This document shows positions 1 to 64,000 of a stretch of DNA of 64,000 bases, piece after piece. The position numbers and the translations under genes are program-made. The stretch spans positions 1,229,501 to 1,293,500 of the forward strand of contig NZ_OX241534.1 in assembly GCF_945836005.1 (NCBI RefSeq), in the 5' to 3' direction. This DNA comes from Candidatus Nitrosacidococcus sp. I8. GTDB taxonomy: Bacteria; Pseudomonadota; Gammaproteobacteria; Nitrosococcales; Nitrosococcaceae. The notes beneath the pieces were generated by a model that was not told the DNA's origin, ran no database searches, and was given only the letters and a program-made list of their open reading frames with translations. The number at the start of each line of letters is the position of its first letter. The stretch's first letter is position 1.

Positions 1-1
1 G

Positions 2-775
2 GCTGGTGCTTTTCCTGGTGCACTTTTTAATAAAGGCTCATTGGCTTATGGTGGTGGTCCTACCTTTAGTATCCCTTGGTTTGAAGGAGGTCGTCTCCGA
101 GCAGAATTAGGTGCACAACGCTCAGAGTATGATAATGCGGTAGAAACCTATAATGACACTTTGCTTGAGGCACTAAGGCAAATTGCAGAAAGTTTAAGTG
201 CATGGCATCAAACCCGGAAAATTCTTGAAGCTCACCATAGATTATTAGTTTCTGTCCGTGGGGATTGGCATTTAAGCCAAGTACGACTACAAACTGGGTT
301 AAATGATAGACGGGACGCCTTAAGACAACAGTATGCAGTACTCAATCAACAATATGAGCTACGGGGTATTGAGTCTGATGAACTCTCTGCTATGGTAGAA
401 GTAATTGAATCACTAGGTGGGGGTTATCCTTACTATATTGATGAAAAGACTAAAGATCTTGCCTACGGACATCCTGGAGGTAAAGATACGAGAGATAATT
501 CCTCTAAAGAAGAGCCTGAGGAAATTAAGGCTGCTCAACATAAAATAAAAAACCCTGAGAAAACTAGCAATAAAGGGAAGAACGATTTACAGCAAGCACA
601 AAATAATAAAAAATCGGCTAAACAAAAAAATAATAAGCGACAGACACAAAACGTTAAAGAAACAACTAAGCCAAAGCGTCGTATAAGAATGAAAGCGAAA
701 AAAAGAAGAGAGGAAATGGCAGGGAATAATGCTAATGAGCATAGTAATCATATAGAAGTAACTGCAGAAAATTAG
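2..775 (+). CDS. Outer-membrane efflux factor (TolC/NodT family), C-terminal part
   Basis: The reading frame is open from base 2, so the gene starts left of the window; the TTG at 41 is not its start. The visible part reads FNKGSLAYGGGP, then a GP-x-FSIPWFEGGRLRAEL stretch and long amphipathic helices, ending in an SLGGGY motif. This is the typical end of an outer-membrane channel of tripartite efflux pumps (compare SLGGGW in the gene at 2274). After about residue 132 (counted from base 41) there is a hydrophilic tail of about 110 residues, very rich in Lys, Asn, Glu and Arg, which ordinary NodT proteins lack. The gene sits 30 bases before an EmrA-like adaptor and probably serves the same pump. 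The family is fairly sure; the substrate is unknown. Confidence 0.8.
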   Translation, partial: AGAFPGALFNKGSLAYGGGPTFSIPWFEGGRLRAELGAQRSEYDNAVETYNDTLLEALRQIAESLSAWHQTRKILEAHHRLLVSVRGDWHLSQVRLQTGLNDRRDALRQQYAVLNQQYELRGIESDELSAMVEVIESLGGGYPYYIDEKTKDLAYGHPGGKDTRDNSSKEEPEEIKAAQHKIKNPEKTSNKGKNDLQQAQNNKKSAKQKNNKRQTQNVKETTKPKRRIRMKAKKRREEMAGNNANEHSNHIEVTAEN

Positions 776-805
776 TAAAAATTTGGTTAATTATTGGTTT
801 TAAAC

Positions 806-2005
806 ATGAGTACAACACCCTCTAGAATTCACCCCAAGGCAATTCGTGCTAGGCGTAATCGTAGATTAGGGCTATTTACCCTAACTATACTGGCTATTGC
901 AATTATTTATGCAGGCTACTGGTGGTTTTATGCACGCTTTTGGGTATGGACAGACAATGCGTTCGTAACTGGTAATCTTATTCCCTTAGAGGCACAAGCC
1001 CATGGAATTATTACGCAAGTATTAACTGAAGAAACTCAAATTGTAAAAAAAGGTGATTTGCTAATTACTTTAGATGCCCACGTAGCACAAGCTGACTTAG
1101 GTCGTACCCAAGGTAGGCTTGGAGAAACAGTGCGTAAAGTTGCTGGCCTTTTTGCTCAAAGACGAGAGGTGGAGCAAAGACTACAGTCTCGATCAGCACA
1201 GCTTGCATTAGTACGCCATGACGTTATCCGTTACCGTAAAGCGCTACCTAGCGGAGCAATTTCTAAACAAATCCTCCAAAATGCAGTGGATAACATGAAT
1301 TCACTGCAGGCAGATGTCATGGAAATTCAATCCCAACTGGATGCAATCGTTTCTCAAGTAGGAAAAACTACCATACGTGAGCACCCTTCAGTTATTACAG
1401 CTAAAAATGAGATGATTAGTGCCTACCTTGAATATGTACGGCAAAATCTTTACGCACCCTCTACTGGATTAGTTGCAAAACGTAAAGGGCAAGTAGGAGA
1501 TCGAGTGATGCCGGGCAACCTACTCTTAACTATTGTACCCTTAGATCACGTCTGGGTAGATGTAAACATACGAGAAACTGAGTTACGCCAAATTCGCCCT
1601 GGTCAATCTGTGCTGGTATATATAGATACATACGGAGACCGTCATACCTATCATGGTACTGTTGAAGGTATCGTCCCTGGAACTGGAGCAGTATTTGCCT
1701 TATTGCCTCCAGATAATGCAGTAGGTAACTTTATTCATATTGTCCAACGTGTACCTGTACGTATTGGGTTCCCAAGAGAAGAGCTCTTAGAGCATCCTCT
1801 CCGTCTTGGGCTCTCTGCTATTATTCATATCCATGTAAGTGAAAAAGCACAGCCGCTTATTAGCTCTTCTGCTGATTATTCTACCCAAGAATATAAAACG
1901 AACATCTATGATAATGAGTTAATAGATGCAGAAGCTATGGCAAAAGGTATTATTGATAATAATATTGCTGTAGAAGGTTTAGATGAAGATACCGATACGA
2001 CTTAA
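806..2005 (+). CDS. HlyD/EmrA-type membrane fusion protein (periplasmic adaptor)
   Basis: This 399-residue protein has a basic N-terminus, one membrane segment at about 21-43, a split biotinyl-lipoyl motif (GIITQVL, then VKKGDLLITLD near 69-91), a helical hairpin at about 95-210, and a beta-barrel region containing LYAPSTGLVAKR and VWVDVNIRETELR. This is the plan of EmrA/FusE-type adaptors that link an inner-membrane pump, often an MFS exporter, to an outer-membrane channel. A longer frame opens at TTG 794, but the ATG at 806 gives the usual short basic start and is preferred. No clear Shine-Dalgarno is visible. The partner pump is not in the window and probably lies to the left. The C-terminal 45 residues are acidic and low in complexity. 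Confidence 0.85.
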   Translation: MSTTPSRIHPKAIRARRNRRLGLFTLTILAIAIIYAGYWWFYARFWVWTDNAFVTGNLIPLEAQAHGIITQVLTEETQIVKKGDLLITLDAHVAQADLGRTQGRLGETVRKVAGLFAQRREVEQRLQSRSAQLALVRHDVIRYRKALPSGAISKQILQNAVDNMNSLQADVMEIQSQLDAIVSQVGKTTIREHPSVITAKNEMISAYLEYVRQNLYAPSTGLVAKRKGQVGDRVMPGNLLLTIVPLDHVWVDVNIRETELRQIRPGQSVLVYIDTYGDRHTYHGTVEGIVPGTGAVFALLPPDNAVGNFIHIVQRVPVRIGFPREELLEHPLRLGLSAIIHIHVSEKAQPLISSSADYSTQEYKTNIYDNELIDAEAMAKGIIDNNIAVEGLDEDTDTT

Positions 2006-2043
2006 CTAGCAATATAATTCCTACCTTATAAAAACAAAATTTC

Positions 2044-2073
2044 AAGGGCTAGTGACCTAGCCCTTATTCTTTT
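2044..2073 (+). terminator. Rho-independent terminator after the EmrA-like gene
   Basis: A perfect 9-bp stem, AAGGGCTAG / CTAGCCCTT (2044-2052 and 2057-2065), has a TGAC loop and is followed by a T-rich run. It separates the first export operon from the RND operon that starts at 2274. The 200 bases after it hold no ORF that I can support. Confidence 0.75.
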
Positions 2074-2273
2074 AGTAGCTTTTATCAATAAAGAGCTTTG
2101 AGCTTTGAAACGCATTAAAAATAATCCCCCTCAACAGTTCAAATGTCTTCTCAAGATGGAAGGCAACGGACCTTTCGTTTTATTCCACCCCACTTATAAG
2201 GAGAAATGTAAATATCTACTGCTTCGCAGACTCAAGTTGATTTGCTCACTTTAACTATTAAAAAACTAAAACT

Positions 2274-4034
2274 ATGAGTAGACACAATACTTACGATAGG
2301 AAAAGATATCAAAAAGTTCATATTTTAATATCTTGCTTTTCTAATTTTCGCATCTTTATTCAGAATAGCTGCATATTCTTATCTGCACTTTTCTTAACTG
2401 GTTGCATCAATGGTGCTATGAGTATAGATTTAGCACCTGGTTATAAACCTGAAGAATTTATTCTTCCGGACTCTTGGAGAGGGGCTGGTCCATTTGCTAA
2501 AGCTAATCCTTCTGATGGAGAAATACGCCCTGACTGGTGGAAACTCTATGAAGATCCCACATTAGATGAGCTTGAGGCTCAAGCGATGGAGGCTAATCCA
2601 GACTTACATGCTGCCGCTGAGCGGTTTATGCAAGCTCGGGATATGATGATGAAAAGTTACTCCAAACTCATACCTCAAATAGGTTGGGGATTTGATGCAT
2701 CAGGTAATAGACAATCTGATGATGCCCTATGGCGAGGTATAGGGGAAAATTCCGAAATGGGTACTTCTCTGTTCACTGGAGGAGCAGGATGGGAGCCTGA
2801 TTTTTTCTCAAGAATTCGTAATAGAACCAGAATTGAGATTTATCACGCTGAAGAACTAGCCGCTGCTTATGCTTTAGTACGTCTAGGTATACAAGCTGAA
2901 CTTGCAAGTAATTACTATTTATTGCGTGGTTTAGATGGACAAGAGGCTATTTACAATCAATCTATTGATTACTATAAAAAATTACTTAATCTTGTTACAG
3001 ATAGATTTGTCGGTGCTCTTGCTCCAAGAATTGATATTACCCGTACCCAATATTTATTATACAGTACTGAGGCAAGGCAGCTAGCTGTTCGTAGGGAGCG
3101 GCAAGTTACGGAACATGCCATTGCCGTATTAGTCAATCAATCACCTTCTACTTTTTCTATCAATTCTATAGAACAATTTCCTAATATTGATTTTAAATTA
3201 CCTACCCATTTTCCATCTACCTTACTTGAGCGGAGACCAGATATAGCGGCCTCTGAGCGCAAAATGGCACAAGCAAACCGAGTGATTGGTATCGCTCGTG
3301 CTGCTTTTTATCCACATGTAAATTTTAATATGCTAGGCGGGTTTGAAGGAGGGTTTAATTTATTTCAAGTAGCAAGTAGTCTTTGGTCCTATGGTTTAGA
3401 GCTTACCTTACCTATTTTTAATGGAGGTTATCGCCGTGCTCAAGTACAACAAACTTGGTCTGCTTATCGACAAACGGTTGATGAATATCGCTCCACTGTG
3501 TTAAATGCGTTTCGAGAAGTGGAAAATGATCTCAGTAGAACTACCCTAATTACTGCTGAGATGAAAAAATTAGAAGATTCAGTAAAAGCAGCAGTTGAAA
3601 CCCAAAATCTAACTGCAAGTCTTTACACTGGCGGACTAGCTAGCAGTCTTGACTTACTCCTTGCACAAATCCAAACCCTAGACTCTCGCATTAATTTGGT
3701 AGATGCAAAATCAAGAATGGCTCAATCTACGGTAAGGCTTGTACGCTCTCTAGGTGGGGGATGGAATCGCAATGGGTTGCCTACAGATAAAGAAATACAG
3801 CCTATGGAAGTCCTGCAATACACTGACTTAGATAAGGCTCCTCAAGCGGGTGATGTAAAAGTACCTGCTGCTAAAGGTGGAGACTATAACAAGGCTTATA
3901 GTGATCTTTCCCATCCTGCCCCTATCTCTCCTAATAATGCGGTGCACAAAGCAGTACAACAAAGGGAGGAAATTTCTGATCAGGGGACTATCTTAAGACG
4001 GGAACAGCCTGCCGCTAAAGAGGTTAATCCATAA
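2274..4034 (+). CDS. RND-type outer-membrane efflux lipoprotein (NodT family)
   Basis: This 586-residue protein is the outer-membrane channel of a tripartite efflux pump. The N-terminus is a long signal region ending in lipobox LTGC with Cys44. A PDWWKLYEDPTLDELEAQAM motif follows, then two repeats of long helices with beta segments, LLERRPDIAASERKMAQANRVIG near 315-338, FNGGYRRAQVQQ, and a closing SLGGGW. All of these are diagnostic of the NodT/OprM family. Past the usual end, about 85 residues form a Pro/Ala/Gln-rich extension. The only in-frame start before the lipobox is ATG 2274, which makes the signal region unusually long (43 residues). It is the first gene of the operon with the RND pump (4129) and adaptor (7435). 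Confidence 0.88.
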   Translation: MSRHNTYDRKRYQKVHILISCFSNFRIFIQNSCIFLSALFLTGCINGAMSIDLAPGYKPEEFILPDSWRGAGPFAKANPSDGEIRPDWWKLYEDPTLDELEAQAMEANPDLHAAAERFMQARDMMMKSYSKLIPQIGWGFDASGNRQSDDALWRGIGENSEMGTSLFTGGAGWEPDFFSRIRNRTRIEIYHAEELAAAYALVRLGIQAELASNYYLLRGLDGQEAIYNQSIDYYKKLLNLVTDRFVGALAPRIDITRTQYLLYSTEARQLAVRRERQVTEHAIAVLVNQSPSTFSINSIEQFPNIDFKLPTHFPSTLLERRPDIAASERKMAQANRVIGIARAAFYPHVNFNMLGGFEGGFNLFQVASSLWSYGLELTLPIFNGGYRRAQVQQTWSAYRQTVDEYRSTVLNAFREVENDLSRTTLITAEMKKLEDSVKAAVETQNLTASLYTGGLASSLDLLLAQIQTLDSRINLVDAKSRMAQSTVRLVRSLGGGWNRNGLPTDKEIQPMEVLQYTDLDKAPQAGDVKVPAAKGGDYNKAYSDLSHPAPISPNNAVHKAVQQREEISDQGTILRREQPAAKEVNP

Positions 4035-4128
4035 TTTTTCATCATAACAGTAGACTCAATTTTGTGATATATCCAAAAATATAATCTATTTTCTGACTTA
4101 TATATTATATGTAGATTAAGAAACTATT

Positions 4129-7100
4129 ATGAATCAACTCGTTGTCATTGCCTTAAAAAAACCCTATACATTTGTTGTTCTCTCTATTTTAATTATTATC
4201 CTTGGGGTTCAGTCGGTACTTAAAGCAGCCACCGATATCTTCCCAAATATTAAAATTCCAGTCACTTCGGTAGTGTGGGCTTACAGTGGAATGCTACCAC
4301 AAGATATTGAGGGACGTATCACTTATATTTTCGAACGATTTTTAACCTCTACTGTAGAAGGAATTAAATATATTCATAGCCATTCCTATTTTGGTAGTAG
4401 TATTGTTAATATCTTTCTACAAGATGAAGTAGATCCAGCACAGGCTGAAGCGGATATTACGGCTATAGGTAATACAGTGGTTAATTTCTTACCGCCCGAT
4501 ATTTCTCCACCTATGGTAATGAAATTGGCACCTTCATCGGTTCCAGTGGCTACTCTGCAGGTGACCTCAGATACCTTATCACCTTCAGATTTATATAATC
4601 TTTCCGTGATGCGGATTCGCCCCTTATTGGTTACAGTAGAAGGAACCATACTTCCTGCCCCTTATGGAGGAAAAAATATGACGGTAGGCATTGCCATTGA
4701 TCGGGAAAAACTCCTTGCCCGTCACTTAACTCCTGCAGATGTCCATGAAGCAGTCAATCGCCAAAATTTAGTGCTTCCTGGGGGAGATATGAAGATCTAC
4801 TCAAAAGATTGGGTAGTACTTACCAACTCCTCAGTGTTGACTATTGAAGACTATGAAAAAATTCCGCTGAAACGAAAGGGGAATAACTATGTCTACTTGC
4901 GGGATGTAGCAAGTGTTAACCTCATGGGAAATGTGCAACAAAATGCAGTGATTGTAGATGGCAAACAATCGGTGATGATTGTAGCGATGAAAAGTAGTGA
5001 GGCTTCCACTTTATCTGTTGTTGAAGGGATAAAAAAAGCTATTCCTAGAATTGAATCAATAATACCTGAAGGTGTACAGGTTAAGTTAGTAAACGATGCC
5101 TCTGCATTCGTAAAAGAATCAATTGATGATGTGGTTCATGAAATTGTTATTGCTGCTGCTTTAGTCGGTACTATTGTGCTGGTACTACTGGGATCATGGC
5201 GACCTACGGTTATTATCGCTACTACAATTCCTCTGTCTATTTTAAGTGCCTTAATTGCCCTTCATGCAACTGAGGAAACCATTAACGTGATGACCTTAGG
5301 GGGGCTTGCTTTATCCGTAGGGGTGCTGGTAGATAATGCTACGGTAGTTATTGAAAACATGGATACCCATATCCATATGGGTAAGCCTTTAGAAACTGCA
5401 ATTCTTGATGGAACGAGACAGATTCTCCTACCTACTTTTGTCGCAACACTGGCTATTGGGATTGTCTGGCTTCCTCTATTTGGACTAAGCGGCGTTTCTG
5501 GATTTTTATTTGGTCCCATGGCAAAAGCAGTAATTTACGCTATGTTAGCTTCTTTTTTCCTTTCCTATACTCTAGTGCCGACCATGGCAAAATATATTCT
5601 CCATGATCCAAATGCTCCTGGAAATCATCCCCACCCTGATCACCCAGAAATTGATAAATCTGCCCAAGAAGTTTATGAGTTAACAGAAAAGGAAACGGAG
5701 GAAGAAGCCCTCCATAATATTGGAGGGACTCATTTTGCGAAAGATGTACCTGATCGGGATCAGGATCAGAAAAAGAAACCAAAGAGGTTTTTTGCTCAAA
5801 TTGGACAGAGCATTGATCAGGGTTTTAATCGTTTTCGTGATAGTTATGGTAGCTTACTTGAAAAAGCGATGGCACGGCGTAATTTCACCGTAGTGGTCAT
5901 GCTATCGTTTGCTTTAGGTTCTTGGGTTTTATATGCTTTTAATGGACGGGATTTCTTTCCTGAAGTTAAATCCGATTCCATGCAAATGCACATCCGATTT
6001 CCTCTGGGCACTCGAATTGAAGTTTCAAGCCGAGTTTCAGCTTTAATCGCAGAAGATATTAAGAAAAGACTACTTCCCGGTAAAGTTAAAGATATTATTA
6101 ATAACTGTGGATTACCGGTAGGTCCTCATAACCTTGCATTTATCCCAACCCCTACCATTGGATCTCAAGATTGTGATGTAACCATGTCACTAACCGATCC
6201 AAAATCCCCCATTTGGGAGTTTAGGGAGATATTACGTGAGGGGCTGACAAAGCTTTATCCAGGAAGTGAATTTACTTTTCAGCCTTCAGATTTAACAGGA
6301 AAGATTCTTAATTTTGGTTCCCCTGCACCTATTGATGTACAAATCAATGGTCCTGATCAAGCAAATAATTTTGAATATGTACGCAAACTCCATGGTCGAC
6401 TAAAAAATATTCCAGGAGCACGAGATGTGGTGATCCAACAGACTATGAATACCCCTACTCTATTGGTTGAATCAAATCGAGCTTTTGGGCTTGGCGTAGA
6501 TATTCATCAAAAAGATTTCGGCGACAATATGTTGATTGCTACTGCAGGTAGTTATCAAATTGACTTAAATTTCTGGTTAGATAGGGCTACAGGAATGGCT
6601 TACCCGATTAATGTCCGTATCCCTCAACCTAAACTTAAGGAAGTTAACCAGTTATTAGCAGTACCTACTCAAAGTAATGAAGGTAAAGAAGGACGCAATA
6701 AATTACAGCTGCTAGGGAATGTGGGTACGGTAAGCCCTATTGGTACTCCTGGGGTAATTACTCATGCAGATATTATGCCTTTATTCGATATTTATATTTC
6801 TCCAGAAGGGCGAGATTTAGGCTCTACTCTAGAAGAAGTACGAGAAATTGTTAATGATATGAAAGAGGACCTCCCCCGTAGTGCGGCAGTAGAAATAGAA
6901 GGTCAAGCCATCCTGATGGAAAATGCTTTTAAAGAAATGATTATTGGTCTGGTTGCTTCAATTGTATTAATTTATTTACTGGTTGTGGTGAATTTCCAGT
7001 CTTGGGTTGATCCCTTCATTATTATTACTGCACTACCCGGTGCTTTAGGGGGGATCGCTTGGATGCTTTTCCTTACTCATACCAACATTTCAATACCTGC

Positions 7101-7431
7101 CTTAACTGGGGCTATTATGACTATGGGCACAGCGACTGCAAACTCAGTTTTAGTAGTTTCTTATGCCCGTGAACGAATTGAAATGCACGGTGAGGCAATT
7201 AAAGCTGCACTTGAGGCTGGCGTTGCCCGATTCCGTCCAGTATTAATGACTGCATCTGCTATGATTGCAGGTATGATTCCTATGGCAACTGGTAATTCAC
7301 AAAATGCCCCTCTAGGACGAGCAGTGATTGGTGGTTTAACGCTAGCCACTATCTTTACTTTAATTTTCGTACCATGCGTTTATGCCATTATTTACCATCG
7401 GCACTCTGCAGCTACCCAATCAGGAGAATAA
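4129..7431 (+). CDS. Efflux RND transporter permease (AcrB/CusA superfamily)
   Basis: This 1100-residue inner-membrane pump is driven by protons. Visible are TM1 at about 10-30, a first periplasmic porter region beginning DIFPNIKIPVTSVVWAYSG, TM2-6 from about 335, and a second half with the same plan from about 580 (TM7, then FPEVKSDSMQMHIRFPLG), ending near FVPCVYAIIYHRH. In TM4 the motif is VGVLVDNATVVIEN, with Asp402 followed by Asn403, where AcrB has two Asp residues. That is common in one branch of the superfamily. The cytoplasmic loop between the halves (about 487-557) is unusually long and rich in His, Asp, Glu and Lys. The adaptor starts 3 bases downstream. A metal or small organic substrate is possible; sequence alone does not decide. 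Confidence 0.93.
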   Translation: MNQLVVIALKKPYTFVVLSILIIILGVQSVLKAATDIFPNIKIPVTSVVWAYSGMLPQDIEGRITYIFERFLTSTVEGIKYIHSHSYFGSSIVNIFLQDEVDPAQAEADITAIGNTVVNFLPPDISPPMVMKLAPSSVPVATLQVTSDTLSPSDLYNLSVMRIRPLLVTVEGTILPAPYGGKNMTVGIAIDREKLLARHLTPADVHEAVNRQNLVLPGGDMKIYSKDWVVLTNSSVLTIEDYEKIPLKRKGNNYVYLRDVASVNLMGNVQQNAVIVDGKQSVMIVAMKSSEASTLSVVEGIKKAIPRIESIIPEGVQVKLVNDASAFVKESIDDVVHEIVIAAALVGTIVLVLLGSWRPTVIIATTIPLSILSALIALHATEETINVMTLGGLALSVGVLVDNATVVIENMDTHIHMGKPLETAILDGTRQILLPTFVATLAIGIVWLPLFGLSGVSGFLFGPMAKAVIYAMLASFFLSYTLVPTMAKYILHDPNAPGNHPHPDHPEIDKSAQEVYELTEKETEEEALHNIGGTHFAKDVPDRDQDQKKKPKRFFAQIGQSIDQGFNRFRDSYGSLLEKAMARRNFTVVVMLSFALGSWVLYAFNGRDFFPEVKSDSMQMHIRFPLGTRIEVSSRVSALIAEDIKKRLLPGKVKDIINNCGLPVGPHNLAFIPTPTIGSQDCDVTMSLTDPKSPIWEFREILREGLTKLYPGSEFTFQPSDLTGKILNFGSPAPIDVQINGPDQANNFEYVRKLHGRLKNIPGARDVVIQQTMNTPTLLVESNRAFGLGVDIHQKDFGDNMLIATAGSYQIDLNFWLDRATGMAYPINVRIPQPKLKEVNQLLAVPTQSNEGKEGRNKLQLLGNVGTVSPIGTPGVITHADIMPLFDIYISPEGRDLGSTLEEVREIVNDMKEDLPRSAAVEIEGQAILMENAFKEMIIGLVASIVLIYLLVVVNFQSWVDPFIIITALPGALGGIAWMLFLTHTNISIPALTGAIMTMGTATANSVLVVSYARERIEMHGEAIKAALEAGVARFRPVLMTASAMIAGMIPMATGNSQNAPLGRAVIGGLTLATIFTLIFVPCVYAIIYHRHSAATQSGE

Positions 7432-7434
7432 TTC

Positions 7435-9039
7435 ATGAATAAGAATCTTAGTATAGATGGATCTTGGCGTAATAAGATCCTGATTATTGTTATTGTTTTA
7501 GTTCTTGGCATTTACATAGGCTATCGAGTACTAAATGCTAAAAAAGAAGCAGTTACCATGCGAGAGGAAACCCTTGAGATGGCAACTCCTGCAGTAACAG
7601 TACTTTATCCTACTCCTGCGCAGCCCGAAGAAACTATTGAGTTACCGGGTAACTTTATGGCCTGGCATCAAGCACCTATTTATGCTCGAGTAGCAGGTTA
7701 CGTAGAAGAGTGGTATACCGATTATGGAGCTAAAGTTAGAAAGGGAGATTTATTAGCTATCTTAAATACCCCAATGATTGATGCAGAATATAGAATGGCA
7801 GAAGCAGAGGTGGCAGCAAAAGAAGCTCAATATAATCTTGCTGTGGTAACTAAAGATCGTTATGTAAACTTAGGAACTACTCATGCAGTCTCTATTCAGT
7901 CAGTTACTGTCCAACAAGCCAATGAAAAAGTAAAAGAAGCAGAACTAAAAAGAGCGAAGCAGGCACGAGAAAATATCTTAGCAAGAAGACAGTTTAAACA
8001 CGTCATCGCTCCTTTTGATGGGGTAGTAATTGCTCGCAATGTCAATATTGGAGACTATGTAAACGAAACAGGAAGTTTAAGTTTAAAGGAAGGGGAAAAC
8101 AGTGAGGTCAATATTTTTACAGTTGCTGATATTCGTAAAATGCGACTTTTTGTCAGTGTCCCAGAAGCATTTGGTCCCTTTCTTAAGCCAGGACTTACTG
8201 CTGATGTGATGGTACCTCAGTTCCCTGATCAACAATTCAAAGCTAAATTTCTAACCAGTGCTGAAGGGTTCGATATCAGTACCCGTACTGCTATTACTGA
8301 ATTCGTTATCTATAATGATGATAAGGATCATATACTCTGGCCAGGTACGTACGCTACCGTACGTATCAGTGCCCCTACCCATAAAGGGGCACTTATTCTT
8401 CCTAGTACTTCTATGGTGTTTGTAGAAGATGGAGCCACTGTCGCAGTAGTAACTGACGATAACCGTATTCATTTTAAACCTATTAAAATTAAAAGAATTT
8501 ATCCTACAACATTCCAAATTGAAGGAGTTTCTAAAACCGATCGGATTGTAGATAATCCAAGTGCTGCCTTACTAGAAGGAGATGAGGTACATATTGTTAA
8601 CAAGCCTGCAAAGGGTTATATCATCTCTCCAATTAAAAATTCAGAATCAGAAAAAGATACAATTCATAATCAACAAATTTCTTCTTCCAGCAAATCTTCA
8701 GCAAAAAGTGAATCAGCATATATAGGTCCCTATCGCTTTAAAGTAGCTTTGAAATCAAAGCAAGCTACTATAGGTAAAAATATCATGGTGATTTATCTTC
8801 AAGATGAAGAGAGCCACCCTGTAGAGAATGCTAGGATTCAGATATCATCTCAAGATAGTGAATCTAGGCAACAAATTCGTATGGATGCTAAAGAAGTAAA
8901 GCCAGGGGTTTATGGAGGCGTATTGGAAGTACCTGAAGAGGGAAATTGGCCACTTACTTTAAAGGTTCAAATAGAAGGAGATAATCTCTATCAATCAGAA
9001 TTAGATATAACCACAGGGTATCCGATCACTCTCGGTTAA
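7435..9039 (+). CDS. RND efflux periplasmic adaptor with extra C-terminal FixH/YtkA-like domain
   Basis: Residues 1 to about 400 form a standard RND membrane fusion protein: membrane anchor near 14-30, a lipoyl half with IYARVAGYVEEWYTDYGAKV and RKGDLLAIL, a helical hairpin, the second lipoyl half FKHVIAPFDGVVIARNVNIGDYV, a beta-barrel and a membrane-proximal domain. After a Ser/Lys-rich linker (about 405-428) comes a further domain of about 105 residues, starting PYRFKVALKSKQATIGKN. It looks like the beta-sandwich YtkA/FixH-type domain seen fused to some CusB-like adaptors. The total of 534 residues is longer than the usual 350-420. The gene lies 3 bases after the pump gene and ends the operon. 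The adaptor call is firm; the tail domain is a judgement from pattern. Confidence 0.88.
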   Translation: MNKNLSIDGSWRNKILIIVIVLVLGIYIGYRVLNAKKEAVTMREETLEMATPAVTVLYPTPAQPEETIELPGNFMAWHQAPIYARVAGYVEEWYTDYGAKVRKGDLLAILNTPMIDAEYRMAEAEVAAKEAQYNLAVVTKDRYVNLGTTHAVSIQSVTVQQANEKVKEAELKRAKQARENILARRQFKHVIAPFDGVVIARNVNIGDYVNETGSLSLKEGENSEVNIFTVADIRKMRLFVSVPEAFGPFLKPGLTADVMVPQFPDQQFKAKFLTSAEGFDISTRTAITEFVIYNDDKDHILWPGTYATVRISAPTHKGALILPSTSMVFVEDGATVAVVTDDNRIHFKPIKIKRIYPTTFQIEGVSKTDRIVDNPSAALLEGDEVHIVNKPAKGYIISPIKNSESEKDTIHNQQISSSSKSSAKSESAYIGPYRFKVALKSKQATIGKNIMVIYLQDEESHPVENARIQISSQDSESRQQIRMDAKEVKPGVYGGVLEVPEEGNWPLTLKVQIEGDNLYQSELDITTGYPITLG

Positions 9040-9050
9040 AATAACCTGCC

Positions 9051-9069
9051 ATCCCCTTTTTTAGGGGAT
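9051..9069 (+). terminator. Small hairpin just after the RND operon
   Basis: ATCCCC (9051-9056) pairs with GGGGAT (9064-9069) across a T-rich loop, 12 bases after the adaptor stop codon. There is no T-run on its 3' side, so it may be an mRNA 3'-end stabilising hairpin rather than a strict terminator. Confidence 0.4.
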
Positions 9070-9087
9070 AAAAATCAAACTACCTTG

Positions 9088-9120
9088 AACCCTTAGGTTG
9101 CTTTTTGTAACCTAAGGGTT
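9088..9120 (+). terminator. Perfect 12-bp hairpin between the RND operon and gnd
   Basis: AACCCTTAGGTT (9088-9099) and AACCTAAGGGTT (9109-9120) are perfectly complementary around a 9-base T-rich loop. It is probably the terminator of the efflux operon, although no T-run follows the stem. Confidence 0.5.
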
Positions 9121-9137
9121 AAACTTATCTGATAGGA

Positions 9138-9177
9138 TTAAATATGTATTAATAATACACTATTAATACATATTTAA
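9138..9177. promoter_or_regulatory. Perfect 17-bp AT-only inverted repeat upstream of gnd
   Basis: The left arm, TTAAATATGTATTAATA (9138-9154), and right arm (9161-9177) are exact reverse complements around ATACAC. The arms contain a single G-C pair each, so as RNA this would be a weak hairpin. As DNA it is a very symmetrical candidate operator. It ends 34 bases before the gnd start codon, where a promoter or repressor site would lie. Function is inferred from position only. Confidence 0.45.
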
Positions 9178-9211
9178 AGCAAGGCAATAATATTAATTGG
9201 AGTTGAGAAAT

Positions 9212-10660
9212 ATGGCTGAAACACAAAAAGCATCGGCAGATATTGGTATTGTAGGTCTGGGTGTAATGGGAGCCAATTTAGGTCTGAACATTGCTGAAAA
9301 TGGATTTACGGTAGTCGCCTATGATCGGGACTCTAGCAAAGGATCTCATCTTACAAATATGGCACAAGAGCAGCTTTCCGATCCAAATAAAGTCAATGCT
9401 TATAACGATATTACCCAATTCATTGTCGCTTTAAAAAAGCCAAGAACTATTTTGATGCTTGTGCCTGCAGGAGCCCCTGTGGACGCAGTTATTCGTGATT
9501 TTGCCCCACACCTTGAAGCAGGTGATATTATGATTGATGGGGGCAATTCTTTTTTTAAGGATACTAATCGTCGGGTTGATGAATTAGCAAAGAAAAATAT
9601 CCATTTTATGGGGATGGGTATTTCTGGTGGTGAATCAGGTGCTCGTCACGGCCCTAGCTTAATGCCCGGTGGAGATCGTACTGCTTGGGAACATGCAAAA
9701 CCTATACTAGAAGCAGCAGCAGCAAAAGCAGATGGAGAGCCTTGTGTAGGCTGGTTAGGTAGAGGTGCTGCAGGTCACTATGTAAAAATGGTACACAATG
9801 GTATTGAGTATGGTTTAATGGAGTTGATTACTGAAAGCTACGATATTATGCATCGTGGGCTTGGTTTAAATTTAGAAGAGCTCCATAAAATCTATAAAAA
9901 ATGGACCAAAGGTCCCATGGGCGGATTCCTCATGGAGATTACTGCCGATGTGTTAGTGCAAAAAGATCCTTTAGGTGATGGTTATATCCTTCCTAAAATT
10001 TTAGATACAGCACACCAAAAAGGAACAGGCCTTTGGACTTCAGAGGAGAGTTTAACCTTACAAGCTCCTACTCCTGTCATTGATGCAGCAGTTACTCAAC
10101 GAGTACTTTCATCTACTAAAGATCAACGGCTACAGGCAAGCCAAAAGTTAGCAGGACCTAAATCTAATATCTCCTTTAGTGGGGATAAAACTGCATTTAT
10201 TGCTGAGCTAGGCAATGCACTTTATGGGGCAATGATGCTTACTTATGCTCAAGGTATCCACCTACTTCAAGTTGCTAACAAAGCTTATGATTATGGATTA
10301 GTGTTAGAAACAGTCGCAGCAGTTTGGCGTGAAGGGTGTATTATCCGCTCCCAACTACTAAAGGATTTACGCAATGTTTATCAAAATAACCCAGATCTAA
10401 TTAACCCAATTCTAGATACGGATTACGGTGCTAAGATAGCTAATACCCAAGAAAATATACGCAAGGTAATTACTACCGCAACTCCTTGGGGATTACCCAT
10501 TCCAGGGTTTACTTCTGCATTAAGTTATTACGATACCTACCGCAGTGTTCAATTACCTGCCAATCTACTTCAAGCACAACGGGATTATTTTGGAGCCCAT
10601 ACCTTCGAACGGGTAGATCAGGAAGGTACTTTCCATATTCAATGGTCTACCACGGAGTAA
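9212..10660 (+). CDS. gnd: 6-phosphogluconate dehydrogenase, decarboxylating
   Basis: It oxidises 6-phosphogluconate to ribulose 5-phosphate and CO2 with NADP+ in the cytosolic oxidative pentose phosphate pathway. The 482 residues match the long (E. coli-type) enzyme. Visible are the Rossmann motif GIVGLGVMGANLGLN near 13-27, the substrate loop MGISGGESGARHGPSLMPGG, and the catalytic HYVKMVHNGIEYG. The C-terminal tail with FERVDQEGTFHIQW is also typical. The ATG at 9212 is preferred to the TTG at 9197 because GGAG at 9199-9202 is well spaced from it and the product then begins MAETQ. zwf follows 3 bases later, so the two are co-transcribed. Confidence 0.96.
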   Translation: MAETQKASADIGIVGLGVMGANLGLNIAENGFTVVAYDRDSSKGSHLTNMAQEQLSDPNKVNAYNDITQFIVALKKPRTILMLVPAGAPVDAVIRDFAPHLEAGDIMIDGGNSFFKDTNRRVDELAKKNIHFMGMGISGGESGARHGPSLMPGGDRTAWEHAKPILEAAAAKADGEPCVGWLGRGAAGHYVKMVHNGIEYGLMELITESYDIMHRGLGLNLEELHKIYKKWTKGPMGGFLMEITADVLVQKDPLGDGYILPKILDTAHQKGTGLWTSEESLTLQAPTPVIDAAVTQRVLSSTKDQRLQASQKLAGPKSNISFSGDKTAFIAELGNALYGAMMLTYAQGIHLLQVANKAYDYGLVLETVAAVWREGCIIRSQLLKDLRNVYQNNPDLINPILDTDYGAKIANTQENIRKVITTATPWGLPIPGFTSALSYYDTYRSVQLPANLLQAQRDYFGAHTFERVDQEGTFHIQWSTTE

Positions 10661-10663
10661 ATT

Positions 10664-12196
10664 ATGAATTCTAAGGATTCTAATGCCCAACACCCACCTA
10701 CAGTCTTTGTACTGTTTGGTGCAGGTGGCGATCTCTCTTGGCGATTAATTATTCCGGCACTATTTAATCTCCATGTGGGTAAGCATCTCCCAGAACAATT
10801 CGCAATTATTGGGGTGGATCATCAAGATTATACGGATAAATCCCTAGCAGAACACTATCGGGAAAGCATACAACAATATTCTCGCTACGGATCTTGTAGC
10901 GAGGATACTTGGCAGTCTTTTTTGCAATTGATTCATTATCATAAAGGAGATATTACTGCTCAACCTTGTTATGATGAGTTGGCAGATCTTATTGCAAAGC
11001 AAAATAAAGCTTGGGGGCATCATCAACACAAAGAACAAATTTTTTATCTTGCTACACCACCGTTTCTATTCTCAGGCATTGCTAAAGGGTTAGGTACTGC
11101 AGGTCTTTCTCGAGATCGGGAATATTCAAGAATTGTTGTAGAAAAACCTTTAGGTCGCAGTTTAGAAACTTTTAATGAAATTAATTGTGTATTAAGAACC
11201 TATTTCAAGGAAAGGCAAATTTATCGTATTGATCATTTTCTTGGTAAAGAGAATGTGCAAAATATCCTTGCTTTCCGTTTTGCAAATCCTATTTTTGAAC
11301 CTATTTGGAACCGAAACTATATTGATAGTGTTACTATTACTGTAGCTGAAACTTTAGGGGTGGAACACCGAGCTGCTTTCTATGAAACAGCAGGTGCGAT
11401 GCGAGATATGGTACAAAATCATGTACTTCAACTCTTGTGTTTAGTTGCGATGGAACCACCAGTTACTTTTAGTGCAGATGACATTCGAGATCGTAGAATG
11501 GGGGTGATGCATTCACTGAGACCTATTTCAAAAGATCAAGTAAATCGCTATGCCGCTCGCGGTCAATATGGAATCGGCTGGGTTAATGGTGCTAAAGTAG
11601 TAGGTTATCGAGAAGAAGAAGGGATTAACCCTAATTCAAATACAGAAACTTATTGCGCCTTGCAACTTCATGTGGATAATTGGCGCTGGCAAGGTGTGCC
11701 TTTCTACCTGCGCACAGGAAAGAGACTATCTGCTAAAGTTTCAGAAATTTCAATTCGTTTTAGGGATGTACCTCATCAAGCCTTTCCTGCTTCTGCAGGA
11801 TTAAATGCACGGCCTGCTCAACTAATAATTAGGCTGCAACCCGATGAGGGAATTATTCTTAAGTTTTTAGCAAAGCAACCGGGGCAAGAACTGGTTTTAC
11901 GTCCTGTAGATATGCGTTTTAGTTATAGTGATTCTTTTAAAGCACCTTCTCCTGACGCCTATGAAACCCTCCTATGGGATATTATGCGAAATGATGCCAC
12001 TCTTTTTGTGAGATCAGATCAAGTGGAGGCAGCATGGGAGTTATTAATGCCGATCCTTGATGTTTGGGAGAATAATCAAGCAGTCAGCTTTCCTAATTAT
12101 TCTGCTGGTACGTGGGGGCCGGAAACTGCTGAGTTGCTAGCTTCTCGTGAAGGAAGGAGTTGGTTTAACCCAGCTTTATTTGAATTTATCAAGTAA
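10664..12196 (+). CDS. zwf: Glucose-6-phosphate 1-dehydrogenase
   Basis: It oxidises glucose 6-phosphate to 6-phosphogluconolactone and makes NADPH. The 510 residues are normal for the family. The N-terminal nucleotide motif reads FGAGGDLSWRLIIPALFNL, where most members have GASGDLAxRKLxPALxxL. EKPLGRS follows, and then the signature RIDHFLGKENVQNILAFRFAN near 185-206 with the active-site His/Asp/Lys. It is coupled to gnd with a 3-base gap. The order gnd-zwf with no 6-phosphogluconolactonase gene (pgl) between them is less common than zwf-pgl. A terminator lies at 12228-12275. Confidence 0.95.
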   Translation: MNSKDSNAQHPPTVFVLFGAGGDLSWRLIIPALFNLHVGKHLPEQFAIIGVDHQDYTDKSLAEHYRESIQQYSRYGSCSEDTWQSFLQLIHYHKGDITAQPCYDELADLIAKQNKAWGHHQHKEQIFYLATPPFLFSGIAKGLGTAGLSRDREYSRIVVEKPLGRSLETFNEINCVLRTYFKERQIYRIDHFLGKENVQNILAFRFANPIFEPIWNRNYIDSVTITVAETLGVEHRAAFYETAGAMRDMVQNHVLQLLCLVAMEPPVTFSADDIRDRRMGVMHSLRPISKDQVNRYAARGQYGIGWVNGAKVVGYREEEGINPNSNTETYCALQLHVDNWRWQGVPFYLRTGKRLSAKVSEISIRFRDVPHQAFPASAGLNARPAQLIIRLQPDEGIILKFLAKQPGQELVLRPVDMRFSYSDSFKAPSPDAYETLLWDIMRNDATLFVRSDQVEAAWELLMPILDVWENNQAVSFPNYSAGTWGPETAELLASREGRSWFNPALFEFIK

Positions 12197-12227
12197 TCTA
12201 AGAAATACTACTCTCCATATCCTATGC

Positions 12228-12275
12228 GCTAAGGAGCATTCAAACGTTTTGAGTACTCCTTAGCACTGTTTTTAT
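12228..12275 (+). terminator. Terminator of gnd-zwf, overlapping the end of the facing gene
   Basis: GCTAAGGAG (12228-12236) pairs with CTCCTTAGC (12256-12264). The loop contains a smaller CAAA/TTTG pairing, and ACTGTTTTTAT follows. It lies inside the 3' coding end of the minus-strand gene at 12229-12657. Confidence 0.7.
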
Positions 12276-12657
12276 AGCTTACTCTAGATCGGAAATCCCC
12301 TATCAATACCTTAAAGCGTCTATGATCACAAAAGCTTATATAAAGCTGATCATTTTCTACATAATAAATCGCATCTTGATAAAATAACTGCCCCATATTA
12401 CAGGCAATATCAAAACTTATCTCTGCAGCCCAGCCCGGTTCTGCATGCCCGCTAGTAGGCGAGTAACCTGTCACCCTCTTTATCCAATCTGATTGCTTTT
12501 GTAATTCACTCCAAAGGTTTTTATCCGCCCTATTATTTCTTTCCTTAGTCCATATTTCCCCCGTAGTAGCGTAAGCGGTAATAATTGCAAACTCATTAGC
12601 CCAATTTGTTATATAAAAGGGGGTTTTAAAATGAGTCTCAGAATAAACTGGATTCAT
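12229..12657 (-). CDS. DUF3293-like protein
   Basis: This is a 142-residue soluble protein with no signal or membrane segment. Conserved-looking features are EFAIITAYATTGEIW near 22-36 (the family usually shows a phi-TAxNP-like strand here), N-R-x-x-N spacing in the following helix, and SGHAEPGWAAEISFDIACNMGQLF near 70-95, followed by a strand-rich end with YISFCDHRRFKVL. This matches my memory of DUF3293, a small family of unknown function. The start ATG is clear, but no strong Shine-Dalgarno was seen. Its 3' end carries the zwf terminator in antisense. Coding is likely; the family name is moderately sure. Confidence 0.6.
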   Translation of the reverse strand: MNPVYSETHFKTPFYITNWANEFAIITAYATTGEIWTKERNNRADKNLWSELQKQSDWIKRVTGYSPTSGHAEPGWAAEISFDIACNMGQLFYQDAIYYVENDQLYISFCDHRRFKVLIGDFRSRVSYKNSAKEYSKRLNAP

Positions 12658-13178
12658 TAAGTGCGAAGTAACTTATTTGTAGGAAAAGAGCTCCTTTACA
12701 TACTTTAAGAGCTTACTAATTACACGATTAAAAATAAAAAAATGCTATTATTTTAATTTAAGTGATAATTTTTAATTATTATAACCCTTAAGGATAGTAC
12801 ATAATTTTTATCTTTCAAGGAAAGATTTTATTTTTTTACACAAGGAAGTTTTTTCTTTATGGAGCATTATTTTATGACAATAAAAGAAATATTATTTACT
12901 TTTATAATTACAGTTTTAAATATTAATCTAGTCTATGGATCAGTTATCTATTAATGGGTACCAAACACAGATGTACCTGAGAGTCTGAGAATTTTTGCTG
13001 GCAAGATCATAGTTCCTGTAAACTCACCTAAGAAAGCCATCTTTCCTTATTTATTCCTCCTCAAACCCTAAACTTCAATTTTCCTTCTATAAAATAGTAC
13101 GCTTATGGATGATTATTTAGCTTGAAATACTTTCCCGCTAGTTTTATTAGATAGAAATAAGAAGAAAATGCATCTATT
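12658..13178. other. Intergenic stretch, AT-rich, holding one decayed small ORF
   Basis: The 521 bases between the DUF3293-like gene and tRNA-Lys hold no intact gene of normal size. The only coding-like signal is the interrupted reading frame at 12874-13071, described separately. No hairpin with a T-tail and no repeat stood out in the rest. Confidence 0.5.
12874..13071 (+). pseudogene. Possible remnant of a small exported protein (in-frame stop)
   Basis: A GGAG box at 12861 precedes ATG 12874. The 26-codon product (MTIKEILFTFIITVLN...) looks like a signal peptide and stops at TAA 12952. The same frame then stays open for 38 more codons (WVPNTDVPESLRIFAGKI...) up to 13071. A signal peptide with nothing behind it, followed by an open frame with normal amino-acid composition, suggests a gene killed by a nonsense change. 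I do not recognise the family, and chance is a real alternative. Confidence 0.3.
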
Positions 13179-13254
<76 letters not shown>

Positions 13255-13268
13255 AAAGTCATTGAAGG

Positions 13269-13344
13269 TGGGGTGAGCGATGGGAATCGAACCCACGACC
13301 ACAGGAATCACAATCCTATGCTCTACCTATTGAGCTACGCTCAC
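13269..13344 (-). tRNA. tRNA-His (anticodon GUG)
   Basis: The minus strand has acceptor GTGAGCG/CGCTCAC, anticodon loop TTGTGAT (anticodon GTG), discriminator C73 and encoded CCA. The base just upstream is G, the G-1 characteristic of tRNA-His. It lies 14 bases upstream of tRNA-Lys in the same direction, probably in one transcript. Confidence 0.94.
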
Positions 13345-13441
13345 CATATAAATTATCCATCATTATACCCGAATTATATTAATTAGGTACAATGGAATTT
13401 ATTGTAGTAGACAGAAAATTCTTATTAGATGGAGGTAAGTT

Positions 13442-13756
13442 ATGGCAAGTGATGATGGAATGATATTTATGGCGCATTGGACCCATACCCCTGAAAATTG
13501 TCCCGGCAGGAGCAAAGAAGGGGCTACTATGCTCAATGATTTTTGGGCAGGACGGAAACAGGCGGAAAAAAATGGGGTAAAAATTCTAAGTGCCTATGTA
13601 GCTGCCACAGAACATACGTATTATATTACCGTCCAAGCTAAAGATTACCAAACTATGCTGGAATTCTTTGAGATCCTTGCCCCTACTCAAACAGGCAATA
13701 TTCATCCAGTGACTACCATGGATAAATGGACAGATCATATTAATCCAAATAAATAG
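13442..13756 (+). CDS. Small conserved-looking cytosolic protein, function unknown
   Basis: This is a 104-residue product with a strong Shine-Dalgarno (GGAGG about 7 bases before ATG 13442) and its own terminator at 13784. It has no signal peptide or membrane segment. The pattern (a strand MIFMAHWTHTPENC, a helix with FWAGRKQAEKNGV, strands KILSAYVAATEHTYYITVQA, then helix DYQTMLEFFEIL) suggests a ferredoxin-like dimeric alpha-beta barrel, as in EthD/DUF3303-type proteins. I do not recognise a specific family. It is a monocistronic gene between a tRNA pair and a restriction-modification locus. Coding is quite sure; function is not. Confidence 0.75.
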   Translation: MASDDGMIFMAHWTHTPENCPGRSKEGATMLNDFWAGRKQAEKNGVKILSAYVAATEHTYYITVQAKDYQTMLEFFEILAPTQTGNIHPVTTMDKWTDHINPNK

Positions 13757-13783
13757 GAAAAAAATAAGTATTTCAGAGAAAGA

Positions 13784-13821
13784 GTAAGGGTATTTGTTTA
13801 AATGATACCCTTACTTCATTT
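13784..13821 (+). terminator. Terminator of the gene at 13442
   Basis: GTAAGGGTAT (13784-13793) pairs perfectly with ATACCCTTAC (13805-13814) and is followed by TTCATTT. It may also serve the facing restriction gene, whose stop codon is at 13820-13822. Confidence 0.7.
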
Positions 13822-14575
13822 AATCTCCAAAAAGCATTACAGGATTAATTCTAAATTGTAGCATTTTAGCTATATCTCGCCCTTCATCTCCCCTTTTTCG
13901 TTGCATCGTAATGTTTCCAATTTTTAGACTACCTTGTTTGGTAATTTTCACAGGCCCATTGCCAAAGGTATTCATACATAGCATGATTAATTGATTTTAA
14001 AGCCCAGCGACTTTCCTCATTGATCACAAGTGCAACTAACATCCACCCTGCTGAAAATTTCCCCCTACCCTTTAAAAGATCTGAAACAATTAAAATTTAT
14101 CTTTATTAAAACAATCAATGATTTTATTTTGATCTGCTTCATCCATTTCATTTAAAAACATCCGTCTTTTATCTCGGCAGCCTGATTTTATCGGAGGAAT
14201 TTCACCAGTAAAGCATTTTAGAATTCTTGTAATATCTTCTGGCATTTCCCAAAGTGCAGTATATTTATCTATCCACCTCTTATCTATTTGGTTAAATCCC
14301 TGTGGGTTACTCACTAATTTTATGGATAAATTCTCTGCAGCAATGGCTTGTTTTAAATAAATGGTGATTTGTACTTGCACATCGGTTTTATAGCCATGCA
14401 ATTTTATTGCAATGACCTTTTCAATCTCTACTACGACATAGCCCATTATTCCTAGCCATGTTTGAGTATCTTCATCTTTTTGCCAATTGTTAAACTTTTG
14501 TACAATATCGTTTTCATTTTTAAATCCATTTTTTGCTGTTTGAGAGCCAAGAGCGATTAAATCTTTTTTAGCCAT
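13820..14575 (-). pseudogene. Type II restriction endonuclease, broken by two frameshifts
   Basis: The start is the ATG at 14575 (MAKKDLIALGSQ), overlapping the methyltransferase stop by 8 bases, so the two were translationally coupled. The first frame gives 161 residues, including HGYKTDVQVQI and GFNQIDKRWIDKYTALW, and stops at 14090. Sense continues in another frame from about 14096 (ILIVSDLLKGRGKFSAGWML) to about 13985, then returns to the first frame (TFGNGPVKITKQGSLKIGN, TMQRKRGDEGRDIAKMLQF, closing FGD) and ends at 13820. The last block (IxMQRKxGDxGR...MLQFxINP) is typical of the C-terminal end of several type II nucleases. A lost A in the AAA run at 14096-14098 and an extra base near 13971-13985 explain both shifts. 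The whole would be about 250 residues. Its recognition site cannot be told from sequence. Confidence 0.8.
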
Positions 14576-15536
14576 AATAGCGAGTATAGTTAAGTACACT
14601 ACAACCAATAGCTTCTATAACGCTCACTGTCATGGCATTGCCTGCTTGGCTTAGTAAACGGCTATCTGAAATTTTTCCTTTTACTCTTTCAGCCAAATAT
14701 TTTGGAATCCCTTGTAGTAATAAGGACTCAAAGCCAGATAGTTTTCTCAATTTTCCTTCTCGAGTGTATAAAATGCCATGGCGCCCTGTGCGGAGTGTGG
14801 GTATTTTGTTCTTATATAACCTTAAATCAGATTGGCGGGTGTCTAAAACTAGATAATCCTCTGAGCATAGTTGCTCAATAGTGAATAACCCTTGATTGTA
14901 TTTATTATTTAAATACTTTAAGAAGGTTTGATAGGTTTTATTTTTTTCATTAAGCTCTATCTCTATGCCATCGATTAAATAATTTCGTAAATTAGGTGAA
15001 TCGATTGGCTCTGCCCATGAAAACAATTGATGGGTTACCAAGTCTTTTCTAATACCTATTAAATAAATCCGCTCTCGCATTTGTGGGATACCATAATCAA
15101 TGCTATTGAGCACTTGGTGATAAACTTGGTAACCGGCTTGATTGAGATCATTTAAAATGATAGTGAACGTTTTCCCCCTATCGTGGTTCATCAATCCTTT
15201 TACATTTTCTAAAATAAAATAGGGCAAATGCTTTGCTTTCATGATATTAATCAGACCATAAATGATTTGCCCTCGATCATCTTCTATCCCTTTTCGTTGC
15301 CCCACAATGGAAAAAGACTGGCATGGAAATCCTGCAATCATCAGCTCAAAGTCAGGTAAATCATTGGGGTTAATTTCCATTAAATCCCCGTAATTTTTTT
15401 CTGCCTGCCCAAAAAATGCTTGATAAGTATATTCTGAATCTATATCTATCTCAGAAAAACCGATACATTGCAGTCCTATATTTTCAAGACCCATACGCCC
15501 TGTACCAATTCCTGCACAAAAATCAAAAAATCTCAT
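14568..15536 (-). CDS. DNA (cytosine-5-)-methyltransferase of a type II R-M system
   Basis: This intact 322-residue C5-cytosine methyltransferase protects or marks its DNA site using SAM. Motifs in order: I, FDFCAGIGTGRMGLE at 3-17; IV, AGFPCQSFSIVGQRKG near 88-103 with the catalytic PCQ Cys; VI, ENVKGL; VIII, QMRERIYLIGI; a target-recognition region around 200-275 containing PTLRTGRHGILY; IX/X, FESLLLQGIP and SQAGNAMTVSVIEAIG. The start ATG at 15536 is only three codons before motif I, as is usual. Its cognate nuclease gene follows with an 8-base overlap and is broken, so this enzyme now probably acts as an orphan. The closest specificity is unknown. Confidence 0.92.
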   Translation of the reverse strand: MRFFDFCAGIGTGRMGLENIGLQCIGFSEIDIDSEYTYQAFFGQAEKNYGDLMEINPNDLPDFELMIAGFPCQSFSIVGQRKGIEDDRGQIIYGLINIMKAKHLPYFILENVKGLMNHDRGKTFTIILNDLNQAGYQVYHQVLNSIDYGIPQMRERIYLIGIRKDLVTHQLFSWAEPIDSPNLRNYLIDGIEIELNEKNKTYQTFLKYLNNKYNQGLFTIEQLCSEDYLVLDTRQSDLRLYKNKIPTLRTGRHGILYTREGKLRKLSGFESLLLQGIPKYLAERVKGKISDSRLLSQAGNAMTVSVIEAIGCSVLNYTRYYG

Positions 15537-15614
15537 GCTATCTATGATAGTTTTTAAGCGTTAAATGGGAAACAGAAAAGTAAGGTGGGGTGGGGGTAAG
15601 TGTCTTATAAGGCT

Positions 15615-15975
15615 TGGTGGAGGCGGCGGGAATTGAACCCGCGTCCGTAAATCCTCCGCCTTTGGTTCTACATGCTTATCCCAATCTTTAAATTTAACTA
15701 GACTACAGCCCGATGGGCAAGGAAATAGCTAGCGATCCTAGTAAAGGTTTAGCAGGTTAGCCCTAGGCTACCTTCCTGCGATCTTGTGAGTATGACGCCT
15801 GAACTCTGAACGCACAAGCACGGCTCCAGCCAGACGGCACCCTACTGGGTATTAAGCAGCGAGTGCGAAGTTGTCGTCGTTGGCAACTATAATTTTTGCA
15901 GGGTGATTAACGAGGGCTCTGCACCTCGACATGCCCCTCAGGTTTTGCGATCCACGTCGAAGCCAGGTCGCCCCC
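15615..15975 (-). ncRNA. ssrA: tmRNA (ssrA)
   Basis: The 5' end GGGGGCG pairs with CGCCTCC just before A-CCA at the 3' end, forming the tRNA-like acceptor. The T-arm GCGGGTTCAATTCCCGC is present. The tag reading frame at 15852-15884 (minus) encodes ANDDNFALAA followed by TAA, a normal gammaproteobacterial proteolysis tag. The length is 361 bases, one-piece. It rescues stalled ribosomes together with SmpB, whose gene lies 486 bases upstream. Confidence 0.96.
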
Positions 15976-15979
15976 AAGT

Positions 15980-15985
15980 AGTATA
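15980..15985 (-). promoter_or_regulatory. Candidate -10 element of ssrA
   Basis: TATACT on the minus strand lies 4 bases upstream of the predicted tmRNA 5' end. No convincing -35 is seen at the expected distance; the upstream DNA is AT-rich. Confidence 0.35.
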
Positions 15986-16461
15986 CTAAAGAGATATACA
16001 AGTTATTTTAACTTAAAAAAGAGAGTAAATCTAATCAATAAGTTATATTAGCGTTATCATATTTTTATTATAGATGATTTCATTAAATGGTAACACACTA
16101 CAAAAAGGTTTGGTAAAAAAGTAAAGAATATAAACTAGCAATGTCAGATGTATTTAAGCTACTAACTATAGGAGTTAGTGCAATATTAGAGGGGTAATTT
16201 GAAATTGAGGAAGTAACAGAGAAATATTACTTACTAGAGATAGTTTAATGTTTTGAATACTAGAGGCAGAAAATTGATTCTCCCCAAAAGAAATAGCCTT
16301 TACTTGATTACTGAACCATTTCTATTTTCTAGTTAAATATACAGTATTTTTTACTATACTACTTAAAAACAGTTAAAGTGACTTAGTGTAAAGAATGAGA
16401 TTGTCATAGTACTCCTGCGAGAATTACTATATGAAGATAGAATTTTTATAAGCTACTCACG
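15986..16461. other. Non-coding spacer between ssrA and smpB
   Basis: In these 476 AT-rich bases I find no ORF of credible size, repeat or strong hairpin. One 14-codon minus-strand ORF with a GGAG box near 16415 exists, but it is too short to support. Confidence 0.5.
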
Positions 16462-16953
16462 TTAATAAGCCGTAACCTTTGCAATCCGCTCCTTTTGTCG
16501 TCGCCACTCTTTTTCTTTTTCATCAGCCCGTTTATCATACTTATGCTTACCTTTAGCCAGAGCAATCTCTAGTTTTGCTAGACCTTTTTTCCAATAAAGA
16601 GCTAGTGGAATAAGTGCATAACCCCGCCGCTCTACAGCACCGATCAACTTTCTAAGCTCCTCTACATTAAGGAGGAGTTTGCGGTTTCTTTGAGTATCTG
16701 GGTGAATATGAGTAGATGCACTGGCGAGCGGGCTAATATGGGCGCCAAACAACCAAGCTTCTCCTTTTTTAAGGAAGCAATAACTTTCATTGAGCTGGGC
16801 ATGGCCTGCTCTTAAACTTTTTACCTCCCAACCTTCAAGCACCAGCCCAGCTTCATATCTAGTTTCAATAAAATATTCATGGCGTGCCCTGCGATTTAAT
16901 GCAATGGTGCTATTAGTACCTTTTGTAGGCTGTTTAGGTTTACTTTTACTCAT
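16462..16953 (-). CDS. smpB: SsrA-binding protein SmpB
   Basis: It binds tmRNA and brings it to stalled ribosomes in trans-translation. The 163 residues include the family hallmarks [29 protein letters not shown] near 20-48, [45 protein letters not shown] and the basic tail starting [18 protein letters not shown] Lys-rich N-terminus precedes the core. It is transcribed in the same direction as ssrA downstream and divergently from ratA. Confidence 0.96.
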
Positions 16954-17249
16954 TTCAATTTTTTAATTAAATACACTATTACTTTTATCATACTATTGAA
17001 ATAGAAGGTAAATCTACTTAAATTTAAAGTAAACCTAAAATAACTAGAACAGTAGCTGTAATAGATCAAATAATGAATGCTATAAAATATTGGGTATATT
17101 AGCGAGCTAAATTTTTTTTCAGTAGTAATTTTGTTTTAAAAAATTAGAAATTTATTAGTTTAAGAAGCTAAAATACAACAACTCTTTATAGTTAAATTAG
17201 TTACTAACTAAATTTAACTACAAACTTTAAATGGTGGTTGATTATTCAT

Positions 17250-17690
17250 ATGACTAAAATAGATCGCAGTGCATTAGTACCTTATACTCCAGCAGAAATG
17301 TATACTTTAGTAAATAATATTGAAGCTTATTCTCAATTTCTTCCTTGGTGCCGCTCTACCCAAGTCTATAACCGTGATGAAGAAAGCGTACGTGCTAGCA
17401 TAGAAATTGCTAAGGGTCCTATCCATAAATCATTTACTACCCATAATAAGTTAGAACAAGATAAAACCATAACTATGGAATTAGTAGAAGGTCCCTTTAG
17501 CCACTTAGAGGGTATATGGCACTTTAACCCTATTGGAGAAAATCAAGGATGCCGAGTTTCTTTAACGATGGAATTTGAGTTTTCTAGCAAAATGATTGGT
17601 CTTGCTTTAGGTCCAATTTTTAGTGAAATTACTTCTACTATGGTAGACGCATTTTGCCATCGTGCGAGAGATTACTATGGACAACGTTAA
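17250..17690 (+). CDS. ratA: RatA-family START/COQ10-like protein
   Basis: This 146-residue single-domain SRPBCC (START-like) protein has VPYTPAEMYTLVNNIEAYSQFLPWC near 11-35, the family signature, and ends with MVDAFCHRARDYYG. E. coli RatA was described as a ribosome-association toxin; COQ10 homologues bind ubiquinone. The second role fits a coq7-containing genome equally well. The frame is open from TTG 17238, but ATG 17250 gives the normal start MTKIDRSALV. rnfH starts inside its 3' end (14-base overlap), the usual ratA-rnfH coupling, and smpB is divergent, also a common arrangement. Confidence 0.9.
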   Translation: MTKIDRSALVPYTPAEMYTLVNNIEAYSQFLPWCRSTQVYNRDEESVRASIEIAKGPIHKSFTTHNKLEQDKTITMELVEGPFSHLEGIWHFNPIGENQGCRVSLTMEFEFSSKMIGLALGPIFSEITSTMVDAFCHRARDYYGQR

Positions 17691-17964
17691 TCAAATTAGT
17701 GTTTCTATAACCTATGGTCATCCAAGAAAGCTTACGTTAATCAATATTTTTGTAGAGAAAAATACAATTGTTAGAGAGGCAATTGAAAAATCCGGTATTT
17801 TAAATTTATTTCCAGAAATTAACCTAGAATGTGCAGGAATCGGTGTTTTTAGCAAAATAGTGGAGCTAAGTACACCACTTCACCATCGAGATAGGATAGA
17901 AATTTATTGCCCTTTAATAATTGATCCTAGACAAGCCCGCCGTAATAGAGCGAGTAAGAGTTAA
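17677..17964 (+). CDS. rnfH: RnfH family protein (UPF0125)
   Basis: This 95-residue ubiquitin-like beta-grasp protein has ISVSITYGHPRKLTLINIFV, then TIVREAIEKSGIL and VGVFSK-like IGVFSKIVELSTPL followed by the RDRIEIYCPLIIDPRQARRNRA ending that defines the family. Its function is unknown; it is named for linkage to Rnf in other bacteria and is often paired with ratA. The ATG at 17677 overlaps ratA by 14 bases, so translation is coupled. The longer frame from GTG 17662 is less likely. The last four bases overlap bamE, which comes from the other strand. Confidence 0.9.
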   Translation: MDNVNQISVSITYGHPRKLTLINIFVEKNTIVREAIEKSGILNLFPEINLECAGIGVFSKIVELSTPLHHRDRIEIYCPLIIDPRQARRNRASKS

Positions 17965-18470
17965 TCATATTTTCCATGGCTTCCTGTAGTAGACTTATCT
18001 TTAGGAGATTGAGTAGAGTCCTTACCCATATGCAGCAAGTGTTTTGCCTTACTTAAAAACCCTTTAGGTTCTTGGCGTGGAGGTACAGTAACTGATTCCA
18101 CCTGTTCTATTTGTAATCCTTTATCTGCTAACTCCGGATTTATTTTAACATTTCCAGTAATATAACTAAGTAATTCATTTTTAAACCATACCGCTATGGT
18201 ATGCTGTTCTCGATCGCCACGACCAGGTTTATAACTATATATGTAGTACCAGCGATTAGATTCAAAACTATCAATAATTGTGGGGGTGCCTAGTACAAAT
18301 TTAACTTGCTGTTTTGTCATTCCTGGCTTTAGTTTCTCGATCATCTCTTGATCTACTACATTGCCTTGTTGGACATTGATTTTGTATACCTTAGGTATAT
18401 GCTTTGTAACACTGCAAGCTGCTAGGGTTAAACTGGAATAAATAAGTATGAAAATGTAAAGCTTATACAT
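17961..18470 (-). CDS. bamE: Outer-membrane assembly lipoprotein BamE (SmpA/OmlA)
   Basis: This is a small lipoprotein of the BAM complex that inserts outer-membrane proteins. The signal peptide ends in lipobox LAAC near residue 19. The BamE core follows with IEKLKPGMTKQQVKFVLGTPTIID, then NRWYYIYSYKPGRGD and TIAVWFKNELLSYITG. The 169 residues are longer than E. coli BamE (113), and the last 45 residues form a polar extension. It is divergent from fur and convergent with rnfH (4-base overlap). The bamE/fur divergent pair is conserved in many gammaproteobacteria. Confidence 0.93.
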   Translation of the reverse strand: MYKLYIFILIYSSLTLAACSVTKHIPKVYKINVQQGNVVDQEMIEKLKPGMTKQQVKFVLGTPTIIDSFESNRWYYIYSYKPGRGDREQHTIAVWFKNELLSYITGNVKINPELADKGLQIEQVESVTVPPRQEPKGFLSKAKHLLHMGKDSTQSPKDKSTTGSHGKYD

Positions 18471-18551
18471 ATTTCCTATCCTATAATATAGTAGTGATAA
18501 TAAAATATTTTTTTTGGACAGAAATAATTTTTAACTTATTCAGAGCATGCT

Positions 18552-18998
18552 ATGGAAAGTCAAGATTTACGTAAAGTTGGGCTTAAAGTAACCTTACCTC
18601 GTCTTAAAATACTAGAAATTTTAGAAAGTAGTGATCATCGACATATGAGTGCCGAAGATGTTTATAAAGTATTGCTTGATCAAGGCGAAGAGATAGGATT
18701 AGCTACTGTATATCGAGTTCTTACTCAATTTGAAGCTGCAGGGCTAGTTTCTCGCCATCATTTTGAAGGCTGGCAAGCAGGGGCAGGTCATTCTGTATTT
18801 GAAATGGATAGTGGTGAGCATCACGATCACTTATTATGTACACAATGTGGCAAAGTTGAGGAGTTTGTAGACAAAACAATTGAAGATCGTCAAAGGGAAT
18901 TAGCACATCGAGCTGGGTATCAAATGACTGATCACTATCTATATATTTATGGAATTTGTAAGGCATGCCAAAAAAATACAAATACTAATCGAATTTAA
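18552..18998 (+). CDS. fur: Ferric uptake regulator Fur
   Basis: Iron-responsive repressor, 148 residues. The winged helix has LKVTLPRLKILEILE, HMSAEDVYKVLLDQGEEIGLATVYRVLTQFEAAGL; the dimerisation and metal part has HHDHLLCTQCGKVEEF and a second GICKACQK pair. Compared with the usual HHFEGGxSVFEL turn, this protein has HHFEGWQAGAGHSVFEM, about four residues longer, in the hinge strand region. The C-terminal tail is short. The intergenic space to bamE is 81 bases. It contains a GATAATAAAA stretch, but no full Fur box that I can defend. Confidence 0.94.
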   Translation: MESQDLRKVGLKVTLPRLKILEILESSDHRHMSAEDVYKVLLDQGEEIGLATVYRVLTQFEAAGLVSRHHFEGWQAGAGHSVFEMDSGEHHDHLLCTQCGKVEEFVDKTIEDRQRELAHRAGYQMTDHYLYIYGICKACQKNTNTNRI

Positions 18999-19017
18999 AC
19001 TCACTTAACTGAAAAAG

Positions 19018-20694
19018 TTATTGAGCAGTCTCTAGCATAGAGATAGCATGTGCACGAGACTGTTTGGTGACTTCTTTTCCTCCAAGCATTCGAGCAAGTT
19101 CTTCTACTCTTTGCTCTTTATTTAATTCCATAAGATCAACGGTTGTTTTTTTATTCATATAATATTTATTAATCCTAATTTGATGGTGAGCTTGAGCAGC
19201 TACTTGAGGTAAGTGGGTAATACAAAGTACCTGCTTATGAGCAGCAAGTTCTCGTAGTCTTACACCTATAGCATCTGCAATTGATCCACCAATACCTGTA
19301 TCTACTTCATCGAAGATAAGAGAAGAATACTCCTTTTTCTCAGAGATAAGGGTTTGAACAGCAAACCCAATCCTAGATAATTCTCCCCCTGAGACTGTAT
19401 TTAGTAACTGTAGAGATTGACCAGGATTTAAGTTAGCTTGAAATTGAATTTGATCCATACCATAAGAAGAGAATTCCTCATTTTTCACGGAAGTGAATTC
19501 AATATGAAACACCCCTTTAGTTAAGGCAAGATTGGGTAGTATTTCATTTAGTTTTTTAGAAAACTCTTTGGCAGCCTTATAGCGGCTTTGGCTTAAGATG
19601 GCTGCTAGATTCAAATATTCTTCAGAAATAGTAGTTAATTTAGCTTTTATCTGATCGAACTGAGTATCTATGCTTTCTAGAGAGTCTAATTCAGCTTTTA
19701 TTTGCTTAACTAAAAGAGGAAGATTTTCTGGCGCGGTTTGGTGTTTACGTCCTAATTCATAATAGACAGATAAACGATCTTCAAGCCAAGCAAGACGATT
19801 AGGGTCTCTATCTATTGATGTAAGATAGTGGCTTAATTGGCTAGCTGCCTCGTCAATCTGAATAGTTGCAGTAGTCACAAGGCTTTCTATTTCCTTTAAC
19901 ATAGGATTGAGAGAGGCAAGGCGAATTAACTTCTTATGAACTTGTTCAAGAAGAGCAGAAACAGATCTTTGATCTTCTTGATAGAGCATATTAAGTATTT
20001 CTTCTGAGGTTTGAACAAGCTCTACTTGGTGGAGTGATTGTTTCTGTTCTTGTTCTAAGGATTTTAACTCCTCCGTATTAGGCTGAAAATAATCAAGTTC
20101 CTGAAGTTGGTAATGCAATAATTCTACCCTAGAATTTTTTCCGTGGCTTGCCTGATTTAGTTTCGTAAGCTCTTCTTTAAAGAATCGATAATTCTGATAA
20201 ATTATATTGAGATTCTTTAAAAGGGCTTCATGGTCACCATAAATATCTACTATCTCCCTTTGCACCTTATGATTTAACAAAGATTGATGGCTATTTTGCC
20301 CATAAATATAAACTAAACACTCTCCAATTTCCCGTAAAGTTTTAATCGGTACAAGCTGATCATTAATATAGGCTTGAGATTTTCCTTTATAATTTAGAAT
20401 TCGCTTTAAAGTTAAATAAGATTGTCCTTCTGTAACCTTTAAATTTTGAGCTTCTAGCCAAGAAAAGAGAGAGATATATCCACTAATTTCAAAAATAGCT
20501 TTTATTTCTATCTCTTTTTCTCCCTGATAAATAAGTCTAGTATCCCCCCTTCCTCCTAACACTAACCCAAGAGCGTCAATTAGAATAGATTTTCCTGCGC
20601 CAGTCTCTCCTGTTAGTGCAGTCATACCAGAATGTAAGGATAGTGTTAATTCTTGTACAATAATAAAATTTCGAATAAATAGTTCTTTAATCAT
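19018..20694 (-). CDS. recN: DNA repair protein RecN
   Basis: This SMC-like ATPase acts in recombinational repair of double-strand breaks. From ATG 20694 it has 558 residues: MIKELFIRNFIIVQE, then Walker A ALTGETGAGKSILIDAL near 30-46, long central coiled coils (about 150-350), and a C-terminal half with LNTVSGGELSRIGFAVQTL (ABC signature), SSLIFDEVDTGIGG (Walker B) and CITHLPQVAAQAHHQIRI. An upstream TTG at 20712 is in frame, but the ATG gives the canonical start. The ATGA overlap with the nadK stop indicates translational coupling. The nadK-recN pair is common. Confidence 0.95.
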   Translation of the reverse strand: MIKELFIRNFIIVQELTLSLHSGMTALTGETGAGKSILIDALGLVLGGRGDTRLIYQGEKEIEIKAIFEISGYISLFSWLEAQNLKVTEGQSYLTLKRILNYKGKSQAYINDQLVPIKTLREIGECLVYIYGQNSHQSLLNHKVQREIVDIYGDHEALLKNLNIIYQNYRFFKEELTKLNQASHGKNSRVELLHYQLQELDYFQPNTEELKSLEQEQKQSLHQVELVQTSEEILNMLYQEDQRSVSALLEQVHKKLIRLASLNPMLKEIESLVTTATIQIDEAASQLSHYLTSIDRDPNRLAWLEDRLSVYYELGRKHQTAPENLPLLVKQIKAELDSLESIDTQFDQIKAKLTTISEEYLNLAAILSQSRYKAAKEFSKKLNEILPNLALTKGVFHIEFTSVKNEEFSSYGMDQIQFQANLNPGQSLQLLNTVSGGELSRIGFAVQTLISEKKEYSSLIFDEVDTGIGGSIADAIGVRLRELAAHKQVLCITHLPQVAAQAHHQIRINKYYMNKKTTVDLMELNKEQRVEELARMLGGKEVTKQSRAHAISMLETAQ

Positions 20695-21572
20695 CCAAAA
20701 TTTTTTCCCCAATGGAGCTTAGTACGTAAAATATCATAATGGTTATGGGTGACAGGATGAATTAAACGAACTGTTTTTGGGTATTTACTAATTCTTAATT
20801 GATCTCCCCCATGAATCTTGATACTAGATTGACCATCACAACTTATTTGGCTTGCAATAAAGGGTGTATTTATCTTAATTTCGATAATTCCATCCCCGTG
20901 AAATACTAAAGGTCGATCACTTAGAGCGTGGGAGCAGATAGAAACTAATACCATACCATTAAGATTAGTGTCTAAAATAGGACCTCCTGCAGATAAAGCA
21001 TAGGCAGTAGATCCCGTTGGAGTAGCAATAATTAATCCATCCGCCCGTTGGCTATTTAAAAAAACTTTATTAATATAAGTTTCAAATTCAATCATACAGA
21101 CTGCAGTCGTATGTACTACTACATCGTTTAAAGCAGTGCCAATCAATGAGTAAGGTTGGTTATGAATTGATAATTCAGCTTGAAGTAAAAACCTAGATTC
21201 CTCTAGGTACTCTCCTTGTAAAATTTGTGTTAAATCTTTTTCTAAAGAATCAAGCAGCACATCCGCAAGAAAACCTAATCTACCTAGCTTAATCCCAAGT
21301 AAAGGAGTATGAAAATCAACTAAACTACGAGCAGCATGAAGAAGGGTACCATCCCCACCTATTACAATAGCTAAATCGCACTGCTGCCCTAATTTTTCTC
21401 GAGAAGCTATTTGGTATTGATGACTTGGAAAAAGGCTAGCTGTATTTTGATCAATAACCAAATTTAGTTTTTTATCTGCTAAAAAACTAGCAATATAAGC
21501 AAGTGATTTTGCAACCTCATGACTTCCTGTTTGCTTACCTATTAATCCAATCGTTGAAAAAGATTTATTCAC
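20691..21572 (-). CDS. nadK: NAD kinase
   Basis: It phosphorylates NAD+ to NADP+, using ATP or polyphosphate. The 293 residues contain the catalytic GGDGTLLHAAR near 72-82, GIKLGRLGFLAD, the NDVVVHT strand, and GSTAYALSAGGPIL near 177-190, all diagnostic. It is the first gene of the nadK-recN pair and is separated from the FmdE-like gene upstream by 24 bases. It supplies NADP for the gnd/zwf reactions in the same window, but no regulatory link is seen. Confidence 0.95.
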   Translation of the reverse strand: MNKSFSTIGLIGKQTGSHEVAKSLAYIASFLADKKLNLVIDQNTASLFPSHQYQIASREKLGQQCDLAIVIGGDGTLLHAARSLVDFHTPLLGIKLGRLGFLADVLLDSLEKDLTQILQGEYLEESRFLLQAELSIHNQPYSLIGTALNDVVVHTTAVCMIEFETYINKVFLNSQRADGLIIATPTGSTAYALSAGGPILDTNLNGMVLVSICSHALSDRPLVFHGDGIIEIKINTPFIASQISCDGQSSIKIHGGDQLRISKYPKTVRLIHPVTHNHYDILRTKLHWGKNFG

Positions 21573-21596
21573 GAATTTAACTAGCTTTGTTCTTGA

Positions 21597-22208
21597 TTAA
21601 GCAAACACAGTAATGATACTTGGATCATCTGCATGATCTATGAGCAGTGATTTTACCCGAGACTGCCAAGCATTCCCAAAGGTTCTTTGTTCCTCTTTAG
21701 TTGCAATACCAGCCATACATTTTGGCATTAGTGTACGCATTTCCAAGGGAATAGGGATTAATCCTACATTAACGGCTACTTCTACACTATGATTGTTATC
21801 AAGGCGAGTAAATTTCACATTGCCTTGAATAGGTACACCAAAGGCGAGTTTATTATTCCTAGTAAAATCTCCATTAAGACCTTTAAATCCTCCTTCATCT
21901 GCACTACCAGTAATCAGTAGTACAACATTGGCCATCACACCAGTAACTCCTTGATCTTTATCTTCAGACCAAGCAACAGAAACTCCTCCTCGCTCTGGTA
22001 TTTGATCAGGATAAAGAGTATTTAAACCTGCACGAGTCATTAGATAAGCAGAAGCTACTGTAGGGCATGAATGACCAGCTAAAGCAACTGCATCTTTATA
22101 GTGATATTCAATATAGCCATCTTCTGAACTGCCTAAAAATTTAGCAAGACCATCATACATACGAATGGCAGGTGCTAAATCGAAAAAATCGGGATAATTA
22201 CTAATCAT
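21597..22208 (-). CDS. FmdE-like protein, function unknown
   Basis: This is a 203-residue soluble protein without a signal peptide. The stretch ALAGHSCPTVASAYLMTRAGLNTLYPDQIPERGG (about 42-75) resembles the GHxCP-...-A-x-x-LY-P motif of the FmdE/GSU family, where Cys and His bind metal. Usual FmdE domains have GHLCPG; here the residue after Pro is Thr. Later it has TGVMANVVLLITGSADEGGFKG and VAVNVGLIPIPLEMRTLMPKCM. It lies between recJ and nadK in the same direction with 24-base gaps on each side, so it is probably co-transcribed. The family call is moderate; no substrate is proposed. Confidence 0.5.
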   Translation of the reverse strand: MISNYPDFFDLAPAIRMYDGLAKFLGSSEDGYIEYHYKDAVALAGHSCPTVASAYLMTRAGLNTLYPDQIPERGGVSVAWSEDKDQGVTGVMANVVLLITGSADEGGFKGLNGDFTRNNKLAFGVPIQGNVKFTRLDNNHSVEVAVNVGLIPIPLEMRTLMPKCMAGIATKEEQRTFGNAWQSRVKSLLIDHADDPSIITVFA

Positions 22209-22232
22209 AATAACTGTTCTCTTAATAATGAA

Positions 22233-23969
22233 TTACACTTGAGTAACATACTCAATAGTGAGTTGTACACTGCGGAAGTATTTATACACATTAACGCTTA
22301 GTCGATAAACTAAGTTTATTTTAATCTTGGGTTGAAACCAATCTGGAGGGATATAGCGGAAGATAATACCACAGAGCTGTTTTTGTTTATCCAGTGAGCT
22401 TAGAGCAAGTTTAAGATGATCTTTACCTACTGTTTGGAAACTTTCAAGCCAAAATACACCATCAAATAGTGGTTCTGGAAATCCTTGCCCCCAAGGCCCG
22501 CCAGCATGGATTGCCTCTGCAAGATTTAAATCCCAGTTATCTATAGTACCATCGCTTAAAACAACCTGCTTTAAATGCTCTTCATTAAGCTGAGATTTTA
22601 ATACGGCTAAAAAAGATTCTTGAAAAGGGATTAAATTTTCTTTTTTTAAGCTTAATCCTGCTGCCATAGCATGACCACCAAAAGAATCCAATAATCCTGG
22701 GTATTCCGTAGCTACCCGATCTAAAGCATCGCGAATATGAAGACCTGGAATAGATCGAGCAGAACCTTTTAATCTCTCTGGCTTCTCATCAGGAGCAAAA
22801 ACAATTACTGGACGGTACACCTGTTCCTTAACTCGAGAAGCAAGTAATCCAATAACTCCTTGATGCCAAGTTTCATTAAATAAACAATACCCTAAAGGTA
22901 AATTTTCTCTATCTGAAAAATTTAGATCTTCTAGATAAGCCACTGCTTGATCCTGCATAGCAGCCTCAATTTTACGGCGCTCATAATTGAGTGTATTCAG
23001 TCGGTTTGCATATTGTTGTGCCTCCTTTAACGAATCGGTAAGTAGACACTCAATGCCAAGGCGCATATCTTCTAAACGACCTGCTGCATTTAATCTAGGA
23101 CCTAAAGAAAAACCTAAATCCATTGAGGTAATATTTTCAAAAGATCGGCTAGCACAGGAAATCAATGCTTGAATTCCAGCACAGCTATAATTTTTCTGGA
23201 TCCGGCTCAGACCTTGAGAAACTAAAGTACGATTTACTTTATCTAAAGAGGCAACGTCTGCTACTGTACCTAATGCTACCAAATCTAATAACTGCGCTAA
23301 GTTAGGCTCTTCTCTATTTTGAGGAGTAAACCAACCTTGGTCTCTTAAATGAGAACGTAATGCTAGCATGACATAGAAAATTACCCCTACACCTGCAAGG
23401 CATTTACTCGGGAAGGGATCGTTAGGTAAATTAGGATTAATAATCGTTTCTGTATCAGGTAAATTTTCTCCTGGAAGATGATGATCGGTGATTAAAACAT
23501 GAATACCTGATTCTTTTGCAACTCTAACTCCTTCAATACTGGCGATACCATTATCTACCGTAATAATTAAATCTGGTTTATTTTCCTTAATTGCCTCTGC
23601 CACGATCGTTGATGTGAGTCCATAGCCATGAATAAAACGATTAGGCACAAGATAATTAACTTGGCTTGCTCCCATTAGTTTCAAAGCACGTACGGCTACT
23701 GCACAACTAGTAGCACCATCTGCATCAAAATCAGCAACGATTAAAATTTGCCAATCCTGAGTAAGTGCTTCTGCAAGCAATTCAACTACAGCATGAATAT
23801 TAGAAAATAACCATGGAGAAGGTAAATGGGCTAATCTGTAATCAAGATCATTGATACTCTGAATATTGCGTGCCTCATACACTCTTCTGAGCACAGGATG
23901 TATTGTATTAGGTAGCTTAGAGGGATGTACTATTTCCCTTTGTTTTAATGCTCTTCCATCTATATCCAT
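22233..23969 (-). CDS. recJ: Single-stranded-DNA exonuclease RecJ
   Basis: This is a 5'-3' ssDNA exonuclease of recombination and mismatch repair. The 578 residues are the normal bacterial length. DHH-superfamily motifs: ILIVADFDADGATSCAVAVRAL near 78-99, IITVDNGIAS, LITDHHLPGE near 160-170 (DHH), the later GLGTVADVASL-like LVALGTVADVASLDKVNR, and the DHHA1 part with GVIGLLASRVKEQVYRPVIVFA and GGHAMAAGLSL. It is followed at 24 bases by the FmdE-like gene and preceded at 16 bases by the rpfE-like gene. Confidence 0.96.
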   Translation of the reverse strand: MDIDGRALKQREIVHPSKLPNTIHPVLRRVYEARNIQSINDLDYRLAHLPSPWLFSNIHAVVELLAEALTQDWQILIVADFDADGATSCAVAVRALKLMGASQVNYLVPNRFIHGYGLTSTIVAEAIKENKPDLIITVDNGIASIEGVRVAKESGIHVLITDHHLPGENLPDTETIINPNLPNDPFPSKCLAGVGVIFYVMLALRSHLRDQGWFTPQNREEPNLAQLLDLVALGTVADVASLDKVNRTLVSQGLSRIQKNYSCAGIQALISCASRSFENITSMDLGFSLGPRLNAAGRLEDMRLGIECLLTDSLKEAQQYANRLNTLNYERRKIEAAMQDQAVAYLEDLNFSDRENLPLGYCLFNETWHQGVIGLLASRVKEQVYRPVIVFAPDEKPERLKGSARSIPGLHIRDALDRVATEYPGLLDSFGGHAMAAGLSLKKENLIPFQESFLAVLKSQLNEEHLKQVVLSDGTIDNWDLNLAEAIHAGGPWGQGFPEPLFDGVFWLESFQTVGKDHLKLALSSLDKQKQLCGIIFRYIPPDWFQPKIKINLVYRLSVNVYKYFRSVQLTIEYVTQV

Positions 23970-23985
23970 AGATATCTAGTTAAAG

Positions 23986-25047
23986 CTAATAGGTACGATT
24001 CTCTAGAGTTTTATATTTTCTAAAAGATCGCCAAAAATACCAAATTTGTGGCCAACTTATAGAATAGGAATAGGATCCTAATGGGTATAAATTGAGTTGA
24101 GTAAAAGGTCTCTTTTGCAGTAGCTTATATAAGATACTAAACCAGTGCTCTTCTAAGTAAAGAAGTGCCTGATAGAGTTCAGAGGGTTGATTCTTTATCA
24201 AGAGTAACTGATCTAAAATAAGCAGGTGATTACCAGTTATATCGAGTTGTTCTACCCATCGATCACCAGTTTCTTTTTCAGCTAAAATTTGGTAGGGGAG
24301 ATCGCTATAGCTTGCAAGTGCCTGAGCAAACGGTTCTTTACCTGTGGTGATCGTATTCCATGAAGAAGATGTAAGTACTTCAGGGATTTTTTCAGCACCC
24401 CAAAACCATAAACTATTTACCGCTAATTTTCCTTCCACTTCTCTTTTCTGGTTGGTAGAACAGTTATATAAAGTCATTTGTATCTCATTGAGTAAGGTAC
24501 ACCAACGGGATCCTTCTGCCCCTGTAGGTAAAGCAGTACCAATGTACTTTCCTTCAATCTCACTTAGAGAGGTAAAATTAACCTGGCTTAGTTGAGGTAA
24601 TGTAAGGTACCATCGATCAGGCGTAAGTACCTCAAGATTCCAATCATATTCAGTACATAAGGGAGCAATATGATTAGCCAGTTCTAGAGCTTCTGTTTTA
24701 TTTAATACGAGTTGATGAGGGCCAAATAAAACTAATTCATCCCGATCTGGATGTAAGTGTACTGGATCTGCCCTAATTACCCAGGATGACTGTAGTTGAG
24801 ATTCACCTTTATCCCAAGGATACATGATAGAAGCGATAGGAACATCTCTAGATTCTCTTTGAGAAAAACCAAATAAATTTAGCAGTAAGGATTCGTAGGA
24901 ATAGATATTAGCTTGTTTTTGAGTTGCCCTTTTTATTAATTTCTGAAGAAAATGGAACTGTGTATTATCGGTGGATATTACCTCTGGTAGTATTTCAGCT
25001 AATCCAGGAATAACTACAGTTAAGTTTAAGGATGGTTTTTGGATCAA
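23986..25047 (-). CDS. RpfE-like protein (phosphoglycerate-mutase-like family)
   Basis: This is a 353-residue cytosolic protein. It begins LNLTVVIPGLAEIL, then has WVIRADPVHLHPDRDELVLFGPHQL near 91-115, RWYLTLPQL, and LWFWGAEKIPEV. This pattern matches the RpfE type protein encoded next to recJ in Xanthomonas and relatives (sometimes annotated as cofactor-independent phosphoglycerate mutase-like). Its biochemical role is not established. The start appears to be TTG at 25047 (LIQKPSLNLTVV) with AGG about 11 bases upstream; no ATG lies nearby in frame. Its position directly upstream of recJ supports the assignment. Confidence 0.72.
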   Translation of the reverse strand: MIQKPSLNLTVVIPGLAEILPEVISTDNTQFHFLQKLIKRATQKQANIYSYESLLLNLFGFSQRESRDVPIASIMYPWDKGESQLQSSWVIRADPVHLHPDRDELVLFGPHQLVLNKTEALELANHIAPLCTEYDWNLEVLTPDRWYLTLPQLSQVNFTSLSEIEGKYIGTALPTGAEGSRWCTLLNEIQMTLYNCSTNQKREVEGKLAVNSLWFWGAEKIPEVLTSSSWNTITTGKEPFAQALASYSDLPYQILAEKETGDRWVEQLDITGNHLLILDQLLLIKNQPSELYQALLYLEEHWFSILYKLLQKRPFTQLNLYPLGSYSYSISWPQIWYFWRSFRKYKTLENRTY

Positions 25048-25071
25048 AGAATTTATACCTAATAATTTAAT

Positions 25072-26157
25072 TTAAGGAATAAATTTATAATTTAATACTT
25101 CATTTTTTTCTATGTTAGATTCTGTAGAATTATTAGGGTTAACTTCAATGGTATCAGTATCATACTGCTTTTGGGTATCCACTGTAAGTACCCTTCCGTA
25201 GGAAATTGCTGAAACCAAATCTGATATAGACCCATGTATTTCCAAGGAAAATCTAGCGTTTTTTTGGGATAGCTGGATAGGCTGCACTTTGCTTACTTGA
25301 CTAAGAGTCTTAAAATAACTAGATAACCTTGCATAGTTTGTAAATGAACCTACGTTGCTTACCTGAACAACGATTGATTGTAATGTGCTACTTCCAGATA
25401 CAAGATGGCTTGTAATAATATCTACAGACTTATTCAATCCATTGTCGAGTACTTGATCTATACCCCCTGATATACTCCAGCTTTGAGTTTCTTCTATACT
25501 ATAAAGACTCCATCTTCCCTCCCAATTATTTCCTTCTTGACGTAGTATCCTCCCAACGATTTGTACTGTCGCTGGATAGCGATGAGAAGCTGTCTGTATT
25601 GGCATAGTAAAATTACCCCATACATCTCCGAAGGTAAGTTGTTTTTGATCTTCTAAATCCCAAAGGGGGAAAGTAATAGGAATACCTCTCATATCAGCTT
25701 GCTCTTTTAATCTATCTATAAATAGAGAAGACTGATTAGATGTAAGTAGGTATCGTTTTCTATTATCTTCAATGGCAATCCATAGGAGTAAAGCAGGACG
25801 ATTCTCTCCCCATATAGGCAAATTATTTTGGACTAATAGATCTTTTACCCCCTGATGATCAAAATTTACATGAAAAATAGGTACATTCTTATCGGAAATA
25901 CTATAGCGAAATTGCTGTACTAAATTAGGTGCTTCTCTGAGAATAGGATTAAGATAAGTGCGATTGATTAGATTTCTATTCCCTACTACTTTCAGTAGTA
26001 TATCTTGTAATCCTTGCTGCTCTGCATTAATTTGTTCAGCAGTACTCAAATTTTTACTACGCACAGGAACCTCTGCTTCGTATAAGTTTATAATTTCAGA
26101 AGCTTGTATTTTTACTAAAGTAAGTAAAAATAAGGATATCCCTAGAATTTTTTTCAT
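25072..26157 (-). CDS. DUF2066 domain protein, exported
   Basis: This 361-residue protein has a clear signal peptide (MKKILGISLFLLTLVKIQA, cleavage near 19-20). The mature part has LYEAEVPVRSKNLSTAEQ, then LLKVVGNRNLINR and ALLLWIAIEDNRKRYLL, a pattern I associate with DUF2066, a periplasmic family of unknown role commonly encoded beside purM in gammaproteobacteria. It is divergent from purM here, as in those genomes. The C-terminal 35 residues are rich in Asn and Glu. Confidence 0.75.
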   Translation of the reverse strand: MKKILGISLFLLTLVKIQASEIINLYEAEVPVRSKNLSTAEQINAEQQGLQDILLKVVGNRNLINRTYLNPILREAPNLVQQFRYSISDKNVPIFHVNFDHQGVKDLLVQNNLPIWGENRPALLLWIAIEDNRKRYLLTSNQSSLFIDRLKEQADMRGIPITFPLWDLEDQKQLTFGDVWGNFTMPIQTASHRYPATVQIVGRILRQEGNNWEGRWSLYSIEETQSWSISGGIDQVLDNGLNKSVDIITSHLVSGSSTLQSIVVQVSNVGSFTNYARLSSYFKTLSQVSKVQPIQLSQKNARFSLEIHGSISDLVSAISYGRVLTVDTQKQYDTDTIEVNPNNSTESNIEKNEVLNYKFIP

Positions 26158-26195
26158 TGTTTTAGTTTATCATGTTGTATAGTTCGCTCTAGCTT

Positions 26196-26214
26196 TACCC
26201 TTAAAGCAAGGGTA
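26196..26214. promoter_or_regulatory. Perfect 7-bp hairpin in the purM/DUF2066 divergent region
   Basis: TACCCTT (26196-26202) and AAGGGTA (26208-26214) flank AAAGC. It lies just upstream of the TATAAT at 26227 (+), so it is more likely an operator or a barrier to antisense transcription than part of the purM leader. Confidence 0.35.
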
Positions 26215-26226
26215 TTTTGTATTGCT

Positions 26227-26232
26227 TATAAT
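26227..26232 (+). promoter_or_regulatory. Candidate -10 element of purM
   Basis: TATAAT is a perfect consensus match 47 bases before ATG 26280. The -35 region is poor at 17-18 bases spacing (AAAGCA). Confidence 0.4.
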
Positions 26233-26279
26233 GTAACTAAAGCATTTAAAATAATACCCATTAATTATAGTTGTTTTCT

Positions 26280-27332
26280 ATGAATGAAAAAAAAGTATCT
26301 TCCCCTTCTTTGAGTTACCGATCTGCTGGCGTTGATATTGACGCAGGTAATCGCCTTGTAGATCAGATTAGACCCGCTGCAGCACGAACAATGCGCCCTG
26401 AGGTATTAGCAGGTCTAGGAGGATTTGCCAGCCTATTTGAGCTCCCTACTCATCGCTATCAAAACCCTATTCTTGTGGCAAGCACGGATGGAGTAGGCAC
26501 AAAACTAAAACTTGCTATCCAGTTAGGTGTTTACGATACCATTGGCATTGATTTAGTAGCTATGTGTGTTAATGATATTATTGTTCAAGGAGCAGAGCCT
26601 CTTTTTTTCTTAGATTATTATGCTACTGGTAAGTTAAATGTAGATGAGGCTAGTCAAGTTATTCATGGAATTAGTCATGGTTGTCTCTTAGCAGGTGCCG
26701 CCTTAGTAGGTGGGGAAACTGCGGAAATGCCAGGCATATACCAAGATAATGACTATGACTTAGCCGGATTTTGTGTAGGTATTGTTGAAAAAAACGCTTT
26801 GATTGACGGCAGTCAGGTACAGTTGGGAGATAGCTTAATAGGAATCGCTTCTTCTGGCCCCCATGCAAATGGCTACTCCCTGATTCGTAAAATCATTGAT
26901 CAAGGTAATTGGCGCTTAGATACTCCCTTTGATAATAACACCTTAGGCTCTGTACTGCTCACACCCACTCAAATTTATGTAAAACCCTTATTAGAACTGT
27001 TTAGCAAAGTACAAGTGCGTGCTTTAGCTCATATCACTGGTGGAGGATTACTAGAAAATTTACCTCGGGTTTTACCTACACAATTGAGTGCTGAAATTAA
27101 TATTTCCCAATGGGCTATCCCTTCTATTTTTTGCTGGCTACAACAACAAGGGAATCTTTCTAAAGAAGAGTTATACCGTACCTTTAACTGTGGTATCGGC
27201 ATGGTGGTTTGTGTTTCTGAAGCAGAAACTGAGAAGACTCTAGCCTGTTTAGAAGGTGCTGGAGAAACTGCTTGGGTTATCGGCAATATTGTTAATCATC
27301 AATCTGGAATGCCTAGAGTAACTCTTTGTTAA
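26280..27332 (+). CDS. purM: Phosphoribosylformylglycinamidine cyclo-ligase
   Basis: AIR synthetase, the fifth step of purine synthesis, 350 residues. Visible are [22 protein letters not shown] at the start, the [12 protein letters not shown] segment, [14 protein letters not shown] near 63-76, [25 protein letters not shown], and [11 protein letters not shown]. These are the ATP and FGAM binding motifs of the PurM/PurL superfamily. The frame extends to TTG 26271, but ATG 26280 is the evident start. purN follows after 22 bases, giving the conserved purM-purN operon. Confidence 0.96.
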
Positions 27333-27354
27333 TACTTATACTATTACTATTACT

Positions 27355-27984
27355 ATGAGTACTAAATTGCTTCCTATTGTAGTTTTAATTTCCGGTCGAG
27401 GAAGTAATTTTCTTGCTATTTTAGAACAGGCTCAAACTGGAAAATTACCTGTAGATATACGAGCAGTAATCGGTAACAACCCTCAAGCACAAGGACTTTT
27501 TTATGCCCAACAGGCAGGAATAAACACTCATATACTAGACCATCGTCAATATAAGCAGCGTCAGATATTTGATCGAGAATTAATCAAAATTATTGATATT
27601 TATACCCCAGATCTTGTGGTACTAGCTGGATTTATGAGAATCTTAACTTTAGAATTTGTTCAGCACTATATCGGGAAATTAATGAACATCCACCCCTCTC
27701 TATTACCAAAATTTCCTGGGCTAAATACGCATCAAAGAGCACTTAAGGCTAAAGTTTATGAACATGGAGCTACCGTTCATTTTGTAACGGAGGAGGTAGA
27801 TGGTGGGCCTATTATTTTACAGGCTAAAGTTCCTGTATATAAAAATGATACTCCGGAAATTTTAGCCAATCGAGTCTTAGAAAAAGAGCATAAAATTTAT
27901 CCTCAGGCTATTTTAGCTTTCGCTAAAAAAGAGATATATCTTAAAGATGGGCAAGTTATTAGAACTACACCTTTGGTAAAGTAA
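27355..27984 (+). CDS. purN: Phosphoribosylglycinamide formyltransferase
   Basis: It transfers a formyl group from 10-formyl-THF to GAR, the third step of purine synthesis. The 209 residues begin [20 protein letters not shown]. The active-site region reads [19 protein letters not shown] and [48 protein letters not shown], with the catalytic Asn-x-His and Asp residues of the family in place. The last 20 bases overlap dcd on the opposite strand. Confidence 0.96.
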
Positions 27985-28531
27985 CCCCAGTTTGTCCCTG
28001 ATATTTCCCTTTACGGTCTTTATAAGAAACTTCACAAGATTCATTGGACTCAAAGAAAACGACTTGAGCTACTCCTTCATTAGCATAAATTTTGGCAGGG
28101 AGGGAGGAAGTATTAGAGAATTCTAGGGTAATATGCCCCTCCCATTCTGGTTCTAATGGTGTGACGTTGACAATAATACCACAGCGAGCGTAGGTGGATT
28201 TTCCTAAACAAATAGTGACTATATTACGAGGGATTTTGAAATACTCTACAGTACGAGCTAGTGCAAAAGAATTAGGTGGAATAATACATACCTCAGATTG
28301 CATCGTTACAAAACTGTTTTCATCAAAATTCTTAGGATCTATAATTGCTGAATTAATGTTCGTAAAAATTTTAAACTCATCTGCACAACGCACATCATAA
28401 CCATAACTAGAAGTACCATAAGAAATAACAGATGTATTTTTTATCTCTCGGACTTGATAAGGTGCAAATGGAGTAATCATGTCGTATTTTTCCGACATAT
28501 CTCTGATCCACCTATCAGGCTTTACACTCAT
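27965..28531 (-). CDS. dcd: dCTP deaminase
   Basis: It converts dCTP to dUTP for thymidylate synthesis. The 188 residues have [19 protein letters not shown] at the start, [22 protein letters not shown] near 36-57, the catalytic [53 protein letters not shown] block with the essential Glu, and the [20 protein letters not shown] tail, which is characteristic of proteobacterial Dcd. It is convergent with purN. Confidence 0.97.
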
Positions 28532-28590
28532 CCTTTTATTAGCAAAGGTTGAAGCTGATTTAGTTATTACAAAATTGAGGGGTACCCAGT

Positions 28591-28926
28591 TTATAGATTT
28601 TTCATAGTGCCTTTAGGCACTACCCTAGATACTCCATTTCTTTCAACTTTAACTTGGATTCCTTCTGCAAGCTCGACTTGCAGGAAGTTATCACCCACCT
28701 CAAGTACTTTTCCTAGCAACCCTCCATAAGTAATAATTTCATCCCCTTTTTTCACTGTTCCAAGCATAGTGAGGCGCTCTTTTTGTCGTTTTAACCTAGG
28801 GCGGATAATAAAGAAATAATAGATAAGAAAAAATGTGGCAAAAACTATCATAGGCAAAAGAAAATCTGCACTATTTACTGCTTGCTTACTACCTTCTGCC
28901 CAAGCGTCCGTAATAAAAAAATTCAT
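28591..28926 (-). CDS. yajC: Preprotein translocase subunit YajC
   Basis: This is an accessory subunit of the SecDF-YajC complex in the inner membrane. The 111 residues begin with the typical [12 protein letters not shown], one membrane helix at about 23-43 ([21 protein letters not shown]), then [36 protein letters not shown] and a positively charged beta-rich tail. secD and secF are not in the window, although yajC usually lies beside them, so it is separated here. Confidence 0.94.
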
Positions 28927-28970
28927 ATTATCGCCTTACTAATGCCTGTATAATTAAAAATGAAACTTAC

Positions 28971-29363
28971 TTATTTTTTTTTGAAGAAGTGATAGCCAAA
29001 AGGACCTTTAAGCACCATCTTAGTAGGAGTTTTTTCAATCACTTTATACTTAGTGGTGTCTGAAGCATCAGAGATTTCAACCACTGTGTTATTAACAATC
29101 TTATAATTTTTAGTAAACTTAGTATTTTTCCGTACAAATTTATTATAGCCAGATTGAATAACTATCCCATCAGAGGGATTAAATTCCCAAGTTTGCTCTT
29201 CTTTATTGCTACCACCACCATCTTGCTTTAACGCAGTCATTTCCATTAACCAAGCACCCGCTAGTTCTGAAGGGTCTTTAATCTCTACTTGCGCATAGAC
29301 TGCAGCCGTAAAAAGAAAAGAAACAAGAAAAAAAATTGAAGCTAATATATTTCTATTATTCAC
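28971..29363 (-). CDS. Small exported protein, function unknown
   Basis: This 130-residue protein has a clear signal peptide with a likely cleavage after AVYA (about residue 24). The mature part (about 106 residues) alternates polar and hydrophobic residues, with LAGAWLMEM, EEQTWEFNPSDGIVI, NYKIVNNTVVEIS and TKMVLKGPFGYHFFKKK, suggesting a small beta-barrel or lipocalin-like fold (compare copper-resistance or lipocalin-like DUF domains). No cysteine lies at the cleavage site, so it is probably a soluble periplasmic protein. I do not recognise the family. It is transcribed before yajC with a 44-base gap. Confidence 0.65.
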   Translation of the reverse strand: MNNRNILASIFFLVSFLFTAAVYAQVEIKDPSELAGAWLMEMTALKQDGGGSNKEEQTWEFNPSDGIVIQSGYNKFVRKNTKFTKNYKIVNNTVVEISDASDTTKYKVIEKTPTKMVLKGPFGYHFFKKK

Positions 29364-29551
29364 AATAGATACTCCTAGTAGATCCTTTAAAACATAGAAG
29401 AAAAATTTATAATTGTTTTATCGGATTTCTATATATCTTAAATATGGATTAAAAAATTCTCTGTTTATTTTTGAATGTAGAGTATACCAAAGTTATTCAG
29501 GATAAAATAATTTAGAATTTTTAACCTTCTAAATTAAAAATATTTGAATCT

Positions 29552-29986
29552 ATGAAAGCACAGATTAAATGGATTGAAGCGTGTAGTTTTTTAGGTCACT
29601 CTGGAAGTGGACATTCTGTGATTATGGATGGTCCTGCTGAAAGTGGAGGACAGAACCTTGGTATTCGTCCTATGGAAATGCTCTTACTAGGCATGGGGGG
29701 GTGCACTGCTTTTGATGTGGTACAAATTTTAAAAAAAAGCAGGCAGTCTATTACGGATTGTACTGTAGAAATTTCAGCACAACGTGCAGAAAGCGATCCT
29801 AAAGTATTTACTCATATTCATGCCCATTTTAAGATTTTTGGTTATCAGCTAACAGAGCACCATGTAGCCCGAGCTATTAAACTTTCTAGCGAAAAATACT
29901 GCTCTGCCTCTATTATGCTAGGAAAAATAGCTACAATAAGTCATGATTATAAAATAATTCATGTAGATACAAACCAAGAAAAATAA
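29552..29986 (+). CDS. OsmC family protein (YhfA-like)
   Basis: This is a 144-residue member of the OsmC/Ohr thiol-peroxidase-like fold. Seen are GIRPMEMLLLGMGGCTAFDVVQILKKSRQ near 50-78 with the first Cys, and SSEKYCSASIMLGKIATISHDYKI at the end with the second Cys, the two positions that form the active thiols in this family. It resembles E. coli YhfA more than Ohr. The VOC gene follows after 17 bases and may be in the same operon. Confidence 0.88.
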   Translation: MKAQIKWIEACSFLGHSGSGHSVIMDGPAESGGQNLGIRPMEMLLLGMGGCTAFDVVQILKKSRQSITDCTVEISAQRAESDPKVFTHIHAHFKIFGYQLTEHHVARAIKLSSEKYCSASIMLGKIATISHDYKIIHVDTNQEK

Positions 29987-30003
29987 AATAAGGAATATAA
30001 CTG

Positions 30004-30399
30004 TTGAATAATCCTCCATCCGTTATTGGGTTATGTCATGTAGCACTATTTGTTAGTAATCTTGAACCTTGTGAAGACTTCTATGTAAATATTATAGGAA
30101 TGCAAGTGCAATGGAGGCCAGATAAAGATAATGTATATCTTAGTTCGGGAAGTGATAATCTTGCATTGCATCGTTTACCTAAAGATCAAGTACCCCACGG
30201 CATACAAAGACTCGATCATATTGGTTTTATAGTATCTACCCATGCACTTATAGATCATTGGTATGAGTATTTGAAAAGCTATAAAGTGACAATGAAGACG
30301 GAGCCACATACCCACAGAGATGGAGCACGTAGCTTTTATTGTATCGATCCTAGTGGAACTACAGTGCAGTTTATTGCATTGAATCATAAAAAACCTTAA
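30004..30399 (+). CDS. VOC (glyoxalase-like) family protein
   Basis: This 131-residue protein has two beta-alpha-beta-beta-beta modules: [39 protein letters not shown], then [51 protein letters not shown]. His and Glu/Gln positions for a metal are present (HVALF, HIGF). Members include glyoxalases and dioxygenases; the substrate cannot be told. The start is TTG 30004 with AGGA nine bases upstream; no in-frame ATG lies at the expected place. Confidence 0.82.
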
Positions 30400-30428
30400 T
30401 AGAGATATATTTTGGAGTCATAAATATT

Positions 30429-31352
30429 ATGGAATCCATGTGGATATTTGGTTTAGTAAGTCTGGTCATTGCTGTAGTGGCTATGGGAGTTAGGCGTGTC
30501 CCCCAAGGATACGAGTATACCATTGAGCGCTTTGGTCGCTATACCCATAGCCTACCTCCTGGTTTAGGAATTCTACTGCCTTTCGTTGATCTAGTTGGTC
30601 ATAGAGTGAATATGATGGAACAAGTGTTAGATATTCCTCCCCAAGGTGTTATCTCCAAAGATAATGCTATGGTAAAAATTGATGCTGTTTGTTTTTTTCA
30701 AATAGTTAATTCTGCAAAAGCGGCTTATGAAGTCAGTGGATTAGAAAATGCTATCCGAAATCTGACAATGACGAATATCCGTACCGTTTTAGGATCTATG
30801 GATTTGGATCAAATGTTAAGTCAGCGAGATGAGATTAATGAAAGGTTGCTCCATATTGTCGATTATGCAACTAATCCTTGGGGAGCAAAAGTTACTCGAA
30901 TTGAGATAAAAGATATTAAACCGCCTACTGATTTAGTAGAATCTATGGCAAGACAAATGAAGGCGGAGCGAGAGAAAAGAGCTGCTGTACTTGATGCAGA
31001 AGGTAGTCGGCAAAGTGCTATTCTTAAAGCAGAAGGAGAAAAACAAGCTGAAATCCTACGAGCAGAAGGAGAAAGACAGGCCGCATTTCTTGATGCTGAA
31101 GCTCGGGAGCGACAAGCAGAAGCTGAAGCAAGGGCAACTCAAGTAGTCTCTGAAGCTATTAGAGATGGTAATATACAAGCCATTAACTATTTTGTAGCAC
31201 AAAAATATGTAGATGCGCTAGCACAGCTTGCTGCTAGCCCTAATAGCAAAGTATTTATGCTACCTACTGATGCTTCAGGTATTTTAGGTGCTATTGGTGG
31301 TATTAGTGCGCTTGTTAAAGATGCTATGGCACATCAAGGGAATAAAGAATAA
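30429..31352 (+). CDS. qmcA: SPFH/stomatin-like membrane protease subunit (QmcA type)
   Basis: This 307-residue inner-membrane protein has a membrane segment at about 4-20, then [31 protein letters not shown] (SPFH start) and [28 protein letters not shown], and a helical region rich in AEGE/AEGERQA repeats (about 190-235) that oligomerises, ending in a hydrophobic Gly-rich tail. It resembles E. coli QmcA (YbbK). The NfeD-like partner starts 3 bases after its stop, the conserved stomatin operon partner. Its role in membrane-protein quality control is known only in outline. Confidence 0.92.
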
Positions 31353-31355
31353 TCC

Positions 31356-31805
31356 GTGAGTTTTTTACAAACTTTAGATTATCATCACTGGCTACTACTA
31401 GGCTTATTACTACTTGTAATTGAAGTACTCGCTGGTGGTGGATTTCTCATGTGGCTAGGGTTTTCCGCTTTAAGTACAGGGTTAGTGGTATTCATATTAC
31501 CGTGGTTTAACTGGGAATTACAGCTTGTAATCTTTGCAATTGGTTGTATCCTATCGGTGTTCATTTGGTGGAGATTTTTTCGTTGGACCGTAGATTCGAA
31601 AAATAGCTCTCTAAATCGCCGTGGCAGCGACTTGGTAGGACGTGAAGCAGTTCTTAAAGAGCCTATAGTTAATGGATTTGGGTATGTCATGATTGATGGA
31701 GTACGTTGGCAAGTCACAAGCCCTAAAGATTTACCTGAAGGTACTCGAGTGCGCCTGCTAAAGCAGGATGATCTTATTTTTACTGTAGAAAAAATAGATT
31801 TATAA
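31356..31805 (+). CDS. NfeD-like membrane protein (YbbJ type)
   Basis: The 149 residues have two to three membrane helices in the first half (LLLGLLLLVIEVLAGGGFLMWLG, LVVFILPWF, LQLVIFAIGCILSVFIWWRFF) and then an OB-fold NfeD domain (GSDLVGREAVLKEPIVNGFGYVMIDGVRWQV). It starts with GTG at 31356, directly after the QmcA gene. Short NfeD proteins of this type are partners of SPFH proteins. Confidence 0.92.
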   Translation: MSFLQTLDYHHWLLLGLLLLVIEVLAGGGFLMWLGFSALSTGLVVFILPWFNWELQLVIFAIGCILSVFIWWRFFRWTVDSKNSSLNRRGSDLVGREAVLKEPIVNGFGYVMIDGVRWQVTSPKDLPEGTRVRLLKQDDLIFTVEKIDL

Positions 31806-31867
31806 ACATTTAATAATTTGTTATATAGCAAGGTAGCTACAAAATAATTAGAAATTAATAAAGGGTA

Positions 31868-32686
31868 ATGGCAAATATTTTTAATAAGAAAATTCAATTA
31901 CATGGTTTTAATAACCTTACAAAAACCCTGAGCTTTAATATTTATGATATTTGTTACGCTCAAACCCCAAGGCAACGCCAAGAATATATTGAATATATTG
32001 ATGAGGAATATAATGCAGAGCGTCTTACTAATATTCTGACTGAAGTTACCAAAATTATTGGTGCTAATATTCTAAATATTGCAAGGCAAGACTATGATCC
32101 TCAAGGAGCAAGTGTTGCTATTCTGATTGCAGAAGATAAAGATGATAATATTAGCGTTCTTTCCAATGCTGAAGCACCAGGTCCTCTGCCAGAGAGTTTA
32201 GTAGGTCATTTAGACAAAAGCCATCTCACGGTACATACCTATCCAGAGAGCCACCCTGATAATGGGATTAGTACCTTTCGGGCAGATATTGATGTATCAA
32301 CCTGTGGGCGTATTTCTCCTCTAAGAGCCCTCAACTATCTAATCCACAGTTTTGAATCAGACATTGTGACGATGGATTATCGAGTACGGGGGTTTACCCG
32401 TAGTATAGATGGAGGTAAGCATTTTATTGATCATGAAATCAATTCCATTCAAAATTTTATTGCTGAAGATACTAAAGATAGATACCACATGATCGATGTG
32501 AACATTTACCAAGAGAATATTTTTCATACCAAGATGATGCTGAAAAATTTTGATTTGGATGATTATTTATTTGGTGGAAGTAGCTCTGATCTAAGTTACG
32601 GTCAGCAACAAGAAATTACTGATCAAGTGCGAAAGGAAACTTTAGAGATATTCTATGGTAAAAATATACCAGATGTAGATGATTAA
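31868..32686 (+). CDS. speD: S-adenosylmethionine decarboxylase proenzyme (E. coli type)
   Basis: It makes decarboxylated SAM for spermidine synthesis. The 272 residues match the long bacterial class 1A enzyme. The self-cleavage site is in [20 protein letters not shown]: cleavage before Ser118 would give the pyruvoyl alpha chain. [44 protein letters not shown] and [13 protein letters not shown] follow, nearly as in E. coli SpeD. No spermidine synthase gene (speE) is in the window. The last 4 bases overlap the facing GTPase gene. Confidence 0.96.
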
Positions 32687-34086
32687 AAAAATTCCAAATT
32701 ATTCATAATAACTTCAATATAATCAGTAAGAGAGTCTATTGTTTCCGAATCAAAATTTTCACTGCTACTTCTTCGAATTTGAGTAAATAGCCTTTCCAGT
32801 TTTTTCCGTTGTGTATCAGAGATAAGAGAAGTGTAGTTCGTACTCTCGTTTTGAGATTCTAAATCTAGAGATCCTCTTTGAGCGTGGGTTCTTTGGCTGA
32901 CTACCTTGTAGTGATAAAGAGCACGACCTAAAACTACATAGGGAAAATTGATATTTGTAGTAGGTCCTATTCGAAATTCTATCCCCCCCAGAGGAATACC
33001 AAATGTTCTTATATCTGCAATTTTTTTATGAGAAAACCGAGCAGTAACCCCACCTATAACTGAACCTACAGCAGCACCGAGCAAAAAAGAGGAACCACCT
33101 ACTGCTGCATCAAACCCTAAGCCCGCTAATGCACCGCTAGCTGCACCTGTAGTGATAAGTTGCTGTCGATTTAACCCAAAAATATTCCAGCTATCTAAAG
33201 AAAATAAATCTATATCTAAAATATTTAGCTCTGTCTCACTACGCACTAACCCATGATAGTCATAAATTCCTTCAATGGTACTACGACCTTTTTTTTCTAA
33301 ATCCCGTAATTTATCTTTATATTTTTTGGTTAAGGATTCTTCATAAATATGCGCTTCTTTTTTTGATGATATTTTCTTAGTAATTTTAAAGGAAACCATA
33401 GTTGCTAGCATTTGAGCGATAGCTAAAGCACTTTGCTGGGTTTGGTTTTGTCTCCTTTCTTCTAAAGCCTTAATTGCTTTATTAAGCGGATTTTGCCACT
33501 CCTCTTGAAGTTGGCCAAATGCTTTAAGTAAGTCTAAGCGTTTATTAAATTCTGCTGTCACTGCATTAAATACACGCACAATTTTAAAATACTGACTCAA
33601 TGCAGCACGCCACTGTTCAATATAATCTCCTTCCCCCACCATATTAATTAAGGCGATACTCGGCTGTCCTGTCCATCGTAGGATTTCCATTTCTGCCTCA
33701 TACTCTTCCCCATAGGGGTGAGAACCATCAGTTACATATAAGATCCCCGCCCCTTGCATAATGGGACCTAGTAGTTCGCATTCATCCGTGAATTGGTCAG
33801 TATTTTGATACGTTTCAATAAACTGAGAGATCGCATTGGCACGCTCAGAGGCAGTATTAGCTTTAGATTTTATCCATGCAAAAGTTCTACGAGCTCTTTG
33901 AAATCCCGGAGTATCTACCAAAATGTATTGCTCTCGTCCATCTATTTTCATAGGAAAATAACGGCTTTTTACGGTAGCTCCCGGAATAGGTGAAATATGT
34001 ACTGATTCGTCCTGAGTAAGTGTCGCAACAATACTTGATTTTCCTTTATTAGGGTGACCAACAACAACAAAAGTAGGCGTAGACAT
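32683..34086 (-). CDS. GTPase with C-terminal DUF3482 domain
   Basis: This is a 467-residue TRAFAC-type GTPase. G1 is [16 protein letters not shown] at 8-23, G2 is probably Thr in [11 protein letters not shown]3 is YILVDTPGF near 54-62. In the place of NKxD stands [11 protein letters not shown], so G4 is degenerate. The C-terminal part has a basic helical stretch and a long glycine-zipper membrane segment ([18 protein letters not shown], near 316-350). It overlaps the DUF2868 gene stop by 1 base (TAATG), so translation is coupled; that pairing is conserved in proteobacteria, but the role is unknown. Confidence 0.85.
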
Positions 34087-35624
34087 TAGGCAGCTTTAAA
34101 ACTTAATGAATAACAAACAAGTTTAGGATCTCCAAGACTTTGCAGCTTTCTGCCCCAGATATCCAAATCCTTATCATCTGCAGGAACAGGATTTTGATCA
34201 GCGTTTAGAGCGATAGGAATCACAGTGATCTGCTGCTCTGTTCCTATATCAACACGAAGTATTTCTAAAAAATCCAAAAAATCCAATAGAGGTGGTTCCC
34301 ATGCTTTTACAACAATTATAATTGCTAAGTGAGTAGCGATACTTTTTAATTCTTCAATGATGCATTGATCCTGCTCAATGGTATTTTTACCTCCTCCAGT
34401 TGCAATATGTTTAATATTTAGAGCTAAAGCCTGATGCAATATCTGTTTTAATTGTTGATCATCGATATTTGTACCTCCCCAATTAATTAGGTAGCCTTCT
34501 TTATTTATTTCTGAAAAATGCCCTCGATTAATAGACGGAATAATTTCTGGGAGCCACCCGACTTCAGTATCGCTAGTGCCTGCCGTGGTTTCTATAACTG
34601 CATAATTCATCCGATCTAGAATTTGTTGTGCTCCAGGTGTGCGGAGCAGGGCTTTATCTAATGCAGTTTGTGCTTGCTTATAAGTAAAGATAAGCATACC
34701 CAAGCGTGGCAGTAGTCCATAAACACTCACTGCCATAAATAAGAATTGCCACCACTGACCAAGCAAAGCTACATCCTTTGGATCTAGTTTTATTGCATTC
34801 GGTAGAATACCTTTATGAAGGCGATAATATTTAGTAACTTCTACTAAATCAAATGAAGGAACCGCCTCTTTAATCCATACATGCCAGGGAAATGCTAATT
34901 TCTGAATTATCTGGTAGAAGCTTTCTGTGGATAAGTTTAAAGTGGTACTCCAGCCAAACGCTAAATCAGAAGTAATGACTAAGTATAAACAACTTGCAAG
35001 TATGCCAAGATTAAATCCTACAGCGAATATTTGGGAGGTTTGTAAAATTAACCACTTTTTTGCTTGACCATAAAGCGTATGATTTATTTTCTGCTCCCCC
35101 AAAATGCCTTCAAGAACCTGTCGGTACTCTGATGAAAGTAACTTTGCTGCAATAGGTACTAATTTCCCTGGGCTAAATAGACTAAGCATTTCCTGAAATG
35201 CTAAAGCACCAGGAAGCAAGCGTAGTAATTTGGGAGGTAACATTAGAATTGTTGACATCAATAGCAAGAAAAACTGAAATCCTACAAAAACTAAAAGTAT
35301 ATTAAATATGTTAACTGGCTGAGTACCATCATAGGCAAGTACACTAGAGGAAGTAGCCCAACCAATCCCAATTCCTAGAAAAAAAAGAATAAAAATAGCT
35401 AGGCGGAAAATTTTACTAATATGATCACCAGGAAGGATTTTTAAAAAATCTGTTTGTATCGCCTGTAACCAATGATGAAGCTGTTGTTGAGGTTTATTTT
35501 TTAAATGGGAAAGTTTTTTCCCAATATTACGATCCCGCTGGCGTATACTGCCAAAATCTAAAGAGGAGTCTGCATCTGTTTGAGCTTTCAAGTTAATTAA
35601 ATCAGTAAGAACCGAAGAGTACAT
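34086..35624 (-). CDS. DUF2868 membrane protein, partner of the DUF3482 GTPase
   Basis: The 512 residues have four or so membrane helices: about 66-88 (IFRLAIFILFFLGIGIGWA), 105-125 (IFNILLVFVGFQFFLLLMS), 195-220, and 285-305. They surround two soluble parts. The C-terminal region (about 320-512) has alternating beta and alpha pieces, with HLAIIIVVKAWEPPLLDFLDFL and ITVIPIALNADQ, like the core sheet of a GTPase but without a P-loop. The family is DUF2868, found next to DUF3482 GTPases. The gene is first in the two-gene unit and ends in TAATG. Membrane stress or envelope work is imaginable; nothing proves it. Confidence 0.78.
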   Translation of the reverse strand: MYSSVLTDLINLKAQTDADSSLDFGSIRQRDRNIGKKLSHLKNKPQQQLHHWLQAIQTDFLKILPGDHISKIFRLAIFILFFLGIGIGWATSSSVLAYDGTQPVNIFNILLVFVGFQFFLLLMSTILMLPPKLLRLLPGALAFQEMLSLFSPGKLVPIAAKLLSSEYRQVLEGILGEQKINHTLYGQAKKWLILQTSQIFAVGFNLGILASCLYLVITSDLAFGWSTTLNLSTESFYQIIQKLAFPWHVWIKEAVPSFDLVEVTKYYRLHKGILPNAIKLDPKDVALLGQWWQFLFMAVSVYGLLPRLGMLIFTYKQAQTALDKALLRTPGAQQILDRMNYAVIETTAGTSDTEVGWLPEIIPSINRGHFSEINKEGYLINWGGTNIDDQQLKQILHQALALNIKHIATGGGKNTIEQDQCIIEELKSIATHLAIIIVVKAWEPPLLDFLDFLEILRVDIGTEQQITVIPIALNADQNPVPADDKDLDIWGRKLQSLGDPKLVCYSLSFKAA

Positions 35625-35786
35625 AGATCGTGATTATTTAACGCAGGTTAATTTTCTTGCCATAGTATAACAGCACTCTATCCAAGCATTATTATGATAA
35701 TAAAAAAGTGCATCAGCTAAATTTAAAAAAATGCTAAAATAACCCTCTTAATTAGATGAAATAGTAAAAATAGCAAGCCATATTTT

Positions 35787-36434
35787 ATGGATAATAAAAC
35801 ACAAGAGCGAGATCAAGCTCAATTAAAAGTGGAAGGACTTTCTTGCCGTAGAGGTGATCGCTTGCTATTTAAAAATATTTCTCTTACTCTCAATCCTGGA
35901 GATATTTTTGAAGTTACTGGGCAAAATGGAGCTGGAAAAACAACCCTACTCCGCTTGCTTTGCGGGTTACTTATCCCAGAAAAAGGAAATATACTTTGGG
36001 GTAACCAACCTATTAATAAAGTAAAACCAACTTACTATAGTAATTTAGCTTATGTAGGACATACCGATGCTATTAAAGCTGATCTTACTGTTTCAGAAAA
36101 CTTAACTATTGCTAAAGCCCTAAATGGAGGAGGAATAGAGGTTAAAGAAGCCCTATATCAAGTCGGTTTACTTAAATTACAATCCCTGCCAGGTCGCTTT
36201 CTTTCAGCAGGACAACGACGACGCCTAGCCTTAGCTAGGTTGTTGGTTAACCGTGCAGAATTATGGCTTTTAGATGAACCCTTTACAGCACTAGATAAAG
36301 AAGCAGTTAAAACGATAGCTTCTCTATTAGAAGTCCATGGAAAAAACGGCGGAATGGTAATTTTCACAAGCCATCATAGTGTTAATGTTGCTGGAGCTCA
36401 GGCGTTAAATATTTCTTCAGCAATTTCATCGTAA
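35787..36434 (+). CDS. ccmA: Haem exporter ATPase CcmA
   Basis: This is the ABC ATPase of System I cytochrome c maturation that releases holo-CcmE from CcmCD. The 215 residues show Walker A VTGQNGAGKTTLLRLLCGL near 43-61, signature LSAGQRRRLALARLLV near 137-152, Walker B LWLLDEPFTALD and the switch His in FTSHHS. It is the first gene of the nine-gene ccm operon running to 42800. Confidence 0.96.
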   Translation: MDNKTQERDQAQLKVEGLSCRRGDRLLFKNISLTLNPGDIFEVTGQNGAGKTTLLRLLCGLLIPEKGNILWGNQPINKVKPTYYSNLAYVGHTDAIKADLTVSENLTIAKALNGGGIEVKEALYQVGLLKLQSLPGRFLSAGQRRRLALARLLVNRAELWLLDEPFTALDKEAVKTIASLLEVHGKNGGMVIFTSHHSVNVAGAQALNISSAISS

Positions 36435-36452
36435 TAATTTTTATAAATATTC

Positions 36453-37139
36453 ATGAATGATTCATCCACTTTGTTTCAAGCTTGCTGGTGGCTTGTAAAG
36501 CGTGATTTACTTTTAGTGTTTAGACATCGCAGCGATGCTGCAAATCCATTACTTTTTTTCCTGATGATAGCCAGCGTTTTTCCTCTAGGAATTGGTCCAG
36601 AGGCAGCAGTATTAAAGCAAATTGCACCAGGAATTATCTGGGTTTCGGCCTTGCTGGCAACCTTGCTTTCTTTAGAAGCCATATTTAGATCTGATTTTAA
36701 TGATGGAAGCTTGGAGCAACTTATTTTAAGCCCACATCCTTTATCATTTCTAATTCTTGCAAAAATATTTGCTCATTGGCTAGTGACTGGATTACCTTTA
36801 ATTCTACTTGCTCCTCTACTTGGGCTATTATTTGGTATTTCAGGTTGGCCTTTAGTCATACTTCTAGTTACTCTTTTAATTAGTACCCCAGCACTTAGCT
36901 TAGTAGGTGCGGTGGGTGTCGCTTTAACTGTAGGACTAAGACAAGGCGGTTTATTACTTACTTTATTATTACTTCCTTTATATGTTCCTATTTTAATTTT
37001 TAGTGCTGGAGCAGTAGAAAGTGCAGCTAGAGGATTACCTGCTGATGGGCAGATTTATCTTCTCAGTGCTCTATTAGCACTTGCTGTCAGCTTAGCACCA
37101 ATGGCGACTTCATCAGCCTTATGTATTCGAATGAGTTAA
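36453..37139 (+). CDS. ccmB: Haem exporter membrane protein CcmB
   Basis: The 228 residues have six membrane helices. The start WWLVKRDLLLVFRHRSDAANPLLFFLMIAS and EQLILSPHPLSFLILAKIFAHWLVTGLPL are the family signatures. CcmB forms the ABC complex with CcmA and CcmC. It lies 18 bases after ccmA and 7 bases before ccmC. Confidence 0.95.
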   Translation: MNDSSTLFQACWWLVKRDLLLVFRHRSDAANPLLFFLMIASVFPLGIGPEAAVLKQIAPGIIWVSALLATLLSLEAIFRSDFNDGSLEQLILSPHPLSFLILAKIFAHWLVTGLPLILLAPLLGLLFGISGWPLVILLVTLLISTPALSLVGAVGVALTVGLRQGGLLLTLLLLPLYVPILIFSAGAVESAARGLPADGQIYLLSALLALAVSLAPMATSSALCIRMS

Positions 37140-37146
37140 TTTAAAA

Positions 37147-37896
37147 ATGCACTACCTACCTTTTCATCGCTATTATCGACACTTAGCATCACCAAAGTAT
37201 TTTTACGTATGGGCAGATCGCCTAATCCCATGGTTAAAACGTATTGGATTATTACTTACAATCGTTGGTCTTATTTGGGGATTAGCGATTGCACCTACCG
37301 ATTACCAGCAAGGAGATAGTTACCGAATTATCTTTATTCACGTGCCAAGCGCTTGGATGTCGCTATTTATCTATATGGTGATGGCTTCTTGTGGAGCTAT
37401 CGCTTTAATTTGGCGGGTAAAAATTGCTGAAATTATTGGTAGTGTCAGTGCCCCTATAGGTGCATCATTTACATTTTTAGCACTAGTAACTGGATCCTTA
37501 TGGGGAAAGCCCATGTGGGGTGCTTGGTGGGTTTGGGATGCACGCCTTACCTCTGAGCTTGTACTTTTATTTCTTTATTTAGGGTATATGGCACTAGAAT
37601 CGGCCATTGAAGATCCTAGACAAGCGGCGAGAGCTGCTGGCATTTTAGCCCTAGTAGGTATTGTAGATTTACCCATTATTCACTATTCCGTAGAATGGTG
37701 GAATACACTACATCAAGGACCTACCGTAACAAAATTTGGTGCTCCTTCTATTTATTGGGGCATGTTAGTCCCATTATTGATAATGGCTATTGCTTTTATG
37801 ATTTATTATGGCGCTTTTGTGCTGTATCGAACCCAATCTGAAATCCTTGATCGGGAGCGTAAAAGTGGATGGGTAAAACGAATTATCTCTTCGTAG
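37147..37896 (+). CDS. ccmC: Haem chaperone-loading protein CcmC
   Basis: It transfers haem to CcmE. The 249 residues have six helices and the tryptophan-rich WGxPMWGxWWVWDxRLT motif (GKPMWGAWWVWDARLTSELVL) near 118-138. The haem-ligand histidines lie in IFIHVPSAWMS near residue 60 and in LPIIHYSVEWWNTLHQ near 178. The short CcmD gene follows after 53 bases. Confidence 0.96.
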   Translation: MHYLPFHRYYRHLASPKYFYVWADRLIPWLKRIGLLLTIVGLIWGLAIAPTDYQQGDSYRIIFIHVPSAWMSLFIYMVMASCGAIALIWRVKIAEIIGSVSAPIGASFTFLALVTGSLWGKPMWGAWWVWDARLTSELVLLFLYLGYMALESAIEDPRQAARAAGILALVGIVDLPIIHYSVEWWNTLHQGPTVTKFGAPSIYWGMLVPLLIMAIAFMIYYGAFVLYRTQSEILDRERKSGWVKRIISS

Positions 37897-37949
37897 ATAT
37901 TCCTATTTTGAATACTTTTTATTAGTGTGAAACAGTTTTATATAGACTT

Positions 37950-38111
37950 ATGAATGCATTACAAGAATTCATCCATATGGGTGGATATGCCTTTTATGTG
38001 TGGACAGCCTATGGAATTGCTGCCCTTGTACTCATAGGCAATATTATACATGCTCAAATTCGGCATCGCCAGGTAATTCGCCAAATACGGCGGGAGGAAG
38101 AACAATCATGA
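37950..38111 (+). CDS. ccmD: Cytochrome c maturation protein CcmD
   Basis: This 53-residue small membrane protein begins MNALQEFIHMGGYAFYVWTAY, with one membrane helix (GIAALVLIGNIIHAQ) and a basic cytoplasmic tail ending RREEEQS. The FxxMGGYAxYVWxxY pattern is diagnostic of CcmD, which holds CcmE to the CcmABC complex. Its stop overlaps the ccmE start as ATGA. It is too short for default ORF cut-offs and easy to miss. Confidence 0.93.
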   Translation: MNALQEFIHMGGYAFYVWTAYGIAALVLIGNIIHAQIRHRQVIRQIRREEEQS

Positions 38112-38533
38112 CTGTACGTCAAAGACGATTTGCTATGATCGCACTAGTAGTGGTTGGAGTAGCCATCGCTACTGGACTTGGCTTAAAAGCCTTTAACAAA
38201 AATATTCTTTTTTTCTATAGCCCAAGCCAAGTTGCTGCCGGTGAAGTACCTATGGATACCATGATTCGAGTAGGTGGCTTAGTGGTTAATGGTAGTGTAA
38301 AAAGAGAAAGTGGTAGCTTGAGTATGAAATTTGAAATTACTGATAACGATAAATCAATGATTGTTGTCTATAGCGGTATTCTTCCTGATTTATTCCGTGA
38401 AGGTCAAGGGATTGTTGCTTTGGGTAAATTAGGTCCTAATAAAGTACTTGAAGCAACTGAGGTATTAGCAAAGCACGATGAAAAATATATGCCTCCAGAA
38501 GTGGCTAGTTCCTTAGTTAAAACTAAAGATTAA
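38108..38533 (+). CDS. ccmE: Periplasmic haem chaperone CcmE
   Basis: The 141 residues start at the ATG overlapping the ccmD stop (MTVRQRRFAMIALVVVG) with a membrane anchor at about 8-27. The OB-fold part has RVGGLVVNGSVKRESGSL and ends LAKHDEKYMPPEV, where His123 is the residue that binds haem covalently and Tyr127 is its conserved neighbour. The frame is open further upstream (from 38000), but that region belongs to ccmD. The length equals the standard CcmE. Confidence 0.96.
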   Translation: MTVRQRRFAMIALVVVGVAIATGLGLKAFNKNILFFYSPSQVAAGEVPMDTMIRVGGLVVNGSVKRESGSLSMKFEITDNDKSMIVVYSGILPDLFREGQGIVALGKLGPNKVLEATEVLAKHDEKYMPPEVASSLVKTKD

Positions 38534-38548
38534 GATGGAGAAAAGATT

Positions 38549-40531
38549 ATGATCCCAGAACTTGGTCATTTTGCATTAATTCTGGCGCTCACTTTAGCAC
38601 TTGCCCAAGCTTCATTACCGCTAATTGGTGCTCAACGTGGTATTGTAGGCTGGATGAATGTAGCACGCACTGCAGCCTATGGTCAGTGCTTATTTGTAGT
38701 CATTGCATTTATTAGTCTTGCGATTAGTTTTATGACCAATGATTTTTCAGTCGCTTATGTAGCAAGTAATTCTAATTCTGCTCTACCCCTTCATTATCGC
38801 TTTGCAGCTATTTGGGGATCCCATGAAGGTTCTATACTGCTGTGGAGTCTTATTTTAAGTTTTTGGACTGCTGCTGTTGCTATATTTAGTCGGAGCATTC
38901 CTCTGATTTACATTGCAAGAGTACTAGCAGTCATGGGAATGATAAATGTAGGATTCTTAGCATTTATTATTTTTACTTCAAATCCATTTTTACGCTTATT
39001 CCCTGCGCCCTTAGATGGACAAGACTTAAACCCACTATTACAAGATCCAGGGCTAGTTATGCATCCCCCTATGCTCTATATGGGTTATGTAGGTTTTTCA
39101 GTGGTATTTAGTTTTGCAATTGCTGCTCTTATTGGAAAAAGATTAGATGCTGCTTGGGCACGTTGGTCTCGTCCTTGGACTGTAGTTGCATGGCTATTCT
39201 TATCTATTGGAATTACTATAGGAAGCTGGTGGTCCTACTATGAGCTTGGTTGGGGTGGCTGGTGGTTTTGGGATCCGGTAGAAAATGCTTCTTTTATGCC
39301 TTGGTTAGTAGGCACAGCATTGATTCACTCTTTAGCTGTAACTGAGAAAAGAGATGCTTTTAAACGCTGGACTGTATTATTAGCAATTTTTGCTTTTTCT
39401 CTAAGTTTATTAGGTACTTTCTTAGTTCGCTCAGGGGTGCTTACTTCTGTACATGCTTTTGCAACCGATCCTACTCGTGGAATATTTATTCTAGTTCTAC
39501 TAGGAATTGCAGTAGGTGGATCTCTTCTACTTTATGCAGTACGTGCCCCTAAGATATTAGATACAGGGCGATTTAATTTGATTTCAAGAGAAGGGTTTCT
39601 ATTAGCTAATAATGTAGTTTTAGTTGTAGCTGCTGGAAGTATCTTTTTAGGTACACTTTATCCATTGCTCCTTGAAGGATTAAATTTAGGTAAAATTTCA
39701 GTAGGCCCTCCTTATTTCGATACTATCTTTATCCCATTAATGATTGTTCTTGCCTTTCTTTTAGGTATTGGTACTTTTGCCCGTTGGAAACAGCAAGAAA
39801 TGATGGAAATCTTAAAAAAGAGAAGTCTATTATTTGTTATTAGTATGGGGCTTGGTGCTTCAGCTCCTTATCTTGCCCATGAAATAAATACGCTAGCTGG
39901 AGTAGCCGGCATTACTATGGCTATTTGGGTGATTCTAACAACCTTTCTTGGTATTTGGAATCGGATTCAAAATAGAGAAAAAATCTCTTCAGGAATTTTT
40001 GCGATCCCACGAAGTTTTGTAGGAATGTCTTTAGCCCACTTAGGATTTGCAGTGTCTATTATTGGAGTAACCGTGACTTCTATTTACGGATTAGAGCGAG
40101 ATGTGAGTGTAAATAAAGGAGAGTCGGCAACACTCGGTGCTTATGAATTTCGTCTTAACTCGATTCACAGGGTAAGAGGACCTAACTATAATGCGATTGA
40201 GGGTGACGTTTCTATTCTAAAAAACGGCGAATTAGTGACTACTCTTAAACCACAAAAGCGGACTTATCTCGTACAAACTTCTCCTATGACCGAAGCTGGT
40301 ATCTACGGTGGATTATTCAGGGATTTATTCGTTGCCTTAGGGGAAGATCTTGGAGAGGGAAAATGGAGCTTACGAGTCCAATATAAGCCTTTTGTTCGCT
40401 GGATTTGGTTTGGTGGTTTATTTATGGCTATAGGTGGTGTAATTGCAGCCAGCGATAGAAGATATCGAGTAGGCATACAAAAGCATGCTAAATTAAAAGT
40501 TCAACAACCGATAGAGGCGGCAAAAGCTTAA
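38549..40531 (+). CDS. ccmF: Haem lyase subunit CcmF
   Basis: This integral membrane protein joins haem to apocytochrome c. The 660 residues have about 13-15 helices. The WWD haem-handling motif reads ELGWGGWWFWDPVENASFMPWLVGTALIHSLAV near 227-260. HPPMLYMGYVGFSVVFSFAIAAL near 172-194 and a large C-terminal periplasmic loop with GLERDVSVNKGES are also family features. The stop overlaps the next start by 1 base (TAATG). Confidence 0.97.
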   Translation: MIPELGHFALILALTLALAQASLPLIGAQRGIVGWMNVARTAAYGQCLFVVIAFISLAISFMTNDFSVAYVASNSNSALPLHYRFAAIWGSHEGSILLWSLILSFWTAAVAIFSRSIPLIYIARVLAVMGMINVGFLAFIIFTSNPFLRLFPAPLDGQDLNPLLQDPGLVMHPPMLYMGYVGFSVVFSFAIAALIGKRLDAAWARWSRPWTVVAWLFLSIGITIGSWWSYYELGWGGWWFWDPVENASFMPWLVGTALIHSLAVTEKRDAFKRWTVLLAIFAFSLSLLGTFLVRSGVLTSVHAFATDPTRGIFILVLLGIAVGGSLLLYAVRAPKILDTGRFNLISREGFLLANNVVLVVAAGSIFLGTLYPLLLEGLNLGKISVGPPYFDTIFIPLMIVLAFLLGIGTFARWKQQEMMEILKKRSLLFVISMGLGASAPYLAHEINTLAGVAGITMAIWVILTTFLGIWNRIQNREKISSGIFAIPRSFVGMSLAHLGFAVSIIGVTVTSIYGLERDVSVNKGESATLGAYEFRLNSIHRVRGPNYNAIEGDVSILKNGELVTTLKPQKRTYLVQTSPMTEAGIYGGLFRDLFVALGEDLGEGKWSLRVQYKPFVRWIWFGGLFMAIGGVIAASDRRYRVGIQKHAKLKVQQPIEAAKA

Positions 40532-41067
40532 TGTTACGTTACACTACGCCTTTAATCGTTTTTGTTGTTTTAGTTGTATTTTTTGCTTTTGGTTTACAGA
40601 GGGATCCTCGTAAGATTCCCTCTCCCCTCATTGGGAAGGATGCACCAGAATTTACAGTACCTAGACTCCACGCTGCTAATGAGAATATATCTCGAAATAC
40701 TTTTTTAGGTAAAACAAGTATTGTTAATGTATGGGCAAGCTGGTGTGTTGCTTGTCGAGCAGAGCATGAAGTTTTGCTTCGACTCGCAAAAGAAAGACCC
40801 CAACTGCCTATCATTGGCTTAAACTACAAAGATAAACGAGATGCGGCATTAAATTGGCTCGCTGATTTAGGTAATCCCTACACTATGATTGCTGTAGACA
40901 TTGATGGACGAGTAGGTATGGATTGGGGCGTATACGGTGTACCTGAATCCTTTATCGTTGATTCAGGGGGTGTCATTCGGTATAAACAAATTGGTCCTTT
41001 AACCTGGCCTGTTCTTGAAAAGGAAATACTTCCTCTAATTGAATCGTTAAATACAAATAGGGGATAG
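40531..41067 (+). CDS. ccmG: Thiol:disulfide interchange protein CcmG (DsbE)
   Basis: This membrane-anchored thioredoxin-fold reductase keeps the apocytochrome haem-binding cysteines reduced. The 178 residues have an anchor at about 7-23, IPSPLIGKDAPEFTVPRL, the active site NVWASWCVACRAEHEVL with Cys72 and Cys75, and GVYGVPESFIVDSGGVIRYKQIGPL. The dipeptide between the cysteines is Val-Ala, where most CcmG have Pro-Thr or Pro-Ser. It is translationally coupled to ccmF. Confidence 0.95.
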   Translation: MLRYTTPLIVFVVLVVFFAFGLQRDPRKIPSPLIGKDAPEFTVPRLHAANENISRNTFLGKTSIVNVWASWCVACRAEHEVLLRLAKERPQLPIIGLNYKDKRDAALNWLADLGNPYTMIAVDIDGRVGMDWGVYGVPESFIVDSGGVIRYKQIGPLTWPVLEKEILPLIESLNTNRG

Positions 41068-41069
41068 CG

Positions 41070-41534
41070 ATGATACGAATACTATTTTTTATATTTGCTC
41101 TAATAGGAGTAAATCATCTAATTTTTGCTGCAACTGATTTAGGTGCTTATGATTTTGAAAGTCCGGAACAAGAACTTAGATTTAGGGAATTGGCAAGTGA
41201 GTTAAGATGCCTTGTGTGTCAAAACCAATCTCTTGCAGATTCTCATGCTGATTTAGCAGGAGATATGCGAAGAGAAGTCTATCAGCAAATGGTGAAAGGG
41301 TTAAGTGATCAAGAAATTGTAGATTTCTTAGTCGATCGCTATGGTGATTTTGTACTTTTCCGCCCTCCAGTTCAATGGAACACTTATTTGCTTTGGTTTG
41401 GACCAGGATTACTTTTTTTATTTGGATTTGGAGTATTTATTGTTACGATGCGAAAACGTAACCAAATGTTAACACCAACCCTGTCTGATTCAGAGCATCA
41501 GCGGATGGCTAAAATTTTAGAGGATGAGGATTAA
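41070..41534 (+). CDS. ccmH: Cytochrome c maturation thiol protein CcmH (CcmL)
   Basis: The 154 residues have a signal peptide at about 1-21, the domain LRFRELASELRCLVCQNQSLADSHADLAGDMRREV with the reactive CLVC pair near 47-50, FLVDRYGDFVLFRPP, and a C-terminal membrane helix near 105-127. It resolves disulfides with CcmG in the haem ligation complex. It is the short, ccmI-independent form. It starts 2 bases after the ccmG stop. Confidence 0.96.
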   Translation: MIRILFFIFALIGVNHLIFAATDLGAYDFESPEQELRFRELASELRCLVCQNQSLADSHADLAGDMRREVYQQMVKGLSDQEIVDFLVDRYGDFVLFRPPVQWNTYLLWFGPGLLFLFGFGVFIVTMRKRNQMLTPTLSDSEHQRMAKILEDED

Positions 41535-41537
41535 TTC

Positions 41538-42800
41538 ATGACCCCTTTTTCAACATTCTGGATTATTGCAGGGGTAATGTCTTTATTTGCATTAGGATTT
41601 TTACTTACTCCTCTATTGCAACGCAGTACGCTAAAGGAAGATGATGAAACAACTGCAGAGATTGCTATCTACAAGGAACGGTTACAAGAATTAAAAACTG
41701 ACTTAAAAAGTGGCACTATAACAGAAAGTCAATTTTCCCAAGCTCGCCATGAGCTGGAAGAAGCGATGGCATCGGATTTAGCTGCTACTCATCGTCTGAC
41801 TCATTTAGAGATAAAGCGCCATTGGTTAGTAGCATTAATGCTTGTGTTTATACTCCCTTCCCTAGCTTCTTTAATATATTGGAAGCTAGGCTCTGGTAAC
41901 GAAGTTAGTGAACAACTTGCAGTAGAAGAGAACTCTAAGCAGGAAATGAATTCTATGCACCACGCTATTGGCAGTCTTCAAGATAAATTAGCTGAAAATC
42001 CCGATGATATCCAAGGATGGCGAATGCTAGGGCGTAGTTATCTCTCAACCAATGAGTTTTCAAATGCTGCAGAGGCACTAAGTCATGCCTATGTTTTAGA
42101 TGATCAAAACCCAGATGTTATTTTAGATTTGGCAGAGGCACTTGCAGGAAATCAAGGTAGAGGCCTCCAAGGTGCTCCACAGAAACTGATTCAACGAGCT
42201 TTAATAGTAGCACCTGATTATCCAAAAGCACTTTGGTTTGCTTCAATCAATGCACTTCAAGCTAACCGTAAAGAAGAAGCAAAGGGCTATTTACAACAAT
42301 TAGCTTCTCAATTAACCCCGGGAAGTGAAGAAGAAAAAATGGTGCGAGCTCATTTAGCACAACTTACCGATTCTGGAATGGGGGATGTGGCAAGTAGCAG
42401 TCCAGTAAGCAATGAAGGGAATTCAGAAAGTACAACTGCAAGTACTGAGCCACCAAGAATTGAAGTTCAGGTCTCTTTGGACTCTGAAATTGGTAAAAAA
42501 ATAGATAATTCTGCCACTGTATTTATTTTTGCAAAAGCAGCAAAAGGACCTCCAATACCCCTAGCAGCTGTACGTAAGCAAGTTAAAGATCTGCCTTTAA
42601 CCGTCGTTTTAGATGATTCTAAATCTATGGCACCTAACTTTAAAATGTCAAATTTTAGCGAATTTAAAGTTGGAGCAAGAATTTCTTTCTCAGGAAACCC
42701 AGTTCCTCAAAGTGGAGATTTTGAAGGGTATGCAGAAGGGACACTTCCCGCTACTCCAGCCGATCCGGTAGCTATCGTAATTAATCAGCAGGTGCCCTAA
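41538..42800 (+). CDS. ccmI: Cytochrome c biogenesis protein CcmI (TPR)
   Basis: It is the apocytochrome chaperone of the haem lyase. The 420 residues have two membrane helices (about 5-25 and 92-112) around a cytoplasmic coiled coil with YKERLQELKTDLKSGTITESQF, then TPR repeats with GWRMLGRSYLSTNEFSNAAEAL and PDVILDLAEALAGN. From about 310 comes a beta-rich domain (EVQVSLDSEIGKKIDNSATVFIFAKA) found in long CcmI proteins. It is the last gene of the operon; a strong terminator follows 16 bases later. Confidence 0.93.
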   Translation: MTPFSTFWIIAGVMSLFALGFLLTPLLQRSTLKEDDETTAEIAIYKERLQELKTDLKSGTITESQFSQARHELEEAMASDLAATHRLTHLEIKRHWLVALMLVFILPSLASLIYWKLGSGNEVSEQLAVEENSKQEMNSMHHAIGSLQDKLAENPDDIQGWRMLGRSYLSTNEFSNAAEALSHAYVLDDQNPDVILDLAEALAGNQGRGLQGAPQKLIQRALIVAPDYPKALWFASINALQANRKEEAKGYLQQLASQLTPGSEEEKMVRAHLAQLTDSGMGDVASSSPVSNEGNSESTTASTEPPRIEVQVSLDSEIGKKIDNSATVFIFAKAAKGPPIPLAAVRKQVKDLPLTVVLDDSKSMAPNFKMSNFSEFKVGARISFSGNPVPQSGDFEGYAEGTLPATPADPVAIVINQQVP

Positions 42801-42816
42801 CTAGTTCATAAGAGAA

Positions 42817-42850
42817 ATAAGGGTAGATAAATCTACCCTTATTTTTTTTG
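42817..42850 (+). terminator. Strong Rho-independent terminator of the ccm operon
   Basis: ATAAGGGTAGAT (42817-42828) and ATCTACCCTTAT (42831-42842) form a stem (effective loop about 4 bases), followed by eight T residues. The facing gene ends at 42875. Confidence 0.88.
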
Positions 42851-42874
42851 CTTCTTTTATTTAGCTTCGAAAAA

Positions 42875-43816
42875 TTAGTTTTCAGGAATAACTAATTTCA
42901 TTCCTGCAAATATAGCATTAGGGCTTTTCAATTTATCCCGATTAGCTTCATAGATGATTTTCCATTTGGTACCGTCGCCATACACTTGTCGTGCGATAGA
43001 AGATAAGCTATCTCCAGGCATTACTGTAACTATATCTGTAGAAGAGTTACTCTGATAATTAGATGCCGATTGGCTACTCACTTTATTAGATGCTGATTTT
43101 GAGGTAGATGAGATTCCCATTTCCGGTACAGAAATAGGTGGTATAGATTTAGGTTCAGCTTCCTTTTTGGTGAGCAGATTTTGCGTAGATTCTTTTACTT
43201 TTTCTCCTTGTTCTTTCAAATAAGAAAGGCTATTTTGAGCGGACTCTTTAGCTTTAGAAGTTATACTTTTATTATCTGGTGCTGTAATAGTACTCTGTCC
43301 TTGCTCCTTTACTTTATCTTGCAGTGAAGCAGTACTAATGTCACTATCTATGCTAGATTCATTTAATTCCTTATCCAAATCTGCTAGATCATTAGTGCTA
43401 TCCCCGTTGTTTAGATTAGGATTATCCAATTGATCCATGATACTCTTAAAATCATCCTCATCGGAAGCAGATGATTTAGCACTAACAGCAGGGGAGTAAA
43501 AATCGTCATTAGAGAAATTATCTTCTAGATCATTAGTATTACTTTGAGTTTGTTTGTTAGTAGCTATTTCTTCATCATCAGCCCATGACGTATCTTCCCC
43601 TCCAGAGGAGGCAATTAGGGACTCATTGTTTCCAGAATTTCCTTTATTTAAATACCACCACCCTGCACCACCTAAGGCTACAACGATAAGTAGGGTAAGC
43701 AAAGCTATAGACATAAAACGGCTCTTATTTTTTGCTTGCCTATAGCTAGGACGATTAGGAATGGGGCGTTTACTATATTCAGGTCTTTCTTGCGGGTTAT
43801 TCTCATTAGAATTCAT
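42875..43816 (-). CDS. LysM domain protein with single membrane anchor
   Basis: This 313-residue protein has a Pro/Arg-rich cytoplasmic start, a membrane helix at about 34-56 (FMSIALLTLLIVVALGGAGWWYL), a long low-complexity Ser/Asp/Asn/Lys-rich periplasmic region, and a LysM domain at the end (about 263-312: VTVMPGDSLSSIARQVYGDGTKWKIIYEANRD). The LysM domain binds peptidoglycan, so the protein probably links inner membrane and wall. The disordered middle is unlike its neighbours. The exact role is unknown. Confidence 0.82.
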   Translation of the reverse strand: MNSNENNPQERPEYSKRPIPNRPSYRQAKNKSRFMSIALLTLLIVVALGGAGWWYLNKGNSGNNESLIASSGGEDTSWADDEEIATNKQTQSNTNDLEDNFSNDDFYSPAVSAKSSASDEDDFKSIMDQLDNPNLNNGDSTNDLADLDKELNESSIDSDISTASLQDKVKEQGQSTITAPDNKSITSKAKESAQNSLSYLKEQGEKVKESTQNLLTKKEAEPKSIPPISVPEMGISSTSKSASNKVSSQSASNYQSNSSTDIVTVMPGDSLSSIARQVYGDGTKWKIIYEANRDKLKSPNAIFAGMKLVIPEN

Positions 43817-43865
43817 AGTCTACTCCTATAGTTTATTAGATGGCTGTTTAACAAATATTAAAATA

Positions 43866-44510
43866 CTATATCCAATAAGCGGTTCGAGTCATGATTTTTG
43901 AAGTGATTTTCATGATTGTTTTTATAAGTACAGGAAGCTCTATACCACCTGATTCTATCGCTGTAATTGCATGCTCAAATTCATCTTGCTTCATTTGCTC
44001 TACAATTGCCCGGGTGCGCATATCGTGGGCAGGAAATTTTTCTAAATGTTCCTCTAGATGCTTTACCACTTGATATTCTGTCTCAGTAACAAAACCTAAG
44101 CTCCATTTGTCTCCAGCAATGCCTGCCAGTACACCAATCATAAAAGAGCCGCCATACCAAAAAATATCTAAATAGCTAGTATGGGTACCCAGCTCCTGCA
44201 CTCGATACCTACACCACACCAAGTGATCATTTTCTTCTTGAGCAGAATGATCCATAACCGATCTTACTTCTTCAAGACGAGCAGTAAGGGCTTGTCCCCG
44301 ATATAAAGCTTGTGCCGCAATTTCTCCTGCATGATTTACTCTCATCAGTTTTCCGGAGAGGTTTTTTTCTGCCTCACTTAATACTCCTTCCTCTATATTT
44401 AGTGCTGGATTGGGGCGATCCGCAGGTTTAAGCGGGCCAAAAATTGTTTTCAGTGCATCATCAAAATTAATGATGAATTGATCAATCTGTGAAAACTTTA
44501 TCTCTTCCAT
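43866..44510 (-). CDS. coq7: 3-demethoxyubiquinol 3-hydroxylase Coq7
   Basis: This is a di-iron hydroxylase of ubiquinone synthesis (alternative to UbiF). The 214 residues contain the ligand motifs MRVNHAGEIAAQALYRGQ (first Glu-x-x-His-like set), AQEENDHLVWC, EHLEKFPAHD and MKQDEFEHAITAIESGG. The arrangement is that of proteobacterial Coq7/CatI-type enzymes. It shows the cell makes ubiquinone. It is probably a single-gene unit. Confidence 0.93.
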   Translation of the reverse strand: MEEIKFSQIDQFIINFDDALKTIFGPLKPADRPNPALNIEEGVLSEAEKNLSGKLMRVNHAGEIAAQALYRGQALTARLEEVRSVMDHSAQEENDHLVWCRYRVQELGTHTSYLDIFWYGGSFMIGVLAGIAGDKWSLGFVTETEYQVVKHLEEHLEKFPAHDMRTRAIVEQMKQDEFEHAITAIESGGIELPVLIKTIMKITSKIMTRTAYWI

Positions 44511-44602
44511 TGAATTACCCTATAAATTTTCCTTATTAAAGATGGCCTTTATATGATATGTAAAAACCAGAGGGAATTATTTGTTTATACAAGATATAGA
44601 TT

Positions 44603-45889
44603 CTACTGCAAACTAATTTGGCGAGCTAATAATTGTGCAGGATGAACAATTTCTATAGGTAGATTAGCAGCCTTTATACCTGCAGATAAGTATAAAGAAC
44701 AGCCTATATTTGCTGTTACTAGTATATCAGGACTCATTTTTTTTAATGAGTTGATTTTATCTTCACGGAGGGTCTGTGCAATTTCAGGCTGAGTAATCAT
44801 ATAGCTTCCTGCGGCACCACAGCACCGGTGATTATTGGGCAATGAAAAAATTTCAGCATTGGGAATATGCTTTAATAAATTATGGATTACTCCTTGCTGA
44901 TTAAGAGTATTACGTAAACTACAAGGCTCATGAATTGCAATACGTTTTGTAAGCGGTTTAATTTTTACTCTAGAAGCCCAATTTATTTCAAATAAGAATT
45001 GATTAATATCTCGGATCTTAGCGGAAAATTTATTAATATTAATCCGGGTCTCCTCTTGTGCCTTTCCAGCCCATTGGGGATATTCAATCAGACTTGTAGC
45101 ACAGCCACTTGCAGTACAGATAATCTTCTCAATGGTAAAGTCTTTAAAAGCCTCTGTGTTTTGTAGTGCTAGAGATAGGGCTTGTTCTGCTTTTCCATCA
45201 TGTTTTGCTAAAGCACCACAGCATACCTGATTTTTAGGCATATAAACACTATATCCTAATTGATTCAAAAGCTGCACACTGTCTAATAACAAAGACTGTT
45301 CTATAATGTCGGCAACACAACCTTTAAATAAAGCAACTTTTCCTTGTTCTACTCCTTGAGCTGTGTAGAACGCTTGCCAAGAATGTAAGGCAGGGAGTTT
45401 AGGAATAAGTGCTATCAGTGATTTTAGTCCCAAAAAGTGCAATAATTTATCTGCTTTTATAATTTGGGCAATCCTTGCTAGTCTTCCAAGATTACGTAGC
45501 ACTGTTGGGTAGGGAATAGCCCATCTATGAATAAAATATTTACTTATTTTCTTTTTTATTGATTGGTGCGTATAAAATTTGCTACGCACTGAATCAATAA
45601 GCTTTCCATAAGGTACAAGAGAAGGGCATACAGATTCACAAGCTCTACAAGTTAAGCAACGATCTAAGTGTCCTAGCAATTTTGGAGTAGGAGGTATTTT
45701 CCCTCGAGTTACTGCCCGTATTAAGGCAATTCTCCCCCGGGGAGATTCATTTTCATCGCTGGTTAGCTGATAGGTAGGACAATGAGGCAGGCATAATCCA
45801 CACATAACACAGAGATCTGCATCATGGTCTGGAAATTCTGTCAAATCTTTTTGGTTTTGCTTAGAATTTTTATAAAAAAATAGGGGCAT
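44603..45889 (-). CDS. glcF: Glycolate oxidase iron-sulfur subunit GlcF-like (LutA/GlpC superfamily)
   Basis: The 428 residues carry two [4Fe-4S] ferredoxin motifs (CVMCGLCLPHCPTY near 27-40 and CLTCRACESVCPS near 77-89) and two CCG domains (VCCGALAKHDG near 215 and RCCGAAGSYM near 355), the layout of GlcF. In E. coli it works with the FAD subunits GlcD and GlcE. No glcD or glcE is found in this window, so here it may be a related electron-transfer subunit. A hairpin at 45906 separates it from the peroxidase gene upstream. Confidence 0.85.
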   Translation of the reverse strand: MPLFFYKNSKQNQKDLTEFPDHDADLCVMCGLCLPHCPTYQLTSDENESPRGRIALIRAVTRGKIPPTPKLLGHLDRCLTCRACESVCPSLVPYGKLIDSVRSKFYTHQSIKKKISKYFIHRWAIPYPTVLRNLGRLARIAQIIKADKLLHFLGLKSLIALIPKLPALHSWQAFYTAQGVEQGKVALFKGCVADIIEQSLLLDSVQLLNQLGYSVYMPKNQVCCGALAKHDGKAEQALSLALQNTEAFKDFTIEKIICTASGCATSLIEYPQWAGKAQEETRININKFSAKIRDINQFLFEINWASRVKIKPLTKRIAIHEPCSLRNTLNQQGVIHNLLKHIPNAEIFSLPNNHRCCGAAGSYMITQPEIAQTLREDKINSLKKMSPDILVTANIGCSLYLSAGIKAANLPIEIVHPAQLLARQISLQ

Positions 45890-45905
45890 AACTACCTTTA
45901 ATTAA

Positions 45906-45927
45906 AGGTGGCAATCCATTGCCACCT
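45906..45927 (-). terminator. Hairpin between cytochrome c peroxidase and glcF
   Basis: AGGTGGCAA and TTGCCACCT are perfectly paired around a 4-base loop. On the minus strand a TTTAATT stretch follows. It lies 19 bases after the peroxidase stop, so it is likely its terminator. Confidence 0.65.
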
Positions 45928-45945
45928 AGCCTTCTATATACTCTA

Positions 45946-46992
45946 TTAATCAGTAATAGGTAGAGGTGTTCCCTTAGTTTGTGGAGGTAGCGTTGGATAT
46001 TCTACTTTTGGTTGATCTCCAGTCAGTGTTTTTAGAAAAGCAACAATGGATGTATTTTCTTGATCAGTGAGATGAATCCCAAGTTGAGTAGTTGCCATAA
46101 TATCAACCGCATCTTTAAGATCCCAAACTTGTCCTGAATGAAAATAAGGAGGAGTAAGGGCAATATTTCTTAGAGGAGGTACTCTAAAAGCATACTCATC
46201 TTCTGATTTTTTAGTTACATTAAAGCGCCCTTTGTCTTTTTCAGGACGGATTTTATTACTTGGTTTTTCTGCTACTCCAAAAACATGATAACTATCCCCG
46301 CCTAGGTTTTTACCATTATGACAACTAGAACAACCCTTATCCATGAAGAGCTTTAACCCTGATTTCTCATTATCGGTTAAAGCCCTGTTATCTCCTTTAA
46401 GGTATTGATCAAAAGGTGCATTGGGAGTTAATAGGGTTGCTTCAAATGCTTCTATGGCTTTTGCCATATTATCAAAATTAACAGGATTGTTTTCTCCAGG
46501 GAAAGCTATTTTAAAGCTCTCTACATAGGCTGGCATACTTCTTAAAGTACGCTCTACTCGCTCTGGTGTATTATTCATTTCTACCCCTGCTTGCACAGGT
46601 CCTTGTGCTTGAGCAGCTAAATCCTTTGCTCGTCCATCCCAAAACTGAGTAGCATTTAGCACTGAATTAAGAACTGTAGGTGCATTACGAGGTCCTTTTG
46701 CCCACCCATGACCAATAGAGGTCTGTTCTAAATCTACGCCACCAAGACCTACACTATGGCAAGTATTACAGCTAATAAGCCAACTCTTAGAAAGTCTTGG
46801 ATCAAAATATAACCATTTTCCTAGTTCAATTTTCTCTGGGGTAATCGTTTTTCCATTACGCAATGCGGGAGGGCTACTAGGAATTGGCTTAAATTGGGAT
46901 TGAGCTTGTTTCATTAATGAATCTTCTGCAAAAGAAGTACTACTATAAATAGCACTCATAGCAAGTGCTAGGTAAAGTACCCGTTTTTTCAT
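45946..46992 (-). CDS. Dihaem cytochrome c peroxidase (CcpA/MauG family)
   Basis: This is a periplasmic enzyme that reduces H2O2 with electrons from cytochrome c. The 348 residues have a signal peptide (cleavage after SFA, about residue 22), haem site 1 ISCNTCHSVGLGGVD near 72-86, haem site 2 KGCSSCHNGKNLGGDSY near 217-233, and the substrate-region RNAPTVLNSVLNATQFWDGRAKDL. Both CXXCH sites need the ccm system encoded nearby. The gene has its own probable terminator. Confidence 0.92.
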   Translation of the reverse strand: MKKRVLYLALAMSAIYSSTSFAEDSLMKQAQSQFKPIPSSPPALRNGKTITPEKIELGKWLYFDPRLSKSWLISCNTCHSVGLGGVDLEQTSIGHGWAKGPRNAPTVLNSVLNATQFWDGRAKDLAAQAQGPVQAGVEMNNTPERVERTLRSMPAYVESFKIAFPGENNPVNFDNMAKAIEAFEATLLTPNAPFDQYLKGDNRALTDNEKSGLKLFMDKGCSSCHNGKNLGGDSYHVFGVAEKPSNKIRPEKDKGRFNVTKKSEDEYAFRVPPLRNIALTPPYFHSGQVWDLKDAVDIMATTQLGIHLTDQENTSIVAFLKTLTGDQPKVEYPTLPPQTKGTPLPITD

Positions 46993-47090
46993 TCATTTTC
47001 CTCCTAAAAAAGCAGTTGTTATATCAATCTACATCTATTCTTATTATCATTATAACTTAGCTTAGAGTAGTACGTTATGCTACCTAGTAT

Positions 47091-48911
47091 TTAACTATCT
47101 TTATTACGTGCTTCTAGAATCTCCCACCTGCAGTAGAATTGATCTACTTGAGCTTGTGCTTCTTGGATTTGTGCGTGTAAAGCTGCTAAATACTCTGAAT
47201 TATTTTTCACTTCTGATCCGTAGAGCTGTTGCTGTAGATCAGTGATGATTTGCTCCGCTTTAGCAATTTTTTGTTCTATCCGGTTCAACTCTTTTCGTTC
47301 TTCATAGCTTAGGCCTTGTGCTATTTTTTTTTCTTGAGACTCAACGTGTGGGTTACTAAGGTTACTAATTAGATTGTTGTTTTTAACAAGCTGATTATTA
47401 TTTAGTGCGAGCCACTGATGATAGTCTGCAAAAAATTCTACTTTTCCATTGCCATCTAAATAAAGTATCCGATCGCTAAGCCGGTCTAAAAAATAGCGAT
47501 CATGGGTAATTAAAATAATAGCACCCGGAAACTCCTTTAAATTTTCCTCTAATACTTCAAGAGTTGGAATATCTAGATCATTAGTAGGTTCATCAAGTAA
47601 TAAAATATCAGCAGGCTTTAACATTAAGTTTGCAATTAAAATTCGTGCCTGCTCTCCACCAGAGAGCTGTGAAATAGGAAGATTTAACTTTTCCTCGGAA
47701 AATAAAAAGCGTTTTGCCCAAGCTGTGACATGGATTGAATTACCTTGAAATAAGATATTATCTCCTAAGGGGCATAAAGATCGTTTTAATGTATCTGCAG
47801 GGTTTAATTGTTCTCTTTGCTGATCGAAAGTTACTATTTTTAATCCATTAGCACGGATTATCTGGCCAGATTCAGGGTTAAGATCTCCCCTTAGAACCTG
47901 AATCAGCGTTGTTTTTCCACTGCCATTACGCCCTAGGATACCTAAACATTGGCTTGGAGAGAGTTGCAAGCTTAAATTTTTAAAAAGAATTTTTTCTCCT
48001 CGGCTTATACTAATATTTTGTGCTTCTAATAATTTTTTAGTTTTTCTCTCAGTAGTACTAAAATCAATAGTAGCAGTTTTACTTTGTCGATTTTGGATTT
48101 GAACTTCTTTTAACTCATTTTTAAGCTGTTCTGCACCATCAAGGCGAAATTTGGCTTTTGAAGTTCTAGCCTTTGCACCTCTCTGTAACCAAGCTAACTC
48201 TCTCTGTACCTTATTAGACAGTACCTCCTCTTTTTGTAGCTGCTGATGAATAATTGTTTCTTTTTGTTGAAGAAAAGTACTGTAACTACCCTCTACTTTT
48301 AAGTATCCTTCGGGATATTGCCGATTCAAATCAATAATTCTATTGGTTACATTTTCTAAAAAATAACGATCATGGCTAATTAGAATAAAAGCAAAAGATG
48401 CTGTTTGTAGCACTTGCTCTAACCATAACACACCTTCTAAATCTAGATGGTTAGTGGGTTCATCCATGAGTAATAAATCCGGTTTTTGCAGTAATCCTCT
48501 GCTAATTGCTAACTTCTTGCGCCAACCACCCGATAATTCTGCTACTTTTTGATTTAAATGAGTAAATCCAGCTTGTTGGGTAATATGAATAATATGCTGA
48601 GTATAATCACTCTTTTCTGCCTCTTTAGGCAAAGAAGTAAATAAGATTTCTTCAATAGTTTGGCTAGGATCGAGCTGATCACTTTGAGGAAGATAGGTGG
48701 TAAAGAGGCTATTTTTTTGAATAATCTTCCCGGAATCTGGGCTATCTACCCCTGCAAGAATTTTTAATAGAGTAGATTTTCCAGCCCCATTGGGTCCTAT
48801 TAATCCTAAACGCTCATTAGGGAAAAAATTTAGAGAAATATTAGAGAATAAAGCACGAGATCCATAAGACTTGCTTATGGAATAGGTGCTAATCAGTGGT
48901 GTTAATGACAT
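47091..48911 (-). CDS. uup: ABC-F ATPase Uup
   Basis: The 606 residues have two ABC domains and no membrane part. Domain 1: LIGPNGAGKSTLLKILAG, LSGGWRKKLAISRGLLQKPDLLLMDEPTNHLD. Domain 2: ILGRNGSGKTTLIQVL, LSGGEQARILIANLMLKPADILLLDEPTNDLD. The charged P-site linker lies between them, and a C-terminal coiled coil (about 535-600) identifies Uup rather than other ABC-F proteins. Uup acts on ribosomes and DNA transposon stability. A methyltransferase gene is 6 bases upstream in the same direction. Confidence 0.92.
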   Translation of the reverse strand: MSLTPLISTYSISKSYGSRALFSNISLNFFPNERLGLIGPNGAGKSTLLKILAGVDSPDSGKIIQKNSLFTTYLPQSDQLDPSQTIEEILFTSLPKEAEKSDYTQHIIHITQQAGFTHLNQKVAELSGGWRKKLAISRGLLQKPDLLLMDEPTNHLDLEGVLWLEQVLQTASFAFILISHDRYFLENVTNRIIDLNRQYPEGYLKVEGSYSTFLQQKETIIHQQLQKEEVLSNKVQRELAWLQRGAKARTSKAKFRLDGAEQLKNELKEVQIQNRQSKTATIDFSTTERKTKKLLEAQNISISRGEKILFKNLSLQLSPSQCLGILGRNGSGKTTLIQVLRGDLNPESGQIIRANGLKIVTFDQQREQLNPADTLKRSLCPLGDNILFQGNSIHVTAWAKRFLFSEEKLNLPISQLSGGEQARILIANLMLKPADILLLDEPTNDLDIPTLEVLEENLKEFPGAIILITHDRYFLDRLSDRILYLDGNGKVEFFADYHQWLALNNNQLVKNNNLISNLSNPHVESQEKKIAQGLSYEERKELNRIEQKIAKAEQIITDLQQQLYGSEVKNNSEYLAALHAQIQEAQAQVDQFYCRWEILEARNKDS

Positions 48912-48917
48912 TTGTAT

Positions 48918-49670
48918 TTAAATTTTTCTAGCTTCAAACCGTAGACGTACATAATCAGCTACCCATTGATTATTTTTGTACAATAAAGGATAGAGTTTAT
49001 TTTGTATAATATTAATACAAGCTATTTGATCAGATATTGGAAGATCAGAAATAAAAGATTGAGCAAAGACTTTAACCCACTGCTGGATACCCGTTGCGAG
49101 CACCGTAGGACGTTCAAATTGGATGATTCTTATTATTTCAAACCCAACCGATTCAAGCATATCTTGATATTCCTTTACACTAGGAAAATACCAAGGATTA
49201 AGAGAGTGAGCGTTAATGCTATATTTTTCTAACACTTCGTATAGCACCATAACTATGGTTTGAATATTTCCCTTTCCACCAAACTCTCCAATAAACCTTC
49301 CATTAGGGATAAGTGCATTCCATACGCCTCTTGCTACAGAATGGTTCTCTTTCATCCAATGTAGTGCTGCATTACTAAATACACCATCAAATTCTTCATT
49401 AAACTGCAAGTTTGCCCCATCCATTAATCTTGCATCAATACCTCGAGAGCATGCTTCACTAACAAATTCTGGGCTGCTATCTACCCCAACAACAGTACAA
49501 CCTATAGAGGCTATTTTTTCTGTTAAGGTACCATCGCCACAACCTAAATCAAGAATGTACTCTTCTGGTTTTGGAGCTAGCCACTTTATGATAGGGGTAC
49601 CAAGAGTAGGTACAAAATGAGCATGCTCTTTATAACTTTGAGAATTCCAATGTTGGTTACTCTCAGGCAT
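48918..49670 (-). CDS. Class I SAM-dependent methyltransferase
   Basis: The 250 residues have motif I EYILDLGCGDGTLTEKIA near 37-54, VVGVDSSPEFVSEA, ARLMDGANLQFNEEFDGVFSNAALHWM near 78-104, and PNGRFIGEFGGKGN. This resembles trans-aconitate/Tam-like small-molecule methyltransferases. The substrate is unknown. It lies 6 bases before uup, so the two form a unit. Confidence 0.85.
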   Translation of the reverse strand: MPESNQHWNSQSYKEHAHFVPTLGTPIIKWLAPKPEEYILDLGCGDGTLTEKIASIGCTVVGVDSSPEFVSEACSRGIDARLMDGANLQFNEEFDGVFSNAALHWMKENHSVARGVWNALIPNGRFIGEFGGKGNIQTIVMVLYEVLEKYSINAHSLNPWYFPSVKEYQDMLESVGFEIIRIIQFERPTVLATGIQQWVKVFAQSFISDLPISDQIACINIIQNKLYPLLYKNNQWVADYVRLRFEARKI

Positions 49671-49725
49671 AGTTTTTTTAGAGTAAGAGAGAATCTTTCT
49701 TATTAAAGATTAGAACAACGAGTAA

Positions 49726-50583
49726 TTACTTAAGTTGTGCAAATATATTGCCTTGATTAATATCTCCTGTTTGATACCCTTTGGTAAACCAGCGCTTTCT
49801 TTGTTCAGAGGTCCCATGGGTAAATGAATCAGGATTTACTTGTCTTTGTACTTTTCTTTGAATAGCATCATCACCTACTGCTTGGGCAGCACTTAAAGCT
49901 TCATCAATGTCCCTAGAATCAAGGTATTTTTGCTCATAGTGAGCAAATACGCCTGCATAAAAATCAGCTTGTAATTCCAAAGCTACTGATAGCTTATTTT
50001 TACCTACTTGGGAGGTCCCTTGCTGTGCTTTTCTGACTTGGTTACTAGTACCTAGAATATTTTGTACATGATGACCTACCTCATGGGCAATAATATAGGC
50101 AATAGAAAAATCCCCGCCTATAGCACCAAATCGATGCTTAAGCTCGTTATAAAAATCTAGATCTAGATATACTTTTTCATCTACTGGACAATAAAAAGGT
50201 CCTACTGCTGAACTAGCTCCTCCACAACCCGTAGATACCTGTCCAGTAAATAATACCAATTTAGGATACCTGTAAGGAGTTTTTGTATTTTTTAGTAATT
50301 CTGTCCATACATCTTCTGTATCAGCAAAAACAGTAGCTACAAACTTCCCTGTTTTCTTTTCATCAGGTGTAAGCTGGCGATCAGAGTGGGTAGTAATAAA
50401 TTCATCAGCCAATCTGCCTCCAACCTGGGAAGCTAGATTAGCAGTTTGAGGGCTACCTCCAAAAAAAGTAACTAATAAATAGATCACCAACCCAACAATA
50501 CCACCTCCAGCGGCTAACCCACCGGTTGGGCTTCCTCTTTGATCTTCTACATTATCGCTTTCTCTTCTTCCTTCCCAATCCAT
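49726..50583 (-). CDS. ypfJ: Neutral zinc metallopeptidase (YpfJ family)
   Basis: The 285 residues include the start MDWEGRRESDNVEDQRG, a Gly-rich membrane helix near 22-46, CGGASSAVGPFYCPVDEKVYLD near 118-140, and the zinc site SIAYIIAHEVGHHVQNILG near 161-179 (HExxH), followed by ALELQADFYAGVFAHY with the third ligand. It matches the putative neutral zinc metallopeptidase family, membrane-anchored with the catalytic part in the periplasm. Its substrate is not known. Confidence 0.9.
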   Translation of the reverse strand: MDWEGRRESDNVEDQRGSPTGGLAAGGGIVGLVIYLLVTFFGGSPQTANLASQVGGRLADEFITTHSDRQLTPDEKKTGKFVATVFADTEDVWTELLKNTKTPYRYPKLVLFTGQVSTGCGGASSAVGPFYCPVDEKVYLDLDFYNELKHRFGAIGGDFSIAYIIAHEVGHHVQNILGTSNQVRKAQQGTSQVGKNKLSVALELQADFYAGVFAHYEQKYLDSRDIDEALSAAQAVGDDAIQRKVQRQVNPDSFTHGTSEQRKRWFTKGYQTGDINQGNIFAQLK

Positions 50584-50644
50584 AGATTAAATCTTCTTCT
50601 AGTAAATATGATCAGAAAATAATAATTGATACAATGTAATGCAC

Positions 50645-51166
50645 TTAACGCAAACGAATATTAAGCTCTTTAACCATGTGATCATCTACATCAAATTTAG
50701 CCTGATCCCAATGAGGTGGTCCAAAAAATGCTTGTATATTATGGGAGAAACAATATCTCTCTCTATTAATCCCTAAAATTCCCATATAAAAATCGCCACT
50801 CATATCCCGATCATGAAAGCAGGCCAAAGCATAGGAGCCAGGAGGTATATTGTGAATGGTCCACTCTACTTCATCTGTATCTTCAGCACTAAGAATAGCG
50901 GCATAAATTGGCTTTTTAAGCCAATTTTCTGAATTATTATAAATTGCTATTCGAACATGCCCAGCCTTTGGATCAATCCTATTAATTTTTATTTCAAATG
51001 TTGCACCTTCGTCGCCTTCCTTGAGCTGTGATAGCACAGGTGTACTCGCTTTAGAAGCATCACAACATCCTTCATGCTGAGTTGCCCATACTACTTCTAT
51101 CGAAAAAAAGCTAAAAATAAAGAAAATAAACGGAATGAACTGTGACCTAGTACGCAGAATATTCAT
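50645..51166 (-). CDS. DUF2141 domain exported protein
   Basis: This 173-residue protein has a signal peptide of about 28 residues (cleavage after VWA). The mature part has VRIAIYNNSENWLKKPIYAAIL, VEWTIHNIPPGSYALACFHDRDMSGDFYMGILGINRE and RYCFSHNI, the DUF2141 pattern (GxxxIALFxx and PxGxYAIxVxHDxNxNG). The function is unknown; a periplasmic beta-sandwich is likely. Two Cys residues near the mature N-terminus could form a disulfide or hold metal. Confidence 0.78.
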   Translation of the reverse strand: MNILRTRSQFIPFIFFIFSFFSIEVVWATQHEGCCDASKASTPVLSQLKEGDEGATFEIKINRIDPKAGHVRIAIYNNSENWLKKPIYAAILSAEDTDEVEWTIHNIPPGSYALACFHDRDMSGDFYMGILGINRERYCFSHNIQAFFGPPHWDQAKFDVDDHMVKELNIRLR

Positions 51167-51317
51167 CTTGGAGTGGAATTAACCTAGTAAAATTATCGAA
51201 AATAACACATTATAACTGTATTTTTTAATGATCTTTATCAAAAAAAGAATACGTTTAGTTAGTTTTTATTTAAAAAATACAAATATACTTATTTATACAA
51301 CCTAAATTCAATAATAT

Positions 51318-52397
51318 ATGAGCCACAAAGTATTATTTGCTGTTCATGATTGGGGTCTTGGACATGCTACTCGTGATTTAATCGTGATTCGTGCTCTTTT
51401 AGACGCAGGTCATGAGGTAGGTGTCGTATCTTATGGGCGTGCTATGATGCTTTTGCGATCCATGTTGGCTGACCGATGTACATTTTATGAACTTAAAGAT
51501 ATTCCTAAACCTTTAGGTCGGTATGCAGCTACATTCTATATTAGGATGAGCTTAGCTATACCTGAAGTATTTTGGATATATCGAAAAGAACGGTTATTTG
51601 CTCAGCATTTATGTAAAACACAAGGCTACGATCGGATTATTTCTGATAGCCGGTTCGGTATGGCACTTACTGAAGTGCCTAGTTATTATTTATTTCACTC
51701 TTTACGCCAAATTATTCCAGGTCGTCCCCATTGGTTAGAGTACTTTGTTGAGCGAAACCAGCAGCATTTGTTACGCCGAGCCCAAGGAATCCTAATACCA
51801 GATGAAGAACAAAATAGTGGGCTTGCTGGAGATCTATGCCACAATGTGGCGTGTAACTGGGGGGATCAGGTGAAATTCATTGGCCCTATCGCTGATATGC
51901 AAACTCTTAATGTAGAGAAAGATATACGTTGTTTTATTAGTGTCTCAGGAGCAGAACCTCAGCGCACTATTTTGGAAGAAATTATCCTGAAACAGGTAAA
52001 AAATTTAGAAGGTAGAATTGTGGTTGCACTAGGTCGTCCTGAAAACCCAGAAATTGTGTCCGACGATGGTCGAATTACTATTTATAGTTTTTTAGATCGG
52101 AAGAGGCAAATTGAAATGATAAACCGGGCTAACACTGTTGTAACCCGCTCCGGTTATACAACTTTGATGGAGCTTTCTCAAATTGGCTGTAAAGCACTAC
52201 TAATCCCTACAGTAGGTCAAAGTGAACAGGAATATTTAGCTGAGTATCATCGAGAAAAAGGCTATGTACATAGCGTATTACAGAATCAGGTAAATCTATT
52301 ACAGGATGTTGCAATTGCAGAGGCATTACCTGGACTGCCTAAGATGTCTGCAACTAAAGACTCAGTACAACGGTTACTGTCTATTGTGGTGGGTTAA
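51318..52397 (+). CDS. Glycosyltransferase (MurG-like, MJ1255/VC2487 type)
   Basis: The 359 residues form a GT-B fold enzyme. The N-terminal half starts KVLFAVHDWGLGHATRDLIVIRALLDAGHEV, and the C-terminal half has CFISVSGAEPQRTILEEI, VVALGRPENP and ITIYSFLDRKRQIEMINRANTVVTRSGYTTLMELSQIGCKALLIPTVGQSEQEYLA, the donor-binding site. It resembles putative UDP-sugar transferases related to MurG, with an unknown acceptor. Its last four bases overlap the facing membrane-protein gene. Confidence 0.8.
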   Translation: MSHKVLFAVHDWGLGHATRDLIVIRALLDAGHEVGVVSYGRAMMLLRSMLADRCTFYELKDIPKPLGRYAATFYIRMSLAIPEVFWIYRKERLFAQHLCKTQGYDRIISDSRFGMALTEVPSYYLFHSLRQIIPGRPHWLEYFVERNQQHLLRRAQGILIPDEEQNSGLAGDLCHNVACNWGDQVKFIGPIADMQTLNVEKDIRCFISVSGAEPQRTILEEIILKQVKNLEGRIVVALGRPENPEIVSDDGRITIYSFLDRKRQIEMINRANTVVTRSGYTTLMELSQIGCKALLIPTVGQSEQEYLAEYHREKGYVHSVLQNQVNLLQDVAIAEALPGLPKMSATKDSVQRLLSIVVG

Positions 52398-53383
52398 TTA
52401 TCTTTAATAATTTTTTTACCTAGATCTCCCCATAGATAGAAAATAACTAAAAAACAAACAATCCAAACACTCATGGTCCAAAGTAGCCGAAACCAAAGTA
52501 ATATAGCAAGCCCATCTTGCAAATCTATCCCCCAAGCTTGAGCAGCAGTTGCACCAGAGAGCTCCAAAATACCAAATTGGCTAAGTAAGCTACCAAACGA
52601 CATGGCAATTAATAGCCCAAAAGAGTAAATGATAATCGCTTGGTCAAAACAAAAAGAGCTAGCATTCATGTCTACACCTATTTGGTAAAATGCAAACATA
52701 AGTGCCAGCATATATACTGTCGTAACAAATAGATTGCTTAAAAGCACTGAAGGCTGGCTAATTAACCGCAAACGGGATAAAAAATAATAAACTTCTAAAG
52801 CAATTGTACCGATCCAGCCGTCTCTAGTAATATATTTTTTAACTATATTGATTAAAAAATTAGTATCCTTAGTTAAAAATAATACAATGCCGCAGAGAAT
52901 AATTCCTCCTAAGGAAGCAACTTGTATTTGTGGCCAATTTGGGATTGGAATAATGCCTAAAAGTAAAATAAGCATGACAATTTCTAAAGCAAGCATTACC
53001 GTAGTACTTGCCGCTGAATCAGAAAAATTAGTCCCTTGAGTTTTTTGCAAAATATAATTCTCTGAGTAAACACCTAGAGGTAGGGTAAGGGAAATTTCAC
53101 CAATAGCAAAAGCAAATCCACAAGGCTGCCAGCATACTTTCAGTCCAGAAATAGCCATTAAATGACCAAACTGCCAGCACTTTAATATTAAATAAAGCAA
53201 TGCACATAAAAATACTATAAATATGGTGCTGATCTGTAACAATTGCCAGCGCTCAAGTACTCTAAAGATATCAGATAGCCCAAATACAGTGATGAGCAAA
53301 GCTAAAGAGATAAGCACTAATAAAATACGCCGAGGTACCATTAAAGCCTTTAACCAGCTTGGCAATAAATATTTATATTTCAC
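52394..53383 (-). CDS. Flippase-like / LPG-synthase membrane-domain protein
   Basis: The 329 residues have about eight membrane helices spread over nearly the whole length (IL..LALLITVFGLSD, TIFIVFLCALLYLILKC, GLLIAMSFGSLLSQFGILELSGATAAQAWGI). It matches the lysylphosphatidylglycerol-synthase transmembrane family (UPF0104), without a soluble transferase domain, so lipid-linked sugar or lipid movement is more likely than aminoacylation. It lies 12 bases after the acyltransferase gene in the same direction, suggesting a shared lipid-related role. Confidence 0.72.
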   Translation of the reverse strand: MKYKYLLPSWLKALMVPRRILLVLISLALLITVFGLSDIFRVLERWQLLQISTIFIVFLCALLYLILKCWQFGHLMAISGLKVCWQPCGFAFAIGEISLTLPLGVYSENYILQKTQGTNFSDSAASTTVMLALEIVMLILLLGIIPIPNWPQIQVASLGGIILCGIVLFLTKDTNFLINIVKKYITRDGWIGTIALEVYYFLSRLRLISQPSVLLSNLFVTTVYMLALMFAFYQIGVDMNASSFCFDQAIIIYSFGLLIAMSFGSLLSQFGILELSGATAAQAWGIDLQDGLAILLWFRLLWTMSVWIVCFLVIFYLWGDLGKKIIKDN

Positions 53384-53395
53384 TACTTGATTATC

Positions 53396-54727
53396 CTAGG
53401 AAGATAATGTGGCTTCATGAAGATCAGGTAGTAACCTAAGAGCATAGGCCTGAGATGCTCCTACCGTCTCTAGTAATTCAGTACGCAGATATTCAAGCAG
53501 GGTTGATGATCCATCAGGAAGCCATGGTGGAGGCATATCTGGATTCATGATATGCAATAAATCTCCTTCCATAGCAAAGAATTTTTGCTGCCTACCCCAA
53601 GATAAAATATCTAGGATACGCAATCTGCAGCTTTCTTTATTTTCTAAACAGGGATCAATAGGAATTTTCCCCTGATGGCAGCGTTGAGCAGCAGCATATA
53701 CGTGCTCAAACATTTCTAATTCAGACCAATAGTTTTTTGAATTAAAGTAATTAAGATGTAGAAAGCCGAAAGCCAATTGACTGCCGGTTACCCGGCATCC
53801 CGCCCATACAGATCGTGTAACTTGCTCATCGATAATATGTTTAGACAGCTTTTCTAAGCCTGAGAGTTCAGGTTGAATGTCAATGAATATTCTTTGCTTT
53901 TGTGTAGTAAGGCTATCGTATGTAATTGAGATAGGGAGCACTTGAACAGATTTACTAGGACGAGTAATTAAATCGTATAGAGCTGATCTAGGGCGTTGCA
54001 AGGAACCATCCAAAGAAAGCTGCCCTTCTGGTTCTAATAAGATCACTTGATCATGATTTAACATTTGTACAAAAAAATCTATTTGCTGATCAATTAAATC
54101 ATTCAGGAAAGGCTTAAGGCGAGTAAATACTTTTATTGAGAAGTGTCGATACCCATAACGATCTTGCCACAGGGTATACTCATGCTTTTTTAATAGCTCC
54201 TCTACTGTAGTAGCATTTGGATCAAATTTTAGTTTGGCAGCATAATAAGTTAGAGATTTTGAACGTAATACTTCTGCGATAGGCATATCACCTAAATAAT
54301 CAACAACCTCATGTAATACACTAGCCAGCCCGCGTCCATGGGTACGTTGTAATGGATAAGTCCCTACAAGAAAGGGGCGTAAATAAATAAAACCTAGAAG
54401 ATAGCGTAAAAATCTAGGCCAGCGATGCAGATAATTAGCTAAAAATCTTTTTTCAAAAAGATCTTCCCGTGCAGCAAAAGAAGGTAAGGGAGCAACAATG
54501 CCTCCGTTTTTACGGAGTAATAATTTTGAAGCTACAAGAGGACCATCATTATCTCGGCGATGATTGCTGACGGCAAGGGTACCAGAAGTTTGGCTATAGT
54601 GCTCAAGACCAGTGATAAAACAAGGATATGATCGGCGGACAATTAAATCAGTCATTGTCCACATAAACCGTGCCCAAAGAGATGGTTTTTGATTTCTGGT
54701 AGGAAATTGATGAGCAGAAGAGCTCAT
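53396..54727 (-). CDS. PlsC/GPAT-like acyltransferase
   Basis: The 443-residue protein has the acyltransferase motif HRRDND (HX4D) in AVSNHRRDNDGPLVASKLL near 54-72, a substrate region with PLQRTHGRG near 124-132, and EPEGQLSLDGSLQRPRSALYDL near 236-257, with the EG pair of motif III. The rest is unlike normal 240-residue PlsC, so the acceptor could be glycerol phosphate, a lipid A-like or another glycolipid. It pairs with the membrane gene at 52394. Confidence 0.7.
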   Translation of the reverse strand: MSSSAHQFPTRNQKPSLWARFMWTMTDLIVRRSYPCFITGLEHYSQTSGTLAVSNHRRDNDGPLVASKLLLRKNGGIVAPLPSFAAREDLFEKRFLANYLHRWPRFLRYLLGFIYLRPFLVGTYPLQRTHGRGLASVLHEVVDYLGDMPIAEVLRSKSLTYYAAKLKFDPNATTVEELLKKHEYTLWQDRYGYRHFSIKVFTRLKPFLNDLIDQQIDFFVQMLNHDQVILLEPEGQLSLDGSLQRPRSALYDLITRPSKSVQVLPISITYDSLTTQKQRIFIDIQPELSGLEKLSKHIIDEQVTRSVWAGCRVTGSQLAFGFLHLNYFNSKNYWSELEMFEHVYAAAQRCHQGKIPIDPCLENKESCRLRILDILSWGRQQKFFAMEGDLLHIMNPDMPPPWLPDGSSTLLEYLRTELLETVGASQAYALRLLPDLHEATLSS

Positions 54728-54847
54728 TAGTATAATCCCCTCTCCATTCTTAGTATAAATTTTTTTATAAGCAATACTAGGTTAATAAAAATTGGATTGG
54801 GTTAAAAATAATTGAAGGGAATAATTTTACCCTAAAAATTAATCTTT

Positions 54848-55111
54848 TTAATAATAATGAAAATAAATTTCAGGCACTTCAGTAGAAAGTGCTTCCATGG
54901 TTTCAATAAGCGATTGGAAAGTATTGATCTGCTCTGTGCTCATATTGTTAAATTCAATATTTAATGGTAGTGATGCCTCCCCACTGAAAAAATCATAGAG
55001 TGCATCTAAATTATTACCAAAGTAGTCAGGTATTGCTATTTTTATTTTTAATTGAATATAAAAATCATTAAAGGTTTTTATTTCTGAAAAATCTATGGAA
55101 ATGTTATTCAT
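54848..55111 (-). CDS. Barstar-family RNase inhibitor
   Basis: The 87-residue cytosolic immunity protein has the barstar core FNDFYIQLKIKIAIPDYFGN followed by NLDALYD. The two barnase-contact aspartates are D36 and D40 (barstar D35 and D39), and Tyr30 matches barstar Tyr29; the contact Trp38 is replaced by Tyr39. The gene lies 14 bases downstream of the barnase-like RNase, in the same direction, so toxin and inhibitor are co-expressed. The last residues are IYFHYY. Confidence 0.9.
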   Translation of the reverse strand: MNNISIDFSEIKTFNDFYIQLKIKIAIPDYFGNNLDALYDFFSGEASLPLNIEFNNMSTEQINTFQSLIETMEALSTEVPEIYFHYY

Positions 55112-55125
55112 TAATTTATGACTAA

Positions 55126-55788
55126 TTACTGAGGCTGAAACGTTTGGTAATGATCTTGGGTGATAAAAATTAGACCATCAGAACTATAAATAAGACGATC
55201 TGCTCCTCTACGGTCACATTGATAGTTTAAATCGGCCTCAAAGTAAATTCTCCCCCTACTCATAGGAAGTCGCTTTTCCCTATTTCCAAAACGATCTCCT
55301 CCAATGGCATGATTAGGAAGAATATCACAGAGATTTCCCTTGCTTGAAATCCAGCCTAAATGCCTTGCTCGGCTTTTTGTAAGATAATAATCGGGTAATC
55401 TTCTATATTCTTTCAAATAAGCAACTACTGTAGTTGGTTGAGTGAGTTGTGTTATTTCTTGATATTGTAAATTATAGTTAAGCTTTTGATTATTTTGCCC
55501 CGTTATGTTTTGTGCTACTTGAGTTGAGTTCTCACTCTTTTCTTTTATATTTTCAAAAAAATTTGGATAATTTCTTTTGATCGTTTCTTGTATAGATTGG
55601 GTTAGCTGCCCAATTTTTTCCTGCCCTTCTATCATAAAGGCTTTCAAGTTTTGAGAAACTTGATCAAATTCTTCTGTAGTGTCTTGATTAGAATAGTGAT
55701 GCCCTTTTCCAATAGCTGCTGAGTGAAAACAAACTAAGCTAAGACTTATAATAATAATTAGTAAAAAATTATCTGTTCTGAGTCGCAT
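55126..55788 (-). CDS. Secreted barnase-like ribonuclease
   Basis: Guanyl-preferring RNase of the barnase (N1/T1) family. The C-terminal 100 residues align with barnase at a constant offset. With the start at 55788, K138, E184, R194, R198 and H213 stand for barnase K27, E73, R83, R87 and H102; visible motifs are LPDYYLTKS, LGWISSKGNL, GRIYFEADLNY, ADRLIYSSD and TQDHYQTF. The ATG at 55788 is chosen because it begins a signal peptide (MRLRTDNFLLIIIISLSLV); a longer frame to 55896 adds 36 residues with no better ribosome site. Between signal and RNase lie about 90 residues of predicted helix/coiled coil that barnase lacks. Barstar follows. Confidence 0.9.
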   Translation of the reverse strand: MRLRTDNFLLIIIISLSLVCFHSAAIGKGHHYSNQDTTEEFDQVSQNLKAFMIEGQEKIGQLTQSIQETIKRNYPNFFENIKEKSENSTQVAQNITGQNNQKLNYNLQYQEITQLTQPTTVVAYLKEYRRLPDYYLTKSRARHLGWISSKGNLCDILPNHAIGGDRFGNREKRLPMSRGRIYFEADLNYQCDRRGADRLIYSSDGLIFITQDHYQTFQPQ

Positions 55789-55983
55789 ACTATTTATTTT
55801 TATTAATATTTTTTTGAATTTTTGGAAGATGGGATAGCATAAATAACGGATTATAGCAGAATACTCATATAAGATATAAAAGGAGCCGTTTTTCATTTTT
55901 TTAGACTAAGAGCACAATGACACCGTGCATAATACATAAACAGTATTCACATCATATAAACCACTAAAATTAAGGAGAAGAAG

Positions 55984-56769
55984 ATGGGGTTTCTAGCCAA
56001 TAAGAAAGCTCTGATTATCGGGATTGCAAGCGCTAGATCAATTGCTTGGGGTGTTGCTCAAGCAATGCACCGAGAGGGAGCAGAGCTAGCACTAACCTAT
56101 CAAAATGAAAAGCTTCAAAGCCGGGTAGAAAAACTTGCCTCAGAATGTAATGCTAAAATTACTCTACCCTGCGATGTAAGTAATGATAAGCAAATTAATG
56201 ATCTTTTTGCCCGACTAAAGCATGATTGGTCTCACATAGATATTATTATTCATTCTGTTGCTTTTGCTCCACGAGATCATTTGCAAGGAGATTATGTAGA
56301 TAGCGTAACTAGAGAGGGTTTTCGCATCGCACATGATATTAGCTCTTATAGCTTTTGTGCCCTTGCAAAAGCTGGAAGGGAAATGATGAGAGGGCAAAAC
56401 GGAGCGTTACTTACCTTAAGTTATTTAGGAGCCGAACGCACAATTCCCAACTACAATGTGATGGGGGTTGCTAAAGCTAGTCTTGAAGCAAATGTACGCT
56501 ATATGGCAGCCTCATTAGGATCGGAAGGAATCCGAGTGAATGCTGTTTCAGCAGGACCAATTAAAACCCTAGCAGCTTCAGGAATAGATGATTTTAATCG
56601 ATTCCTATCCTATTCTGAAAAAAATACACCCCTTAAACGTAATGTAACGATCGAAGAGGTAGGAAACACCGCAGCTTTTCTTTGTTCTGATTTAGCCTCT
56701 GGAATCACTGGAGAAGTAGTTTATGTAGATGGAGGTTATCATATTGTAGGTATGGCTAATGATTTTTAG
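55984..56769 (+). CDS. fabI: Enoyl-[acyl-carrier-protein] reductase (NADH) FabI
   Basis: It carries out the last reduction of fatty-acid elongation. The 261 residues are an SDR of the FabI branch: [25 protein letters not shown] at the start, [38 protein letters not shown] with catalytic Tyr-x6-Lys, and [18 protein letters not shown] strong ribosome site (AAGGAG) precedes ATG 55984. A bidirectional terminator follows. It is a single-gene unit, divergent from the barnase gene. Confidence 0.97.
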
Positions 56770-56805
56770 CCCCTATATTTTGGTAATCTAAGTCTAAAAA
56801 ACCTC

Positions 56806-56837
56806 TGGAGCGTTTTTATAATTATAGAAACGCTCCA
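56806..56837. terminator. Bidirectional terminator between fabI and ppiD
   Basis: TGGAGCGTTT (56806-56815) pairs with AAACGCTCCA (56828-56837). On the minus strand the stem is followed by GAGGTTTTTT, giving a good terminator for ppiD. It also sits 37 bases after the fabI stop on the plus strand. Confidence 0.75.
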
Positions 56838-56863
56838 ACTATAGTTAGATATAGTAATTTTTA

Positions 56864-58789
56864 CTAAAAGCTATCTGTATATATTTTGATTTTTGCTTTT
56901 TCTTTTAATCCCTCAACAAAACTACGATAAGCAATTTCACCTCTACTACGCTCAATCTCTTGAGTCAGTCCTTTGCGTACATTTTCATCTAATTTATCAA
57001 ATACCCCGTCTTCTACCTTATAAATCCCCAGTACTGCATAGTCTCCATTACTTAGAAAATCTCCTGTAAAAATAGGAATTTCGGATTTAGGGCGATTTGA
57101 ATCGTAAACTACTCTTAATACTTCTGGGTTAATCTGGGTATCAAAAAAATTGTGGGTATAAAATTCTTTTTTGTGCCAATCTACATTTTTTACACCAAAA
57201 ATCGCTTGTGGCCACTCTCCTTGTTCAAGCTGTTTGATAAGTTGCTGACCAAGTGTTTCTGCTTTTATTTTAGATTCGGCTAATATCATTTTAGCTTGTA
57301 CTTTTTCGTGAATGTCGCTAAATTCTGGAATATGAGTAGGAATACTTTTATTAATTCGTAATACTACTAAGTTATGATCTCCAAGCTCAATAGTTTGACT
57401 ATTTACTCCTTCATCTAATACTTCTTCACTAAATGCAGTTTCAATAATTTTTGGATTAGTCATAATACCAGCTGTACCTAATCCATCCTTAGAAAATGGA
57501 TTACTTGTCTCAATTGGTAATCCTAATGCATTAGCAGCAATTTCGAGAGAAGAAGGATTTTCATAGGCTAAATTATCTAAAGTATCTGCCTTTTCATAAA
57601 ACTCATCCTCAACTTTTCTTTGACGATATTTTGCTACAAGATCTTCTTTTACTTGATCAAAGGCTTTAACTTCACCTGTATGGGTATCTGTTAATTTAAT
57701 AATATGATATCCAAACTTACTTAAAACTGGATCAGTTATATCTCCTACATTTTTTAATGAAAATGCAGCCTCTTCGAAAGCTGGATCCATAGTTCCTTTA
57801 CCAAAAAAACCTAAATCTCCCCCATTTCTAGCAGATCCAGAATCCTGAGAATCCTCTTTAGCAACCTCTTCAAAAGATTTATCTTTTAGGGTTACTAAAA
57901 TTGCATCGATCCTTTCTTGTGCAGCTTGCTTATCTTTTTCACTAGCATCTGGAGCAAGAGAAATCAAAATATGACTCACTCGTCTTTGCTCAGGTTTAGT
58001 ATATTGAGCTTTTGTCTCTTCATAAAAAGCTTGTAACTCTTCTTCACTAATAGGTGCTTCTTTGGCTAGGGTTTCTCCTTTTAAGTGAAGATAATTAATC
58101 ACCACTTGATTAGGTACTCTAAAATCTTCTTTGTAATCTTCGTAGAACTGATGAAGTTTATCTTCATTAATTTCAATAGAATCATTAAACTGAGCTGCTG
58201 GAATAATGCCATAACCAATTTCTCGCTTTTGAAAGCGAAGCCGGGCAATATCTTTAAGCTCTTCTTGAGTGACAAAGGCAGAAAGAGCTAATGCAGAAAT
58301 GAGCTGATCACTTAATATAGAAGTACGTAATTTGGATTCATATAGCGCGGGTGTTAGTCCTTGGGTGCCGAGGACGCTTTGGTACAGTCGGTTGTCAAAA
58401 ACTCCATTTTCATCATGAAATGCTTGATTATCACCAATAACTTGGATCAAATCAGAGTCGTTCATAGCTAATTTAAGCCGCCCTATTTCCTCTATCAGTA
58501 AGCGTTGTTCAATGAGTTCATTTAGAACTTTTTTTCTTACCTTAGGATCATCTAGCGTAGTTTCTGAAAAAGAATCACCCATCAGCATACGCATCTGCTG
58601 AGTATAGCGTTGAAATGCGGTGCGAAATTCTACAAGCGTAATTTCTTTACCATTTACTGAAGCAGCAATAGTCTCTCCTTTATCTTGGAAATAATTATTA
58701 ATTCCCCATAGAGTAAATGGAATGGCAATTAAGCCAACAATGACCCAAGATAAAATCCCTTTAGCTCGATCCCTAATAGCTCCCAGCAT
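56864..58789 (-). CDS. ppiD: Periplasmic folding chaperone PpiD
   Basis: This is a membrane-anchored peptidyl-prolyl isomerase-like chaperone near SecYEG. The 641 residues have an anchor at about 14-33 (ILSWVIVGLIAIPFTLWGI), a SurA_N-type helical domain with LIEQRLLIEEIGRL, a parvulin domain at about 267-357 (RRVSHILISLAP, NGGDLGFFGKGTMDPAFEEAAFSL, KFGYHIIKLTD), and a long C-terminal chaperone part. PpiD next to hupB is the usual proteobacterial order; here tRNA-Asp, tRNA-Val and small ORFs lie between. Confidence 0.95.
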   Translation of the reverse strand: MLGAIRDRAKGILSWVIVGLIAIPFTLWGINNYFQDKGETIAASVNGKEITLVEFRTAFQRYTQQMRMLMGDSFSETTLDDPKVRKKVLNELIEQRLLIEEIGRLKLAMNDSDLIQVIGDNQAFHDENGVFDNRLYQSVLGTQGLTPALYESKLRTSILSDQLISALALSAFVTQEELKDIARLRFQKREIGYGIIPAAQFNDSIEINEDKLHQFYEDYKEDFRVPNQVVINYLHLKGETLAKEAPISEEELQAFYEETKAQYTKPEQRRVSHILISLAPDASEKDKQAAQERIDAILVTLKDKSFEEVAKEDSQDSGSARNGGDLGFFGKGTMDPAFEEAAFSLKNVGDITDPVLSKFGYHIIKLTDTHTGEVKAFDQVKEDLVAKYRQRKVEDEFYEKADTLDNLAYENPSSLEIAANALGLPIETSNPFSKDGLGTAGIMTNPKIIETAFSEEVLDEGVNSQTIELGDHNLVVLRINKSIPTHIPEFSDIHEKVQAKMILAESKIKAETLGQQLIKQLEQGEWPQAIFGVKNVDWHKKEFYTHNFFDTQINPEVLRVVYDSNRPKSEIPIFTGDFLSNGDYAVLGIYKVEDGVFDKLDENVRKGLTQEIERSRGEIAYRSFVEGLKEKAKIKIYTDSF

Positions 58790-59077
58790 AAATAAACAAC
58801 CTCTATACAGATAAAATCGGGTTAAAAATAAAAAACTTATTTTACCTTATATTAGTAATGAGCTGAATTGAAGTTCTTAGGAGTTTGAAGAAAAAAATAT
58901 ATAAGTTTAATATCTTGGATAAGTCCTAAGCTAGGGTAATCTTGTTTTTAAGGTCCTGCTAATCTTTATTGGTATACCCTCTCACAAATATTTATTCATG
59001 CAAAAAGACATAATAGAATATCTCTATATAAGGATAAATATAGAGAAGAGTAATCATCCTATATGGAAAAGAATATA

Positions 59078-59242
59078 CTAGCTTAGTTTAATAGTGCCCC
59101 GCTGAAGTAGAGCAGCTGATCCAAATAGCACTATACTCAAAAGGATATTTACAGTGGACTCTGAAAACACAGCATCAGTAGTAAAAAAATATGCTGTGAC
59201 AAGGACCAACATTATAACAATAAGTCTAATAATTGAATGCAT
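59078..59242 (-). CDS. Possible 54-residue two-helix membrane protein
   Basis: Frame MHSIIRLIVIMLVLVTAYFF..., then a polar loop TDAVFSESTV and a second hydrophobic helix ILLSIVLFGSAALLQ, ending GTIKLS. Two helices with a short loop and a basic start are typical of small membrane proteins. A GTGGGG box precedes the ATG by about 6 bases. I do not recognise it. It lies in an otherwise empty stretch between ppiD and the tRNA genes. Confidence 0.42.
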   Translation of the reverse strand: MHSIIRLIVIMLVLVTAYFFTTDAVFSESTVNILLSIVLFGSAALLQRGTIKLS

Positions 59243-59549
59243 AAAAACCCCACTCGACTAATTTGTATATAGCGAATAAAGCAAAATTTATGCCATATAA
59301 AGATATCAATTAGTTAGTATTAGTTTATATCCTATTTAGGTCAGTTTATGTGATTATGTGACAAATATTGTCGAATTAGTATAGCTGATAAAAATGATAT
59401 GAATTATATTAGGGTAACGAAGATTATTATTGAATTGTGTAAAGAAATCAAAGCTAGTTGAAAGGTTTTAACTTAAAGTAAATAAAGACATTATGAAATT
59501 TTTTCTAAGGTGGAAAGGAATTTAAGCTGAAATTACATAGGATATATAA
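59243..59549. other. AT-rich spacer without recognisable gene
   Basis: These 307 bases lie between two tiny opposing ORFs. No hairpin, repeat or ORF that I can support is present; they probably carry the divergent promoters. The 288 bases at 58790-59077 next to ppiD also hold nothing I can name. Confidence 0.4.
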
Positions 59550-59699
59550 ATGAATAATACAAATATTTTTTTAATATGCTTCACTACTATTTTTATTCTA
59601 TCCATGATAATAATCGGGATAGTTACACCTATCCGAGTTAATGTTGCATTTCTTATGCCCCACTTTAAGTGGGTATATATAAATCAGGCGCATCATTAA
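59550..59699 (+). CDS. Possible 49-residue small membrane protein
   Basis: Frame MNNTNIFLICFTTIFILSMI..., a hydrophobic helix to about residue 25, then IRVNVAFLMPHFKWVY and a closing QAHH. An AGGA box lies about 9 bases upstream. It ends 54 bases before the convergent tRNA-Asp gene. No family is recognised, and chance is possible in such AT-rich DNA. Confidence 0.3.
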   Translation: MNNTNIFLICFTTIFILSMIIIGIVTPIRVNVAFLMPHFKWVYINQAHH

Positions 59700-59752
59700 T
59701 GAAAATTAATAATATACTAGCGGAGGGGTTATCAGAGGAAACAAGTATTAAG

Positions 59753-59829
59753 TGGCGGAGCGGACGGGACTCGAACCCGCGACCTCCGGCGTGACAGGCC
59801 AGCATTCTAACCAGCTGAACTACCGCTCC
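59753..59829 (-). tRNA. tRNA-Asp (anticodon GUC)
   Basis: Minus strand: GGAGCGG acceptor with CCGCTCC, anticodon loop CTGTCAC (GTC), T-arm GCGGG TTCGAGT CCCGT, discriminator G, encoded CCA. It is 77 bases and almost identical in form to E. coli tRNA-Asp. Confidence 0.96.
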
Positions 59830-59842
59830 GCAAGAAAATACA

Positions 59843-59918
59843 TGGTGGGCGCTGAGGGGATCGAACCCCCGACTTTCGCCTTGTAAGGGCGACGCTCTCC
59901 CAGCTGAGCTAAGCGCCC
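59843..59918 (-). tRNA. tRNA-Val (anticodon UAC)
   Basis: Minus strand: acceptor GGGCGCT/AGCGCCC, anticodon loop CTTACAA (TAC), T-arm GGGGG TTCGATC CCCTC, encoded CCA; 76 bases. It lies 13 bases upstream of tRNA-Asp and 13 bases after hupB, so it is likely a shared transcript. Confidence 0.96.
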
Positions 59919-59931
59919 GATAACTTACCGC

Positions 59932-60204
59932 TTAGTTTACGGCATCTTTAAGAGTTTTTCCAGCTTTAAATACAGGATTTTTTGATGCTTTAATTTTTAT
60001 CTCTTCTCCCGTTTGCGGATTACGTCCTGTGCGGGCTGCTCTATCTCTAACTGAGAAAGTACCAAACCCAATAAGAACAACTTGTTCCCCTCGACTAAGG
60101 GTATCTGTAATTGCTTCTATGATAGAATCAACAACACGGGCAGTTTCTGTCTTTTTTAAATCACCTTTTTTTGAAATTGCATCAATAAGTTCTGTTTTAT
60201 TCAT
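59932..60204 (-). CDS. hupB: DNA-binding protein HU-beta
   Basis: This 90-residue nucleoid protein begins [20 protein letters not shown] and has the arm region [44 protein letters not shown], the HU/IHF signature with Pro at the arm tip. A strong GGGGG box precedes the ATG. It is followed by tRNA-Val and tRNA-Asp in the same direction. Confidence 0.96.
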
Positions 60205-60411
60205 AATATCCCCCTTTCCTTTTTATATACAATTTAAGTAGGTAGTTTTTATTTTGTGTAACATAACAGCCTTTATATCAGGGGATTCAAGGTGGGTCAA
60301 GCTACTTAGCCCTATTTTTCTATACTTTAGCCAAAAATATTGGCTATTAAAGTTAGAATAATATTGAAATGAATATTTATCCTCAAAATACAACAAAGAT
60401 TAATATTAAAA

Positions 60412-61128
60412 ATGAGACCAAGTAATCGTGCCCCTAATGAATTGCGCCCTGTTCGTTTTACTCGTCACTATACTAAGTATGCGGAAGGATCTGTATTAAC
60501 TGAATTTGGAGATACTAAAGTACTTTGTAATGTTTCTGCTGAGGAGCGAGTCCCCCGTTTTTTAAAAGGTACTGGACAAGGATGGATTACTGCCGAGTAT
60601 GGCATGTTACCAAGAGCGACAGGCACTCGATCTAGTCGGGAAGCAGCTCAAGGCCGTCAAGGAGGTAGAACAATGGAAATTCAGCGGCTTATTGGCCGAT
60701 CCTTACGAGCTATTGTAGACTTATCCGCTTTAGGTGAGCTCACGCTTACCATTGATTGCGATGTAATCCAGGCGGATGGAGGAACTCGTACTGCTGCCAT
60801 TACAGGAAGTTATGTAGCACTTATTGATGCGGTAAATAACTTAATGAAAAGAGGTATGCTTATCCATGATCCTATTCATGGGCAGCTTGCCTCAGTTTCA
60901 GTGGGGATTTACAAAGGTATTCCTGTCCTAGATTTAGATTACCGAGAAGATTCATCAGCAGAAACAGATATGAATATAGTGATGAACGAATCCGGTGCAT
61001 TTATTGAAATTCAAGGGACTGCTGAAGGTCATGCTTTTAGAATGAATGAATTACATACCATGTTAGATTTAGCTAAAAGTGGTATTGAAACCCTAATCAC
61101 TAAACAAACTCAAGCCTTATTAAGGTAA
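60412..61128 (+). CDS. rph: Ribonuclease PH
   Basis: This phosphorolytic 3' exoribonuclease trims tRNA ends. The 238 residues read [83 protein letters not shown] and [25 protein letters not shown], all typical. It has 9 bases to rdgB, the usual rph-rdgB(-hemW) operon. Confidence 0.97.
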
Positions 61129-61137
61129 ATACACTCT

Positions 61138-61743
61138 ATGATGTTACTACCTAATACCTTGATTTTAGCCAGTCATAATTCTGGTAAAATCCAAGAAATG
61201 AGTAAAATTTTAGCTTCGCTAGAAGTTACACTTATTTCCCAATCTGAATTAAATATTACAGAACCGGAAGAAACAGGTCTTACATTTATAGAAAATGCTA
61301 TTATTAAAGCTCGTCATGCTGCTCGCTATGGAAACATGCCTGCAATTGCTGACGACTCTGGATTAGAAGTGGATGCACTTAAAGGTCAACCAGGTATTTA
61401 TTCTGCTCGTTATGGGGGAGCAGATAGTAACAAAGAAAAAAATATAGCAAAGCTACTTGCTGAGTTAAAGGGAATACCTGAATCACAACGTAGTGCTCGT
61501 TACCAGTGTGTTATTGTTTATATGAAGCACTGGCAAGATCCCACCCCTCTTATTTTCCAAGGCACCTGGGAAGGCTATATTCTTAATGCTCCACAAGGTA
61601 TTGGCGGGTTTGGTTACGATCCTATTTTCTATCTACCAGAATACCAATGCAGTGCTGCTGAATTATCTGAGGAGCAAAAAAACTACTTAAGCCACCGTGG
61701 AAAAGCGTTAAGGGCGTTAATTTCAGCGTTTAGGCAAAAATAA
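61138..61743 (+). CDS. rdgB: XTP/dITP diphosphatase (RdgB/HAM1)
   Basis: It removes non-canonical purine triphosphates (dITP, XTP). The 201 residues have LILASHNSGKIQEMSKIL near 8-25, ETGLTFIENAIIKARHAARYGNMPAIADDSGLEVDALKGQPGIYSARYGG near 46-94, and GIGGFGYDPIFYLPE, the substrate and metal motifs. Two ATG codons lie at 61138 and 61141; either gives a normal protein. Confidence 0.96.
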   Translation: MMLLPNTLILASHNSGKIQEMSKILASLEVTLISQSELNITEPEETGLTFIENAIIKARHAARYGNMPAIADDSGLEVDALKGQPGIYSARYGGADSNKEKNIAKLLAELKGIPESQRSARYQCVIVYMKHWQDPTPLIFQGTWEGYILNAPQGIGGFGYDPIFYLPEYQCSAAELSEEQKNYLSHRGKALRALISAFRQK

Positions 61744-61764
61744 TTAAGATCGCTTTATTATAAA

Positions 61765-62922
61765 GTGTTTCAATTTCAAACCTTACCTCCCCTTTCTTTA
61801 TATATCCACTTTCCTTGGTGTATTCGCAAATGCCCTTATTGCGACTTTAACTCTCACCAATTATTTCAAGATTTACCAGAGCAAGCTTACATTGATGCAC
61901 TTATTCAGGATTTAGAACAAGATTTACCCCGTATTTGGGGACGAAAAATTATAAGTATTTTTATGGGGGGAGGCACCCCCAGCTTATTTTCTCCTGAATC
62001 TATTGATAAATTGATTTCATCTATCTATAGTTATTTACCTTGGTCGTTGCCAATTGAAATTACACTTGAGGCAAATCCCGGTGCAATCGATCAGAAAAAA
62101 TTAGCTGAATTTAGAGCAGCAGGAATTAATCGGTTATCTTTAGGAATTCAAAGTTTTGACGATCAATCCTTAAAAGCATTAGGAAGAATTCACAATGCCC
62201 AGCAAGCCTGCTCCACTATTGAGGCAGCCCACCGGGCTGGGTTTAATAATATTAATTTAGATTTAATGTTTGGACTACCTGATCAAAGTCAAGATCAAGC
62301 ACTTTATGATATAAAAACAGCGATCAATTTTAATCCCACTCATATTTCCCATTATCAACTCACTATCGAGCCGAATACTTACTTTCATCGCTATCCCCCA
62401 CCTCTACCGATAGATGAATCGATTTATCACTGGCAAGAATTATGCCAATCCTCTTTAGAAAATACAGATTATGAACACTATGAAATATCTGCTTTTGCAA
62501 AAAAAGATCACCAATGCCAACATAACTTAAATTATTGGCAATTTGGGGATTATCTAGGAATTGGTGCAGGAGCCCATGGCAAAATAACAAATGGTGCAGA
62601 GAATAATATTACACGTCTATGGAAGATAAAACATCCGACTGCTTATCTCACTCAAGTAGGTAATCAAAAACATATTGGAGGACAAACTACGATTAGTCCA
62701 CAAGATGCTGCCTTCGAATTTATGCTCAATACCTTACGGCTTACTCAAGGCTTTTCAAATACACTATTTTTAAAACATACAGGACTGCCTCTATCTATTA
62801 TAGAAAAACCGCTGCAGCAAGCTGAAGAATTAGAGTGGATAATACGAACACCTAACTATATTCAACCTACCTCTAAGGGATCTGCGTTACTTAATGAACT
62901 ACTCCAGCTATTTTTACCTTAA
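61765..62922 (+). CDS. hemW: Radical SAM haem chaperone HemW
   Basis: The 385 residues have the radical SAM motif LYIHFPWCIRKCPYCDFNSH near 12-31 (C-x3-C-x2-C), SIFMGGGTPSLFSPE, TLEANPGAIDQ, GINRLSLGIQSFDDQSLKALGR and a C-terminal HemW domain with YEISAFAKKDHQCQHNLNYW, where HNxxYW is the mark of HemW rather than HemN. It delivers haem to respiratory enzymes. The start is GTG 61765, with no clear ribosome box and 21 bases after rdgB. Confidence 0.94.
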   Translation: MFQFQTLPPLSLYIHFPWCIRKCPYCDFNSHQLFQDLPEQAYIDALIQDLEQDLPRIWGRKIISIFMGGGTPSLFSPESIDKLISSIYSYLPWSLPIEITLEANPGAIDQKKLAEFRAAGINRLSLGIQSFDDQSLKALGRIHNAQQACSTIEAAHRAGFNNINLDLMFGLPDQSQDQALYDIKTAINFNPTHISHYQLTIEPNTYFHRYPPPLPIDESIYHWQELCQSSLENTDYEHYEISAFAKKDHQCQHNLNYWQFGDYLGIGAGAHGKITNGAENNITRLWKIKHPTAYLTQVGNQKHIGGQTTISPQDAAFEFMLNTLRLTQGFSNTLFLKHTGLPLSIIEKPLQQAEELEWIIRTPNYIQPTSKGSALLNELLQLFLP

Positions 62923-63232
62923 TAGCTAATTTACACCTCTCTAAACATCATATTACTCTAGCTTAACTAGCTAATTTCTATAATTTCTTCCAAATTGATA
63001 GCCTATTTTTTTAAACAATTTTTATAAAACTAAACTCTTTTATCTTTCATATTGAGTGACAATTTTTATTTTAATAATTTCTATATACGTCACTTTATTT
63101 AAAGCAAATAAAACTATAAAAAATTATTTATTTAATATAATTAATACATAACTACCATCGGTATATATGTTGCTTATTAATAAAATTAGAAAATTAAACT
63201 AACTTACCTTTTACAAAACAAGGAAAAATATA
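62923..63232. other. AT-rich region upstream of the PEP-CTERM gene
   Basis: These 310 bases between hemW and the surface protein show no ORF. They are made almost entirely of A/T runs and probably hold the promoter of the downstream gene. No T-tailed hairpin was found after hemW. Confidence 0.4.
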
Positions 63233-64000
63233 ATGAACGTACCAAAATTATTACCTTTTACCAAGCATCTTCTCATCTTATTTGCGACCAGTATTATCAT
63301 TTTAAGCAGTATGGCTTATGCTACCCCTTCGCTTAATATCACAGGTACCAGCTGGAGTAATCCGAGCGAACATAGTGCTTATCAATCAGGATCTACAGAA
63401 TATTGGGGGAGCTCTAAAAAAGTTTCTAAAAATAGTAGCTATGATTTTGTTGCAAATAGCCCCGCAGAAAATACCAATACGAGTGTTAGCACAGCTACTT
63501 TTGATATTGGTAAATTTACTTACAACAATAATAGTTCTGCTGGACGAATGGATAGTATCGATCTAAATATTACTGCCAATATAGGTGGTAATGATGTTTC
63601 TTTTGTATTAACAATAAACGCTGATGAATTAACCGAGTGCACTAAATATAATCCTCATAACAAGTGCATTGGTCAATCTTCTTACGATAATCTCACCATT
63701 AGCAGTTCTAATCTAGATAATGAATTTACAGTAGGGGATAATATCTACACTTTGAGCAAAGTGGTATTTGATACAAACCCAAACCCATTTAAAGTACTAA
63801 ATAGTAATCAAAATACTTCTGGTATAAGCCATATTTTAGTTAGTTTTTCTGTAGCTCCTACTACTTTAAATCAAAACCCAAGCGGATCCAATCCGAACCC
63901 AACGGTACCAGAACCCACTTCTTGGATGATAATGCTTCAAGGATTAGGGTTGCTTAGTTTTGTAATGTTTCGTCGCCGTAGCCAAACAGAGCTCACTATA
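63233..64000 (+). CDS. PEP-CTERM surface protein (choice-of-anchor type), 3' end outside window
   Basis: ATG 63233 follows AAGGAA. The first 256 codons have a signal peptide (KHLLILFATSIIILSSMAYA, cleavage near residue 34), a beta-rich body with ITGTSWSNPSEHSAYQSG and FDIGKFTYNNNSSAG that resembles choice-of-anchor K domains, a Cys pair near 149-158, a Pro/Asn linker, and a C-terminal sorting signal: VPEP at 225-228, a hydrophobic helix and RRR at 247-249. Exosortase would recognise and remove that tail. No exosortase gene is in the window. The stop codon lies beyond base 64000, probably within a few codons. Confidence 0.85.
   Translation, partial: MNVPKLLPFTKHLLILFATSIIILSSMAYATPSLNITGTSWSNPSEHSAYQSGSTEYWGSSKKVSKNSSYDFVANSPAENTNTSVSTATFDIGKFTYNNNSSAGRMDSIDLNITANIGGNDVSFVLTINADELTECTKYNPHNKCIGQSSYDNLTISSSNLDNEFTVGDNIYTLSKVVFDTNPNPFKVLNSNQNTSGISHILVSFSVAPTTLNQNPSGSNPNPTVPEPTSWMIMLQGLGLLSFVMFRRRSQTELTI

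Follow-up and report, generated by a model that had tools for sequence, protein, structure and literature searches.

The window, a stretch of 64,000 nucleotides of Candidatus Nitrosacidococcus sp. I8 (NZ_OX241534.1, positions 1,229,501 to 1,293,500), carries on its minus strand the genes of a type II restriction-modification (R-M) system, located downstream of the tmRNA gene ssrA. The original prediction was of a type II system in which the C5 methyltransferase is complete and the nuclease interrupted by two offsetting frame changes, and homology searches supported this description. The features of the locus are as follows.

15615..15975, minus strand: tmRNA gene ssrA (ARAGORN)
14568..15536, minus strand: C5 DNA methyltransferase, 322 aa, complete, predicted site GCGC (PF00145, TIGR00675, PDB)
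14090..14575, minus strand: nuclease piece 1, 161 aa and stop, corresponding to R.HinP1I residues 2-156 (phmmer to 1ynm, PF11463, alignment)
13968..14096, minus strand: nuclease piece 2, in the other frame, corresponding to R.HinP1I residues 158-200 (phmmer to 1ynm)
13820..13966, minus strand: nuclease piece 3, in the first frame again, corresponding to R.HinP1I residues 198-245 (phmmer to 1ynm, PF11463)

Methyltransferase and nuclease genes

The methyltransferase was matched in one frame (14568-15536) to positions 1-321 of the 324 positions of PF00145 (E 3.8e-66) and was also matched by TIGR00675 (E 3e-78). DFCAGIG, GFPCQSFS, FILENV, QMRERI and QAGNAM, which we take to be motifs of the C5 methyltransferase family, were all found by eye, in keeping with the earlier claim that the enzyme has all its motifs. 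The best PDB match was M.HhaI (E 2.9e-44), aligned over residues 1-194; the later part of the protein with the target-recognition region lies outside this alignment, and the specificity was taken from the nuclease partner instead. As that partner is HinP1I-type, and HinP1I is assumed here to cut at GCGC, the site of the methyltransferase would likewise be GCGC. The methyltransferase frame overlaps by 8 bases with the nuclease frame on the same minus strand, when the latter is started at the ATG at 14575; this start was picked by homology, whereas the mechanical list of open reading frames begins at a TTG at 14608.

Translation of the nuclease from this ATG ends at a stop at 14090-14092, where it had been predicted to end, after 161 aa whose last residues are NKDKF. 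Homology continues in a second frame from ~14096 to ~13968, and from ~13966 it is again found in the first frame, which stops at 13820-13822. Worked out from the frames, the two changes were placed at ~14094-14100 and ~13964-13971. The former matches the site originally proposed (14096-14098), whereas the latter lies a few bases off the proposed 13971-13985. Read through both changes, the nuclease has ~250 aa, the length that had been anticipated for the restored protein. HinP1I itself has 247, and each of the five nearest relatives (L011-L015) has 250 when counted from the aligned start. The uninterrupted open frame of ~247 aa that is a trait of the R.HinP1I family is absent, with three pieces in two frames in its stead; of the 64 columns in which 95% or more of the family agree, 21 fall in the missing last third of the protein.

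It had been proposed that a single protein should be sought across the three stretches, and R.HinP1I (PDB 1ynm) matched all three colinearly, with an identity of 42-45% and phmmer E values of 5.6e-48, 6.5e-8 and 1.5e-10 for pieces 1, 2 and 3. The two outer pieces matched PF11463 (R-HINP1I) at positions 1-120 (E 4.6e-37) and 160-208 (E 5.7e-17) of 208, and both matched PDLC03500, of which positions 2-246 of 247 are covered when the stretch is read through its stops. With respect to the active site, which we take to consist of D62, Q81 and K83 in HinP1I, the residues aligned with all three positions lie in piece 1. The Asp and Lys are kept and are invariant in 76/76 family members. Apart from its two frame changes, the window nuclease differs from R.HinP1I in carrying Ser for Gln at position 81. 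This was considered as a third, catalytic lesion and rejected, since Ser occurs naturally in 21/76 family members (Gln in 55/76). On homology and frame structure, the nuclease gene is a broken gene of the R.HinP1I family and not a working member; nuclease activity would therewith be lost, and only the methyltransferase of this type II system (predicted GCGC) looks able to work.

Related loci and the ssrA flank

Related loci were drawn from the best 80 of 347 genome-contig relatives, 2 viral contigs and 3 plasmid records, a sample of 85 loci which is biased to close relatives and consists mostly of MAGs. The nuclease frame was at least 240 aa long in 75 of the 85, cut by the contig end in 2 and interrupted in 8. 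A C5 methyltransferase frame of at least 346 aa was present at five of the 8 interrupted loci (L008, L016, L028, L070 and L080); the combination of broken nuclease and open methyltransferase frame is not unique to the window, and some cases may be assembly errors. At 15/85 loci a methyltransferase 52-71% identical to the window's stood directly before a full-length HinP1I-type nuclease.

The methyltransferases found beside HinP1I-type nucleases were of several kinds: besides the 15 C5 enzymes near the window's there were 34 distant C5 enzymes and 29 which resemble two methyltransferases matching PF01555 (N4/N6 type), while at 7 loci none was found. The HinP1I-type nuclease seems to have swapped methyltransferase partners.

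The nearest relatives, L011-L015, were 71-77% identical over piece 1; four are titled Patescibacteria or Wolfebacteria and L011 only 'bacterium'. Their systems resemble the window's in having the methyltransferase followed by the nuclease in overlapping or abutting frames, with identities to the window of 73-77% for the nuclease and 60-71% for the methyltransferase. In contrast to the window, the nuclease frame was uninterrupted in 5/5. In a nuclease tree from which interrupted loci were left out, the window grouped with these five with support of 100/93. The nuclease family was absent from 94 other genomes (5 of the same family, 57 of the order and 32 of the class), and at E <= 1e-40 no methyltransferase match was found among 95 genomes but the window's own. 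Because four of its five nearest kin are titled Patescibacteria or Wolfebacteria while the 94 genomes of the family, order and class have no match, the system was probably acquired horizontally. The nuclease piece found no match among phage records and three among plasmid records.

Between the ssrA 3' end and the start of the methyltransferase lie 78 bases. The same ssrA flank (window 13760-15615) carries other defence genes in 5/5 same-family genomes (L107-L111): HerA and SIR2 in G001, type I HsdR in G003, and in G002, G004 and G005 type I R-M genes, which in G002 and G004 were assigned through HsdM frames that look near-identical by eye. As G002-G005 belong to one genus, the pattern covers two genera besides the window's. 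A phage-type integrase was found at the flank, full length in G004 and incomplete in G002 and G005, whereas none was present in the flank stretch read in G001 and G003. A passage in PMC3146451 describes ssrA as a known integration site. The window itself held no match to the G004 integrase and no exact repeat of 12 bases or more of the ssrA 3' end, nor did the repeat search list any. The position beside ssrA and the islands of the relatives are the only hints of an ssrA-integrated island, for which an integrase and a direct repeat of the ssrA end would be expected.

Scans for promoter consensus sequences were at chance level (9 vs 8.4), and terminator-like sites, every one of them on the plus strand, numbered 3 vs 1.5 (sd 1.3). 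Elsewhere in the window, ~1.5 kb at 58847-60372 lies outside the kept open frames of at least 120 codons and holds tRNA-Asp and tRNA-Val.

GCGC usage and other R-M loci of the genome

Tetramers were counted in 21 stretches comprising 420 kb of the 1.85 Mb genome and compared with a second-order Markov expectation, using 360 kb of G001 and 100 kb of each other genome for comparison. GCGC was depleted in the sampled genome, with an observed/expected ratio of 0.54 (0.48-0.59), which ranks it third from the bottom among 256 tetramers; the five same-family genomes gave 1.05, 1.03, 1.01, 1.06 and 0.97, and for two genomes of its order the ratios were 0.84 and 0.83. With A/T flanks the ratio was 0.51 here, while G001 gave 1.15 and G002-G005 taken together 1.07. 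The control of equal composition, CCGG, stood at 0.89 here vs 0.88-1.00 in the five same-family genomes. Since GCGC is at 0.54 here and at 0.97-1.06 in those five, the lineage probably harboured an active GCGC system over a long period. The shortage also lends indirect support to GCGC as the predicted cleavage site of the nuclease. Rusinov et al. 2015 (PMC4687349) report that the longer orthodox type II systems have lived, the more their sites are avoided, and that such avoidance can be a trace of lost systems. An earlier GCGC system belonging to a different family may have caused the depletion.

Several observations run against reading the depletion as the mark of a GCGC system. TCGA, another CG tetramer, was also lower (0.89 here vs 1.04-1.15 in the five), and the G+C content was 0.37 here vs 0.42-0.53 in the compared genomes. 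CGCG (0.26) and GGCC (0.44) were depleted more than GCGC; the strong depletion of CGCG is without a visible partner system and counts against the depletion argument, whereas that of GGCC fits a HaeIII-type remnant in the genome. CGCG was the lowest of all 256 tetramers, and with A/T flanks its ratio fell to 0.10 (18 vs 172) in the 420-424 kb sampled.

Other C5 R-M loci of the genome were found in different states. At L113 (1145500-1151500 of the genome) a HaeIII-type nuclease (E 6.3e-82) accompanies a methyltransferase in two frames, and at L114 (415000-420500) both the BsaWI-like nuclease and the C5 methyltransferase are fragmentary. An NgoFVII-type nuclease and its C5 methyltransferase have both frames open; GCGGC, presumably one form of the NgoFVII site, was not depleted here (0.99). 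Three of the four C5 R-M loci of the genome, the window locus included, are thus broken in one or both genes, which fits a general turnover of R-M systems. The N4/N6 methyltransferase family gave five matches in the genome.

Deamination of methylated GCGC was considered as a contributor to the shortage. GTGC, the product when the first C is deaminated, stood at 1.17 (1.14-1.20) here vs 0.92-1.01 in the five same-family genomes; GCGT, the product for the second C, was at 1.08 here, while the five ranged over 0.88-1.00 and two genomes of the same order over 1.08-1.13. The GTGC excess lends weak support to methylation, because unrelated words were up too (here vs the five: GGGC 1.05 vs 0.90-0.92, GTCC 1.02 vs 0.86-0.95, GAGC 0.97 vs 0.85-0.94) and GTGC ranked only 234th of 256. 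No match to Vsr was found in the genome. It is conceivable, if rather doubtful, that the lone methyltransferase methylates GCGC genome-wide and, with no Vsr found, turns GCGC into GTGC/GCAC by deamination. Were this so, the relic would be a slow site-specific mutator, and the depletion would be partly methyltransferase-driven rather than nuclease-driven.

Probable loss of the nuclease and state of the methyltransferase

The reading that we regard as probable is of a HinP1I-type system, long active, in which the nuclease has been broken and the methyltransferase is complete. A type II system with a predicted GCGC site would have arrived, probably horizontally, downstream of ssrA, and a GCGC system, most simply the window's own, would have acted long enough to deplete GCGC. 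The nuclease would then have been lost by two mutually offsetting frame changes, with translation now expected to halt after 161 of ~250 residues. What remains would be a C5 methyltransferase, complete but deprived of a working partner, which presumably still marks GCGC but no longer defends.

With respect to the age of the breaks, the window nuclease was 74.8-76.8% identical to those of L011, L012 and L014 and the methyltransferase 70.7-71.3%; for L013 and L015 the values were 74.4 and 73.2% for the nuclease and 61.4 and 59.9% for the methyltransferase. The nuclease deviates at 4/64 of the columns in which 95% or more of the family agree, whereas in a leave-one-out comparison 70/76 relatives deviated at 2 or fewer conserved columns and 6 at 3 to 13. 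When the 16 loci sharing this methyltransferase type (the window among them) were compared, the window deviated at 4/61 invariant columns in the nuclease and at 4/107 in the methyltransferase (Fisher p 0.46, a test of small power). Several full-length nucleases deviated more than the window's (L084, 14/71; L010, 12/69; L071, 5/62). Long decay of the nuclease was rejected, there being no clear excess of deviations over the methyltransferase at this small power. The window branch in the nuclease tree was 0.37, compared with 0.006-0.2 for its sisters, and this long branch, together with 4 deviations, more than in most intact relatives, could mean a longer decay. On balance the breaks look recent, because the residues of the nuclease are not clearly more eroded than those of the methyltransferase.

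This bears on the suggestion that the methyltransferase has been retained by selection, either for gene regulation or as a shield against GCGC-cutting nucleases that mobile elements carry. A complete frame with conserved motifs is what retention would leave, and the open methyltransferase frames at 5/8 of the interrupted related loci point the same way, although those loci are mostly on MAG contigs and may carry errors. If the breaks are recent, however, an intact neighbour is expected anyway: the methyltransferase may simply have had no time to decay, and its open frame is therefore no proof of retention for regulation or anti-restriction. Nor is there a second HinP1I-type nuclease that would need it, as no match to the model was found elsewhere in the genome. 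We consider retention unlikely, and an open methyltransferase frame next to a freshly broken nuclease to be weak evidence of a new role.

Assembly errors at both frame changes, with the system in fact intact, are less likely still. The good preservation of the nuclease (60/64 conserved columns) would be explained, as would the presence of merely two offsetting changes ~130 bases apart, and two further C5 R-M loci of this genome look broken as well. Neither change, however, lies at a run of more than 4 identical bases, and the genome is a single contig with a completeness of 98.55%. In the window 416 homopolymer runs at least 5 bases long sit inside 57 open frames (56.8 kb), an argument against assembly errors which is weakened in that these are open frames rather than checked genes and one of them is piece 1 of the broken nuclease.

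The 161-aa product could keep some activity, as the residues aligned with D62 and K83 are present and the Ser at position 81 is a natural one. That it is a working or regulatory protein is nevertheless very improbable, since the last third is gone with its 21 conserved columns and full length is kept in 75/85 related loci. Production of the full nuclease by programmed frameshifting, for which the offsetting of the two changes could be cited, is scarcely credible, as the gene is read in a single frame in the five nearest relatives and two programmed shifts would have to occur within one gene.

The HinP1I-type remnant resembles solitary (orphan) methyltransferases in having no working partner beside it, but differs from them in that its broken partner is still attached and can be recognised. 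A passage in Oliveira et al. 2014 (PMC4176335) states that solitary methyltransferase genes rarely arise by such degradation. The locus likely shows an R-M system caught shortly after nuclease loss, in which the partner is readable, the methyltransferase complete and the predicted site depleted. The decay is of a known, ordinary kind, and the GCGC shortage in the sampled genome makes it clearer.

Among the related loci, an interrupted nuclease was also found on the Spiroplasma citri plasmid pSciBLHMB-3 (L008), while a second plasmid of the same strain (L009) carries a full-length one; each of the two nucleases adjoins a methyltransferase.
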